Shown in pieces: positions 1 through 64,000 of a stretch of DNA of 64,000 nucleotides. Source of the stretch: Candidatus Binatia bacterium (lineage in GTDB: Bacteria; Desulfobacterota; Binatia; UBA12015); NCBI GenBank assembly GCA_029248525.1, contig JAQWJE010000008.1, positions 310,001-374,000 of the forward strand. Reading direction: 5' to 3'. Within the stretch, counting starts at the first letter, position 1; each line of letters starts with the position of its first letter. Made by a program: the position numbers and the translations under genes. The notes beneath the pieces were generated by a model. That model saw only the letters and a list, made by a program, of their open reading frames with translations, was not told the DNA's origin and made no database searches.

Positions 1-1
1 C

Positions 2-196
2 GATGCCGAGCAAGAAACGCCCAAGGTCAGGGCAATGGCGGCAGCCGCGGGGGTTGGCGGCACAGGTGAGGAGCCGTCGGTAATCGATCAAGCTTCGGAG
101 AGCGGGCAAGCAGATGGAACGGATGGAGCGGATTCAGAAGATTCTCAGCCGAGCGGGGGTGGCCTCGCGCCGAGCGGCCGAGGACCTGATTCGTGA
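2..196 (+). CDS. Possible C-terminal tail of an upstream gene (5' truncated)
   Basis: This reading frame is open from the left edge and ends at a TGA at 194-196. The visible 64 residues are rich in Ala, Gly, Ser, Glu and Asp with no recognisable domain, which would suit a disordered C-terminal tail. It would overlap the start of the pseudouridine synthase gene by 83 nt. In many bacteria scpB (chromosome segregation and condensation protein B) lies directly upstream of rluB and often ends in an acidic tail, so a ScpB tail is a reasonable guess from gene order only. Nothing in the residues proves it, and the frame could be open by chance in GC-rich DNA. Confidence 0.3.
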   Translation, partial: DAEQETPKVRAMAAAAGVGGTGEEPSVIDQASESGQADGTDGADSEDSQPSGGGLAPSGRGPDS

Positions 197-944
197 GGGA
201 CGTGTCCGGCTGAACGGGAAAGTTGTTGAGCACCTCGGCACCCGAGCGGATCCGATCTCGGACAAGCTTACGGTGGACGGACGCCCGGCAGTTTTGAATC
301 GCCTGCGATACTACCTCTACCACAAGCCGGTTGGGGTGATCTCGAGCATGTCGGACCCCGAGGGGCGTCAGTCGATTGGTCAGGTGGTACGCGAGAGCCG
401 CGAGCATCTCTTTCCGGTGGGGCGTCTCGACTACGACTCCAGCGGTTTGGTTTTGCTCACCAACGACGGCGAACTCGCACAGATGCTGACACATCCCAAA
501 TATGGGGTGGCAAAGGTCTATCGGGTGAAGGTTCGAGGGCATATGGAGGAGAAGACTCTCGACCGTCTTGCCAGTGGCGTCCGGCTCGAAGATGGAATGA
601 CGTTGCCTGCTCAGGTCACCCTGGAGGCGCGGCTGGACAAAAAAACCAGATTCGTGATGACCTTGCACGAAGGGCGTCAACGACAGATCCGCCGCATGTG
701 CGAAGCGGTCGGTCACCCGGTCGACAAACTCTCACGCGTGTCGATCGGCACCTTGAAGCTCGGGCGCTTGCCGCCTGGTCAAAAGCGCGAACTCCATCAG
801 GAAGAAATTTTGGCCCTGTGGGAGTTCACGCGTCGTTCGCGACCCGAATCGGCGGCCCCAAAAGTCAAGGGAGGAAGGAAACCTGCTTCGTTGCAGCGAA
901 AACCTCCTGCCAAGCCGCGTACTGGCGGTCGTAGGCGTCCCTGA
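114..944 (+). CDS. rluB: RsuA/RluB-family 23S/16S rRNA pseudouridine synthase
   Basis: This enzyme isomerises a specific uridine in rRNA to pseudouridine in the cytoplasm. An S4 RNA-binding domain occupies about residues 5-60 (RIQKILSRAGVASRRAAEDL). The catalytic domain follows, with the family motif GRLDYDSSGLVLLTNDG at 103-119, in which Asp106 is the expected nucleophile, and a later RQIRRMCEAVGHPV block. The last 35 residues are a basic Lys/Arg/Pro tail. Length is 276 aa. A second ATG three codons in (123) is an equally possible start. The 3' end overlaps the convergent sugar kinase gene by 80 bp. RluB rather than RsuA is chosen from general similarity and context, so the exact target uridine is not certain. 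Confidence 0.9.
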   Translation: MERMERIQKILSRAGVASRRAAEDLIREGRVRLNGKVVEHLGTRADPISDKLTVDGRPAVLNRLRYYLYHKPVGVISSMSDPEGRQSIGQVVRESREHLFPVGRLDYDSSGLVLLTNDGELAQMLTHPKYGVAKVYRVKVRGHMEEKTLDRLASGVRLEDGMTLPAQVTLEARLDKKTRFVMTLHEGRQRQIRRMCEAVGHPVDKLSRVSIGTLKLGRLPPGQKRELHQEEILALWEFTRRSRPESAAPKVKGGRKPASLQRKPPAKPRTGGRRRP

Positions 945-2403
945 GTTCCGGATCGGGAGGGATCACTGTCACCTGAACCATCTCGTGAACGGCCGCCTTG
1001 CGATCTCCATGCAGGCCCACCCCGACACTTGCCAGAATGGCCGCACCGAGTGCCGTGGCTTCCGGTTCTGCCGAGAGGTGCAGTGGAAGATGGAGAGAGC
1101 GGGCGATCTCGACCTGCAGACTCCGACTACGAGACATTCCACCCGAGAGGGTGCAGCGGTTCGGAGGTCCCGGAAGTTTTTCCTCGAGTTGCTCGAGATT
1201 CCCGCGGATCGCAAAGGCGATATTGCGCAGGAAAGATCGCAGGACTTGCCCCCGCCCAGGCCCTACGGGTCCGCGAAAGGCGCTTTGGCGAAAGCCGAAG
1301 CCTACCATCCGGTGAGGGTTGTATTGGTCGAGATCAAAGACCTGAGGGTGGCCGAAGGAGACGACTGCAGAATCCCGTTCGTCGTCGGCCGTGACTTCGG
1401 CCATCAGGTTCTCGGCAACCTCGTAACGGTCGGCTCCATGAATCCCGAGAAGGTCGAGAATCCAGTCCCAGGCGGATCCGGTTTCGCCGGCATTGCTCTC
1501 GAGGGTCCAGCGCTCGGGGAGCACGTGGCATCCAGCCCACACTTTACCGGTGAGGTCGACACATGGCGTATCGCTGATGGCCATCACGGGTGCAGTGGTG
1601 CCCAAAACAACTCCTGCCTCGAATGGATCGACGACGCCGGATCCGAGAAGGGCGCATTGCGTGTCCGCACCCCCCAGGAACACCGGAGTGCCCGATTTCA
1701 GAGACGTCGCTGCTGCGGCGGCGGTGTGTATGGAGCCGATCCGTGCACCATTGGCGCTGATCGGGGGCAGGACGGACGGCGAGATTCCGGCGGCCTCGAG
1801 TAGTTCCTGGCTCCATCTGCGCTCGGCGATGTCGAGGAGAAAGGACTCTCCGGCGTTGGAGAGTTCCGAGGTAATCTCTCCGGTCAATCGGTAGCCCAGC
1901 CAATCACTCAGACTGAGGACATGCGCTACCGGCTCGGCCGTAGGCTCCTTTTGGTAGGTGATCAGCCGCGCCGCACTCGAGAGAAAGGGCGGCCAATGGC
2001 CTGTGGTCGACACGATTGTTTCTCGGGTGACCGCGTCAAGAAGTTCAAGCGCTCCGGCAAACCCCCGCCCATCGAGGTTAGGCGCGCAATAGACTTCCTG
2101 TTTGCGACGGTCGAGAAAGACAGTTCCCAGCCTGAGTGAGGTGGACGTGACGGCGACGATTTCCTCGGGTGCGAGATTGGCCTGGTCGATGGCCTCGCGG
2201 GTACATCGGGCGAGTGTGTTCCACATGCTCTCCGGATCGAAAGCGAAGCCGGGCGTCAGTTCCTCGTGGGAGGATCGCACCGAGATGAAATCCCAGGGAT
2301 GCCGGATGCTCGAAAGTCGCTGACCGGCATGGTCAAAGATGACGCATTTACCTCCGCCGGTGCCGAAATCGAGAACCGCCAAACATGCTCGTGTGCTTTT
2401 CAT
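865..2403 (-). CDS. FGGY-family carbohydrate kinase
   Basis: This is an ATP-dependent kinase of the FGGY family (xylulokinase, glycerol kinase, AI-2 kinase and relatives). The N-terminal phosphate-binding motif is DFGTGGGK at residues 12-19. The middle part has GGADTQCALLGSG and VLGTTAPV, and the C-terminal nucleotide-binding part has TLSGGMSRS followed by EPEATALGAAILA, all typical of the fold. I start it at the ATG at 2403, because the 25 residues encoded further upstream lie before the conserved beta strand and include nothing recognisable. Length is 512 aa. It is the last gene of a minus-strand run, 46 bp behind the flippase-like gene. The sugar substrate cannot be read from sequence. Its 3' end runs 80 bp into the end of rluB. 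Confidence 0.85.
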   Translation of the reverse strand: MKSTRACLAVLDFGTGGGKCVIFDHAGQRLSSIRHPWDFISVRSSHEELTPGFAFDPESMWNTLARCTREAIDQANLAPEEIVAVTSTSLRLGTVFLDRRKQEVYCAPNLDGRGFAGALELLDAVTRETIVSTTGHWPPFLSSAARLITYQKEPTAEPVAHVLSLSDWLGYRLTGEITSELSNAGESFLLDIAERRWSQELLEAAGISPSVLPPISANGARIGSIHTAAAAATSLKSGTPVFLGGADTQCALLGSGVVDPFEAGVVLGTTAPVMAISDTPCVDLTGKVWAGCHVLPERWTLESNAGETGSAWDWILDLLGIHGADRYEVAENLMAEVTADDERDSAVVSFGHPQVFDLDQYNPHRMVGFGFRQSAFRGPVGPGRGQVLRSFLRNIAFAIRGNLEQLEEKLPGPPNRCTLSGGMSRSRSLQVEIARSLHLPLHLSAEPEATALGAAILASVGVGLHGDRKAAVHEMVQVTVIPPDPELRDAYDRQYAAWQEVFAATKQVSFLP

Positions 2404-2449
2404 CACAACCACCGGACGCGAAACGCGCTTGCTCTGCGAGTAGGTCCGA

Positions 2450-3523
2450 TCACGAAAGTTGCGTATGCTCCCGGGCATCCTGGAACATGCCGTGAAAAAA
2501 TCCGATGCTCATCCCGAAGGGAAGCGCGTAGAAGATCAGGCGAAAGAGGATTACGGCGATAATGGTGGGTTCCAGAGGTTGCCCCAGCGCTACGAAAATT
2601 GTCGTCACAGCGCTTTCCATAATGCCGATGCCTGCGGGTGTGATGGATACGAGCGTCGAGAGGATGCCAATCGCAAACCCGACGGATATCAGGGCAAAAG
2701 GTACGTTGAGCCCGACCGCGTAGAAGCAGCCCCAGAGAACTGCCAGTGTCAAAAACCAGTCAGCTATAATAAACAGGATGGGCGTGATCATGGCGCGCCC
2801 ATTCTTCTGCATGAAAGCCAGTCCGTCGTCGATATTCTTTGCCAGACGCAGCAGGCTGATTTTGGTGGGTGCGCGGTTCGGTCCGAGGAGGCGGGCCGTC
2901 ACGACGTGGACGGCTCCAATCACCGACCGAATCGACTTGCGTCTCGTTGGCGCATGCAGAAAGAGTCCCACGAGCAGCAGGGTGATCGAGGTGAAGACAA
3001 GCAACGCGACAGCAGCCGAAGCGATAGCGGCGCTGCTGAGAGACTCGTGGGTCAGCAGGAAGATGAAAGCGAAGATCAGAAAAACCAGCAGTGTCAGGTT
3101 TGTGATCAATCCCTGAACGAAGGAGATCGTCACGGCGCGGCCGAGTGGAATTCCGTTTTTTCGGAAGAAGTACATGCGCACGGCGAAGCCCGACAGGCCC
3201 CCGGTGGAAACCATATAGTTGATTGTATTCGAGACGTAGGTGATTCGGTGCATCGCCGAGAAGCCGATCGGTGTCGACGCGGCCTTGGCGATGCCCTCAT
3301 AGGACGCTGCCATGGTCGCATAGCTCAGGATTGTCGCGATCACGGGCACCAGAATTTTCACCCACGAGATGTCGCCGGCTGCCCGTAACAGCTCTCGACC
3401 ATCGCTGGCGAAGAACGCGATCCCCGCCGCGGCAAGGATGGCGGTCGCGATGCCGACGGCGAGCTTGGCGGCTCCGCTGGACCGGTCTGGCGTGTCGGAA
3501 GCTTCTTTCGGCGTTTCATTCAT
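2450..3523 (-). CDS. Flippase-like membrane protein (UPF0104/lysylphosphatidylglycerol synthase TM family)
   Basis: This is an integral inner-membrane protein of 357 aa with about eight hydrophobic segments. It carries the signature of the UPF0104/LPG synthase transmembrane family: GGLSGFAVRMYFFRKNGIPL, with a following segment of the type found in AglD/MprF flippase domains, and near the C-terminus SITPAGIGIMESAVTTIFVALG, which matches the conserved P-x-G-x-G-x-x-E loop. The family is associated with moving polar lipids or glycolipids across membranes. The ATG at 3523 overlaps the stop codon of the preceding gene (ATGA), indicating translational coupling, so I reject the longer N-terminal extension of this frame. 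The substrate is unknown. Confidence 0.85.
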   Translation of the reverse strand: MNETPKEASDTPDRSSGAAKLAVGIATAILAAAGIAFFASDGRELLRAAGDISWVKILVPVIATILSYATMAASYEGIAKAASTPIGFSAMHRITYVSNTINYMVSTGGLSGFAVRMYFFRKNGIPLGRAVTISFVQGLITNLTLLVFLIFAFIFLLTHESLSSAAIASAAVALLVFTSITLLLVGLFLHAPTRRKSIRSVIGAVHVVTARLLGPNRAPTKISLLRLAKNIDDGLAFMQKNGRAMITPILFIIADWFLTLAVLWGCFYAVGLNVPFALISVGFAIGILSTLVSITPAGIGIMESAVTTIFVALGQPLEPTIIAVILFRLIFYALPFGMSIGFFHGMFQDAREHTQLS

Positions 3524-4506
3524 TTCTTGGAGCCCTTGGAAGATGTATCTTTTCGCGCGCCAAGTATCCAAGCGGCGAGGCCTCCGACCGGGCCGCCCAC
3601 CAATGCACCTGCAACAATTGCCCCAAACAACTCGCGGAAAGTGGCATCGGCGGCCCCGAGGACCGGAAAGACCAGGACGCTGACCAGCGCGGCCCCCGTG
3701 ACCAGAGTCAACGCCGAGGCGGTTCGTCCCGCTCCGGATGATCTGTCGTAGAGCGCGGCACCGAGGAGAAGCATGGCGCCGACGGGCAGCTGCCACGACA
3801 TTGGCCAGCGGTTGTCGGGACGGGCGACGATCGAGAGCCTTGGTTGCGCCTGGCCCGTGACCTGAAGCGTGCCGATCTGACTGCCGGGAGGGAGCGACGG
3901 GACTTGAATATTCGTCGTGATCCGAGATTGTCGGAGCTGCGGTAAGGGGTGGGAATCCGGACTGGGGCTTCCCCAGCTCTGTTGGAGTTGTCCCGTGAAG
4001 GACAAGGGGCGGCCTGTGGGGCGCTGAATCCGCAAGAGCCATTGCCCGTTTCGCGTTGCATGGGGTTGGCCCTCGCGCAGGTGACCGGTCACCTTGAACT
4101 CGAGTGGTTTGCCCAGAATGGAGGTGGGAAGCGAATATGGAATTTCGTCTCGCTGAACCTCGAAGCTGGTGATGGCTGGAGCGGGATAAACTCGTTTTAA
4201 AACTGGCGTTGCCAGAACACCAAACCAGATCACGGCAAATACCAGGGCGAAGAATTGCCCGCGCCGGTCGAGGCGGGTTCGGTAGCGCAGTGGGAAATAC
4301 AAAAGAGCTGCCAGCAGGACCATTGCGGCGATGGCAATAGCTGTTTGCGTGTCAATAATTTCCCAACGTCCCAGGATATATACGACTGGCGTGAGGAGGA
4401 GGATGGCGATGGCGGGCAGGGGCATGGCGCGGAGCGACCATGGCGCACTCCGCAGTTTCCGGGAACGTTTCCTTCTGCGTCTTCGCGATCTCGCAAAAGC
4501 AGCCAT
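3520..4506 (-). CDS. Unrecognised membrane protein with arginine-rich N-terminus
   Basis: I do not recognise this 328-residue protein. It begins with a strongly basic cytoplasmic segment (SRRRRRKRSRKLR within residues 7-19), then three hydrophobic segments between about 28 and 105, a hydrophilic, probably extracytoplasmic domain of about 110 residues, and two or three more hydrophobic segments in the last 100 residues. The last part contains a small-residue stretch, VAGALVGGPVGGLAAWILGA. It is coupled by an ATGA overlap to the flippase-like gene, so the two proteins may act together at the inner membrane. Its start lies 61 bp downstream of the pmbA stop codon. Confidence 0.75.
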   Translation of the reverse strand: MAAFARSRRRRRKRSRKLRSAPWSLRAMPLPAIAILLLTPVVYILGRWEIIDTQTAIAIAAMVLLAALLYFPLRYRTRLDRRGQFFALVFAVIWFGVLATPVLKRVYPAPAITSFEVQRDEIPYSLPTSILGKPLEFKVTGHLREGQPHATRNGQWLLRIQRPTGRPLSFTGQLQQSWGSPSPDSHPLPQLRQSRITTNIQVPSLPPGSQIGTLQVTGQAQPRLSIVARPDNRWPMSWQLPVGAMLLLGAALYDRSSGAGRTASALTLVTGAALVSVLVFPVLGAADATFRELFGAIVAGALVGGPVGGLAAWILGARKDTSSKGSKK

Positions 4507-4567
4507 GAAGTGAGTGTGCCCTGCCTTTCCTTGGCTTGGTCGCTTCCTTGATCGACGGAGGGCGCCT

Positions 4568-5923
4568 CTAGCTGCCGGCGATCGTCATTTCGGCGATGCG
4601 TAAAGACGGTGCTGCGATGCCTGAACGAGGTCGCAGGTCATCGCCGAGGGCATCGATGGATTGGAACATATCAATGAGATTTCCTGCAATCGTGATTTCT
4701 TCCACGGGATAGGCGATTTCGCCGCCTTCGATCCACAACCCGCTGGCTCCGCGGGAGTAGTCTCCAGTGATGGTATTGACCCCCATGCCGGACAGGCTCG
4801 TGACCAGCAATCCGCGCGAAATTCCAGTGATCAAATCGCTCGCGGGCGTTAGGCCCGGGGCCAAGCGGAAGTTTGTAGGGCTTGCCCCGGGAGCATCGCC
4901 GATCGAGCGGCTGGCGCTCCCTGTCGATGGGCGGCCCAACTTTCGGCCTGCATACGTGTCGAGGAGGAAACTCTCCAAACGACCGTCCTTGACGATCGTG
5001 GTCGACCTCGTCGGCAATCCTTCTGCATCAAAGGGTCGGGAAGCGGGGCCGCCCGGGAGTCTCCCCTCGTCGGTAATCTGGACTAGCGGGGAAGCGATCA
5101 CTTCTCCGAGACGTTCCTGCAGGAAGGAAAGCTTCCGGTAGAGGGCACCGCCACAAATTGCCCCGGCCAGATGGCCGAGCAGGGAAGCCGCGATGGGTGC
5201 TTCGAAGATAACCGGCGCCCGCGTCGTGGCCAACTTCCGAGCTCCCAACCGTCGGAGAGTCCTTGCAGCAGCGATTCGTCCAATCTCGGCAGGGTCGGCG
5301 AGATCTTCTCGGCTGCGCGCCGAATCCCACCAATAATCCCCCTGCATGGCATCGTTTTCTTCGGCGATCGGCGACACGGAAAGTGAATGGTTCGTGGTAC
5401 GATAATGCCCTTCGAATCCGATCGAGGAGGCGTAGGCGATTTCACTGGCGGACGCAGAGCTGGTGGCTCCCTCGGAATTACGAATTCGTGGATCTGCTCC
5501 CATCGCGGCCTCTTCGCAATCCCGGGCTGCCGTGATCGAACCGTCGCCGTCGATATGAAAGCCGCCGGGGTCTTCGAGCTGCAGGTCGGGCGCGTTGCGC
5601 TCGAGGAGCGTAGCGTCGGGAAGCCCGGAGTCCGGATCTTCCGGCAGGACATTGGCCATGGCAACGGTCTCGCGTACGAAGGACTCCAGCCCGCTTGCTG
5701 AAAAGTCTGCAGTTGAGGCAATCGCACTCGAATGGCCGCGGAAGCAGCGCAAGCCGAGCCGCTTTTGGCGGGACAACTCGACAGACTCGACCTCGCCTAG
5801 CCGGACGCTCGCGGCGTGGGCTTCCTGCGAAACGACAACGACGTCGGCGCTTGTTGCACCGGCCGCATGCGCTGTTTGGAGAACCTCGCGAGCTGTCTCG
5901 ATCACAGGCTTTGTGGCACTCAT
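4568..5923 (-). CDS. pmbA: TldE/PmbA family protein, partner of TldD
   Basis: PmbA (TldE) forms a heterodimeric cytoplasmic metalloprotease with TldD, known from processing of microcin B17 and the CcdA antitoxin. This 451-aa protein has the family layout: an N-terminal half starting at VIETAREVLQTAHAAGA and a C-terminal half with SLLGHLAGAICGGALY, PFDAEGLPTRST and TSLSGMGVNTITGDYSRGA, the last being highly characteristic. As expected for this partner, the HExxxH motif of TldD is absent. The ATG at 5923 overlaps the tldD stop as ATGA, which fixes the start and excludes a 29-residue upstream extension. Confidence 0.92.
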   Translation of the reverse strand: MSATKPVIETAREVLQTAHAAGATSADVVVVSQEAHAASVRLGEVESVELSRQKRLGLRCFRGHSSAIASTADFSASGLESFVRETVAMANVLPEDPDSGLPDATLLERNAPDLQLEDPGGFHIDGDGSITAARDCEEAAMGADPRIRNSEGATSSASASEIAYASSIGFEGHYRTTNHSLSVSPIAEENDAMQGDYWWDSARSREDLADPAEIGRIAAARTLRRLGARKLATTRAPVIFEAPIAASLLGHLAGAICGGALYRKLSFLQERLGEVIASPLVQITDEGRLPGGPASRPFDAEGLPTRSTTIVKDGRLESFLLDTYAGRKLGRPSTGSASRSIGDAPGASPTNFRLAPGLTPASDLITGISRGLLVTSLSGMGVNTITGDYSRGASGLWIEGGEIAYPVEEITIAGNLIDMFQSIDALGDDLRPRSGIAAPSLRIAEMTIAGS

Positions 5924-7377
5924 GTGCGCGTTCCTCCAACTGTCATACCGTCGAGTCTGATGGTGGGTAGGCCTACGCCCACCGGAACCGATTGTCCGTC
6001 CTTCCCGCAAACTCCGATGCCTTCGTCGAGAGCGAGATCATTACCGACACGTGAGATTCGCGTGAGCGCGTCAGGGCCGTTTCCGATCAGGGTGACGCCC
6101 TTCAGGGGCGCGCCGACCTTGCCCCCTTCGATGCGGTACGCCTCTCTTGCGGAAAAGACGAACTTCCCGTTCGTGATATCGACTTGGCCACCCCCAAAAG
6201 AGACCGCATAGATGCCGTTGTCGACCGAACGGAGGATGTCCCCCGGATCATCCTCGCCCGAGAGCATGAAGGTATTCGTCATACGGGGCAGAGGTGCATG
6301 CATGAAACTCTCTCGGCGGCCGTTGCCGGTGGGTGAAACTCCCATCAGGCGTGCATTGAGGCGGTCCTGTAAATAGCCGCGCAACCGGCCTTTCTCGATC
6401 AAGACGGTCCGTCCCGTCGGAGTGCCTTCGTCGTCCATATTCAGAGATCCGCGCCGTCGCTCCATGGCACCGTCGTCGACCACCGTGCAGAGTTCCGATG
6501 CGACACGGTCTCCGATCCGGTCGGCAAAGGCGGAAGTCTTCTTGCGGTTGAAATCGCCTTCGAGCCCGTGGCCGACTGCCTCGTGAAGCAGGACGCCGGG
6601 CCAGCCAGGCCCGAGAACGACTTTCATTTCTCCGGCAGGCGCTTCTTCTGCATCGAGATTGACGATGGCCTGGCGAGCGGCATCACGAGCCAGACGGAAG
6701 GCTTGTTCGGGTTCGTCGAGATAGAAGCCAATCGAAAAACGGCCGCCGGCACCGGCGTTACCGGTCTCGCGCTTTCCGCCCGATTCCGCAACGCAGGATA
6801 CGTTCACACGAACCAGAGGCTGGCTGTCGGCGATATGGGTCCCCTCCGAGTTGGTAACCAGAATCTGTTTTTCCTCGATGGCGAGATTCGCCATGACGTT
6901 GCAAATGCGGCTATCAAACTTTCGGGCCTCCTTGTCGATCTTCTGCAGGAGGTCGATCCGATCAGGGAGGGGGCGAGAAACGCCCTTCGCATCAATCGGG
7001 TAGAGGTTATGAGTTGGGCTGGCGATGCCCGTGCGGACCGCGATGCGCCGTTCCGCGCTGCTCCCATGTGCGATGGTGCGCGCGCTCGCTGCAGCCAGTT
7101 CGAGGGCTTCGGGAGTGATTTCATCGGAATAGGCGTAGCCCGTCTTTTCCTCGGCTAGCACGCGCACCCCCACGCCCTGCGAGATGCTGACGTTGGCTCT
7201 TTTGACGAGACCCTCCTCGAGTCCTACATGGGTGGATTCGCGGAGCTCGAAATAGAGGTCTGCAAAGTCGGACTTTCGGGCAAGAGCTGTCCCGAGGGTC
7301 TGCTCGAGTTGCCGGGCGTCCAGGCCGAACCGTGTGTCGATCGCGGTAATACTGTCCTTCGAATCATCGGTGCTCAT
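5920..7377 (-). CDS. tldD: Metalloprotease TldD
   Basis: TldD is the catalytic subunit of the TldD/TldE protease, which degrades unfolded or small peptides in the cytoplasm. The zinc motif HEAVGH (HExxxH) is at residues 265-270, in the context GWPGVLLHEAVGHGLEGDF, and the later GGQVDITNGKFVFSAREAY and VTLIGNGPDALTRISRVG blocks are family signatures. Length is 485 aa, as usual. It is followed by pmbA with a 4-nt overlap and preceded by the SirB1-like gene 50 bp upstream on the same strand. The catalytic residues look intact. Confidence 0.95.
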   Translation of the reverse strand: MSTDDSKDSITAIDTRFGLDARQLEQTLGTALARKSDFADLYFELRESTHVGLEEGLVKRANVSISQGVGVRVLAEEKTGYAYSDEITPEALELAAASARTIAHGSSAERRIAVRTGIASPTHNLYPIDAKGVSRPLPDRIDLLQKIDKEARKFDSRICNVMANLAIEEKQILVTNSEGTHIADSQPLVRVNVSCVAESGGKRETGNAGAGGRFSIGFYLDEPEQAFRLARDAARQAIVNLDAEEAPAGEMKVVLGPGWPGVLLHEAVGHGLEGDFNRKKTSAFADRIGDRVASELCTVVDDGAMERRRGSLNMDDEGTPTGRTVLIEKGRLRGYLQDRLNARLMGVSPTGNGRRESFMHAPLPRMTNTFMLSGEDDPGDILRSVDNGIYAVSFGGGQVDITNGKFVFSAREAYRIEGGKVGAPLKGVTLIGNGPDALTRISRVGNDLALDEGIGVCGKDGQSVPVGVGLPTIRLDGMTVGGTRT

Positions 7378-7427
7378 AAAGTTCCTTCATACGCCCGAGT
7401 CATCGAGCCCAAAGTTAATGCTGCGCC

Positions 7428-8246
7428 CTAGTGAAGGACGCGAGGCTTTTCTTCCATGGATATGATTAGTTCGCGAATCGTTTCGGCTTCCTTGGGGGGA
7501 GGCGATGACAGGAGATAGCGCTCGAGATCTGAACGCGCCTGGTCGTTGCAGTCCAGTTGCCGGTAGATCAAGCCCCTCTCGCGCATCCAACCCGGATTTT
7601 CGGGATCGAGATGATGCAGGAGGTCGACCACGGCCAGGCACTTCGGATAGTTTTGAGATCGGAGGTGGATGCCGCGCAGGTTCACCAGCATCCGCGCAAG
7701 AATGCTTCGATGACCGGCGGGTTGCGCCAGGAGCTGGTCGGCCTGTTCGGAGGGCTTGGGCAAGCCGAGGCCTTCGAGGTGGTTTGCGAAAGCGGAGCGG
7801 CTCATGAGCGCTCCGCGGAAGGGGTCCACGATGGTATCACCGTGCCGCACCAGAAAGTGCCCCGGAGCATTGACGCCTGCGGCGTCTTCGCCGAGGCGTA
7901 TCGCGAGTGCGAGATAGATCAACGAAAGGGTGATCGGAATGCCGCGTCTGCGATCAATGACCTGATCGAGACAGCTGTTTCGAGCATCGTAGTAGTTCTG
8001 GTCATCGCCCCGGAATTTAAGATGATCCCGAACCATTCCGAGCAGGCCCGGAGCATCTACCCGCGAAATGGTCCTTTGCGCGTCCGCCGCGGTACGGTCC
8101 AACCAGCCCAGATAGTCATTTATTGGCAGATCAGGTGTTTCCAGAACAGAAATCCAGAGGGCGCCCTCCGCAAGATCGGCGCCTGCGTCTTTGCTGATGC
8201 GCAGAAGTTCTTGTCGAACTCGGTCCAGCTCTTGCGGCTCAGCCAT
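7428..8246 (-). CDS. SirB1/transglutaminase-like domain protein with TPR-like C-terminus
   Basis: The 272-aa protein belongs to the SirB1 (COG2912) family. Residues about 40-160 form the transglutaminase-like domain. It contains the conserved NSCLDQVIDRRRGIPITLS block, in which the usual Cys of the transglutaminase triad is visible, and GVNAPGHFLVRHG with the conserved His. The C-terminal 90 residues look like two tetratricopeptide repeats (LVNLRGIHLRSQNYPKCLAV and the segment after it). The biochemical role of the family is not settled. It is the first gene of the minus-strand run that includes tldD and pmbA. It is divergent from the DHH gene across 125 bp that must hold both promoters, in which I saw no clear consensus boxes. 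Confidence 0.85.
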   Translation of the reverse strand: MAEPQELDRVRQELLRISKDAGADLAEGALWISVLETPDLPINDYLGWLDRTAADAQRTISRVDAPGLLGMVRDHLKFRGDDQNYYDARNSCLDQVIDRRRGIPITLSLIYLALAIRLGEDAAGVNAPGHFLVRHGDTIVDPFRGALMSRSAFANHLEGLGLPKPSEQADQLLAQPAGHRSILARMLVNLRGIHLRSQNYPKCLAVVDLLHHLDPENPGWMRERGLIYRQLDCNDQARSDLERYLLSSPPPKEAETIRELIISMEEKPRVLH

Positions 8247-8371
8247 GCCTGAATTGTAGCATTCTCCGCAGGACTGCGACAGGCGGTTTTGGCTCGGATC
8301 GGAGGGTTGGAAAGCTGACGGGCTATCGTCTACGCTGGAGGAGCGGTCTGTTGTCGGACCGGGAGTTTTTT

Positions 8372-9385
8372 ATGGCACAACTCAAAGGTCCTCTGGTTTC
8401 GCTGATCTCTGCAATCGAGGGGGCAGATCCCCTCGTGATCCTCCCGCATGACAATCCGGATCCGGATGCCCTCGCGAGCGCATCAGCATTGCAATATATT
8501 CTCTCCCAACTCGGAATTTGCGATTCGATCATTGCACTGGGCGGCATTATCGGTCGAGCCGAGAATCGAGCGATGGTGAAATACCTGAACATCTCGCTCA
8601 CACCCGTGCGAGAGATTGATTTTTATCGACGGCCGAGGATTGTCCTGGTCGATACCCAGCCGGGGCGGGCAAACAACTCTCTTCCCGACGATGTTCTGGC
8701 AGCGGCGATTATCGACCATCACCCGGCCTACGCCGAGAATCCGGACGTCGGCTATGTCGACCTTCGCGACAACTACGGGGCGACCTCGACGATCCTCACC
8801 GAGTATCTTCGTGATTCGGATGTCACGGTCGAGAGCAAGATCGCAACGGCTCTCTTCTACGGGATCAATGCCGAGACTCAGGATCTTGGGCGGGAATCGA
8901 CCGAAGCTGACTTTGCTGCGAGTCACTTCCTCTACCCCTACGCGAACAAGCGACGCCTGGGAAAAATTGAAAACGCCCGAGTTCCACGAGAGTATTTTCG
9001 CGCTTTTCGCGATGCCATCGCGAAAGCGCAGATCTATGGAAATCTTGTGGTCTCGGACGTGGGGGATGTGCGTTACCCGGATATGGTCGCCGAGATGGCG
9101 GACTTTCTCCTTCGCCTCGATGAGGTGGAGTGGGCGGTCGCGATGGGTTCGTTCGGCTCGAATCTCTATGTGTCGCTGCGAACCACGGACCGAGAGGCAA
9201 ATGCGGGCGAAGTTTTGCAAAAGGTCCTCGGTAGTCGATCTGCGGGTGGCCATGATATGATTGCGGGCGGGCGCGTTTCGATCGACGGGGTGGGCCTTGA
9301 GCGTGAGAAGGTAGCGTTGAGAGTCAAGGAGCGTTTGCTCAAACGAATCGGGGTCGAAACAACCGAAGGCCTGGGCCTGGTTTAG
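8372..9385 (+). CDS. DHH-family phosphoesterase (NrnA-like)
   Basis: This is a soluble metal-dependent phosphoesterase of the DHH/DHHA1 superfamily, whose NrnA branch degrades nanoRNA and pAp and whose relatives cleave cyclic dinucleotides. Motif I is HDNPDPDA at residues 26-33 and the DHH motif is IDHHPAY, with DHH at 115-117. The C-terminal DHHA1 part includes RSAGGHDMIAGGRV, matching the conserved GGH loop. I choose the ATG at 8372 rather than a TTG 21 nt upstream, because GGGAG lies 6 nt before it. Length is 337 aa. The natural substrate cannot be fixed from sequence. Confidence 0.88.
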   Translation: MAQLKGPLVSLISAIEGADPLVILPHDNPDPDALASASALQYILSQLGICDSIIALGGIIGRAENRAMVKYLNISLTPVREIDFYRRPRIVLVDTQPGRANNSLPDDVLAAAIIDHHPAYAENPDVGYVDLRDNYGATSTILTEYLRDSDVTVESKIATALFYGINAETQDLGRESTEADFAASHFLYPYANKRRLGKIENARVPREYFRAFRDAIAKAQIYGNLVVSDVGDVRYPDMVAEMADFLLRLDEVEWAVAMGSFGSNLYVSLRTTDREANAGEVLQKVLGSRSAGGHDMIAGGRVSIDGVGLEREKVALRVKERLLKRIGVETTEGLGLV

Positions 9386-10494
9386 GACGCTTCTTCCTGC
9401 AGGCACGCTTCGGCTTCCTCGACGACCAGCGGAACTTCATCGCGCAGCATTTTTTCCAGAAGGGATCGGCGCCGAATCGGCTCCCCCTGGATTTGCCCGA
9501 CTGCCCATGTCGCATGGGTTCGGACCAAGTCGGAGGGATCTTGCAGGGCGCGGCCGAGGGAATGCAGAATTTCGGGATTCGCCGTATTCCCCGCAACGAT
9601 GGCGGCGTTGCGCTTGAGTCGCTCGGGTCCCGTGCGTTCGAGTGGAGTCCCGGCAAACCTCCGCGTAAAATCTTCCTCGTCCATCGCGAGAATCGCATCG
9701 AGTCGTGGATGTAGCTCCGGGTTGAAATCTCCCTCGTCATTCCAGGGGCATGCGATCTGGCATAGGTCGCATCCGAATAGCCACTCCCCCATTTTTGGGC
9801 GCAGGTGTCTTTCGACTACGCCTTTATGCTCGATGGTCAGGTAGGAGATGCAAAGGCGTGGGTCGAGGTCGTATGGCCCTCGAATAGCGTCCGTCGGGCA
9901 ACTGTCGATACATCGTCGGCAAGTCCCACAGTGGTTGGGCGAGGCCTTGTCAGGTTCGAGTTCGACCTCGAGCAGAATCTCGCCGAGAAATCCCCAGGAG
10001 CCGGATTCTCGATCGAGCGTAAGGGTATGCTTGCCCGTCCAACCAACCCCGGCCCGTTCGGCCCACTCGTGCTCGAAGATCGGGCCTGTGTCGACGTAGG
10101 TGCGACTCTGGCTGTCCGGTAGAAGAACGGCGATTTCCGCAGCCCACCTCTTCAGCAGCGCATCCATTTCGAGGTGGTAGTCCCGACCAACCGCGTATGC
10201 GGCGATGCGTCCACGCATTTCCTTTCGCCAGGGGGCGGGGGCGGAACGCGCGGGTGGAGCATAGGGGTAGGAGGCCGAAAGAACGCTTCGCGCCCAGGGG
10301 AAGCGAGAGTGGGGATCGAGCCGAGCTTTCTTGTGGTGCTCGAGAAATCGCATATCTCCCGCCCGTCCATCCGCGAGCCAGTCATTGAAATACGCATCAC
10401 GGTCGAGGGGAGCGAGGCGGGCCACGCCCGGATTTCGAAACCCGAGAGCCTCGCCGCAGCTGAGAATTCTCTTTTTGAGTTCGGCCCCGCGCAC
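9382..10494 (-). CDS. queG: Epoxyqueuosine reductase QueG
   Basis: QueG reduces epoxyqueuosine to queuosine in the wobble position of GUN tRNAs, using cobalamin and two [4Fe-4S] clusters. With the start I chose, the first cluster motif is CGTCRRCIDSCP (about 189-200) and the second is CDLCQIACPWN (about 242-252). The catalytic Asp lies in RTYVDTGP near residue 135, and AYAVGRDYH is the family's conserved entry motif. The last 90 residues look like HEAT-type repeats, as in many QueG proteins. No ATG start exists: a GTG at 10494 gives 370 aa beginning MRGAELKKR, and a TTG at 10557 would add 21 residues. The end overlaps the DHH gene end by 4 bp. Confidence 0.93.
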   Translation of the reverse strand: MRGAELKKRILSCGEALGFRNPGVARLAPLDRDAYFNDWLADGRAGDMRFLEHHKKARLDPHSRFPWARSVLSASYPYAPPARSAPAPWRKEMRGRIAAYAVGRDYHLEMDALLKRWAAEIAVLLPDSQSRTYVDTGPIFEHEWAERAGVGWTGKHTLTLDRESGSWGFLGEILLEVELEPDKASPNHCGTCRRCIDSCPTDAIRGPYDLDPRLCISYLTIEHKGVVERHLRPKMGEWLFGCDLCQIACPWNDEGDFNPELHPRLDAILAMDEEDFTRRFAGTPLERTGPERLKRNAAIVAGNTANPEILHSLGRALQDPSDLVRTHATWAVGQIQGEPIRRRSLLEKMLRDEVPLVVEEAEACLQEEAS

Positions 10495-10716
10495 GGGTCG
10501 AGAAGTAGCAGAAACCGCACGGAATCTCGCAGGGCGGAAAACGTTCCGGATCGTCAATTTAATGACGATAGGTATTTTCGCGTCGCCGGGGCGTCACTTC
10601 TATCCCGCCATTAATTTGGCAGAATCCGAGGATGCCCGAGAAGTGCCTTGGTCAAGTCTCCGAAATTACAGCACTTTAATCTCGGCGAGCAAAAAACGTC
10701 CGGCATGAGGTTTAAC

Positions 10717-10731
10717 GGCACGGAGGTTGCA
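10717..10731 (+). promoter_or_regulatory. Sigma-54 (RpoN) promoter of the FliA-like gene
   Basis: The sequence CGGCACGGAGGTTGCAA at 10716-10732 matches the -24/-12 consensus TGGCACG-N4-TTGCA except for its first base. The invariant GG is at 10717-10718 and the invariant GC at 10729-10730 with exactly 10 nt between them. The predicted transcription start is near 10742, which leaves a leader of about 50 nt before the sigma factor gene at 10791. A TGACG/CGTCA inverted repeat (10563-10567 and 10592-10596), about 150 bp upstream, is at a suitable distance for an enhancer-binding activator, but its role is only a guess. Confidence 0.75.
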
Positions 10732-10790
10732 AAACCTTAGCGCAGACAATCAACGCCGCCCCGGGGGGGGACAGGCTGGAAGGGTTCGCT

Positions 10791-11627
10791 ATGGAAATCG
10801 CAACGAGAGAGCAGCAATCAAAAGACACAAAGGGGACCTTGGGGGTGCGACGCGCGAGGCGGTCCGTGGGGGCGGATCGCTATCGCGCCGGCCGGGGCAG
10901 CCGTCACCATCTCTCCGAAGGCGAGATGGTGCAAAACAATCTCCCGCTCGTACGGCAGATTGTGAAGCAAGTCGCAGGCATGCTGCCTTCGTCGGTCGAG
11001 CATGACGAAGTGATGAGCTGGGCGACGCAGGGCCTCCTCGATGCGATTCGAAAATTTGATCCGGAAGCGGGAACTGCTTTCTCGACCTACGCTCGAATTC
11101 GCGTCCGGGGTGCCATCCTCGACGAGTTGCGGTGCCTGGATTGGGCTTCGCGGACTGCCCGGCAGAAGGCGAATCATCTGCGACGAACCGTTCAGACCTT
11201 GCAGCATAAGTTGGGTCGAGATGCGGGACAGGAGGAAGTCGCGGAAGCGCTCGGGGTCTCGATCGAAAAATATCATCAGATGCGTGGCGAGGCCTCCGAG
11301 TTGAAGCTTCTTTCACTCGAAGATGTTTCGCCCGGGCGAAACGATGACAACTTGAGCTTCGAAGAGTTCCTGCCCGCACAGCACGGCGACCCAATGGCGA
11401 TGCTTCTCGCACGAGAGAAAAGAGATGCGTTGCAAGCCGCGATCGAGCAACTGCCCGGCAAGGAGCGTCTGGTCCTGCCCTTGTATTATCGGTCCGAGCT
11501 CACCATGAAGGAAGTTGGTGATCGGCTTGGGATTACCGAGTCTCGGGTATCCCAGCTGCACACGAAAGCACTTTCTCGATTGCGGGGCGTTCTCTCCCCT
11601 CAGCCGACGTCCCCGGCTTTCAGCTGA
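10791..11627 (+). CDS. fliA: RNA polymerase sigma factor of the FliA/WhiG (sigma-28) family
   Basis: This alternative sigma factor of 278 aa has region 2 at about residues 45-120, with NNLPLVRQIVKQVAG and the hallmark FDPEAGTAFSTYARIRVRGA. Region 3 follows (WASRTARQKANHLRRTVQTL), and region 4 near the C-terminus has the helix-turn-helix LTMKEVGDRLGITESRVSQL. The spacing and the RGAILDELR sequence are typical of FliA, which directs late flagellar genes, but sporulation- or motility-type relatives such as WhiG look alike. No flagellar gene is in the window. The first 45 residues, very basic, are an unusual extension. GGAAGG lies 8 nt before the ATG. The sigma-54 promoter upstream fits a flagellar hierarchy. 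The 3' end overlaps the mobA end by 28 bp. Confidence 0.88.
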   Translation: MEIATREQQSKDTKGTLGVRRARRSVGADRYRAGRGSRHHLSEGEMVQNNLPLVRQIVKQVAGMLPSSVEHDEVMSWATQGLLDAIRKFDPEAGTAFSTYARIRVRGAILDELRCLDWASRTARQKANHLRRTVQTLQHKLGRDAGQEEVAEALGVSIEKYHQMRGEASELKLLSLEDVSPGRNDDNLSFEEFLPAQHGDPMAMLLAREKRDALQAAIEQLPGKERLVLPLYYRSELTMKEVGDRLGITESRVSQLHTKALSRLRGVLSPQPTSPAFS

Positions 11628-12265
11628 AGTTCCAAAGCCTGGGCCCTCGCGAAGTCAGCTGCATCATTGATATTGAGAAAGCTGTTCAGCGCAGGGTCCC
11701 AGCGCCGAAGGTCCTCGGCCGCGATTTCCTGAAACGCCGCGCGGCGCAGGCTGCGACGGGGACTGGACTCCCCGTCGTCAAGGGCTTGGCGGAAACAGGA
11801 CAGCATCGGCGCTGTTCGATAGGCGGCCGTCAGCGGTTGTGCGCAGCTATCGACCCGAGGCACCATGGCATCCGTTTGGGGTTCGGCTCCCAGGGCGTCA
11901 ATCAGGCCGCCGATCAGCACGGGGGCCAGAAATGGTGAGTCGCCTGCAGCCACAAAGGCGATGGCATTGCCGGCTTCGGCGAGACCGGTCACAATCCCCG
12001 GTAGAGGACCACGGTGGGCCTGCGCGTCGTGAAGAACCCTCAGCGAGGGAGTGCGCGGTAGTTCGGCGAGTGCTTCTTCGACTCCATCGGGAGTACCTGC
12101 CGGAGCCGCGATCACCAAAACTTCGCGGCAAGATGCGAGCAAGGCCTGCGTTGTGTGGACGAGCACGCTTCGGTCTCCGAGTTTCAGGGACATCTTGGGT
12201 TGTCCCATGCGTGAGGACCGGCCCCCGGCCAGAATGATACCGGTGCAGTTTCGCCGCATCGTCAT
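11600..12265 (-). CDS. mobA: Molybdenum cofactor guanylyltransferase MobA
   Basis: MobA transfers GMP to molybdopterin to make the bis-MGD cofactor used by DMSO-reductase-family enzymes, such as the molybdopterin oxidoreductase at 41.6-43.9 kb. The nucleotide-binding motif LAGGRSSRMGQPK is at residues 12-24, followed by FVAAGDSPFLAP, the metal-binding GD-S/C-P block, and SFLNINDAADF near the end. The start at 12265 shares one base with the stop of the upstream cyclo-ligase gene (TAATG), which favours it over ATG 12259 and over the longer frame. Length is 221 aa. Confidence 0.88.
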   Translation of the reverse strand: MTMRRNCTGIILAGGRSSRMGQPKMSLKLGDRSVLVHTTQALLASCREVLVIAAPAGTPDGVEEALAELPRTPSLRVLHDAQAHRGPLPGIVTGLAEAGNAIAFVAAGDSPFLAPVLIGGLIDALGAEPQTDAMVPRVDSCAQPLTAAYRTAPMLSCFRQALDDGESSPRRSLRRAAFQEIAAEDLRRWDPALNSFLNINDAADFARAQALELQLKAGDVG

Positions 12266-12855
12266 TATCGGACGCCCACAACGCTGAGCAGTCTTTTCTC
12301 TGTCAGGCACCAATCGACCGCTTGGTCGTGTGGTTCGAGCGGAAGATGATTCGTCAGGGCTTCCTCATGGCAGAGGCCGAAGATCAGCCAACCCGCTGCC
12401 CGAAGATCGCTCAGAGCGCGATCATAGAATCCGCCACCGCGACCGAGGCGGCCCCCTGCGGGGGTGAGTGCGACGCAAGGCACGAGAACAATCGCCGGTG
12501 TGCTGATCTCGGGGATCGGAACAGCGGAGCCGGTGGGCTCGGAGATTCCTGCAGGCCCGCTGGGCTCCAAGGCGCCCTCCGGAGCAAATTCCAGAGAGCT
12601 ATCTGGTCCTGTGCGGGGCAGCAGAATCTGGATGCCTGCGTCCCGGAAGAGCTCGAGGGCCGGCGCCGGGTCGAGCTCTCCGTCCTGTGCCACATATGCT
12701 GCGATTGTTCTGAAATCTCTTATCTCAATGTTTTTATTGAGAATTTCAGCGACGTTTCTTCCGGCTGCCCTCTGCGCGGGCCCGGTGAGGGTGCGCCTTC
12801 GTTCGCGGAGAGTGCGCCGTTTAAGGGCTTTTTGAGAAGCTGCCGAAGACTCCAT
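12265..12855 (-). CDS. 5-formyltetrahydrofolate cyclo-ligase
   Basis: The enzyme converts 5-formyl-THF to 5,10-methenyl-THF with ATP, recovering a storage folate. The diagnostic ATP/folate motif GGRLGRGGGFYDRAL is near residue 135, preceded by VLVPCVALTPAG, and an N-terminal KRRTLRERRRTL segment corresponds to the family's conserved basic helix. Length of 196 aa is standard. It is coupled to mobA by a TAATG junction and is divergent from metK, which also serves one-carbon metabolism. In many proteobacteria the 6S RNA gene lies next to this gene, but I could not see a 6S RNA-like fold here. Confidence 0.92.
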   Translation of the reverse strand: MESSAASQKALKRRTLRERRRTLTGPAQRAAGRNVAEILNKNIEIRDFRTIAAYVAQDGELDPAPALELFRDAGIQILLPRTGPDSSLEFAPEGALEPSGPAGISEPTGSAVPIPEISTPAIVLVPCVALTPAGGRLGRGGGFYDRALSDLRAAGWLIFGLCHEEALTNHLPLEPHDQAVDWCLTEKRLLSVVGVR

Positions 12856-12863
12856 AGGTCGCT

Positions 12864-12939
12864 TGTAACCTCGACCGCCCGACTGTTACAGCACAGGAAC
12901 TAATTCGCACCCCGGTGGGTGCGATTCCTTAAGGAGGAA
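12864..12939 (+). promoter_or_regulatory. metK upstream region: inverted repeat and two tandem hairpins over the ribosome binding site
   Basis: TGTAAC at 12864-12869 and GTTACA at 12885-12890 form an inverted repeat in the divergent region. Downstream, CGCACCC (12906-12912) pairs with GGGTGCG (12917-12923) around a CGGT loop. TTCCT (12925-12929) can then pair with AGGAA (12935-12939), which covers part of the Shine-Dalgarno sequence AAGGAGG (12931-12937). Such a layout could regulate metK translation. It does not match any SAM or SAH riboswitch consensus that I can recall, so function is inference. Confidence 0.4.
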
Positions 12940-12947
12940 GCGCCTTC

Positions 12948-14117
12948 ATGGCCCTCGAGAATTATCTATTTACTTCAGAATCCGTGTCCGAGGGACACCC
13001 GGACAAAATGTGCGATCAGATCTCTGACGCCGTGGTTGACGCGATCATTGAACAGGATCCGAAAGCTCGCATTGCCTGCGAGGTGATGGTCAAGACGGGA
13101 ATGGCCGTCGTCGCTGGTGAGATCACGACCAACGCGACCCTTTCCTATCCAGAAATCGTGCGCGCCACGATCAAGGATATCGGCTACACGTCTTCCGAGA
13201 TGGGTTTCGACTACGAGACCTGTGCGGTTTTGACAGCGATCGACCGACAGTCGCCCGACATCAACCAGGGCGTGGATCGTGACAACGAAGAAGATCAGGG
13301 TGCCGGCGATCAGGGCTTGATGTTTGGCTTTGCCTGCAACGACACGCCTGAATTCATGCCCTTGCCGATCGCGCTCTCGCATCGCCTGGTGAAATATCTG
13401 GCCGAGGTACGCAAGGATGGACAATACAAATTCTTGCGTCCCGACTCCAAATCTCAGGTCACCGTTCAATATGAGAACGGTCGCCCCAAGGCAGTCAAGA
13501 CCGTTGTGATCTCGACGCAACACGACCCGGACGTCACCAACGAGACACTACGCGAGGCGATGATCGAAGGCGTGATCAAGAAAGTCATTCCGGCCGAGTT
13601 GCTGGCCTCCGATGTGGAATATCATATCAACCCGACGGGGCGTTTTGTCGTCGGGGGTCCGATGGGCGATTGCGGTCTTACCGGTCGCAAGATCATCGTG
13701 GACACTTACGGCGGCTACGGTCGTCATGGTGGCGGCGCGTTCTCGGGCAAGGATCCCTCCAAGGTGGACCGCAGTGCCGCGTATATGGGTCGCTACATGG
13801 CCAAGAATGTGGTGGCCGCCGGCCTGGCCGATAAATGTGAAGTCCAGATCGCCTATGCGATCGGGGTTGCTCGTCCGCTTTCGGTTTTGGTCGACACATT
13901 CGGTACGGGCACAGTCGACGACGCCAAGATCGCCGCCGCACTGGATACGGTGCTGGACCTTCGCCCGATCTCGATTATCCGCAAGCTGGACCTGCTGCGA
14001 CCGATCTATCGAAAGACGGCCGCCTATGGCCACTTCGGTCAGGCGCCAGAGGGTGGGTTCTTTCCCTGGGAAAAAGAAGACGAGGTCGAAGCACTGAAAA
14101 GCGCCTGCGGCGTCTGA
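12948..14117 (+). CDS. metK: S-adenosylmethionine synthetase MetK
   Basis: MetK makes S-adenosylmethionine from methionine and ATP. Signatures are [20 protein letters not shown] near the N-terminus (GHPDK at 16-20), the hexapeptide-type loop [12 protein letters not shown], and the ATP-binding loop [16 protein letters not shown]. Length of 389 aa is canonical and no key residue is missing. The ATG lies 10 nt after a strong AAGGAGG. A good intrinsic terminator follows 22 bp after the stop, so it appears to be a single-gene unit. Confidence 0.98.
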
Positions 14118-14138
14118 AGGCTCGATCGATGGATGATT

Positions 14139-14184
14139 GGCCCCGCTGATCGACCCCGAGGGTTGGTTGGCGGGGCTTTTTTTT
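14139..14184 (+). terminator. Rho-independent terminator of metK
   Basis: GCCCCGC (14140-14146) pairs with GCGGGGC (14170-14176), and a run of eight T follows at 14177-14184. The hairpin follows the metK stop by about 20 bp. On the opposite strand no T-run follows, so it acts in the plus direction only. Confidence 0.88.
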
Positions 14185-14210
14185 GCCCGCTTGTCGTCGG
14201 CCCTTCGGAC

Positions 14211-14417
14211 TCAGTGGTGCAGGACGTTTTGCGGGGCGATCGTGATTCCGCCGACGGCTTCCGCGAAATGGCTGAACTCTTCGTCGCTCATATAGAGATC
14301 GAGTCCGTGGTCAAAGAAGGAGACCATCATGTTCGCGCGGCCTTCTTCGTCGATGAAGCGCAGGATCCGAAAACACTCACATTCGTAAAGCAGGTCTTCT
14401 TCTTCTCGTTCGGTCAT
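14211..14417 (-). CDS. Small acidic protein of unknown function
   Basis: This 68-residue frame starts at an ATG at 14417 that is preceded by AGAGGA and by a GGGAG 9 nt upstream. The product is acidic (it opens MTEREEEDLLYECE) with an ordered-looking pattern, FRILRFIDEEGRANMMVSFFDHGLDLYMSDEEFSHF, split here as alternating hydrophobic and charged residues, and ends PQNVLHH. I do not recognise a family. The frame stays open far upstream but only this portion has a plausible start and globular composition. It sits between the metK terminator and the GNAT gene, divergent from the latter by 107 bp. Confidence 0.6.
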   Translation of the reverse strand: MTEREEEDLLYECECFRILRFIDEEGRANMMVSFFDHGLDLYMSDEEFSHFAEAVGGITIAPQNVLHH

Positions 14418-14524
14418 TCCTCTAGTCTCCCGCGATTGCTCTAACGGAAACCAATCTCTTTCGCAGTCTGCCCGGTCTCCGGTCCCGAGGACATGGTCAG
14501 AGCGCCCTTGCCGGGTTATCCTGC

Positions 14525-15043
14525 ATGAAAGTGAGCCAATCCGCACAGATTCGAGGGGGGGAGGAGTCCGATATTGCCTGGATTCTCGACCTCGGTGACG
14601 AGCTTTTTCAACATTTGGGGGATTATCGCGAGATTCTCGGGCATTGGATGGAGCTACCGCGGACCAAGTTGCTGATTGCCGAGATCGCCGGAGAAAGAGC
14701 CGGATTCGCCCTGATGGCACCGGGCAGGAGCATCGGATTCCTTTGGCGTCCGTGGGCGGAGCTGGTCGGGATCGGGATGCAGGAAACGCATCGCCGCTTG
14801 GGTGTCGGCCAGCAGCTTCTCGAGGCAGCGATTGACGTTGCGGTCGATTGGCGGGCTCGAGAAATCCGCCTGCATACGGCAGCCGGGAATCTGGCTGGGC
14901 AATCGTTTTTTCAGCGGCACGGTTTTCGTCAGGTGTCCGCGGATGGCTCTGTGTACCCCTCCGGCGAAGTAGCGGTATCGATGGTCCGCTCGCTGGCCGA
15001 TGTCCCGGATCACTCAGCCGAGGAGGCCAACAGACCGAGGTAG
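14525..15043 (+). CDS. GNAT-family N-acetyltransferase
   Basis: The 172-aa protein has the GNAT fold: an N-terminal region REILGHWMELPRTKLLIAEI, the acetyl-CoA pyrophosphate-binding motif ETHRRLGVGQQLLEAAID (the Q/R-x-x-G-x-G/A loop is RRLGVG), and the C-terminal signature NLAGQSFFQRHGFRQVSADG. GNAT enzymes move an acetyl group from acetyl-CoA to an amine on a small molecule or protein; the acceptor is not predictable here. The 3' end overlaps the convergent CYTH gene by 34 bp. Confidence 0.85.
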   Translation: MKVSQSAQIRGGEESDIAWILDLGDELFQHLGDYREILGHWMELPRTKLLIAEIAGERAGFALMAPGRSIGFLWRPWAELVGIGMQETHRRLGVGQQLLEAAIDVAVDWRAREIRLHTAAGNLAGQSFFQRHGFRQVSADGSVYPSGEVAVSMVRSLADVPDHSAEEANRPR

Positions 15044-15552
15044 CTTGTGGCGATGAATTCCCGCTGGTCCAGCGACAGGAGGCGCAAAACGGCCTCCAAC
15101 TGCATGCGGCCCTCTGCGGCCTGCTCCGCTTCCACCTCGACTTCGACAAACCACCCGAGGCCGACAACGTTATCGAGGCAGATGAGTGCCGGGGAGGGAG
15201 CCGCGATCCGCCATTGCTCCCTCGTCTTCGTCACCCGAGCGACCTCCTGATAGCCGAGAGCCACCAGCAGCCGAGTGGCAGTGTCGCAATCGGTATCCAG
15301 TCCGAATTCGATTTCCTCGCGAGTTTTCAGAGGAGGGTCGAGTTTTGGACCTTTCCAAGTGATGGCTAGTCGGGAGTCAAGTCTCAGCCGCAGGGCTTCA
15401 TCCCGGGCCTTCAGGTCCCGGTCCGGATGAGAGAAGTAAAGATCTTCCTGCTCCAGAGTGGTCGGGGTATCGACGGTAAGCGCGGGAAGTTGCCGGCGAA
15501 GTTCTTCGAGCCCTTGTTCGTCAAGTCGTATCTTGACCTCGACTTCAAGCAT
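15010..15552 (-). CDS. CYTH-domain protein (class IV adenylate cyclase/triphosphatase-like)
   Basis: The ExExK signature of the CYTH superfamily opens the protein as EVEVK (residues 3-7). It is followed by the alternating strands expected of a triphosphate tunnel enzyme, for example ARDEALRLRLDSRLAITWKG, where the RLR and the TWKG motifs are diagnostic, then TREEIEFG and GLGWFVEVEVEAE. CYTH enzymes hydrolyse triphosphates or make cAMP (class IV CyaB-like). The start at 15552 is chosen because it begins right at the motif; the frame's 69 upstream residues are low quality. It overlaps the end of the aconitase-swivel-like gene by 8 nt, so the two are one operon. Length is 180 aa. Confidence 0.85.
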   Translation of the reverse strand: MLEVEVKIRLDEQGLEELRRQLPALTVDTPTTLEQEDLYFSHPDRDLKARDEALRLRLDSRLAITWKGPKLDPPLKTREEIEFGLDTDCDTATRLLVALGYQEVARVTKTREQWRIAAPSPALICLDNVVGLGWFVEVEVEAEQAAEGRMQLEAVLRLLSLDQREFIATSYLGLLASSAE

Positions 15553-16009
15553 CCGCTTGGCCAATACTGCGTCGCAGATTGCGGACCGCCGATTCGTCGG
15601 CGTTGCGGATTGGGTAGCGATCCCCGGTGCTATGGTTGGCGATGCGTGCCCCTTCAAAGTCGACGCGAAGTTGATCGCCGGTGCGTACCCCGAGGGCTTC
15701 CGTGATGCGGGCGACGCGCAGGCCGATATTGAGAGCATGGGCCTCGAAGTTCGGGTCAAATTGGTTTGCCACGATAGCGCCGATTCCGAGATCGATCAGG
15801 GCTTGAACGGGTCGCTCATCGCTGGTTCCCGTGCCGAAGGTTCCGGCAACGAGAATATCGTTCCGAGCAAATCTCTTCGCCAGTTCGGGATCGACGGCGT
15901 GCAGGACTTCCGAGGCGCTATTCCCGATCAATTCAATCGGCACATCGAGTCCGAGTGCCCACGCATCGCCGCTCAGGATGGGAATCCAGCTTTTGGGGTC
16001 CTCGACCAT
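15545..16009 (-). CDS. Aconitase/isopropylmalate isomerase swivel (small-subunit-like) protein, divergent
   Basis: The 154-aa protein looks like the swivelling small subunit of the aconitase superfamily (LeuD type). NDILVAGTFGTGTSDERP (50-67) aligns with the LeuD block D-I-I-V-A-G-x-N-F-G-C-G-S-S-R-E-H. IGAIVANQFDPNFEAHALNIGL (77-97) aligns with the x-V-I-A-x-S-F-A-x-I-F-x-x-N-A-x-x-x-G-L block, and TGDQLRVDFEGARIAN with the terminal domain. The substrate-binding Arg of the SSRE motif is replaced by Asp (SDER). No large subunit lies nearby. The start at 16009 leaves 76 bp to surE; an upstream ATG in frame (about 16069) is possible. Family assignment is fairly sure, activity is not. Confidence 0.65.
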   Translation of the reverse strand: MVEDPKSWIPILSGDAWALGLDVPIELIGNSASEVLHAVDPELAKRFARNDILVAGTFGTGTSDERPVQALIDLGIGAIVANQFDPNFEAHALNIGLRVARITEALGVRTGDQLRVDFEGARIANHSTGDRYPIRNADESAVRNLRRSIGQADA

Positions 16010-16085
16010 GGAGATCTTTCTAGCCGTATCGCGCGCGGTCTGCACGAAGGGGACTTTCGCCGAGGAAATCATTAAGAACCAGAGC

Positions 16086-16841
16086 ATGAAGATTTTGGTC
16101 ACCAACGATGACGGAGTTCGGGCGCCCGGGATCGCGGCACTCGCCGATGCGCTGGATAGGCTTGGCGAGGTCGAGGTGGTCGGTCCGTCCGAGGGGCAGA
16201 GCGGAGCTGGCCATGGAATCACCTTTTTGGAGCCTCTGACCGCCGAGCGTGTTTCGATCGGTGCGTCGCGGCAAGCGTGGAGCGTGGCCGGGACGCCCGC
16301 GGACTGCGTCAAGCTGGGGATCAACGAATTACTTCCGAGCGCCCCGGACCTCGTGGTGAGCGGCATCAATGCGGGCGCGAATCGCGGCGTGGATGTGCTC
16401 TACTCCGGTACGGTAGCCGCTGCCGCGGAGGCCGCATTGATGGGAATCCCGTCGGTGGCGGTTTCGTTGGAGGCGGCGGACACCTTTGACTTCAAGGGTG
16501 CGGGTGCATGGGCGCTGCGGGTTGTGGCCCCGGTCCTGCCTCTCGGCATGCCCAAAGGCACGATGCTCAATATCAACGTTCCTGCGGCGAGTCGGGTCGA
16601 AGCTCGCGGAATTCGGTTGGTGCCTCAGAGTCTGCTGGCGTGGGAGGATTCCTATCAGCGACGCCAGGATCCGCGCGGGCGGGATTATTATTGGCTCAGC
16701 GGAGCCGTCCCGGCTCCGGATACGGGAAATCTTACCGATTTACGGGCTCTGGAAGAGGGCTGGGTGACGGTAACGCCGCTGCAATTCGACCTCACGGACC
16801 ACGCTCGGATGAATGTCTGGCGGGATCTGTGGACCATTTGA
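16086..16841 (+). CDS. surE: 5'/3'-nucleotidase SurE
   Basis: SurE is a metal-dependent nucleoside monophosphate phosphatase of stationary phase. The N-terminal motif MKILVTNDDGVRAPGIAAL carries the metal-binding Asp pair (ND-D), VVGPSEGQSGAGHGIT holds the conserved GPxxxxSG loop, and VSGINAGANRGVDVLYSGTV is the family's most characteristic stretch. The start at 16086 places this motif at residue 1; the longer open frame upstream is antisense to the swivel protein gene and is not coding. Length is 251 aa. aspS follows 97 bp downstream on the same strand. Confidence 0.96.
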   Translation: MKILVTNDDGVRAPGIAALADALDRLGEVEVVGPSEGQSGAGHGITFLEPLTAERVSIGASRQAWSVAGTPADCVKLGINELLPSAPDLVVSGINAGANRGVDVLYSGTVAAAAEAALMGIPSVAVSLEAADTFDFKGAGAWALRVVAPVLPLGMPKGTMLNINVPAASRVEARGIRLVPQSLLAWEDSYQRRQDPRGRDYYWLSGAVPAPDTGNLTDLRALEEGWVTVTPLQFDLTDHARMNVWRDLWTI

Positions 16842-16938
16842 AGGGGCTTTGCGTTGCCGACGTCGCAGCGCACCTGTAGGTCACGGGAGGACTGTCGCAT
16901 TTCAGGGCAGGGATCTACACACGGACAGGGGTTTTTTG

Positions 16939-18744
16939 ATGAGTCTGGACGAGACAAAGCCGATCGAACTAGCCGATATGGGGGATTGGCGCCCCGACCG
17001 CAGTTGCGGCACGCTGCGCTCCGACCAGATCGGGGAAGAGCAAACGCTTGTTGGCTGGGTGGATGTCCGTCGAGATCATGGCGGGATTGTCTTCATCGAT
17101 CTCCGTGACCGCACCGGTGTGGTGCAATTGGTGCTGGACCCGGACGATAGCCCCGAAGCTCACGAGCGAGCGCATCATGTGCGTCACGAATATGTGGTCG
17201 CGGCGCGCGGCAAGATCGCCCGGCGTCCGGACGAGACGCTGAACCCCTCCTTGCCGACCGGCGAAGTCGAATTACGGGTCGAAGAACTGCGGGTTCTCTC
17301 CTCGGCACATCCGCTCCCCTTTCCGATTAATGAAGGTGCGGAAGTCGGGGATGCCGTGCGCTTCCGCCACCGTTATCTCGACTTGCGCCGGAATCGTTTG
17401 CGCGAGAATCTGCAACGCAGGCACCAAGTCACATCCTCGGTTCGTCGCTACCTCGATGATCTCGGATATATCGATGTCGAGACACCGATTCTGACACGAT
17501 CCACGCCGGAAGGCGCTCGCGATTATATCGTGCCCAGTCGGGTGAATCCCGGGCAGGTCTACGCGTTGCCGCAGTCCCCCCAAATTTTCAAGCAAATCCT
17601 CATGGTCGCGGGCTTTGAGCGCTATTACCAGATCGTAAAGTGCTTTCGTGATGAGGATCTGCGCGCGGACCGGCAACCTGAATTCACGCAGATCGATATC
17701 GAAGCATCTTTTGTCGGCGAAGAAGAAATTTTGCAGATGACCGAGGGACTTCTGCGCAAGGGTGGTGCGGCGATGGGGGTCGAGGTTCCCGAAACGCCCT
17801 TCCCGAGAATGACTTATGACGAGGCGACCCACCGTTTCGGCACCGACCGCCCGGATACCCGCTACACTCTGGAGCTTGTCGAACTGACGGAGATCATGGG
17901 CAGCAGTGAGGCCCGCGTGCTCGCTCAGGCGGTCAAAAAGGGCGGAATCGTCGGCGGGATCGTTGCTGAGGACGGCGACAAGCTCAGTCGTCGCGAGCTT
18001 GATGAGCTGGTTTCCTGGGCACCTTCGGTGGGGGCCAAGGGCCTCGCGTGGATTCGCAAGACAGCTGACGGTTGGCAATCGCCTCTGGCCAAATTCTTCA
18101 GCGAGGGCGAGCGGGCCGCGATCGAGGAGCAGAGTGGTTTGCGCGAAGGGGGCGTCCTCTTCCTCGTTGCTGGCCCTCGAAAACAATCGCAATCGATCCT
18201 CGGACTTCTACGCCACGAACTGGCAATGCGGCTCGACCGAATTCCCGAAGGACAGTGGAATTATCTCTGGGTTACGGATTTCCCCCTGCTTGAATACAAC
18301 GAGGACGAAAAACGGTACGTATCTGTCCATCATCCCTTCACTGCGCCGCATGAAGCAGATTTGGAAAAATTGGAGTCGGATCCTGGCGCGGTCAGATCCC
18401 GGGCCTACGACGTGGTGCTGAATGGCACCGAATTGGGGGGCGGATCGATTCGTATCCATCGCCCGGATATCCAGCAACGCGTTTTTGCGGCGCTGGGGAT
18501 CGAGGAAGAAACACAACGTTCGCAGTTCGGATTTTTGCTCGACGCCCTGGGCTATGGCGCGCCCCCTCACGGCGGCATCGCTTTGGGGCTGGATCGGCTT
18601 TGTATGCTTTGGTTGGGCGAGTCGTCGATCCGTGACGTGATTGCTTTTCCGAAAACGCAGAAGGCACATGATCCAATGAGCGACGCGCCGTCACGTCCGT
18701 CCGCGGCGCAACTCCGGGAGCTTGGCGTCCGTCTGCTCGGCTAG
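16939..18744 (+). CDS. aspS: Aspartyl-tRNA synthetase
   Basis: This class II synthetase charges tRNA-Asp (and tRNA-Asn if the enzyme is non-discriminating). An N-terminal OB fold (VGWVDVRRDHGGIVFIDLRD) is followed by the catalytic core with motif 2 (KCFRDEDLRADRQPEFTQID) and motif 3 (GGIALGLDRLCML), separated by the large GAD insertion domain typical of bacterial AspRS. The ATG at 16939 follows GACAGGGG. 601 aa is the normal bacterial length. The discrimination type cannot be judged. Its last codons overlap the convergent alanine dehydrogenase gene by 4 bp. Confidence 0.97.
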   Translation: MSLDETKPIELADMGDWRPDRSCGTLRSDQIGEEQTLVGWVDVRRDHGGIVFIDLRDRTGVVQLVLDPDDSPEAHERAHHVRHEYVVAARGKIARRPDETLNPSLPTGEVELRVEELRVLSSAHPLPFPINEGAEVGDAVRFRHRYLDLRRNRLRENLQRRHQVTSSVRRYLDDLGYIDVETPILTRSTPEGARDYIVPSRVNPGQVYALPQSPQIFKQILMVAGFERYYQIVKCFRDEDLRADRQPEFTQIDIEASFVGEEEILQMTEGLLRKGGAAMGVEVPETPFPRMTYDEATHRFGTDRPDTRYTLELVELTEIMGSSEARVLAQAVKKGGIVGGIVAEDGDKLSRRELDELVSWAPSVGAKGLAWIRKTADGWQSPLAKFFSEGERAAIEEQSGLREGGVLFLVAGPRKQSQSILGLLRHELAMRLDRIPEGQWNYLWVTDFPLLEYNEDEKRYVSVHHPFTAPHEADLEKLESDPGAVRSRAYDVVLNGTELGGGSIRIHRPDIQQRVFAALGIEEETQRSQFGFLLDALGYGAPPHGGIALGLDRLCMLWLGESSIRDVIAFPKTQKAHDPMSDAPSRPSAAQLRELGVRLLG

Positions 18745-19856
18745 CGTTTCGGTGATGGCGGGCTCTTCTGCATCTGCGGGAAGGCCTGGCTGACTCCGGG
18801 GTGAACGATCCGGCCTCGGTCCACATTCAGAGCTTTTCGCAGGGGCCCGCTCTCTTCGAGAGCGCCGGAGACACCGCGCTCGGCAAGGAGCATGGCGTAT
18901 TGGAGCGTCGCGTTGGTCAGGGCGTAGGTGGACGTGTGGGGAACGATCCCCGGCATATTGGAGACAGCGTAATGGACGACGCCTTCTTCGGTAAACACCG
19001 GCTCCGCGTGGGTGGTTACCCGGGATGTCTCCGAGATTCCGCCCTGGTCAATCGATACGTCGACAATGGCAGCGCCGGGTTTCATGCGTCCCACGATATC
19101 CCTTGAAATCAGGCGGGGCGCACGAGCACCGGGGATCAGGACAGCGCCGATCACCAAGTCAGCCGCAAGAACTTCCTCCTCGATATTGGGCTGGTTGGAC
19201 ATCACGGTCGTGACGTGACCCTCCAGAATATCGTGGACATAGCGCAGGCGCGTGGGGTTGATATCGAGGATCGTTACAGCGGCACCGACCCCGACAGCGA
19301 CCTGGCAGGCGCTGGTGCCGGAGATGCCGCCGCCGATGATGACCACTTTTCCGGGTTTGACGCCTGCGACTCCCGAGAGCAACACGCCGCGCCCTCCATT
19401 CTGGTGTTGCAGGCACCACGCACCTACCTGAACGGAAAGGCGCCCGGCCACCTCGCTCATCGGGGCCAGCAGGGGTAAGGAGCGGTCCTCGATTTGCAGA
19501 GTTTCGTACGCGAGGGCGGTCGTCTCGGCGTCCACGAGCGCCTGAGTGAGGGATTCATTCGCGGCGAGATGCAGATACGTGAAGAGAGTGAGGTCGGCCC
19601 GGAGGTGCATGTATTCCTCCGGTAGGGGTTCTTTGACCTTGAGGACGAGATCGCTATCGCTCCATGTCCGGGCGGCATTTTCGGCGATTTTGGCTCCAGC
19701 TTGTCGGTAGGCCTCATCGGGGAGTGCGGAACCCTCTCCGGCGCCGGTTTCAACCAGAACTTCGTGCCCGGCGCTGCAAAGCGCCGAGGCGCCCGCCGGC
19801 GTCAGAGCAACACGACGCTCTTCGAGTTTGATTTCCTTGGGAATGCCGATGCGCAT
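18741..19856 (-). CDS. ald: Alanine dehydrogenase
   Basis: The enzyme oxidises L-alanine to pyruvate and ammonium with [23 protein letters not shown] opens the protein as in all Ald enzymes; VKVKEP-type [13 protein letters not shown] carries the conserved substrate-binding Lys; [20 protein letters not shown] is the NAD-binding fold, close to the usual GxGxx[20 protein letters not shown] is a family fingerprint. The start at 19856 is chosen over one five codons upstream because it gives the canonical first residues. Length is 371 aa. It is divergent from folD with an 82-bp gap. It could supply pyruvate or ammonia alongside the neighbouring glycine cleavage genes. Confidence 0.94.
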
Positions 19857-19938
19857 GGGTGAGGTTACCATAGTTTTTATCGGTCCCGGGTGCCGGCCGC
19901 TTTACTCAAGGCATTTCGCAGCTTATCCATCAGGGAGT

Positions 19939-20802
19939 ATGAGCGAGAAAAAGCGGGCGGAAGCGACGATTATCGACGGCAAGGGAATTGCGGCGAAGGT
20001 ACGGATGGAAGTAGCCGCCGACGTGAGCCTTTTGGCGGAGCGGGGCATTCATCCCGGGTTGGCGACCGTGCTGGTCGGGGCCGATCCCGCCTCAGCGATT
20101 TATGTCCGAAACAAGGTGCGAGCTTGCGCCGAGGTCGGGATTGAGTCGTTCGGCCGCGATTTGCCAGAGAGCACAACTCAGGCGGAACTTTTGGCCGTGG
20201 TCGATGAACTCAATGCTGACCCCGCGGTGCACGGGATTCTGGTTCAATTACCCCTGCCGGCTGGGCTGGACCAAAGAGAAATCATCGAACGAATCTCTCC
20301 AGCGAAAGACGTGGATGGACTTCATCCGGAAAGTCAGGGGCGGCTGGTGGGTGGCCTGACAGGGCTGCGGCCCTGCACTCCGCTGGGCTCGATGCGACTC
20401 CTCAAGGAGGCCGGTGTCGAGTTGAGTGGCAAGCGGGCGGTGGTCGTCGGTCGTTCGGTTCTGGTCGGCAAGCCGATCGCGCTTCTGCTTCTCGAGGAGA
20501 ATGCGACGGTGACGATCTGCCATTCGAGGACGGCGGACCTGGCCGGGGAGATCGGGCGCGCGGATGTCGTCATCGCAGCTTTGGGCCGGCCGGAGGCCAT
20601 TCGGGGTGACTGGATCAAGCCGGGTGCCGCCGTTATCGATGTCGGCATTAACCGAACCGATGATGGCCTCAAGGGGGATGTGGAATTCGAATCGGCTCGT
20701 TTGCGCGCCGGTTGCCTGACGCCGGTGCCCGGAGGCGTCGGCCCGATGACCATCGCCATGCTCCTGCGAAATACCGTTTCTGCCGCGGCGGGTGCTGCAT
20801 GA
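19939..20802 (+). CDS. folD: Methylene-THF dehydrogenase/methenyl-THF cyclohydrolase FolD
   Basis: FolD interconverts methylene-, methenyl- and 10-formyl-THF with NADP. Diagnostic blocks are [20 protein letters not shown], containing the catalytic Tyr-x-x-x-Lys (YVRNK), [23 protein letters not shown], and the Rossmann motif [16 protein letters not shown]. The C-terminus has [19 protein letters not shown]. The ATG at 19939 follows CAGGGAG. Length is 287 aa. It is translationally coupled (ATGA) to gcvT, which supplies methylene-THF, so the two steps are directly connected. Confidence 0.97.
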
Positions 20803-21881
20803 AGCGTACCTGCTTATACGATGCGCATCGCGCGCGCGGCGCACGATTCATCGAGTTTGGCGGCTGGGAGATGCCGGTCCAATACCGGGGCTTGTTGCAG
20901 GAGCACGCAGCCGTGCGGGCGAAGGCCGGCCTCTTCGATGTTTCCCATATGGGGGAGATCGAGATTGAGGGACACGGCGCTTTGGCTTTCTGTCAGTCGA
21001 TTGCGACTAACGATGCGGGCCGATTGACGGAAGGACGCGCGCAATACACGTTGCTTTGCGCCGACGATGGCGGAACGATCGACGATACCATCCTGTATCG
21101 CCTTGGTGCCGAGAAATTTTTGTTCTGCGTGAACGCGGGGAACCGCGTAGCCTGTGCGGATTGGCTGATTTCGCACGCCGAGGGGCGCGTGGACGTCACG
21201 GTCCGAGACCGAAGCGAAGAGCTGGCCTTGATTGCCCTCCAAGGGCCGGAAGCACGAACAGTCGTCTCCCGTTTGGGTTCAGCTGCGCTCGCGGATCTGA
21301 AACGCTTTTCTGTTCTGGAAACGGAGTTGGCGAGTGTCACCGTTCTGGCGGCCCGGACGGGTTATACAGGCGAGGACGGGTTCGAGTTCTTCATCCCCAC
21401 GGCGAAGGCGACCGATGTATGGGAGGCTTTGCTGGGGGCAGGCGAAGCCGAGGGTGTTGAGCCGATCGGGTTGGGCGCCAGGGACACGCTTCGGATGGAA
21501 GCGGGCCTCCCGCTTTATGGTCACGAGCTTTCCCGGGAGATCTCGCCGATGGAGGTCGGTCTGGGATGGGCCGTGAAGGAATCCCGGGGTGGGTTTCCAG
21601 GGGCGGAAGTATTTGCACGGCAGCGCGCCGAGGGGCCTGCGCGGCAACTGATCGGCTTGCGAGTCACAGGGCGAGGGATCGCAAGAGCAGATTATCCGGT
21701 GCTCGCCGGCGACCAACAGGTGGGTCACGTGACCAGCGGGACGCGTTCGCCGACTCTGGCTGAGCCGATAGCGCTTGCACTGATCGCCTCGGAGTCGGTA
21801 GAGGATGCGTTAACGGTGGAAGTGCGTGGGCGAAGAATTACGGCTGAGCGGGTTGATTTACCGTTCTACGGTCGGCAGTAG
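20799..21881 (+). CDS. gcvT: Glycine cleavage system T protein (aminomethyltransferase)
   Basis: GcvT moves the methylene carbon from the lipoyl arm of H protein to THF, releasing ammonia. The protein starts [21 protein letters not shown], contains [13 protein letters not shown], and has the conserved R[10 protein letters not shown] block ([20 protein letters not shown]) and [20 protein letters not shown], which carries the folate-binding residues. The start overlaps the folD stop as ATGA. Length is 360 aa. gcvH follows 42 bp downstream. Confidence 0.96.
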
Positions 21882-21923
21882 AGATTGACGGGTCGGACAC
21901 TCGATCCAAGAGGAAATGAAAAC

Positions 21924-22316
21924 ATGGAATTCCCCGAAGAATTGAAATACACCCGCGATCACGAGTGGGTATCGATTGAGGGTAGCGTCGCAACGATCGG
22001 CATTACCGAGCATGCACAGGCGGAACTGGGAGAGGTCGTTTTTGTCGAACTGCCCGCCGTAGGCGATCGGGTCGAGCGAGCCGATCCCTTTGGCGTGGTG
22101 GAGTCGACCAAGGCCGTTTCGGATGTCTATGCGCCGCTCGCCGGCGACGTGAGTGAAATCAACGACGACCTACCCGAAAACCCGGAGCTTTTGAACGAAG
22201 ACCCTTACGGCGATGGGTGGATGGTGAAGATGGTTCTGCTCGAGCCGGAAGACAAGGAGGGCTTGCTCACGGCGGCTGAGTATCAGTCTTTTGTCGAGGA
22301 GTCCGAAGAGGACTGA
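21924..22316 (+). CDS. gcvH: Glycine cleavage system H protein
   Basis: GcvH carries the lipoyl arm that shuttles the aminomethyl group between P, T and L proteins. The lipoylated lysine is Lys63 in VESTKAVSDVYAPLAG, and the opening KYTRDHEWVSIEG is typical. Length is 130 aa. A strong AAGAGGAA lies before the ATG at 21924, which is better than the upstream GTG/TTG-type start. No gcvP gene follows; the next gene is on the other strand, so P protein must be encoded elsewhere. Confidence 0.97.
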   Translation: MEFPEELKYTRDHEWVSIEGSVATIGITEHAQAELGEVVFVELPAVGDRVERADPFGVVESTKAVSDVYAPLAGDVSEINDDLPENPELLNEDPYGDGWMVKMVLLEPEDKEGLLTAAEYQSFVEESEED

Positions 22317-22325
22317 GGAGTCCTC
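22308..22325. terminator. Hairpin between convergent gcvH and TonB-like gene
   Basis: GAGGACT (22308-22314) and AGTCCTC (22319-22325) form a perfect 7-bp stem around a 4-nt loop, overlapping the gcvH stop codon. It lies where two convergent transcripts should end. There is no U-tract on either strand, so it may act only as a 3' stabiliser. Confidence 0.35.
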
Positions 22326-22334
22326 GACCCATCG

Positions 22335-23444
22335 TCAATTCAGGCCGACCTGCAGTCGGCTTTCGACTCTCTGCAATCGACCCGAAGCGACCGAGGCCAA
22401 TACCTGTGCTCGGAAGATGAACTCGTAGGTCCCATCGTCCGTAGCTGCGTCCGGCGGGGGATTCGGGTCAAAGGCGGCCGCGCGTAGCGCTTCGAGAAGC
22501 GTTCCGTCCATCGATTGGCTTCCCGACCTTTCCACGATCTGCAGATCCTGCAGCTTGCCCTGCGAATTCAGTATCACGCGCACGGTTGTGGAGTTTCGTG
22601 CGGCAAGGATCTCCGGTGCGTTGAGTCGTTTCCGTTGCTCGATCAGCAGGTTCTCGAAGACTCGAGTCCCGACCCTTCTGACGAAGGGAGCAAATCGGTC
22701 CGCTTTGGTATTCAGGAAGGTCAACTTGCCGGCAGCGACACTTGGCAGATTGTCGTAGGTGCCGCGAAGGCCGGCCAGAAGACCTTTGGCCGGGGGCGGG
22801 GCGCGAAGCAAGTCGCGCGTCGTTGCTGAATCCTGCGCGGGCGCCGTCGGGGGTGGTCGCGAGGGCCGACCGCTTTCTGCCAGGACTTTCCCGGGCGGTG
22901 CCAGAAGTTTCTCCAAACCCGGGAGTTCCCTGGGTGGGCGGGTGCCGGTCTCGGGTGCGGCCAGCATCTTTTGGGTTTCATCGCGCCGAGCGCCATCCTC
23001 GGGCTGGCCCGATTCGGGTGCGTTTGCGTTGGCGGGTGCCGTCTTCGGAGCAGGTTCGCCAGCTGGCGGCGGCGCGGGTGGGACTGCTTCCGGCGCCAGT
23101 CCTTCGGGGCTCCCATCGGGCTGTCCGGGGTTGGGGATGCCTCTTGCGATGGTTTCCTTCTCGACGCGGTTATTGCGGTCGCTGCGGAAGGCGCGGCCGT
23201 CAGGAACTTCGTTGTTTTCGCGATCGGAAGGGGCGACAATCGGTGCAGGTGCGTTGCCGGCATTGGCCGCTTCGGGCGGGATGGATTGGAGAGAAACGAC
23301 GATTTCGTTCGGCGGGCCGGGGGTGGAGAGGGTCTCTCGGCCAAGGCCGACCAGCAGGAGAATATGCACCAGAATCGACAGGAGGATGGCGAGGGGGAGA
23401 ATGCCCCTCGGAGACTGCGGGGGCGGGCTCAGGAGGTCGGTCAT
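22335..23444 (-). CDS. TonB-like energy transducer / proline-rich envelope protein
   Basis: The 369-aa protein has one N-terminal transmembrane anchor (about residues 15-34, ILPLAILLSILVHILLLVGL), then a long Pro/Ala-rich periplasm-spanning region, and a C-terminal domain of about 100 residues, RVILNSQGKLQDLQIVERSG ... LLEALRAAAFDPNPPPD, that resembles the TonB/TolA C-terminal fold. TonB proteins transmit proton-motive force from ExbBD to outer-membrane receptors, such as the one at 37-39 kb. No exbB/exbD genes lie nearby, so TolA-like or gliding-type (AgmX-like) roles remain possible. The start at 23444 is favoured by AAGGAGG 5 nt upstream. Confidence 0.75.
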   Translation of the reverse strand: MTDLLSPPPQSPRGILPLAILLSILVHILLLVGLGRETLSTPGPPNEIVVSLQSIPPEAANAGNAPAPIVAPSDRENNEVPDGRAFRSDRNNRVEKETIARGIPNPGQPDGSPEGLAPEAVPPAPPPAGEPAPKTAPANANAPESGQPEDGARRDETQKMLAAPETGTRPPRELPGLEKLLAPPGKVLAESGRPSRPPPTAPAQDSATTRDLLRAPPPAKGLLAGLRGTYDNLPSVAAGKLTFLNTKADRFAPFVRRVGTRVFENLLIEQRKRLNAPEILAARNSTTVRVILNSQGKLQDLQIVERSGSQSMDGTLLEALRAAAFDPNPPPDAATDDGTYEFIFRAQVLASVASGRLQRVESRLQVGLN

Positions 23445-23489
23445 CGAGCCTCCTTGCGGCGAATCGGGCATGAGCCTACACTCCGCAAC

Positions 23490-23699
23490 ATGGGACTGGG
23501 TGTTACAGAGCTTCTCATCATTTTAGCGGTCGTGTTGCTGATATTCGGGCCTTCGCGTCTTCCGGGACTGGGGTCGGGCGTGGGCGATGCGATGCGGAAT
23601 TTCCGGAAATCGATGCAAAAGCCGGATTCGATCGATATCACCCCTGAAGCGGATGATCGTGATGATCCGGACGATCCCGGAGATGGCACCAAGGTCTGA
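23490..23699 (+). CDS. tatA: Twin-arginine translocase subunit TatA
   Basis: The 69-aa protein has the TatA/E layout: a short N-terminal transmembrane helix (TELLIILAVVLLIFGPSRLP), with the conserved FGP motif followed by the hinge and an amphipathic helix (VGDAMRNFRKSMQK), then an acidic tail. TatA forms the protein-conducting part of the Tat pore. tatB and tatC are not adjacent. The gene is divergent from the TonB-like gene across 45 bp only. The predicted Tat substrate at 53-54 kb would use this system. Confidence 0.92.
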   Translation: MGLGVTELLIILAVVLLIFGPSRLPGLGSGVGDAMRNFRKSMQKPDSIDITPEADDRDDPDDPGDGTKV

Positions 23700-23708
23700 G
23701 GCACGGGC

Positions 23709-24725
23709 TCAGGAGGTCCGCGCCTCGGTCACCCGGCACACGACGTCGCTGGTATCCGCCGGTGGATCGGGAAAGACGAGCAGGAAGCTTGCAGATTTGC
23801 CGGGCGGAATGACGAAGCGACGGTTGGGTTCGAGGCGTAGAAGCATATCGACCTCGCTCATCGAGAGATTTCGGATGGTTCCTTTCGCCTGGTTGGCAGC
23901 ATAGACCTTGCGGACAGCACGAGCTTTGCCACCCGCGATCAATTCGCCTTCGATCTCGATCAATCGCAGGTTCTCGTTCGTCTCGTTGATGGCTCTGCCA
24001 GTGACGACATAAGCGAGTCGGTTACCCTTGATATGGTCGAGACCGCCGGTGATCCCGTCGAGTTTGACGCGGTAGGCAAGTAGGTGATCCTGACCGAGCA
24101 GTTTGCCCAGAACGGGGATGCGGCTGAGCGTGTCGAGTGCGATCTCGGGGCGCCTGTCGAACGTGACAGCGACCAGCAAATAGGCCAGAAGAATTACGGC
24201 TACGCTCCATCCGACCGGTCGCAGCGGTGAGCGTCCCGGGTTCTGTGGAGGGTCGGCGCGTCCGCGTCGAGCGCGGACGGGGTTTCGACGGATTGTCGGT
24301 CGTGGAGGCAGGGGTTCGTCTTCCCACTCCTCGTCTTCCTCCTCGTCTTCTTCCTCCTCGAATGGTTCCTCGGCCCAGGCTTCGTCGTCCTCGCCGGGCA
24401 GTTCTTCCTCGGAATCTTCGGCAGAGAGTTCGTCATCGGCAAATTCGTCTTCGCCGATATCGTCGTTTTCTTCTTCCTCCTCCGAATCGATCAGGCCTCC
24501 GACAAAAGCCGGTTGTTCGGTCGAATCGTCTTCCTCGTCGTCGAAATCAAAGGAGAGGTTTGGCGGGTCTTCGTTCTTCTTCTGGCGGGAGCGGATGCTT
24601 CGCCGGCGCTCTCCGGGCTCGAAAATCTGCTCGCATTTGGTGCATTTGAAGACCGGGTTGGACCCTGAGAGCTGGGCCTGGGGCACCCGATACTGGGTGC
24701 TGCAATGGGGACATTGGACTGTCAT
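23709..24725 (-). CDS. Zinc-ribbon (MJ0042-type) membrane protein with DUF3426-like C-terminus
   Basis: The N-terminal zinc ribbon has the CPHC ... CTKC cysteines (residues 5, 8, 28, 31). A very acidic, probably disordered linker follows (about residues 56-138, including EEEEEN and EEEEDEEEDEEWEDE), then a Pro/Arg-rich stretch, a single transmembrane segment (about 172-189) and a periplasmic domain of about 145 residues of the DUF3426 type (RAINETNENLRLIEIEGELI, then SVSEVDMLL-like and FLLVFPDPP). Such proteins are common in deltaproteobacteria and have no settled function. Length is 338 aa. The acidic linker is the odd part. Confidence 0.78.
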   Translation of the reverse strand: MTVQCPHCSTQYRVPQAQLSGSNPVFKCTKCEQIFEPGERRRSIRSRQKKNEDPPNLSFDFDDEEDDSTEQPAFVGGLIDSEEEEENDDIGEDEFADDELSAEDSEEELPGEDDEAWAEEPFEEEEDEEEDEEWEDEPLPPRPTIRRNPVRARRGRADPPQNPGRSPLRPVGWSVAVILLAYLLVAVTFDRRPEIALDTLSRIPVLGKLLGQDHLLAYRVKLDGITGGLDHIKGNRLAYVVTGRAINETNENLRLIEIEGELIAGGKARAVRKVYAANQAKGTIRNLSMSEVDMLLRLEPNRRFVIPPGKSASFLLVFPDPPADTSDVVCRVTEARTS

Positions 24726-24795
24726 GCGAACGCCACGATGCTGCCATAAGCAAGCGGAAAATGCACCCCTGCCGCGTCGGCTGGGAAGAGTTGGC

Positions 24796-26283
24796 TCATG
24801 GTTTTACCGCCGGATCGGATCCGCTTGCGATGGTTTCGGGGCCGAAACGAACCAGCCCGGTCGCGTGGGCCATGACATGGTAGAGAGTGTTCTGTTCCAT
24901 CGTTCCCGACACCAGCCAGGCGCCCGGCCCCCGCGCATACGCTGCCACATCCGCACCCCCATGCGTCTCAAAGGGCTGGGGAATCAACGTCTCTATGAGG
25001 AAATCCTTGGAAGCAGCCATGAGGGGATCAGGGGCTGTTCGCTTCCCTGAGGAGGGCGTTCGGTGTCCGTTTGCATAGGAGAGGGTGGGGTAAGCCGTGC
25101 CTTTGGCATCAAGGCAAGGTTCGCCATCGATGCCACCCATTTTCTCGCAGAGTCCCGTGATAGGGCTTCCCCGCCGGGGGTATCCCTGAATGGTCAGGGT
25201 ATGAGAGTGATCGGCTGTGACGATGATCAGCGTGTCGTTTCCGGCCGCGTGTTCGGCCGCGGCAACGGCATCGGCAAAGGCGACGCCGTCTTTGAGCGCG
25301 CGACGTGGATTGGTGGCATGGTGACCATGGTCGATGCGACCGGCTTCGACCAGCAGGATCCAGCGTTTGCCGGTGGCCTCGAGGTGACGGATCGCTGCTG
25401 TGGTCATCTCGGCCAGCGACGGCTCATCCTTGCGGTCAGCCTCGAAGGCCAGGTGCCCGGAGGCGAGCAGTCCGAGCACGGGCTTTTTGCCGTCGAGCGG
25501 TAATCGGCTGAATTCGGCGGCGGAGACAGCGACCTGAGTCCCGGACTGGCGGGCTTCGTCGAGAAGGTTGCGGCCGTCTTTTCGTTCGCCACGAACGTTC
25601 GGGGCGATGGTGTCGGAGCCGGTGAGGAACTGAGTGAACCCGCCTCCGGCTACGAAGTCCATTCTCGCCTCGGGAAGTTGGGCCGCAATATCTTTTTGCT
25701 CGGTGCATTCTGCCGGCATCCGGGCGTCGCTCTCGTAGTCACGATCGGCGCTGGCGGCGAACGCGCCGGCCGGCGTGGCATGCGTCACTCGTGTGGTGGT
25801 GACCACCCCGCGCGCCCATCCTTGATCGCGTGCCTGATCGAAGAGGCTGGGGAGACGATGTTCCGCTACCGCAGCGCAATTCCCGCGCTCCAGGCCGGCA
25901 CCGACGCCGATGACCCCGGCCCGAGTCTTCTGCCCGGTGAGCATGGCGGTAATGGTGCCTGCAGAATCCGGGACCTGCGCATCTGTGTTGTAGGTCTTGA
26001 GCAGAGCCAGGTGCGGCATTTTATCGTAGGAGAGTTGAAATTCCTCGCCCGGCAGCCCTTGCTCCTGCCCGGCAAAGATTCGCGTGGCAGTGACCGAGTT
26101 GACGCCGTTGCCATCACCAATCATCAGAATCAGATTCCGGGCTTCGCTTTTGTCGGGTTCGACGGCGAGGCGGGCGCGAAGTTCGTTTTGACCCAGTTGG
26201 AAGGAGGGGGCTGTTTGCGCGGGTGCGATCGAGGCGAAGGCCCCGACGAAAAGAAAGGACCAGCAAATAGTGTTTAGCGTCAT
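24796..26283 (-). CDS. Alkaline phosphatase (PhoA-type)
   Basis: This exported metalloenzyme hydrolyses phosphate monoesters. A signal peptide (about 1-22, ending in PAQT) is followed by the metal-binding MIGDGNGV (residues 54-61). The nucleophile is in DSAGT (106-110, Ser107), where the canonical TADSAA(S)TATA block is only partly conserved. Later blocks are AGRIDHGHH, IVTADHSHTL and FETHGGADVAAYA, which provide the other zinc ligands. The length of 495 aa is normal. The gene faces the amidohydrolase across 118 bp; no PHO box was identified. Confidence 0.93.
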   Translation of the reverse strand: MTLNTICWSFLFVGAFASIAPAQTAPSFQLGQNELRARLAVEPDKSEARNLILMIGDGNGVNSVTATRIFAGQEQGLPGEEFQLSYDKMPHLALLKTYNTDAQVPDSAGTITAMLTGQKTRAGVIGVGAGLERGNCAAVAEHRLPSLFDQARDQGWARGVVTTTRVTHATPAGAFAASADRDYESDARMPAECTEQKDIAAQLPEARMDFVAGGGFTQFLTGSDTIAPNVRGERKDGRNLLDEARQSGTQVAVSAAEFSRLPLDGKKPVLGLLASGHLAFEADRKDEPSLAEMTTAAIRHLEATGKRWILLVEAGRIDHGHHATNPRRALKDGVAFADAVAAAEHAAGNDTLIIVTADHSHTLTIQGYPRRGSPITGLCEKMGGIDGEPCLDAKGTAYPTLSYANGHRTPSSGKRTAPDPLMAASKDFLIETLIPQPFETHGGADVAAYARGPGAWLVSGTMEQNTLYHVMAHATGLVRFGPETIASGSDPAVKP

Positions 26284-26401
26284 GGGAATCGACCAACCTT
26301 CATTATTCTATACCGTTCGGGTTGCATTGGAGCGAATGCTTGAACGATAATCGCCCGGAACCGTTTCTTTGCTGCGCCGTGATGCGCGGGAGGGCCACTG
26401 G

Positions 26402-27607
26402 ATGTCTCAAATCATTTCGAACGATCCCTATGTGCTGATCTCCGCTGATTGCCATGCCGGAGCTCGCATCGATGGCTATCGCGATTATCTGGATCCCGAA
26501 TATCGAGAACGTTTCGACGCGTGGCGGGATCAATATCGGAACCCGTCGCGGAAGCATTTGGGCAAGAAAAAAGATCTGACGTGGGGCGGGCAGGAGCGGG
26601 TAGACGATCTCGAGTCTCAGGGGGTTGTCGCGGAGGTGCTCTTTCCGAATAATGTCCCGCCCTTTTTCCCACCCGCCGGAATCGTGGTGGCGCGGCCGCC
26701 GACTGCGGAGGAATATGAGCTTCGTCTGGCGGGTGTTCGCGCGCACAATCGCTGGTTGGCCGATTGGTGTCAGGATTTTCCGGATCGACGGGCGGGTGTC
26801 GGCGTGATTCTGCTGAATGACGTGGAAGAGGCTCTCCGGGACATCGAGTGGATCGCCAAACACGAACTCAAGGGGGGCGTTCTGATTTCTCAGGTGGCCG
26901 ATGATACGGACCTCGAACCGCTCTATTCCCCGCGGTACGATCCTATCTGGGCTGCCTGCGAAGCCAACGATCTCATCATTCACCAGCACTCCGGCGGCGG
27001 TTGTCCCGAGTACGGCGACCACCCGGCCTCGAGTATGATCTGGGTGTACGAAATGTCATGGTTCGCCACCCGAGGGATGGCGCACCTGATCCTCTCGGGT
27101 GTGTTCGAACGCCATCCGAAACTGCGTTACCTGATCAGCGAATCCGGTTGCGCCTGGGTGAAGGGCGCAATTGAGCATATGGACAAGCTTTACTTCCAAA
27201 TTGCAGGTTCCGGGAGCACGGGCGAAGTCGATTTTCAGGGCCGGGGTGTGACCCGGGAACCACCCAGTCACTACGCAAAGACGAATTGTTGGTACGGTGC
27301 GAGCTTTCCTCGCCCGGCAGATCTGGCTGGGCGACATCTGGTGGGTGTCGACCATGTCCTCTGGGGCGCCGACTATCCCCACTTTGAAGGCACCTACCCC
27401 TACACGCTTGAATCTCTTCGTCTTGCCTTCAGCGATATCGATCCGGGGGAAACTCGCAAGATTCTTGGGCAGAATGCGGCCAAGCTTTTCGGCTTTGATT
27501 ACGAGGCCTTGAAGGCCGTCGCGACGAGGTGTGGCCCAACGGTCGCACAGGTGGCGGATCCCTTGCTGGAGAAGCCCAGCGACGCGACCAGCCCGTGCTT
27601 TTGGTAG
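26402..27607 (+). CDS. Amidohydrolase family protein (COG2159)
   Basis: The 401-aa protein belongs to the amidohydrolase-2 branch of the metal-dependent hydrolases, which includes decarboxylases such as ACMSD and gamma-resorcylate decarboxylase. It opens YVLISADCHAGARIDGY, with a D-x-H metal motif at 16-18. The internal IIHQHSGGGCPEYGDHPASS block has another conserved His, and the C-terminal WGADYPHFEGTYPYTLES carries the conserved metal-binding Asp. Its substrate is unknown. RBS GGGAGG lies 9 nt before the ATG at 26402. It converges on the SDR gene with a 47-bp gap. Confidence 0.85.
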   Translation: MSQIISNDPYVLISADCHAGARIDGYRDYLDPEYRERFDAWRDQYRNPSRKHLGKKKDLTWGGQERVDDLESQGVVAEVLFPNNVPPFFPPAGIVVARPPTAEEYELRLAGVRAHNRWLADWCQDFPDRRAGVGVILLNDVEEALRDIEWIAKHELKGGVLISQVADDTDLEPLYSPRYDPIWAACEANDLIIHQHSGGGCPEYGDHPASSMIWVYEMSWFATRGMAHLILSGVFERHPKLRYLISESGCAWVKGAIEHMDKLYFQIAGSGSTGEVDFQGRGVTREPPSHYAKTNCWYGASFPRPADLAGRHLVGVDHVLWGADYPHFEGTYPYTLESLRLAFSDIDPGETRKILGQNAAKLFGFDYEALKAVATRCGPTVAQVADPLLEKPSDATSPCFW

Positions 27608-27644
27608 GGGCTAGTCGAGGTCAGGCCCTGATGGTGCAAGCCCC
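27607..27644. terminator. Weak hairpin between convergent amidohydrolase and SDR genes
   Basis: GGGGCT (27607-27612) can pair with AGCCCC (27639-27644) around a 26-nt loop, and an inner CAGG/CCTG helps. It sits between convergent genes, but no T-run follows on either strand. Confidence 0.25.
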
Positions 27645-27654
27645 TCCGAGTTCG

Positions 27655-28482
27655 TCAGCCTTCCAGAGCTTTGCCGATGAGTTCATTCAGGTCGAGAGAA
27701 CCTGAGTCGATACTGCCGGCCCAACCTCCATCGACATGCAGGTTATGACCGCTGATGAAACCGGCGGCATCGCTGTTGAGGAAGATCAGAGGAAGCGCCA
27801 TCTCGACCGGTTGCGCTCGTCTGCCGATGGGTTCCGCCCATGCGTTGATCAGAGCTGGAGGGGCGGTCGCCTCGAAGTCTTTCATCATGGGCGACTCGGT
27901 GGGTGCGGGGTTCACGCAGTTGATGCGAATTCCTCGACGAATCAGTTCGGCGGCGGTTCGCATGGTAAAATACTGGGTGCACATCTTCGAGAAGAGATAT
28001 CCGTCAGCAACCACGTCAAGGTGCGCTTCGCACCAGGCAAAGCCGGAGGCTGCATCAGGCGTGTCCATCAGCTCCTGAATCGCATCCCGTCGTTCGTCCC
28101 ATCCGTGGCCAGCCGTTGAGGCGATGACCGCCAGGGCGCCTCCCTTCGGCATGCGTTTGGCGACCTCGTAGGTCCAATGGCGCATGTTCACGAAGTTGAC
28201 CTGCATCACCTCCAGCGGCGGAAAGGTTCCCGGCAGCCCGGCGCAGTAAAAGGAAGCATCGATATCGCCCCCAATCGCTTCGAGGGCTTTATCGATCTGC
28301 AGGGTGTCCCGGAGGTCGACCTGCTGGAAAGAGGCCATCTTGACCGGCGACTCCTTGATGTCGACGCCATGCACCTCGGCGCCCAGCCGCACGAGCTCTC
28401 GAGCGGCGGCTTCTCCCATGCCGGAAAAACATCCAGTGATGACAACTTTTTTCCCCTGATAGCTCCACGGATCTGTATTCAT
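27655..28482 (-). CDS. Short-chain dehydrogenase/reductase (3-alpha-HSD/coniferyl-alcohol-DH type)
   Basis: This 275-aa SDR has the NAD-binding TGCFSGMG at 16-23, an acidic residue in VHGVDIKE near residue 41 that suits NAD over NADP, Ser122 in IASTAG, and the catalytic Tyr162 and Lys166 in DGYLFSK. The C-terminal block GFISGHNLHVDGG is typical. Members of this branch act on hydroxysteroids and coniferyl alcohol; the substrate is not fixed. The RBS GAGGAG lies 7 nt upstream. It is preceded 107 bp upstream by an unrecognised gene on the same strand, with its own candidate promoter. Confidence 0.87.
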   Translation of the reverse strand: MNTDPWSYQGKKVVITGCFSGMGEAAARELVRLGAEVHGVDIKESPVKMASFQQVDLRDTLQIDKALEAIGGDIDASFYCAGLPGTFPPLEVMQVNFVNMRHWTYEVAKRMPKGGALAVIASTAGHGWDERRDAIQELMDTPDAASGFAWCEAHLDVVADGYLFSKMCTQYFTMRTAAELIRRGIRINCVNPAPTESPMMKDFEATAPPALINAWAEPIGRRAQPVEMALPLIFLNSDAAGFISGHNLHVDGGWAGSIDSGSLDLNELIGKALEG

Positions 28483-28510
28483 GCGTTTCTCCTCGTCTGC
28501 GAATCTTTCA

Positions 28511-28536
28511 CTATCGTCAAGCCGATTGACTGTAAA
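28511..28536 (-). promoter_or_regulatory. Candidate promoter with operator-like inverted repeat upstream of the SDR gene
   Basis: On the minus strand TTTACA (plus TGTAAA, 28531-28536) can serve as a -35 box, followed after 17 nt by a weak -10 TAGTGA. The spacer holds a perfect inverted repeat, GTCAA-TCGGC-TTGAC (28516-28530). A repressor bound there would block transcription. The -35 is a good match but the -10 is poor. Confidence 0.4.
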
Positions 28537-28589
28537 GCACGCGCGCTGCGAGTTGCCTGACGGATCGCCTTCCCGGAGAGTCCCGGCCC

Positions 28590-29963
28590 TCAGGCGCCCC
28601 AGGGCTTGATGGCGTCTTTGAGCTGCGCATATCCCTCGAGAAAGCCCGGTCGTTTCTCGCCATATACTTTATCAAAAGTGGCGAGTGCGTCGTCGAGCCA
28701 GCCCGCGAGGGCCGCATTGCCCGGATTGGCATCGAGATAGGCATCCCGGATCAGAACAAAATGAATCCGAGGGTCATAGGGTTGTTTCTTGCCGCCCATG
28801 GACTCGTCGCCGTCAAGCAGCCGCAGCAGCATGGCATCTGCCGAACCAAGAGTCTGTTCATGGATGGGGGGGCCGGACATGCGGTACATCACCGATGTCA
28901 TATCGCGACCGTTGCCGGTGGTATAACCCATCTCGGACCAGAGCTCCTTCATCGATTGGCCCGAGGCTCCGACTCGATCGAGGACCTTCTGACCGAAGTG
29001 ACGGAGCGGGTCCGAAACGTCGGCGAGCAGGTCGGTCAAACGATCGCCGTCGAGGTCGGTGGCCAGAACCACCACGTCCTGTGCGTCGATCAGATCCCAG
29101 AGCAGCAGGCCGTAGTTCGTGTCGGCGATATGTTGCTCAACCTGTCCCGTCCAGTTCTCCATCCCTGCCTTGAAGTCTGCCGGCAGGAGTTTGATGATGC
29201 GATCGACACGCTCTCGGTGCTCGACGTAGCCATCCACCGCATATTTGCGCCCTACGTTGAACTTCGTTCCTTCCAGCAGCCACGAGAGAATTCCGGAGTT
29301 GATACCGTCTTCCATGGCTTGTGTGGGCTTGAAGGCGACACGCCCCAGCTTGCCGGTGTCGTTGACCATCTGGAGGAAGCGACGAGCGGCGTAGGCCATC
29401 TGGATGCCCGGCGTATTCATTTCGGAGTGGATGATGCCGGTTTCGGGGTGGACATCGAAAGCGGCGCGGTCTTGGGAATAGGGCAGGCATGGCATGCAAC
29501 GGACGACGGTAATCGTTCCATAGGGGCGCACGTTGCAGTAAACCCCGGCCTGCGTGCGCAGCGGTGCGTTGCCGGACTTCCCTTTGACGACGACTCGGCC
29601 GCCGCTGCCGTCGTTGACATAGGCATCCCCGGCAGTCGACCATTTGATCGACGTGCAGGGCATATTCCCGAACCATCCGAGTGGGGCGAGGTCGAGATCA
29701 TGGCGATATTGTGACCACATCGGAACGCCGTAAAACGGCAAGCCGAGAACGTCGGTCGCCATGATGGTGCCGAGCAGTGCATATGCGTCCGTCAGCGAAT
29801 GGGCGACGGGTTTGATGTCTCCATCGAAGTTTCCACCCTGCCAGATGACCGCTTCCGGGTGCCCTTCGGGCCGAACTTCGCTGGGCTGGTAGAGGCCTCC
29901 CAATAGCTCCAGAAGATCTCCGCCATCCGCCTCGGTCCTCGCAATTTTCAAAAGATCCAACAT
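28590..29963 (-). CDS. Unrecognised conserved-looking protein, 457 aa
   Basis: I do not recognise this protein. It has no signal peptide or membrane segment and reads as a well-ordered soluble protein. Notable stretches are PFYGVPMWSQYRHDLDLAPL, TQAGVYCNVRPYGTITVVRC with a nearby MPCLPYSQDRAAFDVHP, LIDAQDVVVLATDLDGDRL and YTTGNGRDMTSVMYRMSGPP. The AVDGYVEHRERVD and FAVH-like contacts give no family clue. It begins at the ATG at 29963. It lies upstream of, and on the same strand as, the SDR gene, and downstream of the CoA-transferase gene across 190 bp. A role in the same degradation pathway is plausible but unproved. Confidence 0.7.
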   Translation of the reverse strand: MLDLLKIARTEADGGDLLELLGGLYQPSEVRPEGHPEAVIWQGGNFDGDIKPVAHSLTDAYALLGTIMATDVLGLPFYGVPMWSQYRHDLDLAPLGWFGNMPCTSIKWSTAGDAYVNDGSGGRVVVKGKSGNAPLRTQAGVYCNVRPYGTITVVRCMPCLPYSQDRAAFDVHPETGIIHSEMNTPGIQMAYAARRFLQMVNDTGKLGRVAFKPTQAMEDGINSGILSWLLEGTKFNVGRKYAVDGYVEHRERVDRIIKLLPADFKAGMENWTGQVEQHIADTNYGLLLWDLIDAQDVVVLATDLDGDRLTDLLADVSDPLRHFGQKVLDRVGASGQSMKELWSEMGYTTGNGRDMTSVMYRMSGPPIHEQTLGSADAMLLRLLDGDESMGGKKQPYDPRIHFVLIRDAYLDANPGNAALAGWLDDALATFDKVYGEKRPGFLEGYAQLKDAIKPWGA

Positions 29964-30082
29964 GATTTCGTCTTTCCGCCTCGGCACCTGCCGCGATTGT
30001 GCGAGCCATTGGTCTCGCATTCCGATCCCCGGGCCAATCCGCGAACCGCTCTTACCTTAACAGTGAGCGAGGCTTTTTCACT

Positions 30083-30107
30083 AGCGGTTGGGCTTTGCCC
30101 AAGCGCT
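30083..30107. repeat. Intergenic hairpin upstream of the 457-aa gene
   Basis: AGCG-TTGGGC (30083-30093) pairs with GCCCAA-CGCT (30097-30107) around a TTT loop, with one G/G mismatch. It lies in the 190-bp gap between the CoA-transferase and the 457-aa gene, about 120 nt upstream of the latter. No T-run follows on either strand, so it is not a simple intrinsic terminator. Confidence 0.5.
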
Positions 30108-30153
30108 TCTGTCGGCGGATCCGCCACGATTCGAACCGATAATCCTCGGGGCC

Positions 30154-31290
30154 TCAGAGTCCTACTTCGCGAAGGAGCTCCTCGGTATGCTCTCCCAAAC
30201 CCGGCGAGGGGAGACGGATTTCGCTTGGGGTTTCGCTGAATTTCTCGGCGGGCCGTGGCTGCCGCATTTCCCCGCCCACCGGATGGGTACTTTCGGCCAG
30301 GATTTCATTCTCGACGATTTGCGGGTGGGTCAGAAGGGTTTCGCGGTCGAGAACAGGCGCGCACGGCACGTCCTGGGCGCCGAGGCGCACCAGCCACTCG
30401 ATATTCGATCGATGCTGCAAGACCTCGGCAAGCATGGTGAGGCGCTCTCCCGCGTGCGCGATCCGGCCGCCGGGTGTGGCGAAACGCTCATCTTCGAGCC
30501 AATCCTTTCGCTCGACGGCGCGACATAGGCCTTCCCACTCGGCATTGGAGACGGCGCCGGCCGTAATGAAGCCGTCGGCCGTCTGGAAGACCAGATCCTG
30601 CGCCAGTCGAGAGTGACGTCGTTGGACGCGCTCGCCCTTCCAGGTGTGGCCTGCCATTCCTTCGCTCCAATGGAAAGCGATTGTGGCGTCCAGCATGGAA
30701 AGTTCGAGCAGTTGGCCTTTACCGGTGCGCTCGCGGGCGAATAGCGCTGCGGTCATTGCCTGTGCGGCCGTGACGGCTGTGAGCTTGTCGGGAACGACGA
30801 GCCGCATCATCCTGGGGCGCCCGGTCTCGCGGTCGGCTTGAATGGCGGCAAGCCCGGAGAGCGCTTGAATGACCGGGTCGTAAACTCGCTGGTCCTTGAA
30901 GGGTCCTCGGGTTCCGAAGCCGCTGATCGAGGTGTAGATAATATCGGGCTTCAGCTTCCGGACCTCGGTATAACCCAACTGTAGGCGTTCAATCGCTCCG
31001 GGACGAAAGTTCTGCACGAAAATATCAGCTGTTCCGACCAGACGCCGAACGAACTCTTGCCCGTCCGGGGTTTTGAGGTCGGCAAGAACGGATCGCTTGT
31101 TGCGGTTCGCGGTGGCGAAAGTGGCGGAGACACCGTTTTGCGTCGCGCCCATATGGCGCACAAGATCGCCAATTTCCGGTGGCTCGACCTTGATCACATC
31201 CGCGCCTTGGTCCCCCAGAATGCGGGTGGACATCGGGCCCGAAATCATGGTGCTGAGGTCCACTACGCGAATACCATCCAATGCTCCCAT
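30154..31290 (-). CDS. CoA-transferase family III (CaiB/BaiF)
   Basis: Family III CoA-transferases move CoA between carboxylates. The N-terminal GIRVVDLSTMISGPMSTRIL, GDQGADVIKVEPPEIGD and NRNKRSVLADLKTPDGQEF blocks are diagnostic. Asp168 in VVPDKLTAVTAAQ is the expected catalytic Asp. The C-terminus has VENEILAEST and PGLGEHTEELL. Length is 378 aa. It is the last gene of the DUF3604/nucleoside hydrolase/PhyH operon, 36 bp behind the PhyH gene. The acyl substrate is not known; the neighbouring dioxygenase suggests activation of a branched or cyclic acid, which is inference. Confidence 0.93.
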   Translation of the reverse strand: MGALDGIRVVDLSTMISGPMSTRILGDQGADVIKVEPPEIGDLVRHMGATQNGVSATFATANRNKRSVLADLKTPDGQEFVRRLVGTADIFVQNFRPGAIERLQLGYTEVRKLKPDIIYTSISGFGTRGPFKDQRVYDPVIQALSGLAAIQADRETGRPRMMRLVVPDKLTAVTAAQAMTAALFARERTGKGQLLELSMLDATIAFHWSEGMAGHTWKGERVQRRHSRLAQDLVFQTADGFITAGAVSNAEWEGLCRAVERKDWLEDERFATPGGRIAHAGERLTMLAEVLQHRSNIEWLVRLGAQDVPCAPVLDRETLLTHPQIVENEILAESTHPVGGEMRQPRPAEKFSETPSEIRLPSPGLGEHTEELLREVGL

Positions 31291-31326
31291 CCGAATGGTC
31301 TAGCGCACCAAAGCGCTTAGCTAAAC

Positions 31327-32178
31327 TCAGGCCGTATTGGCGTAGCCGATCCGCGGAGGTCGTCCCGCGGGTCGCGGAGGTAAATCTCCATCGGGCCGCG
31401 GCCAGGCGATCGGTGAAACATCCCCGACGATCTTTTCGCCGACCGCGATTTTCTGACGGTCGACGGTGACATGAGGAATCGGGTTTCGCCGCACGCAGCC
31501 ATCGGCGAAATAAATGATGCAGTAGACGCGGCGCGTTTGGTCGCCCTGGTTGGCGTCAGCCAGATGAACTGTGAGCGAATGATGAAATACGATCGATCCA
31601 GGGGGGGCTTCAACCCATACCGGCGGAGTATCGGCGACCAGCGGGTCGTTCACCACGTCATAGGGTTCCTGAAAAATATGACTGATATCGACGAATTTCT
31701 CGAGGCCGACGCGGTGCGACCCCGGGACGTAGGCCATTGCGCCCTGGCCACGTCGGGAGCCGTCGAAAGGAATCCAGGCAGTGATTTGCCGTGCAGGTTC
31801 GATTGGCCAAAAGGGCCGGTCCTGATGAGCGTCCGTCTCGCGCCCTCCGGGTTCCTTGTAGAGCGCCTGATCATGCCAGATGCGCACAGCATCCGCCTGA
31901 AGCAGTTCGGCGGCCATCCCGCCCACGCGCTGGTCGAAGGTGAGCTTGCGAACCTCGGGCGAATCTTCCCAGAGGTTCATGCATTGGATGAAGCTCTGCT
32001 CGTAAATTGTCTTTTCCTCGACCGGCCGATCGTCGCCAGCAGAGCGCCCCGCGACTGCGTTATCGACAGCCTCGCCGAAGGCGATTCGTTCGGCGTCGGG
32101 AAGGACATTTTCCACGACGAGGTATCCGTCTTTTCGGAAGGCCTCGACCTGCGCCGGGCTCAGGAGTGCTGCGCTCAT
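31327..32178 (-). CDS. Phytanoyl-CoA dioxygenase (PhyH) family protein
   Basis: This is a 2-oxoglutarate and Fe(II)-dependent dioxygenase. The Fe ligands are His118 and Asp120 in TDAHQDRPFWPI, and the distal His about 205 in LTVHLADANQ, with Arg about 216-217 as the 2-oxoglutarate anchor. MAYVPGSHRVG is the typical C-terminal-half motif. The ATG at 32178 overlaps the nucleoside hydrolase stop as ATGA, so I reject the GTG 9 nt upstream. 283 aa is a usual length. Substrate is unknown; the following CoA-transferase gene could supply an acyl-CoA. Confidence 0.9.
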   Translation of the reverse strand: MSAALLSPAQVEAFRKDGYLVVENVLPDAERIAFGEAVDNAVAGRSAGDDRPVEEKTIYEQSFIQCMNLWEDSPEVRKLTFDQRVGGMAAELLQADAVRIWHDQALYKEPGGRETDAHQDRPFWPIEPARQITAWIPFDGSRRGQGAMAYVPGSHRVGLEKFVDISHIFQEPYDVVNDPLVADTPPVWVEAPPGSIVFHHSLTVHLADANQGDQTRRVYCIIYFADGCVRRNPIPHVTVDRQKIAVGEKIVGDVSPIAWPRPDGDLPPRPAGRPPRIGYANTA

Positions 32179-33077
32179 GCCAGCCACGTTTCCATCAGGT
32201 GCTCTCGCAATGCATCGTTATCGACATCGGTAGCCACGCGAATATTTGCCGGCGAATTCTGCCGATGAGAAGCGGCGCGCTCGTCGACCTCGATCGAGAC
32301 ATCGGCAAACGGACATAGTTCAGGCTTCACGAGCGTGGCGGCTGTCAAGGGGTCATGGAGCGCGACTCGTGGGTCAGGCCGTCCGAAACGGGAGCGGAGA
32401 AACTCCAACCAGGTTTCCGAGAGCTTGCCGATCTGCTGTGCCAGAGGATCTCCGCCTTGCAGCTCCTCGATATCCTTGGGGAGCAGATGGGTCCGGAAGG
32501 TGACCTCCGCGGGCACAATCGTCGGGAGCTCGGTATGCGGTGCCTGCAGCACGGTTTGCACGGCGAGAGGATCGCAGTACCAGTTCCATTCGGGAATTTC
32601 GGGCACCATCCCTTCGAGCAGAACATCCTCGATCTTGCCTCCCATGATGGCAAGCTGGGGGAGTTTGACTCCATGCTGGACCAAGGCACCAAGGTTGGTA
32701 AGCGGACCAATGGCCACCAGAACGTCGGGGGAAGTCTGATGCAGCGCTTCGGCGATCTTGTCGATGCGCGCCGGACCCTCGGGCTCGATCTCGGTACGCA
32801 TGCGGGGCTCGGGATTCGGCAGGATGGTTTGGCCTTCGTGGCCAAACATCAAACCGATGCGCTCGGGGGTCAGAGGTAAACCGCGTCCGCTCAGGATCGG
32901 CGGGGCTTGCCCCGGCGCCAGGGCGAGCAACGCCTCCGCGATGGCGGTTCGAAGTTCGACATCGCCAAACACAGTCGAAATCCCGGCCAATTCCAGATCC
33001 GGGTGCCGTAGAACATAGGCGATTGTAAGGGCGTCGTCGACATCACTGCCGACATCGGTATCGATCCAAACTCGCAT
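32175..33077 (-). CDS. Nucleoside hydrolase (IUNH family)
   Basis: The enzyme cleaves the N-glycosidic bond of ribonucleosides, or acts on related N-ribosides. The calcium-binding signature DTDVGSDVDDA is at residues 6-16, and the C-terminal HDPLTAATLV (His and Asp) completes the site. Length is 300 aa. It is coupled to the PhyH gene by ATGA and begins 9 bp after the DUF3604 stop. A ribokinase gene diverges from the same operon, so released ribose could be phosphorylated by it; that link is inference. Confidence 0.92.
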   Translation of the reverse strand: MRVWIDTDVGSDVDDALTIAYVLRHPDLELAGISTVFGDVELRTAIAEALLALAPGQAPPILSGRGLPLTPERIGLMFGHEGQTILPNPEPRMRTEIEPEGPARIDKIAEALHQTSPDVLVAIGPLTNLGALVQHGVKLPQLAIMGGKIEDVLLEGMVPEIPEWNWYCDPLAVQTVLQAPHTELPTIVPAEVTFRTHLLPKDIEELQGGDPLAQQIGKLSETWLEFLRSRFGRPDPRVALHDPLTAATLVKPELCPFADVSIEVDERAASHRQNSPANIRVATDVDNDALREHLMETWLA

Positions 33078-33086
33078 ATCTTTTCC

Positions 33087-35336
33087 CTACAGGCCCGCTG
33101 GCTCGCTGCCAACCAGAGGTTCCTGATCGATCCAGATAGGTGAGGACCATGCTCGTTCTTCGATCTCGGCGAGACAGTCTTCCTGATAGGGCGTCTGGGC
33201 GTCGTTTCCGTAGCACGGTTGGAGTTCAAGGCAGCGACCGGACTCGTCCCGCTTGCAGCGCAGATTGTCACCGTTGACCGCGAGGGTAGGTTCCTGAATC
33301 GCGCGAACGTAGTAGACCGCATCGCGTTTTGAGGCGTGATATCCGGCGTCCGTGAATTCCACCTGGCAGCCATCGGTTGACTCCGGGCAGGGGAGGACCT
33401 TCCACGGGTCCTCGATCAGGTTGCCGATCGGTTCGTTCGGATCGATTTGGGGACGTATTCGGACGACCTCGATCCGGCTGATTGTATGCCGCTGATCGGT
33501 GGGGTGGTAGCATTCATTGCGACAAAGGTCGTTCAGACGTTTTGTTCCGAGAGCAATCTTTGCCGTGTCGGAGCAGCCGGGTTTTTGCGTGCGACCACCA
33601 GCGGCGCTGACCCGAAAACGCGGATTTTCCTGCAGGATCGCCTCGCTGCCCATCGGTTGCTCCCGCCGTTCGCCAGGACCATTCAGCAGATCGAAGTGCA
33701 GCAGGATTCGCGGGCCACTGGTGCCATATACCTGGCGGCTCTGGAGCGCATTCCAGATACTCGCCCGATCGCGTTTGGCGGCATGGACGGCGACCAATCC
33801 ACCCGTGGTGAAGAACGAAGACATTCGCTCGACGTCGCGCTCGCCAAAAGCGATGGTATCTTCCAGATTAAGAGGCACGGATTCAGGCTTCGGTTCCTGT
33901 TGTGTGCCGATGAGGTCGGGCGCGCCCTCGGCTGGCCCCTTGCTCTCCGACATCTCACTCCGATCACGTTCCTTGTAACCGGTTCCGGGGCGGGCGGTGT
34001 GGTTGTCGCTCGAGGCGATCAGCCCGTACCGCGCTCGAGAGGGACCTCCCTGCGGCGATTGGCGTGCGAGCATATATTGCGCCGACATCCCCGGACGGTA
34101 ATCGAAGGCAGGTAGAAAGCAGTCCCGGCATTGACCAGCGTCCTGCCAGTCGAGCACCGTGGCACCTGGTACCGTCCGAAAGCCGGCGCGACCGACAGCG
34201 GCGTGATTGCGGCGCGCTTCGGCAGCACGCCGCCGGCATTCCGCGGCCGGCTCACCGCCCGCGAGGCAGCGCTCTTCGATGATCTCTCCGGCGCGCCAGC
34301 AATTCGGGAGGAAGCCATTGGGGCCGGGAGTGGGGGGCGGACAGATGGGGGCCGAGCCCGGCATTGCGGGTTTCCTTCCCCAATCCCGGTATTCTTCCGA
34401 ATTTCCATGCCCGGAGTAGACCTCCATCAGGAACTGTCGCTCCGGGTCCGCGTTTGGTCCTGTCACCTGCGGGTCCCATACGGATCCCGGGGGCGCGGTA
34501 TTGCCCCAGGTCGTGCCATGCGGAATCACCATTGCAGGCAGATTCCAGTCATCGAGTTTGGCGAAAAGTTCGGCTGGGGTAAGTGTCGACTCGCGACAGT
34601 CAATGGGCAACTGGCGCACCGGGACGCCCTCGGGGCAGGGGGGAACCGACGCACTTTCCTCGAGGAAGGTCGTGAAGTCCAGAGTCCTGCGGTCGCGGAG
34701 CAGGAGCACGAGCCCGGCACGAATCGCTGGAGGTATTGTCACAATATCGCCCATCGGCTGTCTGGCGGCGATCGGTCTGGTGGGAATATTCTCCTCTTCG
34801 ATGTCGCGGAGAATGATATTCTTGTGCCCCCAGTGATTCTCCGGGCTGGTGCCATCTTGGGTCCATTCCCAACCCAGGAAGGCAATCACGTCCGGATTTT
34901 CCGGGTCGGCCACCGCGTTGCACGCGCGAATACTTTCAACGGTTTCCCGCCAATGCGCCGGCGTCAGCGACTCTGCGTGGTCGTTGATGGACCAGAAGTC
35001 GAGGGCGGCGCAATGCCGCGCAAAATCGCAGGCATCGGCAGGTGGGTGGGCGCCTTCTCCGGAAACCAGAGGCAAGCTCATCACAAAGGCGTCGGAGGAG
35101 AATGTCGTATGTACATGGAGGTCACCAAAGAGGATTTGCGTGCCCGCCGGGCTCAGACGCGATTCGGTCTCTCGGCGCTCGGCCAGAATCATCTCCATTT
35201 CATGGGGGTCTCGGGCGATGGGCGTGACCTCGCCGGGACCTTCATGTTCGCCAAAGGCTCCATGCCCGAGCAAATAGCCAAGGCCGCCGAGCGTGGTCAC
35301 CAACAAGAGGAAGATCCAGAGAATTCTCTTTTTCAC
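33087..35336 (-). CDS. DUF3604 domain protein, membrane anchored
   Basis: The 749-aa protein begins with a single transmembrane segment (about 5-24, ILWIFLLLVTTLGGLGYLLG), so the rest is probably periplasmic. The DUF3604 domain follows, with the PHP-like metal motif FGDLHVHTTFSSDAF (HVH at 74-76), LDFWSINDHAESLTPAHW and the later YGLIASSDNHTARPGTGYKE. The C-terminal part has more conserved DUF3604 stretches. These proteins are found in environmental proteobacteria and are proposed to be metal hydrolases of unknown substrate. The start is a GTG; no ATG lies upstream in frame. It heads the operon with the nucleoside hydrolase. Confidence 0.85.
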   Translation of the reverse strand: MKKRILWIFLLLVTTLGGLGYLLGHGAFGEHEGPGEVTPIARDPHEMEMILAERRETESRLSPAGTQILFGDLHVHTTFSSDAFVMSLPLVSGEGAHPPADACDFARHCAALDFWSINDHAESLTPAHWRETVESIRACNAVADPENPDVIAFLGWEWTQDGTSPENHWGHKNIILRDIEEENIPTRPIAARQPMGDIVTIPPAIRAGLVLLLRDRRTLDFTTFLEESASVPPCPEGVPVRQLPIDCRESTLTPAELFAKLDDWNLPAMVIPHGTTWGNTAPPGSVWDPQVTGPNADPERQFLMEVYSGHGNSEEYRDWGRKPAMPGSAPICPPPTPGPNGFLPNCWRAGEIIEERCLAGGEPAAECRRRAAEARRNHAAVGRAGFRTVPGATVLDWQDAGQCRDCFLPAFDYRPGMSAQYMLARQSPQGGPSRARYGLIASSDNHTARPGTGYKERDRSEMSESKGPAEGAPDLIGTQQEPKPESVPLNLEDTIAFGERDVERMSSFFTTGGLVAVHAAKRDRASIWNALQSRQVYGTSGPRILLHFDLLNGPGERREQPMGSEAILQENPRFRVSAAGGRTQKPGCSDTAKIALGTKRLNDLCRNECYHPTDQRHTISRIEVVRIRPQIDPNEPIGNLIEDPWKVLPCPESTDGCQVEFTDAGYHASKRDAVYYVRAIQEPTLAVNGDNLRCKRDESGRCLELQPCYGNDAQTPYQEDCLAEIEERAWSSPIWIDQEPLVGSEPAGL

Positions 35337-35434
35337 GAGACCGAAATGCTCAGAGAAGCAGGGTATGATGCAAGCGAGCGGACCTCCGCGCGAGCCGTTT
35401 GGCGCGCGCGTCAGGATCTGGCAACCTCGACCCT

Positions 35435-36352
35435 ATGGGTAAGGTGCATGTTCTCGGTTCCATCAACATGGACCTTGTGGCGCGTGTGGCGAGATTTCCG
35501 CGCCCCGGCGAGACGTTGATGGGGAGCGACTTCCAACTCCTGCCAGGAGGGAAGGGGCTGAATCAGGCGGTCGCGGCTCGTCGATCGGGCGCTGGGGTCT
35601 CGATGCACGGCGCTGTCGGCGAAGACCCCAACGGCGCAGCCCTGCGCGAGTTCCTTGATCGGGAAGCGATTGCCGTCGAGGGCGTCCGCTCCATTTCCGG
35701 GACAGCGACGGGAACTGCGATGATTCTGGTCGACCAGGATGGTGAAAATTGCATTGTCGTTGTGCCCGGGGCGAACGAGCACGTGACGCATCGGAGGAGC
35801 GACAAGGGCCCGGGCAAAGGCGATGTTCTGGTCGCTCCATTCGAGGTTCCGGATGCGGCCATCGAGCCTGCGTTTACCGAGGCGCAGAGCCGTGGCGCTT
35901 TTACGGTGCTGAACCCGGCACCAGCCCGGGTTTGTCGCCCGGAAATTCTTGATCGAGTGGACCTGCTGGTGGTCAATGAAACGGAATTGAGCTTTTACGC
36001 CGGCGAAACTACCGAATTGGCGTTGCCTGAAGATCGAGTCGTGGAACTCGTGGGACAACTGGCCCGTCGCCATGGCGCAGATATCGTGGCGACGCTCGGG
36101 GGAAAGGGCCTGGTCGCCTCGCTTTCCGGGCACATCTCCACCCATCCCGCTCGGAAGGTGGAAGTCTGTGATACCACAGCGGCCGGCGACACCTTCGTCG
36201 GAGCGATGGCCGCTCGCATTGCGGACGGCGAACCCGTCAAGACGAGTTTATCGTTTGCGATCGATGCCGCGGCGATTTGCGTGAGTCGGTCGGGCGCTGC
36301 GCCGTCGATTCCCACTCTGGCCGAGGTTCGGGCAATCTCCGCGGCGAAGTGA
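35435..36352 (+). CDS. rbsK: Ribokinase/PfkB-family sugar kinase
   Basis: This ATP-dependent kinase has the ribokinase opening MGKVHVLGSINMDLVARVAR, the PfkB signature 1 LLPGGKGLNQAVAA (37-49) and signature 2 with the catalytic Asp, CDTTAAGDTFVGAMAA. The NETELSFYAG block is typical of ribokinase. Length is 305 aa. The start at 35435 puts the motif at residue 1. It is divergent from the DUF3604/nucleoside hydrolase operon across 98 bp, which suggests shared control. Ribokinase is more likely than other PfkB sugars but is not certain. Confidence 0.88.
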   Translation: MGKVHVLGSINMDLVARVARFPRPGETLMGSDFQLLPGGKGLNQAVAARRSGAGVSMHGAVGEDPNGAALREFLDREAIAVEGVRSISGTATGTAMILVDQDGENCIVVVPGANEHVTHRRSDKGPGKGDVLVAPFEVPDAAIEPAFTEAQSRGAFTVLNPAPARVCRPEILDRVDLLVVNETELSFYAGETTELALPEDRVVELVGQLARRHGADIVATLGGKGLVASLSGHISTHPARKVEVCDTTAAGDTFVGAMAARIADGEPVKTSLSFAIDAAAICVSRSGAAPSIPTLAEVRAISAAK

Positions 36353-36362
36353 GGCCTTCGGC

Positions 36363-36596
36363 TCAGGTCGGGAGCTTGGCGTTCAGAAGCCGCTCCCGCA
36401 CCAGCAGTCGCAGGGCGGTGGAGATTGTCCAATAATGCTCCTCCGCGAATTCCCGGAGCGCATCGGCTTCCTCGGGCTCGAGGCGGACATTTACCCGACT
36501 GGAGCGATCACTGAAGGAGCGGGGTCGTCCCGGGCGGCGCTTTTTCGGCTGAGCGGGGACTTTCTTTTTGGCGGAAGTTTTTTTTGCTGCGGGCAT
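36363..36596 (-). CDS. Ribbon-helix-helix-like DNA-binding protein with histone H1-like tail
   Basis: The N-terminal half is a Lys/Ala/Pro-rich basic tail (AAKKTSAKKKVPAQPKKRRP), followed by a short AT-hook-like RPGRPRSF. The C-terminal half has the RHH pattern: a beta strand SRVNVRLEPEEADALREF, then two helices ending in LLVRERLL. It probably binds DNA as a dimer and could be a regulator or a nucleoid protein. The first ATG is at 36596 (77 aa); a GTG at 36629 would add 11 residues. It converges on the ribokinase gene end, 10 bp away. Confidence 0.6.
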   Translation of the reverse strand: MPAAKKTSAKKKVPAQPKKRRPGRPRSFSDRSSRVNVRLEPEEADALREFAEEHYWTISTALRLLVRERLLNAKLPT

Positions 36597-36629
36597 TGGG
36601 GGCACCACTTTCTTTGTAGGTTCAACCAC

Positions 36630-37069
36630 TGAATGTTGGCGATTGGGACGGGGAATGTCAAAGCGCGGTTCTCGGATGCTTGTGATCTTGCATGGGGGAC
36701 CCGACCGGGGACAACCCGCGGGAACTCATCGGTGAGATCAGTGGCTCGCGTCGGAGATTCGGCCCCTCCCGCATGCAGGTCCCCTGTGCGTTGGGGATCG
36801 TTCCCTCGAGGGACGGATTGTCCAGGGCGATGCCCTCGTCGATCGGACGGAAATTGTCCTGCGAATAGGCGCTATTGCGAGTATTGAGGACAGTACTCAG
36901 CACCTTGGCGGATCCTCTGCGGAGTCTTCGCTTACTCTTTTCCGGATGTGAAATGGCTGTTTTTTCGGGTACTCCGCGGTCTTTTCCGACTAACGACACT
37001 TTGAGTGCCGTATCTTGCTCGGGGCGAGGGTTAGACTCTTGGGGGCTTGAGCCGATATGGATCAGCGCC
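36630..37069. other. 440-bp stretch without a gene, upstream of the TonB-dependent receptor
   Basis: No reading frame here looks coding, although long frames are open on both strands. It must hold the promoters of the RHH gene and the receptor. The clearest structure is a pair of mutually exclusive hairpins at 36855-36898, described in the findings. A plus-strand extension of the receptor frame lacks a usable signal sequence and is not believed. Confidence 0.5.
36855..36898 (+). promoter_or_regulatory. Candidate alternative RNA hairpins in the receptor leader
   Basis: TGTCCT (36855-36860) can pair with AGGACA (36887-36892), enclosing a perfect AATAG-GCG-CTATT hairpin (36864-36876). GAGTA (36879-36883) can instead pair with TACTC (36894-36898), whose loop contains the AGGACA, so the two folds exclude each other. 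No known riboswitch was recognised. Confidence 0.3.
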
Positions 37070-39433
37070 ATGCGAGCACTTTTTGGAGTTATTTGGATCA
37101 CGAGTTTTCTCCTCGTTGCTGGATCTTCCGCGGCTCTCGAGCCCGACGATACCGTCGCCGGGTTGGTCGAGAGCGCGCCGGAACCAGCGGCAGCCGAACC
37201 AGCGGCGACCGACGGGTCGACCGTAGTCGACGATGCCGAGCAAGGGGAGGATGCGGGCAGTCTCGCGCGCGAGTTTGCCGTGGAAGAGATCGTGGTGAGC
37301 GCGCGGCGGCGAGAAGAACTCGAGCAGCAAGTTCCGGTGGCGATGACGGTGCTCGGGGAGAAGCAACTGCAAAGTGCTTTTACTCGCGACATATCCGACA
37401 TCACCGGCTACGCACCCAACGTGATCATCAACCCCGTGCGGGTGGGGCCGAGTGGTACGGCAATTTCAATTCGCGGGATCAGTTTTCAGGATATCGAAAA
37501 AAGTTTTGACCCCGGTGTCGGCGTTCTGATCGACGATGTGTTCCTGGGTGTTTCGGCCGGATCTCTTGTGAGCAATTTTGACGTCGGTTCAATCGAAGTC
37601 CTGCGAGGACCTCAGGGAACGCTTTTCGGCAAGAACACAATCGGTGGTGCGATCCGGGTGACCCGAACCCGCCCCACCGGGGAGTGGGGGCTGAAATCGA
37701 GTGTGACGGGTGGCTCCTACGGCCGCAATGACTACCGGGTCCTGATCAATGCTCCGGTCATCGAGGACAAGTTGGCCGCAAAGGCGTGGTTCTACAGCGA
37801 GAACGATGATGGCTCGATGTATAATGAGACCAAGAAGCGTTGGGTCGGTGGGCAAAACTACTGGACCGCCGGTTTGACACTGGAAGCGACTCCGACTGAC
37901 AACCTGACTATTTTGGGGACCTACGAGCATATTCGCGACGACACGCCGACTCTCCCCTTGATCAACCTCAGCCAGTTCCCGGGTGAATCGATCTATTTGC
38001 CGGGCGGTGATCTGCAATGCCGCGAATACGGTGAATGTTCCGTGGACAATCTCGACCGAGTCACGACGCAGAACTTCTCGGATCGCTCTCATATGGATCT
38101 GGATGCGGTGACGGTACAGGCCGATCTGTTACTTGAGGATATTGGAACGCTGACTTCGATCACCGGTTGGCGTGGTCATACCGAGTCGGTAAACGCCGAC
38201 ATGGATGCTTCCGCGATCGACTATTTCTCGGTCCTCCGGGAGCAGACTTATGATCAGGTAAGCGAAGAGGTCCGACTGGCAACCGAAGAGTTCGCAGGTT
38301 TTCAGTTCGTAGCGGGCCTCTATCTCTGGTGGGCCCAGTTCACTCTGGACCAGACCAGCTATTTCCTTACCAGCAGGTTGGATCCCGGGTTGCCGATAGA
38401 CACAGATCTGGTGTTGAAGACTGGGCAGGAGACTTTCAGTATCGCGCCGTTTTTTCAGGCGGATTACGCGATTACCGATTGGCTGAGTGCGACCGCCGGG
38501 TTGCGCTTTACCTGGGAGCAGAAGCGCTTGACTCGATTCGATCAGTCGGTGCATATCGGCGAGGCGGTCATCCCCATCGTGGGTGATGCGGGTCAGACGG
38601 CGCATTGGAATGCGCCCACGCCGATGGCCGGTCTCGACGCGCAGATTACCGACGAGGCGATGACGTATTTCCTCTATTCGCGTGGTTTCAAAAGTGGCGG
38701 CTACAACGTCCGCGCCGGCAGTATCGAGTCGTTGGGTCCCTACGATCCGGAATATGTCGACAGCATGGAGGTCGGCCTCAAGAGTGATTGGTTCGACGAT
38801 CGACTGCGCGCGAACGCATCCCTGTTCTGGAACATCTATGACGACAAGCAGGAAGAGATCCTGAGTTATTATCCGGAATCACCTGTCGGGCAGCAGACGT
38901 TCGTCGAGAATGTGGCCAAGGCACGAACGCGCGGTTTCGAGTTGGAACTGATCGCGGTCCTCTTGCCGGATCTGACCGTGCGCCAGAGCTTCGGCTATCT
39001 GGATGCCTCGTATATCGATGGTGAGTTCACCTATATTGTCGACGGGGGCGAGTTCAAGGAGCCTTTCGCCAGCCAGCAGATGCGTCGCGCTCCCAAATTC
39101 CAGTACTCGATTTTCGTTGATTATATCCGTGAGCTCGGTCCGGGACTCGTGAACCTGCATCTCGATTGGCGTTGGATCGATCAGTATCAGACGTCGTTCC
39201 CGAATATCGCGATCGGCGAGGTACCAGCCAACTCCAAACTGAATCTGCTGGTCGGCTACACCCTGCCCATGCCGGGGGCAGAGGATTGGACCCTGCGGGT
39301 CGAGGCATTCGGGCGTAATATCAACAACCCGTCGGTTCTCGGCCAGACGGTTGCGGCCGCCGGCCTCTTCACCTTCGGAGCCTTGCCCCCACCACGGACG
39401 TGGGGCGTGGAGATGCAAGTGGCCTGGAACTAG
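37070..39433 (+). CDS. TonB-dependent outer-membrane receptor
   Basis: The 787-aa protein has a signal peptide (about 1-22), a low-complexity Ala/Glu/Pro segment, a TonB box-like EEIVVSARRREE near residue 68, and a plug domain with SAFTRDISDITGYAPNVIIN, GVGVLIDDVFLG and EVLRGPQGTLFGKNTIGGAI. The beta-barrel follows with FLYSRGFKSGGYNVRAG and terminates at WGVEMQVAWN, ending Trp-Asn instead of the common Phe. These receptors import siderophores, sugars, lipids or other large nutrients in an energy-dependent way. The start at 37070 is preferred over frame-open codons upstream because it begins the signal peptide. Confidence 0.92.
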   Translation: MRALFGVIWITSFLLVAGSSAALEPDDTVAGLVESAPEPAAAEPAATDGSTVVDDAEQGEDAGSLAREFAVEEIVVSARRREELEQQVPVAMTVLGEKQLQSAFTRDISDITGYAPNVIINPVRVGPSGTAISIRGISFQDIEKSFDPGVGVLIDDVFLGVSAGSLVSNFDVGSIEVLRGPQGTLFGKNTIGGAIRVTRTRPTGEWGLKSSVTGGSYGRNDYRVLINAPVIEDKLAAKAWFYSENDDGSMYNETKKRWVGGQNYWTAGLTLEATPTDNLTILGTYEHIRDDTPTLPLINLSQFPGESIYLPGGDLQCREYGECSVDNLDRVTTQNFSDRSHMDLDAVTVQADLLLEDIGTLTSITGWRGHTESVNADMDASAIDYFSVLREQTYDQVSEEVRLATEEFAGFQFVAGLYLWWAQFTLDQTSYFLTSRLDPGLPIDTDLVLKTGQETFSIAPFFQADYAITDWLSATAGLRFTWEQKRLTRFDQSVHIGEAVIPIVGDAGQTAHWNAPTPMAGLDAQITDEAMTYFLYSRGFKSGGYNVRAGSIESLGPYDPEYVDSMEVGLKSDWFDDRLRANASLFWNIYDDKQEEILSYYPESPVGQQTFVENVAKARTRGFELELIAVLLPDLTVRQSFGYLDASYIDGEFTYIVDGGEFKEPFASQQMRRAPKFQYSIFVDYIRELGPGLVNLHLDWRWIDQYQTSFPNIAIGEVPANSKLNLLVGYTLPMPGAEDWTLRVEAFGRNINNPSVLGQTVAAAGLFTFGALPPPRTWGVEMQVAWN

Positions 39434-39448
39434 GGGAGAGGCAATGGC

Positions 39449-40045
39449 TCAGTCCCAGGCCTCATTGAAGCAAAGGAGCTCCGGCTCTTCCGTGAAGGCA
39501 ATTTCGGCGACTGAGCAATTGTCGAGGATTCGTTTCCATTGGGAGTAGTCGCCGTCGAGAATATGGCCCATCGCCATGCTCATTGCGCCGCCGTGGGCGA
39601 CGCAAACGACTCGCTGGCCGGGGTGTTTGCCGGCGATCGCTTTCAATGTCCCGACGAGGCGGTCCGTGACCTGACGCGGCGACTCGCCACCATGAGGGGC
39701 AAAGTCGGGATCTTTCTTCATATTGCCCCAGAGATCTTCCTTGTCCCATAACTCGCGGTAGGGACGTCCCTCCCAGGAACCCAGGTCGTACTCGCGCAGG
39801 CCCGGTTCGAGCTGAATTTCGACATCGACAGCGGCTGATATCGCGCGGGCCGTATCGTGCGCTCTCTGCAGATCGCTCGCGTAGATGGCGTCAGGCCGGA
39901 ATCGCTTGCGGATCCCTTCGGCGACGCGGGCTGCTTGTTCCCGACCGTGATCCGATAGCGGGGTGTCCGTCGAACCATGCCAGATCCCACCTGTATTGGC
40001 GGCGGTCTGGCCATGGCGTACCAAAGTCAACACTGTGCGTTCCAT
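39449..40045 (-). CDS. Histidine phosphatase (phosphoglycerate mutase-like)
   Basis: The protein opens LTLVRHGQTAANTGG with the catalytic RHG (residues 10-12). LREYDLGSWEGRPYREL and the second conserved His in VVCVAHGGAMSMAMGH complete the histidine phosphatase fold. Length is 198 aa. It could be a phosphoglycerate mutase or a broad-range phosphatase. The start at 40045 is fixed by the motif; the longer frame upstream is a shadow of the aldehyde dehydrogenase gene. It follows that gene by 32 bp on the same strand and probably shares its transcript. Confidence 0.9.
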   Translation of the reverse strand: MERTVLTLVRHGQTAANTGGIWHGSTDTPLSDHGREQAARVAEGIRKRFRPDAIYASDLQRAHDTARAISAAVDVEIQLEPGLREYDLGSWEGRPYRELWDKEDLWGNMKKDPDFAPHGGESPRQVTDRLVGTLKAIAGKHPGQRVVCVAHGGAMSMAMGHILDGDYSQWKRILDNCSVAEIAFTEEPELLCFNEAWD

Positions 40046-40077
40046 TTTCTCGCCTCTCGAAATTTTCGCGCCAGGAC

Positions 40078-41610
40078 TCAGGACATCAACCGGCGAAGAA
40101 AGCGGTTTCCGTAAAGGAATTTTGCGAATTTCTCCATTTGGGCTGCGCTTTCGGCGGTGTAGGGATAGCCGCCCTGCGATTTCTTCGCCTTGTCCACGAT
40201 GATGGGGTGCGGGTGGCAATATCCACGGATGCCGGTTTCGCCGTTGACCTGCCCGACGCCGCTTGATTTCAGACCCCCGAAAGGAGCTTCGGGGATGCCG
40301 TAGGTCACCGAGATATCGTTCACAATGACACTTCCGGTCAGGATGCGTTTCCCCATCGCGAGCCCCTTGGCGAGGTCTGTGGTCCATACGGTGCCGGAGA
40401 GCCCATAATCGGAGTCGTTGGCCTTCTCGATCGCCTCCTCTTCGTCGGCCACTTTCTGGATGGCGATGATGGGGCCGAAGGTCTCTTTGGTCATCAGATC
40501 CATGGAGTTTTCGACTTCGGTAACGACTGTTGGCGGGAAAAAATAGCCGGGCAAATCGTCGCGTCGGTCCCCACCGAGCAGCACTTTCGCTCCCTTGGCC
40601 CGGGCATCGCGCATATGAGCCTCGATGATATCCATTTGCCGGTCCCAGAATACCGCTCCCACGTCGCCTTCTTCGGTGGCGCTTTGTTTCAGTTTGCTGG
40701 CCTGGTCGACGACCTTGGCCACAAAATCGTCATAGATCGCTTCGGGCACGTAAACGCGCTCGGTGCCGCAGCAATAATGACCGGTATTGAAAAAGGAGCC
40801 ACGCAGTGCCCCGTCAGCGGCACGATCCAGATCCGCGTCACGGCAGACGATCATCGCATCCTTGCCGCCGAGTTCGAGAGTGCAGGGGATCAGGTTTCGA
40901 CCACATGTTTCGCCGACTTTTCTGCCTGTAGCGACGCTGCCCGTGAACGAGACCTTGTCGAGGCCGGCGTCGAGCAGCGCGGCACCGGTCGCACCGTCGC
41001 CCTGAACGACCTGATAGACGCCTTCCGGGAAGCCCGCTTCCCGGGTAAATTCTTCGAATAATTTTGCCGAGAAAGGCGTAACCTCGCTCGGCTTGTGGAC
41101 CACGGTATTCCCGGCCATCACGGCCTGCGCAAAGGGGTTGGCTGTCAGGGCGACAGGGCCGTTCCATGGCGTGATCAGACCGACGACCCCGAGGGGTTGA
41201 TAGACCAAGGTGATTTTTTTCGAGAACCTCTGAAGGCCGGAGGCTCGACGCTCGGCCGTGCGCAGGTATTTCCCGGCTCGCTTTGCGTAGTGGGAGATTT
41301 GCATGCAGGCGGCGAACGCCTCCATCATCACCGCTTCGTTGCGCGTCTTGCCGGTCTCCTGAATGACGATATCGATCAGCTCGTCCATCCGCCGGACGGT
41401 CACATCCACCAATTTCCACAGAAACTCGGCACGTTGGTCAAAGCTGAGCGCGGCCCAGGCCGGTTGCGCTGCCCGCGCGCGAGCAACGGCTTCGTGAACT
41501 TCCTCATCTGTGCCTGCAGTGAACTCCCCGATAGACTCCATCGTGACGGGACTTTTGACGTTGTATTTTCGGCTCTCGCCGGTCGATTCCATCGGTTCGA
41601 AAATTGCCAT
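40078..41610 (-). CDS. NAD(P)-dependent aldehyde dehydrogenase
   Basis: The enzyme oxidises aldehydes to acids. VGLITPWNGPVALTANPFAQ, the general-base Glu in CTLELGGKDAMI, and the catalytic Cys in FFNTGHYCCGTERVYV are visible, together with SFTGSVATGRKVGE and the C-terminal EAPFGGLKSSGVG. The 510-aa length is normal. The CC pair at the active site is common in the betaine-aldehyde- and succinate-semialdehyde-type groups; substrate is not fixed. It starts 12 bp after the stop of the molybdopterin oxidoreductase and is the second of a three-gene operon. Confidence 0.92.
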   Translation of the reverse strand: MAIFEPMESTGESRKYNVKSPVTMESIGEFTAGTDEEVHEAVARARAAQPAWAALSFDQRAEFLWKLVDVTVRRMDELIDIVIQETGKTRNEAVMMEAFAACMQISHYAKRAGKYLRTAERRASGLQRFSKKITLVYQPLGVVGLITPWNGPVALTANPFAQAVMAGNTVVHKPSEVTPFSAKLFEEFTREAGFPEGVYQVVQGDGATGAALLDAGLDKVSFTGSVATGRKVGETCGRNLIPCTLELGGKDAMIVCRDADLDRAADGALRGSFFNTGHYCCGTERVYVPEAIYDDFVAKVVDQASKLKQSATEEGDVGAVFWDRQMDIIEAHMRDARAKGAKVLLGGDRRDDLPGYFFPPTVVTEVENSMDLMTKETFGPIIAIQKVADEEEAIEKANDSDYGLSGTVWTTDLAKGLAMGKRILTGSVIVNDISVTYGIPEAPFGGLKSSGVGQVNGETGIRGYCHPHPIIVDKAKKSQGGYPYTAESAAQMEKFAKFLYGNRFLRRLMS

Positions 41611-41622
41611 ATTACATTCTTT

Positions 41623-43866
41623 CTAAAGGTTGGGTCGCGAATCGGCGACTGCCTGAATACCTACTGGAATGCCGTTGAGAATCGCATTTCCCGAGGTTTT
41701 ATCGACGGCGTTTTCGTCCGTCAGGTCGTTGGAGTTGGCCCCGGGCTGCAGGTGTCCGGCGACCGACATATGGGGTCGCGTTGCAGGTGTCCCGTACCCG
41801 TGCGGGAGGCTCACAACCCCGACGCGAAGTTCGTCGGAGATTTCGACCTCGGCTCGGACGGAGCCTGCGGCGGAGCTGATCTCGGCGAATTGTCCCGAGA
41901 CGAGACCTCGGGCCTCGGCATCTCTGGGGTGTATAAGGAGGGTACAGCGGTTGGGGCCTTTGGCCAGATTTTTCAAATTATGCATCCAGGAATTGTTCGA
42001 GCGCAGGTGGCGGCGTCCGATCAGAACAAGCTCGGGGTGCTCTCGTTGCAGCAGGTCTTCCAGCCGTCGGGCGTCTTCACGCATGAGCGGTTGGTCGAGC
42101 TGGACCCGTCCGTCTGCTGTCGCCAACTGGCTTTCCAGTCGCGGCTCCATGGGGCCGAGATCGAGTCCATGGCTCGCCGCGCGAAGTCTGTCGAGTGTCA
42201 TTCCCTCGCCAGCGAACTGGTTCCCTCGAGACCCGGCGCGGAGCATCCCGTCGAGGATCCACTCGGGTCCGGGCTGGTCGCCAAGCTGGCGTCGTGCTTC
42301 CTCCTGCGAAATCTCGGGGTTGGCGGAGCCGGGGCCTGCAATCCTCGCCAGGGTTCCGGCGCGAAGCATTTCGTCCATGGCGGGTCCGTCAGACCCATTG
42401 AGTCGCCCGCCGATTTCGCAGACGATCTCGTATAAATGCTTCACTCCCGGCGGTGCGTCCAGTACGGCGGGCGCCCATTTGGCGAAATTGCGAATCGATA
42501 AATTGTGGAAGGCGAGGGGATAATTTGTTCGCTCGAGCGGAGCGCTGGTCGGCAGGATGATATCAGCATGGCGGGTGGTCTCGTTGAGGTAGAGATCAAC
42601 CGAGACCATGAAGTCGAGTTGGGCCAGCGCTCGGTCGAGTCGTTGTGCGTTTGGCGTCGAGGATACGGGGTTTCCCGCGACTGTCACCAGAGCGCGCACG
42701 CGCCCCTCCCCGGGGGTGTCGATTTCTTCGGCGAGAGTCGCCACCGGAAGCTCGCCGGCAAATTCGGGCAGGCCCCGAACTCGGCTGCGCCAGCGGTCAT
42801 AGGGCATCCGTGAGGAACGCCGCGCCGGGCCCGCATGAGCGTGTGCCGGGTGCGGGAACATCACACCGCCGGCTCGGTCGAGATTGCCGGTCAGAATATT
42901 GAGAACATCGATCAGCCAACTGGCCAGTGTCCCGAATTCCTGAGTGCAAATTCCCAGCCGCCCATAGCAGGCCGCCGTGCGGGCCTTCGCGAACTGGTGT
43001 GCGAGTTTGCGGGTCGTTTCGGGGGCGATCCCGGTTGCTTCGGCGACGCTCTCGGGGCTGAAAGGTCTGGCAAGTTCCCGAAGCGATTCGTGCCCGGTAA
43101 CGGACCGCTGCAAGGGGCCCGTATCGGCTAGTTGATCATCGAAGATCGTGTGAATCAGAGCGAATAGAAAGAGCGCATCCGTGCCTGGTTGGATCGGCAC
43201 GTGAAGATCGGCGATGGCTGCGCTTTCTGTCAGGCGGGGGTCGACGACGACGAGAGTTCCCCCGCGTTCGCGGAGAGCGCGCAGCCGACCACGCATATCC
43301 GGAGCGGTCATGATGCTGCCATTGGACACCAGGGGGTTGGCGCCAAGGATCAGGAAAAAGTCGGTGCGGTCGAGATCGGGAACGGCAAAACTGCCCGGCG
43401 AGCCAAACAACAACTGATTGGCAAACATCTTGGGTAATTGGTCCACACTGGTGGCCGAGAAGCGCCATTTGGTTCCGATCGCCTTTACGAGAGCGGGAAC
43501 GGAGAGGTTGGAGCCAAAATCATGCGCATTCGGGTTGCCGAGGTAGGTTGCGATCGCGTTGGCCCCGTGATCGGTGCGAATCTCGCCCAATCTTTCGGCC
43601 ACCGTTTCCAGAGCGTCTTCCCAGGAAATTTCCTGAAAATCCTTTCCCTTCCTCTGCAACGGATGACGGACGCGGTCCGGATCGGTGGACAAGCCCACAA
43701 GTCCCGTCGATTTCGGACAGATATACCCGCGGCTGAAGGGATCTTCGGTGTCTCCACGGATGTCCACGACCTTGCCGACACCCCGATCGACGGTGATTTG
43801 GACCCCGCAATGCGCCTCGCATAAGGTGCAGTCCCGGTAAATTACGTCTGTCGCTCCATTGCTCAT
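41623..43866 (-). CDS. Molybdopterin-dependent oxidoreductase (formate-dehydrogenase-like)
   Basis: This DMSO-reductase-superfamily protein of 747 aa has a [4Fe-4S] motif at C13, C16, C20 and C50 (CTLCEAHC ... RGYICPKS). Then come ISWEDALETVAERLGEIR, FLILGANPLVSNGSIM, VVVDPRLTESA, NILTGNLDRAGGVMF and ETTRHADIILPTSAPLERTN, all typical bis-MGD ligands. It has no Tat signal, so it is probably cytoplasmic. The segment SATSVDQLPK near residue 140 should contain the Mo ligand; I cannot name the residue securely. It is first in an operon with an aldehyde dehydrogenase and a histidine phosphatase. MobA at 12 kb could finish its cofactor. Confidence 0.9.
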   Translation of the reverse strand: MSNGATDVIYRDCTLCEAHCGVQITVDRGVGKVVDIRGDTEDPFSRGYICPKSTGLVGLSTDPDRVRHPLQRKGKDFQEISWEDALETVAERLGEIRTDHGANAIATYLGNPNAHDFGSNLSVPALVKAIGTKWRFSATSVDQLPKMFANQLLFGSPGSFAVPDLDRTDFFLILGANPLVSNGSIMTAPDMRGRLRALRERGGTLVVVDPRLTESAAIADLHVPIQPGTDALFLFALIHTIFDDQLADTGPLQRSVTGHESLRELARPFSPESVAEATGIAPETTRKLAHQFAKARTAACYGRLGICTQEFGTLASWLIDVLNILTGNLDRAGGVMFPHPAHAHAGPARRSSRMPYDRWRSRVRGLPEFAGELPVATLAEEIDTPGEGRVRALVTVAGNPVSSTPNAQRLDRALAQLDFMVSVDLYLNETTRHADIILPTSAPLERTNYPLAFHNLSIRNFAKWAPAVLDAPPGVKHLYEIVCEIGGRLNGSDGPAMDEMLRAGTLARIAGPGSANPEISQEEARRQLGDQPGPEWILDGMLRAGSRGNQFAGEGMTLDRLRAASHGLDLGPMEPRLESQLATADGRVQLDQPLMREDARRLEDLLQREHPELVLIGRRHLRSNNSWMHNLKNLAKGPNRCTLLIHPRDAEARGLVSGQFAEISSAAGSVRAEVEISDELRVGVVSLPHGYGTPATRPHMSVAGHLQPGANSNDLTDENAVDKTSGNAILNGIPVGIQAVADSRPNL

Positions 43867-43944
43867 GATTGTTGTTGTAGGGCGGGAAAGGCTCAGGGTC
43901 CAGTCTGGCCGCGGACCAGGGGAAATCGAAACCGGGCGGGTTGG

Positions 43945-44418
43945 TCAGGAAGGCTTTTCTCCCGCGCCGGCCTTGGGCGGGCCGGCGAGAAGGCCTTGAA
44001 GGCTGTCCCTTCGTTCCTTGGGGATGCGGACGGGACGACCATCGCCATTGACCATCGCGTGTCGGGTTTCGGCGATCGCTACGTTCTCGCCGTCCAATTG
44101 AATTTCGTAGGACATGCCAAGAGAAGCTCCGCGCACCCAGGCAAGCCGGACGCGAGTCACCAATCGGTCGTCGAATCGGGCAGCCCGTTTGTAGTCAATC
44201 TCCACGCGGGTGGTCGAGAAATGTCGATCCATGGCAACGTACTCGCTGTAGGGGCGGTCATGAATGTCCATCCATTCGATCCGCGCCATCTCGAGATAGC
44301 GGACGTAGTTCGCGTGATGCACGATGCCCATCGCATCGGTTTCGAAGAATTGAACGCGATGGTGCAGGGTCGCCTCGGCACACGGTATCGCTGCGCTCTC
44401 TGTCGCACTCTCGTTCAT
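43945..44418 (-). CDS. Acyl-CoA thioesterase, hot-dog fold (YbgC/4HBT type)
   Basis: The protein has the YbgC motif QFFETDAMGIVHHANYVRYLEMARIEW, in which Asp28 is the expected catalytic residue. The later RVEIDYKRAARFDDRLVTRV is the family's beta-sheet core. Length is 157 aa. It hydrolyses acyl-CoA esters; chain preference is unknown. Its ATG overlaps the stop of the alpha/beta hydrolase gene (ATGA, 44415-44418), so the two are co-expressed. The gene is followed 78 bp downstream by the molybdopterin oxidoreductase gene on the same strand. Confidence 0.92.
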   Translation of the reverse strand: MNESATESAAIPCAEATLHHRVQFFETDAMGIVHHANYVRYLEMARIEWMDIHDRPYSEYVAMDRHFSTTRVEIDYKRAARFDDRLVTRVRLAWVRGASLGMSYEIQLDGENVAIAETRHAMVNGDGRPVRIPKERRDSLQGLLAGPPKAGAGEKPS

Positions 44419-45272
44419 GAATCTTCCGTCGACAATGAGTCCAGAAACTGGAGGACTGCCTCGCTGAAGACGTCATTTCGGTCGCCGGCAACCATATGTC
44501 CGGCACCGCCGACGTCGGTGAACTGGGCATGGGGCGCCAGGCCCAGAAAATGCTCGACTTGCTCCATCGTGAGAAGGTCGCTCTTCTGACCGCGAATCAG
44601 GAGGGTCGGTAGGGTGAGCGCGCGGGCCGCATCATCGAGAACCGTCTCGGAATCCTGCGGTCTGCCCTTGATGCTCATGAAACGGGGGTCCCAATGCCAG
44701 CGCCATCGGCCGTCGTCGCCAAGGCGAAGGTTCTTGGCGAGGCCTTCATTGCTGGCCGGACGCGGGCGGTGCGGGTTGTAGGCAGCTACAGCGTCGGCCG
44801 CCGCATCGAGGTCGGGGAAACCCTCGGGGTTCGCAAGCATGAAGTCCATGATTCGTTGAGCGCCGGCAGGATCCATTCGCGCCGCGATGTCAACCAGAAT
44901 CAGGGCTCGGGCAAAAGGTTGGGGCCGGCCGCCCTCGGCCAACAGGCACGCGATGCCGCCGAGAGAGGCTCCGACCAAAACAGGTTTCTGATCGAGGGAT
45001 TGGACCACAGCCTCGAGGTCGCCGGCAAAGTCCGTGTAGTGGTAGCGACCTTCTGTATCCCATGCGCTGTCACCATGGCCTCGTTGGTCAAGGGCAATCG
45101 AGAACCAGCCCAGATCTGCGAGTGTTCGAGCAGTGGCATGCCAGGAGTGTCGAGTCTGGCCACCGCCATGGACAAAGACGATCGGCGCGCCATCAGGAGG
45201 GCCGAAGCAGTCGGCATGAAGTGGGTTCCCGTGGTGGCCGTGCAGGCGGAGGTCTGAAGGTTGTTCTGCCAT
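44415..45272 (-). CDS. Alpha/beta hydrolase
   Basis: The 285-aa protein has the alpha/beta hydrolase fold: oxyanion region IVFVHGGGQTRHSWH, LDQRGHGDSAWD, and the nucleophile elbow VGASLGGIA with Ser103. The acid is probably the Asp in LLIRGQKSDLLT and the His in VGGAGHMVAGD. The substrate is unknown. It is first in a run with the thioesterase (ATGA overlap) and the molybdopterin operon. The region upstream to the EF-hand gene end is only 65 bp. Confidence 0.92.
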   Translation of the reverse strand: MAEQPSDLRLHGHHGNPLHADCFGPPDGAPIVFVHGGGQTRHSWHATARTLADLGWFSIALDQRGHGDSAWDTEGRYHYTDFAGDLEAVVQSLDQKPVLVGASLGGIACLLAEGGRPQPFARALILVDIAARMDPAGAQRIMDFMLANPEGFPDLDAAADAVAAYNPHRPRPASNEGLAKNLRLGDDGRWRWHWDPRFMSIKGRPQDSETVLDDAARALTLPTLLIRGQKSDLLTMEQVEHFLGLAPHAQFTDVGGAGHMVAGDRNDVFSEAVLQFLDSLSTEDS

Positions 45273-45337
45273 GCTTGAATCCTAGTTGGATCAGTTGCCC
45301 GACTGCAACTGCGCAGATCAGGCCTCGAATCCGTTTT

Positions 45338-45877
45338 TTAGAACTTCTTGTCGACGATATTGGGTACGAGGGGATACGACGCCGATTCGCTGTAGTAGGA
45401 ACTGGCAGCCCAGTCCTTCATCTCCTGCGAATTCAATCGGTTGTCCTTGTCCTTGTCGGCTCGATCGAAGACAGTGTAGATACGTGTCCCGAATTCGGCT
45501 TCCTGCCGGTCCACATGGCCGTCATCGTTTTCGTCATGTTCATCGTGTTCGTTCATCCACTTTTGTGTGGACTGGGTCAGGGCTTGGGCCAACTCGAACA
45601 GAGTGACGTATCCGTTTTCATCCTGGTCTGTCTCGTCGAAGGATTCTCCGCGGAAAAAGCCCGTGCCCTTGGCTTCCAGAGCGGACAAGTTCCCGTCCTG
45701 GTCGGCATCCGCTTTTTTGAAATTTTTCCGAATCTCCTCGGACGGCGCGGCGGACTGAGCGGAATCGGCAGGTTCGGCCGGCGACTCCGTTTCTGCGGCG
45801 CCGGCAATCGTTCCGATGAGAAGAGGAAAGAAGATCACGGGGAGAAGACCCGTCAAAAACTTCAGAAGATATCGCAT
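45338..45877 (-). CDS. Exported EF-hand protein
   Basis: A signal peptide (about 1-27) is followed by four calcium-binding loops: DADQDGNLSALE (57-68), DQDENGYVTLFE (84-95), DENDDGHVDRQE (115-126) and DKDKDNRLNSQE (141-152). All have the acidic D-x-D-x-D/N-G-x pattern; the fourth lacks the Gly at position 6. Such proteins bind calcium in the periplasm or outside; a regulatory or structural role is possible. Length is 179 aa. It is monocistronic with a distinct promoter and inverted repeat. Confidence 0.85.
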   Translation of the reverse strand: MRYLLKFLTGLLPVIFFPLLIGTIAGAAETESPAEPADSAQSAAPSEEIRKNFKKADADQDGNLSALEAKGTGFFRGESFDETDQDENGYVTLFELAQALTQSTQKWMNEHDEHDENDDGHVDRQEAEFGTRIYTVFDRADKDKDNRLNSQEMKDWAASSYYSESASYPLVPNIVDKKF

Positions 45878-45912
45878 ATGGTTTCCTACCCCTGTTTACC
45901 GTTTGACGGGAA

Positions 45913-45943
45913 ATTATATGAGACTTTGCCTGGCATTTGTCTC
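45913..45943 (-). promoter_or_regulatory. Promoter of the EF-hand gene with overlapping 24-nt inverted repeat
   Basis: On the minus strand a perfect -10 TATAAT (45918-45913) is preceded by a weak -35 GAGACA at 19-nt spacing. The region from -35 to -10 is covered by an inverted repeat, GAGAC-N3-TGCC-N-GGCA-N2-GTCTC on the minus strand (plus-strand 45920-45943). A dimeric repressor or activator could bind there. Confidence 0.6.
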
Positions 45944-46165
45944 GGCGCCGACGGTCGGCTGGCAAGTTGGGGTGTTGCCCACCCTCGCGACCCGATGCGT
46001 CAACTAGTGGGCTTTGGTGCCCTCGGTATGGCTGATCTTTAGCTGGAGAACTTTGGAGGGGGAAGGTGATCACCAGCTTTTGAAACCTCTGGGGCATCAG
46101 GTGAGCCTTTCCGGTCCCGAATCGGGCAATTGGCGTATTTCCCGCGCGCTCTCGGGTTTTCTATG

Positions 46166-46180
46166 TGGTAGTCTCTACCA
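46166..46180 (+). promoter_or_regulatory. Perfect hairpin directly before the Notum-like start codon
   Basis: TGGTAG (46166-46171) pairs with CTACCA (46175-46180) around TCT, and the ATG begins at 46181. No Shine-Dalgarno sequence is visible, so the hairpin may replace or hide the ribosome binding site. Confidence 0.45.
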
Positions 46181-47989
46181 ATGGCAAAAATTTTCCCGAT
46201 TCTCCGCAGTTTCAGCTTTGGGCTTGGCTGTCTCGCACTCGCATCCTGTTCCGGCAGCAGCGATCCCGCTCCCTTGAACTGCACCGCCGCCGTGGCCCCG
46301 GCCGTACGTTCATGTATCACGGAGTTCAGCGAGGCTGTGGCGACCTGCTACGAGTCCTCGGGGCTGCCTTGCGCGGACGACGCGGCGGGGTTGTCTGATC
46401 CGCTTGCGGCACTGGCTGAAACCGTTGCGCAGAGCTGCACCGATGGCGAATTCCTCAACCTGTCTCAGGAAGCTCTCGCCGCGCGTCTGGAAAATACCTG
46501 CAGGTCTGAGGCTTCGTCGATTGCCTGGCGCACATATGGCGGACCCCAGGGTGCCGTTTGGCCCAAGGTTTCGGATGAGGATCGGCTCTGTCTTTCCACC
46601 GCACATCGCACGGCTGTCGAAATGGTCGGCGCTTCCCTGGACTTGATGAACGGATGTCTGGCTGCCGAGGATTGCGCGACAGCTGCGGTGGACGAGGAGC
46701 GTGGCATGCTTCTGGTCGAGGCTGTCGCGGAAGCCAGCGCGGCATGTCCGGACCTTGCTTCTCTGGTGGCTGTTGACCCGCAAGTCTATATGAGTCGAGC
46801 AGCAGCGCAGGCCGACTGCGTGACGGCTTCAGCTCAGCCCTCGACCGAAGGCCTCGGGCTATCCTGCGGCCCGGACGCGGCGAACTTCACCGCGCCGCGC
46901 GGTGAATATGTTCAGGTGGTCCTCGACCCTGAGACAACCGGAACCCTTTGCGGGGATGGTTCGCCCTATGCCTTCTGGGTTCGAATGGCTCCCGAGGGAT
47001 ACCCGCTGGATCGTCTTCTGATCGGGTTGCAGGGTGGAGGTGTCTGTCTCGGAATTGGTGGTGATTGCGAAGCCAGGTTCGAGCAGAACCCGGGCCTCTT
47101 TACCGCCATGGATGATGCACCGATCAGCAGCGGCATCGCTTCGATTGATCCCGATGAAAGTGCCTTTGCCAATTGGACGCATGTCTATCTCCCATATTGC
47201 AATCAGGACGTCTTTGCCGGGGGCGGCGTGGTCGAGAGGCTGGGTGATTTTTCTCTACCGCGTTACGGGGGCATTAATCTGCGAGAATCTCTTGCAGGCG
47301 TGCGAAACGTGCTCTGGGGGATGATGGATGGTCAGGGAGGCGCCGGTTATCGATCGGACGAAGTTCTTGTTCTATTTGGCGGCTTCTCGGCGGGTAGCTA
47401 CGGGACCGTCTACAACTACTGGTATTTGCCCGACGAACTTCTCTGGGAGCGCACCACCGGATTCGCTGATGCTGGACTGGCGCTGGATAATGGAGAACCG
47501 ATTCTCGGAGTCAAGGGTTTCGGGATTGTCAAAATTCCTGCCTGGGGGACGCTTCCCTACCTGCCGTCATATTGCTTCGAGGGCGCATGCGCTTTGGGCG
47601 AGGTGATTGCCGAGGCTTTGGCGCCGCGCTTGAAAAAGGCCCCGCAGCAGCAGCTTCTGATGGTGAGCAACGAGCGGGATTTGACCCAACAGAACGACGC
47701 GTTTTTTGAGAGCGAACCGTTCTGGGTGAATACAATGCGTCGGACGGTCTGCGATACCTACGAGTTGAACGGAATCCATTGGTATCTCACCGGCGTGTCC
47801 ACCGAGAGCATCCACGTGGTCACCATCCGTCCGGAGCTCTGGAATGCACCGGTGGACGGCGTACTCATGCGTGACTGGTTTGAGCGGGCCATTTTCGATC
47901 CGGACAATTTGCAGACTCGGGTGATCGAGGGGGACTTCGTTGAGGCTGTGCCTGGAGTCGCACCCTATCCGTGTGATGTGGCGGGCTGA
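46181..47989 (+). CDS. Pectinacetylesterase/Notum-like lipoprotein with duplicated Cys-rich N-terminus
   Basis: A lipoprotein signal with lipobox LASC (C23) begins the protein, so it is probably membrane-anchored on the periplasmic or outer face. Residues about 24-215 are two copies of a cysteine-rich unit (C34, C56, C64, C86, C107 and C137, C159, C165, C189, C213). The catalytic half has LIGLQGGGVCLGI, CNQDVFAGG and the nucleophile elbow FGGFSAGSYGTVYN (Ser403), typical of the pectin acetylesterase/Notum family, which removes acetyl or acyl groups from polymers. Length is 602 aa. The stop lies 4 nt before the CocE-like start, so both are one transcript. Confidence 0.85.
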   Translation: MAKIFPILRSFSFGLGCLALASCSGSSDPAPLNCTAAVAPAVRSCITEFSEAVATCYESSGLPCADDAAGLSDPLAALAETVAQSCTDGEFLNLSQEALAARLENTCRSEASSIAWRTYGGPQGAVWPKVSDEDRLCLSTAHRTAVEMVGASLDLMNGCLAAEDCATAAVDEERGMLLVEAVAEASAACPDLASLVAVDPQVYMSRAAAQADCVTASAQPSTEGLGLSCGPDAANFTAPRGEYVQVVLDPETTGTLCGDGSPYAFWVRMAPEGYPLDRLLIGLQGGGVCLGIGGDCEARFEQNPGLFTAMDDAPISSGIASIDPDESAFANWTHVYLPYCNQDVFAGGGVVERLGDFSLPRYGGINLRESLAGVRNVLWGMMDGQGGAGYRSDEVLVLFGGFSAGSYGTVYNYWYLPDELLWERTTGFADAGLALDNGEPILGVKGFGIVKIPAWGTLPYLPSYCFEGACALGEVIAEALAPRLKKAPQQQLLMVSNERDLTQQNDAFFESEPFWVNTMRRTVCDTYELNGIHWYLTGVSTESIHVVTIRPELWNAPVDGVLMRDWFERAIFDPDNLQTRVIEGDFVEAVPGVAPYPCDVAG

Positions 47990-47993
47990 ACCG

Positions 47994-50228
47994 ATGCGGT
48001 TGCGATGCCGGCAGGCTTTTAGCGCAGCAAGGTTTTGTCTCCTCCTGCTCGCGGCGTACCCGATCCTTCCTGCTCTGTCAGCGCACGCGTACTCGGTGCA
48101 GGGAGGGATTGGATTTGTCGCTATCGCGGATGCGGTCACGGGCGAAGCCGCTGTTCTCGAAGACGAAAATGGCATATCGCTCCAATCCGGAACGGTAGAT
48201 GCATTAGGAAGCTTCGTTTTTCGAGGGCTGGTGCAAGGACGTTTGTATCGGGTGCGCTTGTCGGAGAGTGCCGGTGACGGAGTCTCTGTGCGGGTGAGGG
48301 CGTTCGATGAGGTCCCTCCGAATTCCTTTTATGCCGAACAACCTCTCGTCGACGGATACCAATACGTCCGAATGCGCGACGGGACGTTGCTTTCGGTCAT
48401 GGTGCGGCCCCCGCTGGGGCGTTCTTTTGCCGATGGTCCTTTTCCGACGGTTATCGAGTATTCGGGTTATGACCCCGCGAACCCCGATGAGTTGGAGGCG
48501 ACCTCACTCCTCGCCTCGGCGTTGGGGTACGCCACGGTTGGTGTGAATATGCGTGGTTCTGGCTGCTCCGGCGGCGTTTTCGACCTTTTCGATCTGCCGA
48601 CGACAGCCGACGGTTTCGACATCGTGGAAATCGTTGGACGACAAAGTTGGGTTTCTGGTGGGGGGGTCGGCATGGTCGGGATCTCGTTTTCCGGGATCAG
48701 CCAACTCTCTGTTGCGGGTGCGAAGCCGCCTCATCTCAGCGCGATCCTCCCGCTTTCCGTGATGTCCGATATATACAGGCATCCGGGGTTGCCGGGCGGC
48801 ATCTTCAATCGTGGGTTTGCAAATAGTTGGCTGCGAGATCGCGGGCGAGATGCACAGCCGGCGCCCGGTGGGGGGCAGGGCTGGGCGCGCAAGCGCGTTC
48901 GAGACGGTGATACCGATTGTCTGAATAACCAGAAACTTCGTTTGCAGACTCAGGACCCGATTCAGGTGATCGAGGAGAACCCTTTTTATGATCCGACCCT
49001 GATGGATGCGCGCTCGCCGAGAAATTGGGTTTCCGGGATCGATGTCCCGGTCTTTCTCGCAGGTGCCTGGTACGACGAGCAGACGGGGAGCGGCTTCGCT
49101 TCCATGCTGGACGATTTTCCCCGGCGTCCGGACGTGAAGTTCTTCCTCCTCAACGGCGTTCATTCCTCCGCGCTCGAGCCTGAAGTGTTGTGGCCCTGGA
49201 TAGCCTTCCTGGACCTTTATGTCGGGAACCGCGTCCCGGACCCCGATCGTTTCGCGCCTTTTATTCCCGTCCTTGCAGCGCAACTCATGGGGGGTGGGGC
49301 TCCGACGCCACCAGTGCCTGCGAATGTCTGGGGTGGGATCACGGACCGGGAGGTTGCGAGGCGCGAGTTCGAACGGCTGCCGCGTGTTCAGGTTCTGTTC
49401 GAGAACGGAGCCGGAACCTCCTTGCCGGGGTTGCCGGCCACGACCTTCTCGGCGGGTTTCTCCTTCTGGCCGCCACGCGAGCTTCGCCGGTTGCGGTTGT
49501 ATTTTGGAGAAGGAGGTCGCCTCGAGCGCCGACGACCAACGCGTGCCGGCGGAGGGATTGATGGTTATTGGCCGGATCCGAGCTTGCGTCCTGCCCAGAC
49601 AATTCCCGGACAGGGGCAATCGGCATCCTGGCGGATCCAGCCGAATTATAACTGGACGCCGCTCCCCGTAGACGCGGCCGTTGCCTATCGCTCGGAGGTG
49701 CTTTCCGAATCGATGGTCCTGGCCGGCACCGCGAGTGTCGATCTTTGGCTGCGCTCGAGTGCTCCGGATACCGACCTCCAGGTGACCTTGAGTGAGATTC
49801 GTTCCGACGGCATGGAGGTCTACATCCAAAGCGGTTTCTTGCGTGCAAGCCATCGTTTCTCGGATCGAAGGCGTCGCACATCGCTGGATCCGGCACCGAC
49901 CCATCTCGAATCGGACGCAGAGCCGCTCCCCTCGGGCGAATTTGATCTCGTACGCGTGGCTACGTTGCCCTTTGCCCATGTCGTTCGTGCAGGCTCTCGG
50001 ATTCGGATCAGCATCTCCGCGCCGGGCGGCGACCGAACGCGCTGGGCTTTCGACACTCCGGAGACAGGCGGTTTGGTCTTTAACGAGATCGCTCGGACAC
50101 GCCGACATGCCTCGCGTATTGTTTTGCCCTGGATTCGCAAAATTGATGTCCCACCCGCGAGCTTTCCAGCGAACTCCCTGCGCGGTCAGCCGTCGCGGCC
50201 GAGCCAAATAGTAGCGAATGGTGGCTGA
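47994..50228 (+). CDS. CocE/NonD family hydrolase (X-Pro dipeptidyl-peptidase-like)
   Basis: The exported 744-aa protein has a signal peptide (about 1-31, ending SAHA). The hydrolase domain has NMRGSGCSGGVFDLFD, the nucleophile elbow VGISFSGISQ (Ser231), and HSSALEPEVLWPW. The C-terminal jelly-roll PepX_C-like domain has ELRLYFGEGG-type strands, LWLRSSAPDTDLQVTLSE and HVVRAGSRIRISISAPGGDRT. CocE relatives cleave esters such as cocaine or Xaa-Pro peptides; the target here is unknown. The ATG at 47994 is chosen because it starts a signal peptide; another at 47976 overlaps the previous gene. Confidence 0.87.
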   Translation: MRLRCRQAFSAARFCLLLLAAYPILPALSAHAYSVQGGIGFVAIADAVTGEAAVLEDENGISLQSGTVDALGSFVFRGLVQGRLYRVRLSESAGDGVSVRVRAFDEVPPNSFYAEQPLVDGYQYVRMRDGTLLSVMVRPPLGRSFADGPFPTVIEYSGYDPANPDELEATSLLASALGYATVGVNMRGSGCSGGVFDLFDLPTTADGFDIVEIVGRQSWVSGGGVGMVGISFSGISQLSVAGAKPPHLSAILPLSVMSDIYRHPGLPGGIFNRGFANSWLRDRGRDAQPAPGGGQGWARKRVRDGDTDCLNNQKLRLQTQDPIQVIEENPFYDPTLMDARSPRNWVSGIDVPVFLAGAWYDEQTGSGFASMLDDFPRRPDVKFFLLNGVHSSALEPEVLWPWIAFLDLYVGNRVPDPDRFAPFIPVLAAQLMGGGAPTPPVPANVWGGITDREVARREFERLPRVQVLFENGAGTSLPGLPATTFSAGFSFWPPRELRRLRLYFGEGGRLERRRPTRAGGGIDGYWPDPSLRPAQTIPGQGQSASWRIQPNYNWTPLPVDAAVAYRSEVLSESMVLAGTASVDLWLRSSAPDTDLQVTLSEIRSDGMEVYIQSGFLRASHRFSDRRRRTSLDPAPTHLESDAEPLPSGEFDLVRVATLPFAHVVRAGSRIRISISAPGGDRTRWAFDTPETGGLVFNEIARTRRHASRIVLPWIRKIDVPPASFPANSLRGQPSRPSQIVANGG

Positions 50229-50298
50229 TTCTTCGGAATTCGGGAGGACTGCGGCGCGGCCTGTCGCTTACCGCGCAAAGTCTCGTTAAGATTCGGCC

Positions 50299-52092
50299 AT
50301 GAGTTCCGCGCCGGCAGAAGAATCGCTGCCACATTCTCCACTTTCGCGTGCCGAGAATTTTCGCTCCCGTTTGCTGATCGGTTCGACAGTCATCCTGTTT
50401 TCGAACCTTATCTTTGCTGGGGCAGATCTGTTGCTTGTCTCCTCGAACCTGCTGGCGATCTGGGCCTGCAAGCTGGTCCAGATTTTAGAGATTTTCTGGG
50501 TTCGCTACCGACTCCGCAATGGGGCCCGAATGCCGGAGATGAATTTCCTCGGCATGCTCCTGGTCTCGACGGTTCTCGCGATGACCGCGCTCTCCGGCTA
50601 TATTTCGCAGGAGACCGAGACGACACAGATTCTCGCGATCGCGATCCTGTTCGCGTCGGCGGGCATTGTGCCGTGGCCACGAGGTTCGCAGCTGATTGTC
50701 GCGCTGGTCGCGGTTGGCGCGATTTCAGCCCAGCAAATATTGATGGAGCCGAGACCCTCGTTGGGGCTTCTGGCGGTGTGGAGCGGGGCGGCTTGTTCGG
50801 TGCTGATGGCCGACCTCCTCAATCGTCGTCGCGCGCAGGTTGAAGATAGCGAGCGAGTCGCTCGTCGTCGCGAGCGCGAGCAGCGAGAGATCACGGATAT
50901 TCTCTTATCCGGTAGCTCTTCTGTTGTCGGGGGGCTTGGTCAGGGCGATTTGATGACTTTTTTCTGCGAAACTCTGTCGCGCCAATTGGGTTGTCGCTGG
51001 GTCCTCGCCATCGAGACTCGCGTGGAGGACAATGGTCGTATTGCGTTGCCGGTGGCGCAATTCGGGCTTCCCGATAGAGATTGGGCAAGTTTGCAAGGCG
51101 TACCGATGGACCGATCCCTCGATGGACTGATTGAGCCTCGATACCGGGGCGAGGTGGCCGAGATTCGTGTGCCCCGGAACCGGCTGGGTCGGGGAGGCGA
51201 AGATGATGCTGAACTCTCTGTCTTATTGATTCGTCTGCGAAACTCCGATGATGCCGGGGTCGTCCTTACGGCGTGGCGGGATGCCTCTGCGGGTCCGTTT
51301 GGCGAGCGGGAACGGACGATCGCACAAGGAATGGCTCCCCTGCTGTCCGCGTCTCTGGAGCAGCGAAGGTTGCTTGGAGAATTGGAGGCAACGCAAGTTT
51401 GGCAACAAAACTTCCTCGCGAGTCTCAGCCACGAACTGCGCACGCCGCTCAACATTATACTTGGCTATATGGAAATGCTGCTGGATCAGGACCTCCCCGT
51501 CTCGGAGGTGGAAGCGCGCGAGCTTCAGGAAAAGGTCAAGTGGAACGCGAGCAACCAACTGCGCCTGGTGAACGAAGCCCTCGAGTTGAGTCGCCAGGAC
51601 GAATCGGGCGCGGTGGTCATTCGTCGCGATGATGTCGACCTGCGTGCGCTTCTCGAGCAGAGTCTCGAGGAGGCCAACCTGCAGGCTCGTGGGAAGAATG
51701 TGCGTATTGTCGGAGGTTTTCCTGCGGAATTGCCCAGAATTCGAACGGATGCGGTAAAGTTGCGGATCATTTTGGGCAATTTGCTCGACAATGCGAGGAA
51801 GTTCACCCACGAGGGCGCCATCTCCTTACAGGTTGAAATATTGGCGGACACGATCACTTTTCGGGTTCGCGACACCGGCCGGGGCATTGCACCCGACGTG
51901 CTGCCCGAACTTTTTCGGGCGTTCCGGCAAGGAGAGCGGGGCGACCCCGGAGGGCTGGGCCTCGGGCTCTATATCGTGCGCAGGCTGGTACAGTCTCTCA
52001 ACGGTGAGGTTACGGTCACCTCCGAGTTGGGGACCGGCTCGCAGTTCTCTGTCGAATTACCTCTGGTGCTTTCCGAAGACGCGGACCCATAA
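50299..52092 (+). CDS. Orphan sensor histidine kinase
   Basis: Residues about 20-175 hold five or six transmembrane segments, then a basic segment (RRREREQRE), a GAF-like sensory domain (about 190-355), and the kinase core. The H-box is LASLSHELRTPLNII with His378; the N-box is ILGNLLDNARKF, the G1 box DTGRGIAP, and the G2 box GGLGLGLYIV, so it looks active. No response regulator or histidine phosphotransfer gene is adjacent. It follows the CocE-like gene by 70 bp and may sense something linked to those exported enzymes. Length is 597 aa. Confidence 0.92.
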   Translation: MSSAPAEESLPHSPLSRAENFRSRLLIGSTVILFSNLIFAGADLLLVSSNLLAIWACKLVQILEIFWVRYRLRNGARMPEMNFLGMLLVSTVLAMTALSGYISQETETTQILAIAILFASAGIVPWPRGSQLIVALVAVGAISAQQILMEPRPSLGLLAVWSGAACSVLMADLLNRRRAQVEDSERVARRREREQREITDILLSGSSSVVGGLGQGDLMTFFCETLSRQLGCRWVLAIETRVEDNGRIALPVAQFGLPDRDWASLQGVPMDRSLDGLIEPRYRGEVAEIRVPRNRLGRGGEDDAELSVLLIRLRNSDDAGVVLTAWRDASAGPFGERERTIAQGMAPLLSASLEQRRLLGELEATQVWQQNFLASLSHELRTPLNIILGYMEMLLDQDLPVSEVEARELQEKVKWNASNQLRLVNEALELSRQDESGAVVIRRDDVDLRALLEQSLEEANLQARGKNVRIVGGFPAELPRIRTDAVKLRIILGNLLDNARKFTHEGAISLQVEILADTITFRVRDTGRGIAPDVLPELFRAFRQGERGDPGGLGLGLYIVRRLVQSLNGEVTVTSELGTGSQFSVELPLVLSEDADP

Positions 52093-52100
52093 GAAAATTT

Positions 52101-52128
52101 GGACCGAGGAGGAAGGCTGGACCGAGGA
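52101..52128. repeat. 10-bp direct repeat between convergent genes
   Basis: GGACCGAGGA occurs at 52101-52110 and again at 52119-52128, 8 nt apart. It sits in the 45-bp gap between the histidine kinase and NTF2-like gene ends. Its meaning is unknown. Confidence 0.5.
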
Positions 52129-52137
52129 ACACGGGGT

Positions 52138-52581
52138 TCAGTTGTTGGGCTGAAATTTTGTAGTGTCGGCCTTCGTGATGTGCTCCAGCCACCATTGCGG
52201 AGCGTTTTCGAGTACTGTCGCCATATTGGAATAGTCTCGCCAGAGTATGAATCGGGTGTCTCGCACGACGTGAATCGAGACAAAGGGTAGCGGGATGATT
52301 TCTCCGGTATGAAACTTCCACGTCTCGGTGTGTTCGGTCATCACGGTATCTCCCTCGGCGACGATCCGGTGGATTTCGTGATCGAATGCCTCGACAGGTT
52401 CGTGGCCGAGGCGCAGTTTGTAGGTGATCCCGTCCGGACCGATGCCGGTGCCGTCGGGTATCGGCACATCCTCGTATCGCCCCTCGTCATGGAAGAATTC
52501 TCCGACGCGGTCGTACTCACGCGTCTCATAGACGGTGTGCCAGAAAAGCAGCACCAGATCCTTATTCTTGTCGGGGCTCAT
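52138..52581 (-). CDS. SnoaL/NTF2-like fold protein
   Basis: This 147-aa protein has the cone-shaped NTF2-like pattern: an N-terminal helix (KNKDLVLLFWHTVYETREYDRV), GEFFHDEGRYEDVPIPDGTG, a sheet with DTVMTEHTETWKFHTG, and a C-terminal IHVVRDTRFILWRDYSNM. It most resembles the limonene-epoxide-hydrolase-type branch, where an acid and Trp/Arg bind water; I cannot confirm the triad. The start at 52581 follows GAAAGGAT; an upstream ATG would overlap the PNPOx-like gene end. It is the last gene of the 52-59 kb run. Confidence 0.75.
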   Translation of the reverse strand: MSPDKNKDLVLLFWHTVYETREYDRVGEFFHDEGRYEDVPIPDGTGIGPDGITYKLRLGHEPVEAFDHEIHRIVAEGDTVMTEHTETWKFHTGEIIPLPFVSIHVVRDTRFILWRDYSNMATVLENAPQWWLEHITKADTTKFQPNN

Positions 52582-52598
52582 CGTGGATCCTTTCGGGA

Positions 52599-53222
52599 TC
52601 AGGCGGCCAGCCATTCACTGGAGTGGAACTCGCCTTCCCTCCAACGCCACCGGCTTCGGCGGTGCCCATCGTAGCCGAGGTCCAGTCTGTCGAGTTCCTG
52701 AATCTCGCAGATGATCAGAGCGAAGTTCGGGCGGCCAGCCTCCGTGGCGGCAATAGGGGGGACCGTGCGCTGGTACTCGTCGGGGATATTGGGGTGCCAT
52801 TGTTCCAGAGGTGACGACGGTTGGTGAGGCGCGAGATAGGCGCGTCGGCTTGTCGCGGTCGCACTGGCCCAAGCGTCATTCGCTGCGGGACTGTCGGTGT
52901 GGATGGTTGCAGTGGTCCTAAGCCGAAGCTGCAACTTGCAGCTTCGATCATAGAAATGCCAACTGGCGACGGGTGAGCTTTCGATGTCACGGCACTTGGG
53001 ACTGCGAAGGTCCGTGTGGATGCGCAGGGCCAAACGTTCCCGGTCGAAGCCCCGGAGGACAACCGTGCGGCTCCGTGGATGCCCGTCGGCGTCAATGGTC
53101 GCTATCGAAGGTAGATGCAGTTCATGGCCCGGATCGTCGACAGCGACCTGAAGAAGATCCCAGCTCTCAGTGAGGCGCTCCTCGAGAGAGCCCGTTCGAA
53201 AAGGCGTTGGCGTGGATTCCAA
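52599..53222 (-). CDS. Pyridoxamine 5'-phosphate oxidase-like flavoprotein
   Basis: This PNPOx-like protein has PSIATIDADGHPRSRTVVLRGF, FMN-binding DLRSPKCRDIESSPVASWHF and KLQLRLRTTATIHTD, which form the split beta-barrel. The C-terminal part, RSRWRWREGEF, recalls the dimerisation segment of PNPOx. It may reduce a small ligand rather than oxidise PNP. The only ATG start would overlap the previous gene by 77 bp; I chose a TTG at 53222 (207 aa), which follows CCGGAAAC, but the start is uncertain. It lies between the aldo/keto reductase and NTF2-like genes. Confidence 0.75.
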   Translation of the reverse strand: MESTPTPFRTGSLEERLTESWDLLQVAVDDPGHELHLPSIATIDADGHPRSRTVVLRGFDRERLALRIHTDLRSPKCRDIESSPVASWHFYDRSCKLQLRLRTTATIHTDSPAANDAWASATATSRRAYLAPHQPSSPLEQWHPNIPDEYQRTVPPIAATEAGRPNFALIICEIQELDRLDLGYDGHRRSRWRWREGEFHSSEWLAA

Positions 53223-53253
53223 TGCGAAAGTTTCCGGAGGCCGTGCGCAGCGC

Positions 53254-54291
53254 TCAGGTGAAGTAATTCTCGGATGTAGCTGCGGCGACGAAGTTCTCGC
53301 GTAGATGCTCCATGGACTGGCTATCTGCATTTACGGCATCGAGGCCGTGTGCGAGCACATAGGCGTAACTGCGCTGGAAGCCGGAGAAGGGTGCTGCCAT
53401 CAGTTTCTTGCCATAGTAATTATCGAAGGCCGCAGGTTTGTCGGGGCCAAAGCCCATCCACTTGCCAGCCATATGGCGAGCAGCCTTCATCCCGATCAGA
53501 CCGATTCCGGCAGCGCGTGCCTTGTCGAAGGTCGGTTGCAGCGCATCCATCGGTGGCGATCCGGGCAGGACAGCCTTGGTGCTCCAATCGTACCAGCCAG
53601 CTGGCGTTACGGCGATTTGCGCCAGGGAATACGCGCCGGTTTCCGCCGCAGCCTCGAGAACAGCTTTTGCATTCTGATGGGTGCTTACGCCCCAATGATC
53701 GACTTTGCCGGCGCTCTTGGCGGTCTCGAAGGCCTGCCGCATTTCGTCACTTCGAATGAGCGAAACATTGTTTCCGGCCATGATGTAGTATGCATTGACA
53801 TGCTCGGTGCCGAGGTCGGCAAGGCTCTGGTTCATGGCCTTCGTCCAGTTCTTTGCGGCCGTCTGACACTGGGCCGGGGTCAGGGCATCGCCTGGCTGGA
53901 CATCGATGCCTACGAGCCCCTTGGAGATCAGAAAAATCTTCTCGCGATGGCGCTTGGCGAAGGAGGCCAGATTGCTCTCCGCATTCCGGTAATACGCACT
54001 CGTACCGACATCGAAGACGTTGACGCCATGATCGTACGCGGATTGGAGAAGGTCTTCCTTGTCGAAGAACATCAGCGCCGCCCCGCAACCGAATACCAAT
54101 CGGCTCCCCTCGAAGTCGGTTTTACCCAGTTTTCGGTAGGTCATTTTGGGCCATAGATCCTCGGCCTTTGCTGCTGATTCCGCAAGTGCGCCGGTCGAGC
54201 GGGCCAGTTCTCCGCCGCCCAGCCCGAGAAGGGCCAGAAGTTGCAGCGTACGTCGTCGACTTGTGGGAAATGCTTTCTCAAAGACAGGCAT
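53254..54291 (-). CDS. Tat-exported aldo/keto reductase-like protein
   Basis: A Tat-type signal (SRRRTLQLLALLGLGG, about 11-27) leads the protein, so it is probably exported folded. The aldo/keto reductase barrel has GKTDFEGSRLVFGCGAAL, the Asp/Tyr part NVFDVGTSAYYRNAESN (Asp94, Tyr100 or 101) and Lys124 in IFLISKGL. The region that normally holds the catalytic His (HVNAYYIMAGNN, near residue 171) has no His, so catalysis may differ. Length is 345 aa. It lies 75 bp downstream of the aldehyde dehydrogenase gene on the same strand. Confidence 0.82.
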   Translation of the reverse strand: MPVFEKAFPTSRRRTLQLLALLGLGGGELARSTGALAESAAKAEDLWPKMTYRKLGKTDFEGSRLVFGCGAALMFFDKEDLLQSAYDHGVNVFDVGTSAYYRNAESNLASFAKRHREKIFLISKGLVGIDVQPGDALTPAQCQTAAKNWTKAMNQSLADLGTEHVNAYYIMAGNNVSLIRSDEMRQAFETAKSAGKVDHWGVSTHQNAKAVLEAAAETGAYSLAQIAVTPAGWYDWSTKAVLPGSPPMDALQPTFDKARAAGIGLIGMKAARHMAGKWMGFGPDKPAAFDNYYGKKLMAAPFSGFQRSYAYVLAHGLDAVNADSQSMEHLRENFVAAATSENYFT

Positions 54292-54366
54292 CGTAATGAC
54301 CTCGTTATGGTTTAAGGACCTTTTGGTTTTCTAGCGGTTTCGTGGCGCGGTGGAAAGCCAAGATCT

Positions 54367-55785
54367 TCAGGCGCCAACAATAGCCTTGGTCTCGAGGAAT
54401 TCCTCGAGGCCGAATCGACCGGCCTCGCGCCCGTTGCCGGACTGTCCGTAACCCCCAAACGGAGCATCGTAGCCCAAGCTGGCCCCATTTACGTGGACAT
54501 TGCCGCTACGAATGCGCTTTGCGAGCCGCAGCGCCCGCTGGGAGTCTCCTCCGGAGATATAACCGGAGAGGCCGTAGGGAGTGTCGTTGGCAATGGCTAC
54601 TGCTTCCTCGTCGTCTTCGTAGCCGATCAGGACGAGTACGGGCCCGAAGACTTCCTCACGGGCGATCCGCATATCGTTTGAGACATGAGAGAACACGGTG
54701 GGGCGCACATAGTACCCGGTGGGCAAACCGGCGGGGCGCCCCGGCCCTCCGGTCTCGAGCGTAGCGCCTTCGGCAATGCCGGCTTCGATCAGGTTCTGGA
54801 TCCGTCCCCATTGGACATCCGAGACCACAGGACCGATCTGGGTGCCGGGCGCAAGGGGGTCGCCGACGACCACCGATTCGGCGGCGGTTTTCGCGATTCG
54901 AGCGGCCTCGACCATCCTGTCGTTCGGTACGAGCATACGCGTAGGCGCGTTGCAGGACTGACCCGAGTTGGAACACATGCCGACCATATCTCTGGTGATG
55001 GCTTCTTCGAAGTTGGCATCGGAAAGGATGATATTCGCCGATTTTCCTCCGAGTTCCTGTGCGACACGCTTGACGGTGGGCGCCGCGTTGATAGCGACGT
55101 CGACCCCGGCGCGCGTGGACCCGGTAAACGAGACCATATCGACTTCGGGATGCCGGGCCATCGCCGCACCGGCGATTGGTCCGTTTCCGTTGACCAGATT
55201 GAAAACCCCCGGGGGTACACCCGCATCGTGCAGGACTTCGGCGAAGATCAGCGCGTCCAACGGGGCGACTTCGGATGGCTTGAGTACCATGGTACACCCC
55301 GCAGCCAGCGCCGGCGCCACCTTGCACGCAATCTGATTCAACGGCCAATTCCATGGCGTGATCAAGGCACAAACGCCTGCAGGTTCGCGGTAGATCTGTG
55401 CGCTGCCAATCGTCTCTTCGAAGTTGTAGTCTTGCAGCACCCGAAGAGTTTCCTCGAAGTGTCCGAGACCCGAAGGGGTCTGCGACTCGGTGGCGAGAGC
55501 TTGCGGTGCGCCCATCTCTTTCACGATGGCATCCGAGAAATCCTCCATGCGGGTCTTGTAAGTCTCGATGATTCGTCCCAGCAGTGCGATACGGTCTTCT
55601 TTGCTGGTCGCGCTGAAGCTGTCGAAAGCTCGTCGAGCAGCGCGCACCGCCTTGTCGATATCCTCGTCGTCTCCGAGTGTGATTCGAGTGATGACACCCT
55701 CGGTGGCCGGGTTGATGACGTCGAGTTCCGATTGACTATGCGGCGTGACCCACGTGCCGTCGATATAGAATTTATCTGTGTTCAT
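54367..55785 (-). CDS. NAD-dependent aldehyde dehydrogenase
   Basis: The 472-aa enzyme oxidises an aldehyde to its acid. It has CALITPWNWPLNQIACKVAP, VSFTGSTRAGVDV, the general-base Glu in AQELGGKSANI and the catalytic Cys in NSGQSCNAPTR, with EVFGPVLVLIGY and DAPFGGYGQSGNGRE near the end. The start at 55785 overlaps the stop of the beta-hydroxyacid dehydrogenase gene (ATGA). The last reaction of a stepwise oxidation pathway is the likely role; the substrate is unknown. Confidence 0.94.
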   Translation of the reverse strand: MNTDKFYIDGTWVTPHSQSELDVINPATEGVITRITLGDDEDIDKAVRAARRAFDSFSATSKEDRIALLGRIIETYKTRMEDFSDAIVKEMGAPQALATESQTPSGLGHFEETLRVLQDYNFEETIGSAQIYREPAGVCALITPWNWPLNQIACKVAPALAAGCTMVLKPSEVAPLDALIFAEVLHDAGVPPGVFNLVNGNGPIAGAAMARHPEVDMVSFTGSTRAGVDVAINAAPTVKRVAQELGGKSANIILSDANFEEAITRDMVGMCSNSGQSCNAPTRMLVPNDRMVEAARIAKTAAESVVVGDPLAPGTQIGPVVSDVQWGRIQNLIEAGIAEGATLETGGPGRPAGLPTGYYVRPTVFSHVSNDMRIAREEVFGPVLVLIGYEDDEEAVAIANDTPYGLSGYISGGDSQRALRLAKRIRSGNVHVNGASLGYDAPFGGYGQSGNGREAGRFGLEEFLETKAIVGA

Positions 55786-56750
55786 GGCTGTCTCTGACTT
55801 CCTTTGAGTTTTACTTCGTAGCCCGGTTCCTCGGGTTCGTCGTCCGTCATTTCCTCCGGGAATCCGGGCGCTCTCAGGTCTGTTTTGCAAGCTTCTTCGA
55901 GGCGCCTGACGATCATGGACGACCAGGCGCGTGCGCCAAAGCGAGCTTGGCCGTCGCGGAATATTTCCATAACCCGAGGCGAAATCTCCAGCGGTACTTC
56001 AGCGCGGGAGGCGACGTTCTCAAAAAGCGACAGATCCTTCAGAACGAGGTCCATGGTGAAGTTGATATTATAGCTGCCGTTCAAGATGACCTGACTCTCC
56101 GTCTCGTGGACAAAAGAGTTTCCGGAGGAGATCCGAATCGCTTCGTAGGTGGTCGCCATATCCATGCCGGATTTTCGCGCGACGGTCAGTGCTTCCCCGA
56201 GTGATACGAGGTTCACGGAAGCGAGATAGTTTGTGACGACTTTTAAAATCGACGCCGAACCCAGTTCTCCCGTGTGCAAGATACGCCGCCCCATTGCGGT
56301 GAGGGCTGGGAGGACTCTCTCAAAGGCGCTGCGTTCGCCTCCGGCAAAAATAGCGATATTGCCGGTGGCCGCGCGATGGCAGCCTCCGGAGACCGGGCAG
56401 TCCATCGGGGTCGCCCCACGGGCGCGAACGGCTTCGGCAAGGCGCCGCACCTCGGCTTCGTCTGTCGTACTCATTTCGAGCCAGATACTTCCTGGCTGCA
56501 TGCCGGCCAGCACACCGTCGGGTTCCTCCATGACGGCCGCAGAGACCTGGGGAGAGGGTAGGCAGGTAATGATCACGTCGACCTTGGCGGCGAGTTCTCG
56601 CGCGCTTTCGGCCCAATCCGCTCCAGCGTCGAGCAAAGGCTGGGCTTGGTCGCGGTCGAGGTCGCGGACGGTCAGTCCAAATCCGTTCCGAAGCAGACTG
56701 CCCGCCAGTTTGGCGCCGACATTGCCGAGGCCGATAAATCCGATGTCCAT
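55782..56750 (-). CDS. Beta-hydroxyacid dehydrogenase (3-hydroxyisobutyrate dehydrogenase family)
   Basis: The enzyme oxidises a beta-hydroxy acid, or reduces the semialdehyde, with NAD(P). IGFIGLGNVGAKLAGSLLRN is the Rossmann motif, and DCPVSGGCHRAATGNIAIFAGG the substrate-binding block. The catalytic Lys is in ASILKVVTNYLASVN. The C-terminal part is helical, ending in a Glu/Pro-rich tail. Length is 322 aa. It starts 39 bp after the enolase-superfamily gene and is coupled by ATGA to the aldehyde dehydrogenase gene. Confidence 0.92.
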   Translation of the reverse strand: MDIGFIGLGNVGAKLAGSLLRNGFGLTVRDLDRDQAQPLLDAGADWAESARELAAKVDVIITCLPSPQVSAAVMEEPDGVLAGMQPGSIWLEMSTTDEAEVRRLAEAVRARGATPMDCPVSGGCHRAATGNIAIFAGGERSAFERVLPALTAMGRRILHTGELGSASILKVVTNYLASVNLVSLGEALTVARKSGMDMATTYEAIRISSGNSFVHETESQVILNGSYNINFTMDLVLKDLSLFENVASRAEVPLEISPRVMEIFRDGQARFGARAWSSMIVRRLEEACKTDLRAPGFPEEMTDDEPEEPGYEVKLKGSQRQP

Positions 56751-56789
56751 GTTGATTCTCTCCGAGTTCCGTTCCGGGTTCCGTTGTTT

Positions 56790-57965
56790 CTAATCAGCCA
56801 TCTCGAGGTGCAGGGCGTCGCCGGTGTACGGGTGGGCGGCAGCTACATCTTCGTCGATCTCGATGCCAAGGCCCGGTGCGGTGGGTGGGATCACATATCC
56901 TTCCTCCCACTGGATTGGTGTCTTCAGGATTTCGGCGTGAAAGCCATCCCAGCGCTCGATGCCTTCGAGCACCAGAAAGTTGGGTGTGCAGGTCGCGAGC
57001 TGAATTCCGGCGGCCCCGGCGACCGGTCCACAATAGAGGTGGGGCGCTATCTGTGCGTGATAGGTCTCGGCCATTGAAGCGATCTTCTTGCCCTCAAGAA
57101 TACCGCCAACCCGCCCGAGAGCCATTTGGAGAATCGAAGCAGCGCCCGCCTGCAAGACTCGAGCGAACTCATATTTCGTTGTCAGTCTTTCGCCGGTGGC
57201 GATGGGGATGGAGGTCTGACGTGCAACCTGGGCCATGCCGTCGGGATTTTCGGGTGGCGTGGGTTCCTCGAACCAGAGTGGATCCCAGGGCTCGAGCTGG
57301 CGTGCGAGCCGGATAGCTCCGGACGGGGTGAACTGTCCGTGAGTGCCGAAGAGAAGATCCGCACGAGTCCCCACCTTCTCGCGAATCTTGCGCAGGAATT
57401 CCACCGAGCGATCGATCGCGTCCAGCTCAGGCTGACGTCCATCCCATATGGTGTAGGGGCCCGCCGGGTCGAACTTGAGCGCGGTGAATCCCGCATCGAC
57501 ATACTCCAGAGCTTTGACGGCCGAGCGGTCGGGGTCCTGATAGAATTCGGCACCTTCGCCCGCATCCGGATAGATGTAGGTATAGCTGCGCAGCCGCTCC
57601 CGAACGCGGCCACCGAGTAGATCATAGACCGGCCGGCCCAATTCTTTACCCACGATATCCCAGCAGGCCATCTCGATTCCGCTGAGGACGCCTATCAGGG
57701 AGGGGTCCGGTCGCTGGCTGTATCCGGAACTGTAGATATCTCGCCATAGCTTCTCGATCTGGAAGGGGTCCCGATCAAGGACGCGCCGAGCAAAGACGTC
57801 CTCGATCATTCGCACGATGGTCTCAGGTCCGAAAGTTGCAGCGTAGACCTCGCCGAGACCCTGTAGGCCGGTGTCCGTGGTGATTTGGAGGAAGATGAAA
57901 TAGCGACCGCCAAAATGTGGCGGAGGGTTTCCGACCACCCATGTCTTCAGTTCGACAATCTTCAC
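56790..57965 (-). CDS. Enolase superfamily (mandelate racemase/muconate lactonising) enzyme
   Basis: The protein has the MR/MLE capping domain (EVYAATFGPETIVRMIEDVF) and barrel. GIEMACWDIVGKELGRPVYDLLGG is the family signature, ALKFDPAGPYT holds the conserved Lys-type position, LWFEEPTPPENPDGM gives Glu ligands (233-234), and IATGERLTTKYEF supplies Glu259. The segment LFGTHGQFT, where D-x-H-G is usual for the first metal ligand, has Gly in place of Asp (residue 207). Members dehydrate sugar acids or racemise acids. The start is a GTG overlapping the alcohol dehydrogenase stop (GTGA). Length is 391 aa. Confidence 0.88.
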   Translation of the reverse strand: MKIVELKTWVVGNPPPHFGGRYFIFLQITTDTGLQGLGEVYAATFGPETIVRMIEDVFARRVLDRDPFQIEKLWRDIYSSGYSQRPDPSLIGVLSGIEMACWDIVGKELGRPVYDLLGGRVRERLRSYTYIYPDAGEGAEFYQDPDRSAVKALEYVDAGFTALKFDPAGPYTIWDGRQPELDAIDRSVEFLRKIREKVGTRADLLFGTHGQFTPSGAIRLARQLEPWDPLWFEEPTPPENPDGMAQVARQTSIPIATGERLTTKYEFARVLQAGAASILQMALGRVGGILEGKKIASMAETYHAQIAPHLYCGPVAGAAGIQLATCTPNFLVLEGIERWDGFHAEILKTPIQWEEGYVIPPTAPGLGIEIDEDVAAAHPYTGDALHLEMAD

Positions 57966-59107
57966 GGGTCGATTTCTCCCTGGTCGTTTGAGGCTGTGGC
58001 CGTTGGTTCAAAGATGATGACGTTGCGTATCGCATTGCCGCTTTTGACGTCCTCAATGGCGGCATTGATCTGGGCGAGGGGGTATCGCCCGGAAACGAGT
58101 TCGTCCAGTTTGAGTCTGCCCTCTCGATAAGCCTCGACGAGCGGTGGGACGTCTCTCGCAATTACGGTCGAGCCCATCTTGGAGCCCAGGATCTTTTGAC
58201 CGGCGGCCGCGATATTCCCCGGACTGATCGAAGCCTCAACGCCGTTGGCCGGCATGCCGACAATGACCAGCGTTCCGGTCGGGGCCAGCAGGGAAAGACC
58301 CTGCTGGAAGGCGCCGGGAGCGCCTGCGGTGACAAAGACGTATTCGGCACCACGTCCGGCGGTTGCGGCTTGCACCATTGCCCGAGCAGCAGCCTGGTCG
58401 ATGTCGGAGGCGGCGGTGGCCCCGAACTTCATGGCGGTCGAGCGCTTGGCGGGGCTGGGGTCGATGACCATCGCGGGCGAACCCCCGACGTGCCGGATCG
58501 CCTGCAAGGTATTGAGTCCGACACCACCGAGGCCGATGACCAAAGCGCTGGCACCCGACGGCATCTTTGCGGTCTGGGTGACAGCACCCCATCCCGTGAG
58601 AACGCCACAAGCCAGCAAGCTTGCCGCAGCGGCGGGGAGATCTGCCGGGATCGGGACCACTTGCGAGGCATGCACGACCACCTTTTCCGCAAAAGCCCCG
58701 GTGCGCAGACCATGCCCCAGAACTTGGCCCGCAGCATCGGTAAGTGGCGACGATTGGTCGAGCGCGAACTCGCTCTCACACGCAACGTGTGCCTCGCGAT
58801 CGCAGTAATGACAATTGCCACAGGAACGCACAAGCGTAACCACGACGCGATCCCCGCATTGCAGGTGCGGCACGTTGCTCCCCACAGACTCGATGGTTCC
58901 CGCGGCCTCGTGCCCCCAGATCGAGGGGAGGGTGCCACCCCATTCCCCGTCGATGAAAGAAATGTCGCTATGGCAGATCGCGCAGGCTTCTATGCGTACA
59001 AGAATATCGTCCGCTCCCGGTGGTGCCAGGGAGACTGTTTCCAGCGAGAGCGGTTTGCCGAATTCGCGGCAGATCGCGGCCTGAATGTTTTGAGTTTCTG
59101 GTGCCAT
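57962..59107 (-). CDS. Zinc-dependent alcohol dehydrogenase (MDR superfamily)
   Basis: The 381-aa enzyme oxidises an alcohol to an aldehyde or ketone with NAD(P). Catalytic zinc ligands are Cys45 (ACAICHSD), His66 and Glu67 (WGHEAAG). Structural zinc is bound by C96, C99, C102 and C110 (CGNCHYCDREAHVAC). The Rossmann motif is VIGLGGVGLNTLQA. The class III/benzyl-alcohol-type pattern suggests a primary or aromatic alcohol, but substrate is not fixed. The ATG at 59107 follows GAGGATC, so upstream ATGs are rejected. It is the first gene of the 52-59 kb operon. Confidence 0.93.
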   Translation of the reverse strand: MAPETQNIQAAICREFGKPLSLETVSLAPPGADDILVRIEACAICHSDISFIDGEWGGTLPSIWGHEAAGTIESVGSNVPHLQCGDRVVVTLVRSCGNCHYCDREAHVACESEFALDQSSPLTDAAGQVLGHGLRTGAFAEKVVVHASQVVPIPADLPAAAASLLACGVLTGWGAVTQTAKMPSGASALVIGLGGVGLNTLQAIRHVGGSPAMVIDPSPAKRSTAMKFGATAASDIDQAAARAMVQAATAGRGAEYVFVTAGAPGAFQQGLSLLAPTGTLVIVGMPANGVEASISPGNIAAAGQKILGSKMGSTVIARDVPPLVEAYREGRLKLDELVSGRYPLAQINAAIEDVKSGNAIRNVIIFEPTATASNDQGEIDP

Positions 59108-59296
59108 CGTGATCCTCATCGCCTCCGGGCACAGCCACGTTCCTGATTGGGGGGCACTGCACAATTTACCGATCGCCGCGGGCTTGTCCTGCTGCGGTCC
59201 CGCGGTTGCGTCGGGATCCACGAGGGCGAGGGCGGATATGGATTCGCTTCGGCGGACACCCAGGATCCTTACCGAAATCGCTCAGGAATCCCAAAG

Positions 59297-59338
59297 GTTG
59301 CATGCTTGCGCCGCGAGAGGCTTTGAATAGGATGCAAC
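59297..59338. promoter_or_regulatory. GTTGCAT/ATGCAAC inverted repeat upstream of msrA
   Basis: GTTGCAT (59297-59303) and ATGCAAC (59332-59338) form an inverted repeat with 28 nt between, about 45 nt before the msrA ATG. The same GTTGCA/TGCAAC half-sites occur closely spaced at 62905-62921 upstream of topA. They could be a shared operator, but this is inference. Confidence 0.35.
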
Positions 59339-59381
59339 AGGGTTCGTCTCATGTCACAGGCGGAAGAAAGCAGGGTGCTCG

Positions 59382-60104
59382 ATGCACGTGAAGAAACAAT
59401 CACCAAGATCCTCGCGGCGAAGCGCAAAACGGTGGGGTTCCGCGGGGCTTTTGCTTTTGTCCGGATTGCTCCTCACGGGCTGGGGGACCGTAGCCGAGAC
59501 GCAACCCGTCGGAGTGCGAGAGGCCGTGGCTCCGGAAGCGCTGGCTCCTCCCAAGAAAGAGGTGGAGGTTCCGTCGGCGGAATCGCGAGCCGTGTTCGCG
59601 GGGGGGTGTTTTTGGTGCTCCGAGGCGGACTTTGAAAAGGTCGAAGGCGTGATCGATGTGCGGTCGGGCTACACGGGTGGCCCTGAACTCGATCCAACCT
59701 ACGAGCAAGTTTCCCGGGGCGCGACGGGGCATACCGAGGCGATCGAGGTGGTCTACGACCCCAGTCGTGTCTCGTATGAGAAATTGCTTGAAGTTTTTTG
59801 GCGATCGATTGATCCGACCGTCAAGAATCGGCAGTTTTGCGATCGGGGTTCACAATATCGCTCCGCAATTTTCGTGTCGGACAGCACCGAGAAGAAACTC
59901 GCAGAGAGTGGAAAGGCAAAGGCCGCCAGCACCCTTCGTAAACCCGTTTTTACCGAGATCGAAATGGCGACCAAGTTTTACCCGGCGGAGGAGTACCATC
60001 AAGACTACTACCTGAAGAACCCCTTGCGTTATAAATACTACCGGTTCAATTGCGGCCGAGACCAGCGGCTCGCTGAACTCTGGGGCGACCCGGCCGCGAA
60101 GTAG
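59382..60104 (+). CDS. msrA: Peptide methionine sulfoxide reductase MsrA, exported form
   Basis: MsrA reduces methionine-S-sulfoxide in damaged proteins. The catalytic motif AGGCFWCSEADFEKVEGV (GCFWC) and the RSGYTGG block are present, as are EVVYDPSRVSYEKLLEVFWRSIDPT, KFYPAEEYHQDYYLK and a resolving Cys in YRFNCGRDQ. The first 60 residues hold a basic N-terminus and a hydrophobic segment (GSAGLLLLSGLLLTGWG), so it is probably exported or membrane-anchored, unlike the usual cytoplasmic MsrA. Length is 240 aa. It converges on topA with an 8-bp gap. Confidence 0.93.
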   Translation: MHVKKQSPRSSRRSAKRWGSAGLLLLSGLLLTGWGTVAETQPVGVREAVAPEALAPPKKEVEVPSAESRAVFAGGCFWCSEADFEKVEGVIDVRSGYTGGPELDPTYEQVSRGATGHTEAIEVVYDPSRVSYEKLLEVFWRSIDPTVKNRQFCDRGSQYRSAIFVSDSTEKKLAESGKAKAASTLRKPVFTEIEMATKFYPAEEYHQDYYLKNPLRYKYYRFNCGRDQRLAELWGDPAAK

Positions 60105-60112
60105 TCGTCCCG

Positions 60113-62839
60113 TCAGAAAGGTGGAGTTTCCGAGTCGACGTCCTTCTTCTTGGCGACCGCTTTTTTGCTGGCTGCTTTTTTCTTGGCTGCGCTCTTCTTC
60201 GTGGTGCTCTTTTTTTCGCTGACCTTCTTGCTGGCAGATTTTTTCTTCGCCGTCTTTTTCCTGGCGGCCGTCTTGCGCCCCTTTTTCTTTTTCGGATTGT
60301 TCGCGTCTCGCTCGCGTTTGTCCAGAATCCGCTGGGCTGCCTCGGAAGAACTGATCTTGGCGGGGTCCATATCCTTTGCGAGTGTGGCATTGGTTTCGCC
60401 ATCAGTCGCATAGGGGCCGAACCGACCGTCCTTGATCTGGATGGTCGCTCCCTCGAGTTCAAACACATTCTCGAAAGTCTGGATCGGCGGCTTCGCGACA
60501 CCCCGGCCCTTTTTTCGCGGCTGCGCGAGCAGGAAGCGTGCTCTGGCCTCATCGACGAGGAAGGGGTCATCGCCTGGTTCAAGGCTGCGGCTTTCCTTGC
60601 CGGCTCGCAGGTAGAGTCCGAATTTCCCGTTGTAGAGGAGGATCTCCTCGCCCTCGAGACTATTGCCGCAGGGACGTCCTGCTTTCAGCGTCAGAAGCTG
60701 GAGCGCGACTTCAGCGTTCACGTCTTCCGGCTTCATCTCCTTCAGAAGGGATGCGAATTCCGGTTTTTCCTCCGAATCGGTGCTGCCGCGCTGGACGTAA
60801 GGGCCGAACCGTCCGCTCTTCAGGAAAAGAGGCTGGCCGGTCTTGTCGCAATAACCCAGAGGCTCGTCCTTGCGTGCCCCGGCATCAAGAATTTCGGTTG
60901 CGACCTGTTCGGAAAGCTCGTCGGGTGGCAACTCGGTGGGAATATTTCCGCGAATCTCTCCGGCCTCGAGGTAAGGTCCGTAACGGCCGACTCTCAGGGC
61001 GATCGGTTCATCACGATAGGTCCATTGCGTGTCGCCCGCGAAGGGGAGGGGGAATCGACAGATCTGTGCCGGGTCGATATTCTCCATGCCGGCTTCGATC
61101 AGGCCCGATAGTCCCTTGCCTCCTTGTTCTGACCAGAAGTTCTGCAGATACTTTTGGGGATTCTGATTGCCTCGCGCGATCTCGTCGAGGTCGTCCTCCA
61201 TTTTTTTGGTGAAGCTGTATTCCACCATGCTCGCGAAATGGTCTTCCATCAGTCGGACGACGGCGAATGCTGTCCAAGTCGGTACCAGCGCCTTGTTGCG
61301 GCGGAAGGAATAGGCGGCTTGCTGGATTCTATCGATGATCGACGCGTAGGTACTGGGCCGTCCGATCCCTCGTTTTTCGAGTTCCTTGATCAGGCCGGCT
61401 TCGGTGTATCGGCCAGTCGGCTGGGTATTGTGTTCCTCGGGCTTCAGTTCCTCTGTGGTGACCGTGTCTCCGACCGCGACGCCGGGCAGGATCGTCTCCT
61501 TGGTGCCGGCCGGATCGACACGCAGGAATCCCGGCTTGTCGATGACCGTGCCACGAGCTTGATAGAGCGCGGGGCTGGCATGGTCTTCCTGCACCTCCAG
61601 AATAACTGTTCTCCCGGTGGCCGGCTTCATTTGGGTAGCGATCGTGCGTTTCCAGATCAGATCGTAGAGGCGGCTCTCATCCTCGCCGACCTGACGCCCT
61701 ACCACCTCGGGGGCTGTGAAATCGGCAGGTCGGATCGGCTCATGTTCGCCGCCGGCATCACCTGACATCGACCCGAAGTTTCGCGGAGCGTGCTCTTCCT
61801 TGCCGAATTTTTCTGCGATGACGTTCCCGATTGCCTGCATGGCTTCTGGCGCGAGGAGGTAGTTGTCGGTTCGTACGTACGTGATGAACCCCTTTTGGAA
61901 GAGAGCATTGGCCGAGCGCATGGTGCGTGCGGGCGAGAAACCCAGCCGATTACTGGCCTCCTGCTGCAGTCCACTGGTGATGAATGGAACGGGCGGCTTT
62001 CGTGAGTACGGTTTCTCTTCGAGCGAAGACACCTGAAAGCTCGCCGCCGAAAGTCGTTTCTCGAGCTCGGTAGTGGCATCGACGTCGAGAACGCGAAGGT
62101 TGCCGGCATCGGACCTCAGCTTGCCGTCGTCGCCGAAATCCTTGCTTTGTGCGATTGCCTGACCTCCGAGGCGAAGGAGTTTCGACTCGAAGGTTTCCCC
62201 CTGCGGTGTCCGGAAAATTGCATCCAGATCCCAAAAGGAGGCGCTGACGAAGATCAGACGTTCCTTTTCGCGGTCGACCAGAAGACGGATAGCCACCGTC
62301 TGCACGCGACCGGCCGAGAGACCTTGTGCGACTTTGCGCCATAACAGATTGGAGACCGGATAGCCGTAGAGGCGGTCCACCAGCCGGCGCGTTTCCTGCG
62401 CCTCGACCAACTGCGTATCGAGTTCCTCGGGGGCCTCGATTGCTTTCAGCAGTGCGCTTTTGGTGATCTGTCCCAGCCGTAGTCGCTTCACGGGTACGCT
62501 TTTTTTCGGCTTCAGAACCTCGAGCAGATGCCAGGAAATTGCCTCCCCCTCACGGTCGGCGTCAGTGGCGAGATAAAGCTCGTCGGCGTTTTTCAACTCG
62601 CGGGCAATTTCTCGCATGGTGGCCTTTTTCCCCTCATCGAGAACGTAAATGGCCTGAAATCCCTCCTCGATTCCCGTCACGATCTGTTGCTTTTTCTTGT
62701 CGGCGGGCACCTGACTCGCCTTGCTGGGCAAATCTCGGATGTGGCCGACGCTGGCAAGTACCACGTAGTCCTTACCGAGATACTTCTCGATAGTCTTGGC
62801 TTTCGTGGGTGATTCTACAATGACGAGTCGTTTGGGCAT
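60113..62839 (-). CDS. topA: DNA topoisomerase I (type IA)
   Basis: TopA relaxes negative supercoils. The toprim domain has VIVESPTKAKTIEKYLG and ATDADREGEAISWHL (D93, D95, E97). The active-site Tyr is Tyr321 in KGFITYVRTDNY, where the usual RTDS has Asn instead of Ser. The later HEPIRPAD replaces the usual HEAIRPT. Zinc fingers are absent; instead there are four C-terminal repeats with GRYGPYLE, GRFGPYVQ, GKFGLYLR and GRFGPYAT and a Lys/Ala-rich tail of about 60 residues. That layout resembles actinobacterial and some deltaproteobacterial TopA. Length is 908 aa. Confidence 0.96.
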   Translation of the reverse strand: MPKRLVIVESPTKAKTIEKYLGKDYVVLASVGHIRDLPSKASQVPADKKKQQIVTGIEEGFQAIYVLDEGKKATMREIARELKNADELYLATDADREGEAISWHLLEVLKPKKSVPVKRLRLGQITKSALLKAIEAPEELDTQLVEAQETRRLVDRLYGYPVSNLLWRKVAQGLSAGRVQTVAIRLLVDREKERLIFVSASFWDLDAIFRTPQGETFESKLLRLGGQAIAQSKDFGDDGKLRSDAGNLRVLDVDATTELEKRLSAASFQVSSLEEKPYSRKPPVPFITSGLQQEASNRLGFSPARTMRSANALFQKGFITYVRTDNYLLAPEAMQAIGNVIAEKFGKEEHAPRNFGSMSGDAGGEHEPIRPADFTAPEVVGRQVGEDESRLYDLIWKRTIATQMKPATGRTVILEVQEDHASPALYQARGTVIDKPGFLRVDPAGTKETILPGVAVGDTVTTEELKPEEHNTQPTGRYTEAGLIKELEKRGIGRPSTYASIIDRIQQAAYSFRRNKALVPTWTAFAVVRLMEDHFASMVEYSFTKKMEDDLDEIARGNQNPQKYLQNFWSEQGGKGLSGLIEAGMENIDPAQICRFPLPFAGDTQWTYRDEPIALRVGRYGPYLEAGEIRGNIPTELPPDELSEQVATEILDAGARKDEPLGYCDKTGQPLFLKSGRFGPYVQRGSTDSEEKPEFASLLKEMKPEDVNAEVALQLLTLKAGRPCGNSLEGEEILLYNGKFGLYLRAGKESRSLEPGDDPFLVDEARARFLLAQPRKKGRGVAKPPIQTFENVFELEGATIQIKDGRFGPYATDGETNATLAKDMDPAKISSSEAAQRILDKRERDANNPKKKKGRKTAARKKTAKKKSASKKVSEKKSTTKKSAAKKKAASKKAVAKKKDVDSETPPF

Positions 62840-63147
62840 ATTCCTTCCGGTCGCGGTTTCTTACAGGACCGCTTTCGGGGCCGTATACGGTTAGTTTGCC
62901 TCCAGTTGCAAGCGCTGCAACCGCGGGGTGTCAAAATTGCCGGCAAAATTTTGCACTCTCTGGCCGCCCGGGCCGGGCTCGCTCCACAGGTGATTCCGCC
63001 TGCGACCGGGAGCGTTTTGGCTGTTTGGCCACTTTCATGGGCGGGTGTTTTGGGGCCGCCGGGAACGGTCAGCCCCGACTTGACGGGTTGAGGTCCACAT
63101 AGCACGGTCCTGTGCGGCAATGACGCCGCGATCGGAGTAAATGAAAT
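62840..63147. other. 308-bp divergent region between topA and the terminal SDR gene
   Basis: No gene is seen. It contains three palindromes: CCGTATACGG (62881-62890), GTTGCA-N5-TGCAAC (62905-62921) and AAAATTGCCGGCAAAATTTT (62933-62952, with a perfect TTGCCGGCAA core). These lie in the 110 bp nearest topA and could control both genes. A TTGACG at about 63079 could be a -35 box for the SDR gene, but a good -10 is not visible. Confidence 0.5.
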
Positions 63148-64000
63148 ATGGGAATTCTTGACGGCAAAGTAGCAATTATCACCGGTGCCGGTGGCGGCCT
63201 GGGCCGCGCACACGCGCTGGCGCTGGCGAAAGAGGGCGCGTCGATTGTGGTCAACGATCTTGGTGGCTCTGTCGACGGGACGGGTGCGGGCGGCACGATG
63301 GCCGATCAGGTCGTCGCCGAAATCGAGGCTGCCGGCGGCAAGGCCGTGGCGAATCATGGCAATGTGACGCTGGCAGAGGATGCCGACTCGATGGTCGCGA
63401 CTGCAGTGCAGAGCTTTGGGCGACTGGATATTCTCATCAATAACGCCGGCATCCTGAGGGATAAATCCTTCAAGAAGATGACGGAAGAGCTCTGGGATCC
63501 GGTTGTGGCGGTTCATCTCAAGGGAACCTACCAACCGACGCGAGCGGCCTACCAGCATATGCTCGAGTCGGGCACCAAGGGGCGGATCATCATGACCAGC
63601 TCGACCTCGGGTCTGATCGGCAACTTCGGCCAGACCAACTACGGCGCAGCCAAGGCTGGAATCGCCGGTTTCATGCGTTGTCTGGCGATCGAGGGAGCCA
63701 AGGCAGGGATCACGGTGAACGTTCTGGCACCCAACGCCTACTCGCGGATGACTGCGGACCTCTTCCCCGAGGGTTCCGAGGAGCATTTTGCGCCCGAGAA
63801 GGTTTCGCCGGCGATCGCATGGCTGTGCTCCGAGGACGCGGCCGATATCACCGGACGGCAATTCGTGATCAGCGGGAATCGGGTAACCCTTTTGTATCCT
63901 GCAGGATTCAAGATCGCCGATCGCGCTGGTGATCCCTGGAGTGCCGAGGAAATTGGTACGAAGATTAGAGAATCGATGGCAGATTGGCCGGAAGCGGCCA
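63148..64000 (+). CDS. Short-chain dehydrogenase of the MFE-2/hydroxyacyl-CoA dehydrogenase type (3' truncated)
   Basis: The frame runs from ATG 63148, after GGAG 11 nt upstream, off the right end, so 284 codons are visible. It opens GILDGKVAIITGAGGGLGRA with the Rossmann motif TGAGGGLG. The insertion VNDLGGSVDGTGAGG is typical of the peroxisomal MFE-2-like (3R)-hydroxyacyl-CoA dehydrogenases. The NNAG block (ILINNAGILRDKSF), Ser in IMTSSTSG and the YGAAK (Tyr-x-x-x-Lys) follow. After residue 250 it departs from simple SDR enzymes and may continue into another domain. A role in beta-oxidation or steroid degradation fits, unproved. Confidence 0.9.
   Translation, partial: MGILDGKVAIITGAGGGLGRAHALALAKEGASIVVNDLGGSVDGTGAGGTMADQVVAEIEAAGGKAVANHGNVTLAEDADSMVATAVQSFGRLDILINNAGILRDKSFKKMTEELWDPVVAVHLKGTYQPTRAAYQHMLESGTKGRIIMTSSTSGLIGNFGQTNYGAAKAGIAGFMRCLAIEGAKAGITVNVLAPNAYSRMTADLFPEGSEEHFAPEKVSPAIAWLCSEDAADITGRQFVISGNRVTLLYPAGFKIADRAGDPWSAEEIGTKIRESMADWPEAA

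Follow-up and report, generated by a model that had tools for sequence, protein, structure and literature searches.

A conserved sigma-54-like element before a FliA-type sigma factor gene in Binatia genomes with and without flagellar markers

The sigma factor gene and the element before it

Between a queG-like and a mobA-like gene, the window (the whole 64-kb stretch of DNA that was analysed) encodes a sigma factor of the FliA/WhiG family, which we call type A and which is faced by a predicted sigma-54 promoter. The genome to which the window belongs measures 4.27 Mb in 59 contigs and is 99% complete; all family genomes compared here are MAGs. The features of the locus are the following, in window positions.

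9382–10557, minus strand: queG-like epoxyqueuosine reductase gene (PF08331/PF13484), divergent from the sigma gene, a conserved neighbour found in most family loci
10716–10732, plus strand: predicted sigma-54 (−24/−12) promoter, CGGCACGGAGGTTGCAA, best-scoring site of the window, kept in 11 relatives as the sole conserved upstream block
10742–10790, plus strand: predicted 5' leader, its start placed about 12 nt past the −12 GC, with a Shine-Dalgarno sequence GGAAGGG read directly at 10778–10784
10791–11627, plus strand: type-A FliA/WhiG-family sigma factor gene, 278 aa (TIGR02479; Pfam regions 2, 3 and 4)
10791–10922, plus strand: basic N-terminal extension, probably disordered, some 44 aa ahead of region 2; 7 orthologues share its length and charge but not its sequence
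10926–11144, plus strand: sigma region 2 (PF04542), with the region 2.4 motif DWASRTARQK
11166–11375, plus strand: sigma region 3 (PF04539)
11439–11585, plus strand: sigma region 4 (PF04545), TMKEVGDRLGITESRVSQLH
11600–12313, minus strand: MobA-like NTP transferase gene (PF12804), convergent, overlapping the end of the sigma gene, a frequent neighbour

The type-A protein scores 236.6 bits against TIGR02479 (cut-off 189.6), in agreement with a preliminary description of the locus, which had called the gene FliA-type, and its region 2.4 and 4.2 motifs (DW-x-x-R-x-x-R and TESRVSQLH) are as in flagellar relatives. Among solved structures, those of WhiG (6pfv) and FliA are its nearest relatives; an assignment as WhiG proper was rejected, the score of 211 bits against the WhiG equivalog NF004935 being far below the cut-off of 343. 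The basic extension, given in that description as 45 residues, measures approximately 45–50 aa with 11 Lys/Arg and 6 Asp/Glu. An identical type-A protein is encoded by the Deltaproteobacteria MAG UBA12015, and no FlgM-like gene lies beside the type-A gene.

In its 16-nt form the element reads CGGCACGGAGGTTGCA (10716–10731), with GG at 10717–10718 and GC at 10729–10730, and its spacing of exactly N10 is the one previously described. The same description had the site departing from the −24/−12 consensus at one base, which is correct for the core TGGCACG-N4-TTGCW, where a C replaces the T ahead of GG; against the longer YTGGCACG-N4-TTGCW there are 2 mismatches in 17 positions. A C ahead of GG is common in this genome, as it also occurs in the sites before glnB-amtB and at position 183406 of contig C43. 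The ATG at 10791 stands 61 nt downstream of the −12 C, and transcription from the predicted start near 10742 would give a leader of about 49 nt, in line with the 50 nt proposed earlier.

Among some 128,000 positions on both strands of the window this element has the top score, 14.4 bits with the runner-up at 12.3, on a hand-built frequency matrix; the argument from conservation given below is independent of that matrix. No sigma-70-like promoter match was found in the region upstream of the gene. With as many as 3 mismatches allowed, the loose sigma-54 pattern shows no enrichment in the 64-kb window (53 matches versus 48 expected), so that the site taken alone could be due to chance. In this genome the sigma-54 pattern has 7 matches versus 2 for the reversed control. 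The site at C43:183406 is identical to that of the window in 16 of 16 bases, spacer included, and the gene behind it encodes a secreted-looking protein of 966 aa, and another site of this type lies before glnB-amtB, which is a classical target of sigma-54. The genome has one copy of rpoN and encodes 13 strong sigma-54 activator domains; five further weak matches to PF00158 are probably other AAA+ proteins.

Conservation in the family and three FliA paralogues

Eleven relatives of the same family (G001–G009, G011 and G012) carry a type-A orthologue; a search of G010 (81% complete) did not find one. All 12 type-A upstream regions, that of the window included, hold a sigma-54-like site of 12.0–15.6 bits placed 24–67 nt before a start codon, a level of 12 bits that 4 of 1,200 shuffled upstreams reached, and in every genome the element is oriented toward the sigma gene. 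When these upstream regions are aligned, GGCAYG-N4-(K)TTGCW is the only conserved block, as the flanking DNA is unalignable, and no conserved activator-binding sequence was seen in the alignment of the 12 genomes. The decisive point is that the element is conserved in 12 of 12 orthologous upstreams, which makes it more than a chance occurrence, and judging from sequence the type-A gene is very probably sigma-54-dependent. Gene order is likewise shared, most type-A loci having the arrangement DHH phosphoesterase, queG, sigma, mobA and metK, with some contigs too short to show it whole, and the place beside queG is common to flagellated and non-flagellated genomes of the family.

The preliminary description had remarked on the lack of flagellar genes nearby and had suggested a genome scan for them. 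In genome-wide searches we found neither FlhA/FHIPEP nor flagellin in this genome, the two marker families by which the absence of flagella is judged here, and so for these markers the remark extends to the whole genome. Its central proposal, a sigma-54 promoter before a lone FliA-type gene, is supported by the family-wide element and gene order, by the presence of rpoN and activators and by the absence of FlhA and flagellin.

FlhA is absent from 6 of 13 family genomes, namely this one and 5 of 12 relatives, and is present in the other 7 relatives. Such patchy flagellar loss agrees with published work, in which most Binatota orders are reported to have flagellar genes (PMC8262859). Flagellated relatives possess, in addition to type A, a separate FliA (type B) which adjoins FlhA/FlhG. 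In a tree of the FliA paralogues, made by a quick search with SH-aLRT support, type A is supported at 99, type B at 96, type B joined by another family's flagellar FliA at 98, and type C, a further paralogue described below, at 100. Because type A forms a separate clade and flagellated relatives carry both A and B, we consider type A to be an extra paralogue, whether a flagellum is present or not. An assignment as flagellar FliA proper was rejected, given the separate clade and a genome with neither FlhA nor flagellin, and a non-flagellar role of type A appears very likely.

Two observations concern flagellar genes elsewhere in the family. In G005 (C85:40000–54000) a flagellar-type FliA gene is accompanied by a FliL-like ORF, recognised by eye, and FlhA is found nowhere in that genome, an apparent case of flagellar decay. 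In G004 and G011 there are divergent flagellin pairs, in which one gene has a sigma-54-like site and its partner a TCAAG-type sigma-28-like promoter.

A second sigma factor, its FlgM-like partner and candidate targets

This genome encodes a second FliA-type sigma factor, type C (G000:C49:432979–433665; L055:7962–8666), so that the arrangement described earlier for a single gene is not the only one. Type-C genes have their own conserved sigma-54-like element, resembling TGGAACGGWTCTSGCT, which lies 38–110 nt before a start in 11 of 11 genes (this genome and 10 relatives). Its −12 half is weaker and its scores are each reached by 2–4% of shuffled upstreams, for which reason the case for this element rests on its conservation in all 11. 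Directly downstream of 10 of the 11 type-C genes is a FlgM-like ORF, which in this genome scores 28.6 bits against PF04316 (cut-off 25); most relatives are also above the cut-off and G004 is just under it. Genes for molybdenum cofactor synthesis were noticed near both sigma genes, mobA beside type A and two moeA-like genes (L055:9920–13320) downstream of type C, which may be a coincidence.

Between the type-C and flgM-like genes stands a lineage-specific sigma-28-like promoter, CTAAAS-N17-CGAY in 7 genomes and degenerate in 3. Its spacing is that of the flagellin promoters of flagellated Binatia (TCAA-N18-CGA) and exceeds the E. coli consensus by one base. No convincing sigma-28-like promoter was found upstream of the type-A or the type-C gene, where two isolated matches before type C are unconserved. 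We think it likely that type C is the sigma factor that reads the CTAAAS promoters.

A scan for FliA-type promoters, also suggested in the preliminary description, had a divided outcome. The canonical sigma-28 sequence TAAA-N14-16-CCGATA is not enriched in this genome, with 7 matches versus 15 for the reversed pattern. Two of these matches precede polysaccharide genes; an exopolysaccharide output was considered and dropped because the match examined, before an epimerase gene, is not conserved in relatives. The CTAAAS-N17-CGAY pattern has 68 matches in 8 family genomes, which is fewer than its reversed control, and most lie inside genes. Seven of them precede a flgM-like gene (in this genome at G000:C49:433806). 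In this genome (at G000:C49:185308) and in G005, G008 and G011, four in all, the pattern stands 21–79 nt before the ATG of one uncharacterised family of secreted proteins, the chance expectation for gene families with the promoter in 4 of 8 genomes being about 1e-10 under a simple model. Sigma-28-like promoters of the TAAA/CGAT type were found only around paralogue C and this candidate target. The members of the secreted-protein family behind CTAAAS-N17-CGAY are:

L243:594–1121, minus strand
L253:1275–1811
L276:1275–1817
L214:729–1262, minus strand

These proteins of about 180 aa share a signal-peptide-like start and the motif QP-x-x-GNCC-x-C and are 38–50% identical to the copy of this genome. 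Searches with the secreted protein gave no Pfam match and no plasmid match. A structural model shows an all-beta C-terminal domain (mean pLDDT 74.5) and had no confident match in the PDB, the best E value being 0.011. An envelope or secreted output of type A itself is a tentative suggestion by analogy with type C, to which we give slightly less than even odds.

Proposed circuit and alternative readings

We propose, with a probability of about 0.78, that a working sigma-54 promoter drives a non-flagellar type-A sigma factor which serves its own gene set, and that type C forms a sister circuit with a FlgM-like brake. An NtrC-type activator responding to a signal would open the sigma-54 promoters of types A and C, as the sequences suggest. 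RNA polymerase with sigma-54 would then transcribe the type-A gene, and type A would steer the polymerase to its own gene set. Type C would be restrained by the FlgM-like protein, and the reading of the flgM-like gene from a C-type promoter would constitute negative feedback, both by analogy with FlgM. As the flagellar export gate is missing from roughly half of the family, this brake would have to be released by another route, for example by proteolysis, as proposed for Legionella oakridgensis (PMC5655016). From CTAAAS-N17-CGAY promoters, type C (by sequence), or else type A, would transcribe at least the anti-sigma gene and the secreted protein, and type A, whose regions 2.4 and 4.2 show the same DNA-recognition signature, may share or overlap the promoters of type C. 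The cascade from sigma-54 to a FliA-type sigma factor that had been put forward in the preliminary description is a supported reading which needs two refinements, as the sigma factor is a separate paralogue and not the flagellar FliA, and type C too stands behind a conserved sigma-54-like element.

Several other readings have to be weighed against this circuit. The loose pattern is no commoner in the window than expected, as would suit a chance look-alike in GC-rich DNA, but conservation in all 12 orthologous upstreams refutes that reading and leaves it a negligible probability. It is very unlikely that the element is kept for some other reason, such as being the operator of a regulator, and that the sigma gene is read from a sigma-70 or ECF promoter that went unrecognised. 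In favour of this reading, sigma-70 promoters are not known to have been described for this phylum; against it, the element has the exact GG-N10-GC layout and faces the sigma gene at 24–67 nt from the start in every genome, the same sequence type precedes glnB-amtB here, and no sigma-70-like match was found.

Type A might also be a relict of a lost flagellar regulon, kept for a few class-III-like genes and involving no special circuit. The family does contain both flagellated and non-flagellated genomes, G005 looks intermediate (its FliA is flagellar-type and it has a FliL-like ORF, but no FlhA), and Legionella oakridgensis kept FliA/FlgM after flagellar loss (PMC5655016). However, flagellated relatives have type A besides a true flagellar FliA next to FlhA, the two fall in separate supported clades, the position beside queG is common to flagellated and non-flagellated genomes, and a promoter element so strictly kept is not expected of a relict. 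This explanation is therefore unlikely and, for type A, largely refuted. A last alternative touches the output alone and would fit with sigma-54 control: type A could serve another kind of motility or attachment by governing type IV pili or chemosensory genes. In Rubrobacter radiotolerans the type IV pili are controlled by WhiG (PMC8325347), its nearest solved relative (6pfv), and in G004 a sensor-like gene (globin-PAS) has a CTAAAS-N17-CGAC match before it. Given that no pilus gene is among the promoter matches and that the repeated paralogue-linked targets are the secreted protein and the anti-sigma factor, we regard such an output as possible but doubtful.

The proposed circuit, in which sigma-54 drives a non-flagellar FliA-type sigma factor, resembles several known systems in part. 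In Borrelia burgdorferi the Rrp2-RpoN-RpoS pathway is a cascade from sigma-54 to sigma-S (PMC3037356, PMC2940757), and sigma-54 with an NtrC-type activator directly switches one other sigma gene that controls surface and other proteins outside a flagellar hierarchy, as would be the case here; the second sigma factor there is RpoS, whereas here it is FliA-type and two paralogous sigma genes have such elements. The type-C pair resembles the FliA and FlgM that are kept and active in the non-flagellated L. oakridgensis, where FlgM is relieved without export (PMC5655016), although that is a former flagellar pair after flagellar loss, and A and C are separate paralogues which stand beside a flagellar FliA in flagellated relatives. 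For L. pneumophila, expression of fliA is described as dependent on FleQ and independent of RpoN (PMC5655016). WhiG/RsiG of Streptomyces and Rubrobacter exemplify a sigma factor of the FliA clade in other use (sporulation, type IV pili), but the control described there is by a c-di-GMP-armed anti-sigma factor and not, as far as described, by sigma-54 (PMC8325347). The order of sigma-54 before FliA is that of the Pseudomonas-type polar flagellar hierarchy (classes II and III under sigma-54, class IV under FliA, with FlgM as brake; PMC8036289), except that here there is no flagellum and no export gate, and the type-A gene is solitary with no brake gene adjoining.

Outside the family, two loci in Legionella-labelled and gammaproteobacterial MAGs (L105:5959–6666 and L110:5959–6666) have a lone fliA-like gene behind a sigma-54-like site, CGGAATGAGTCTTGCA, with a short NtrC-type AAA+ ORF nearby and ccm-like genes adjoining. 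No flagellar genes were recognised by eye in 12 kb at these loci, which are possibly an independent parallel case.

Each component is known separately, namely cascades from sigma-54 to another sigma factor (Borrelia, PMC3037356), FliA in the absence of flagella (L. oakridgensis, PMC5655016) and FliA-clade sigma factors for other functions (WhiG, PMC8325347). Literature searches for a sigma-54-driven, non-flagellar FliA returned no direct precedent, which is not proof of absence, and what is new relative to the literature searched is the combination, in duplicate, conserved through a family that keeps a true flagellar FliA where it is flagellated. Because the genome apparently lacks flagella and the arrangement is conserved in the family, a control circuit usually met with in flagellar systems seems to have been redeployed. 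Whether, family-wide, sigma-54 fires a pair of FliA-type sigma factors that act in parallel and independently of flagella, of which just one has a FlgM-type brake, leading to secreted or surface proteins, as a re-purposed flagellar circuit beside the real one in flagellated members, is in our estimate evenly balanced.

Annotation routinely labels FliA-type sigma factors as flagellar, and here they stand family-wide behind sigma-54 elements, in some genomes without flagella and in others beside a true FliA. For an uncultured phylum this offers a concrete, testable circuit, comprising two promoter types, a sigma/anti-sigma pair and a first candidate target gene. The family would also lend itself naturally to studying the release of a FlgM-type brake in cells that lack a flagellar export gate, and the means by which three FliA paralogues sharing a cell keep to separate promoters.
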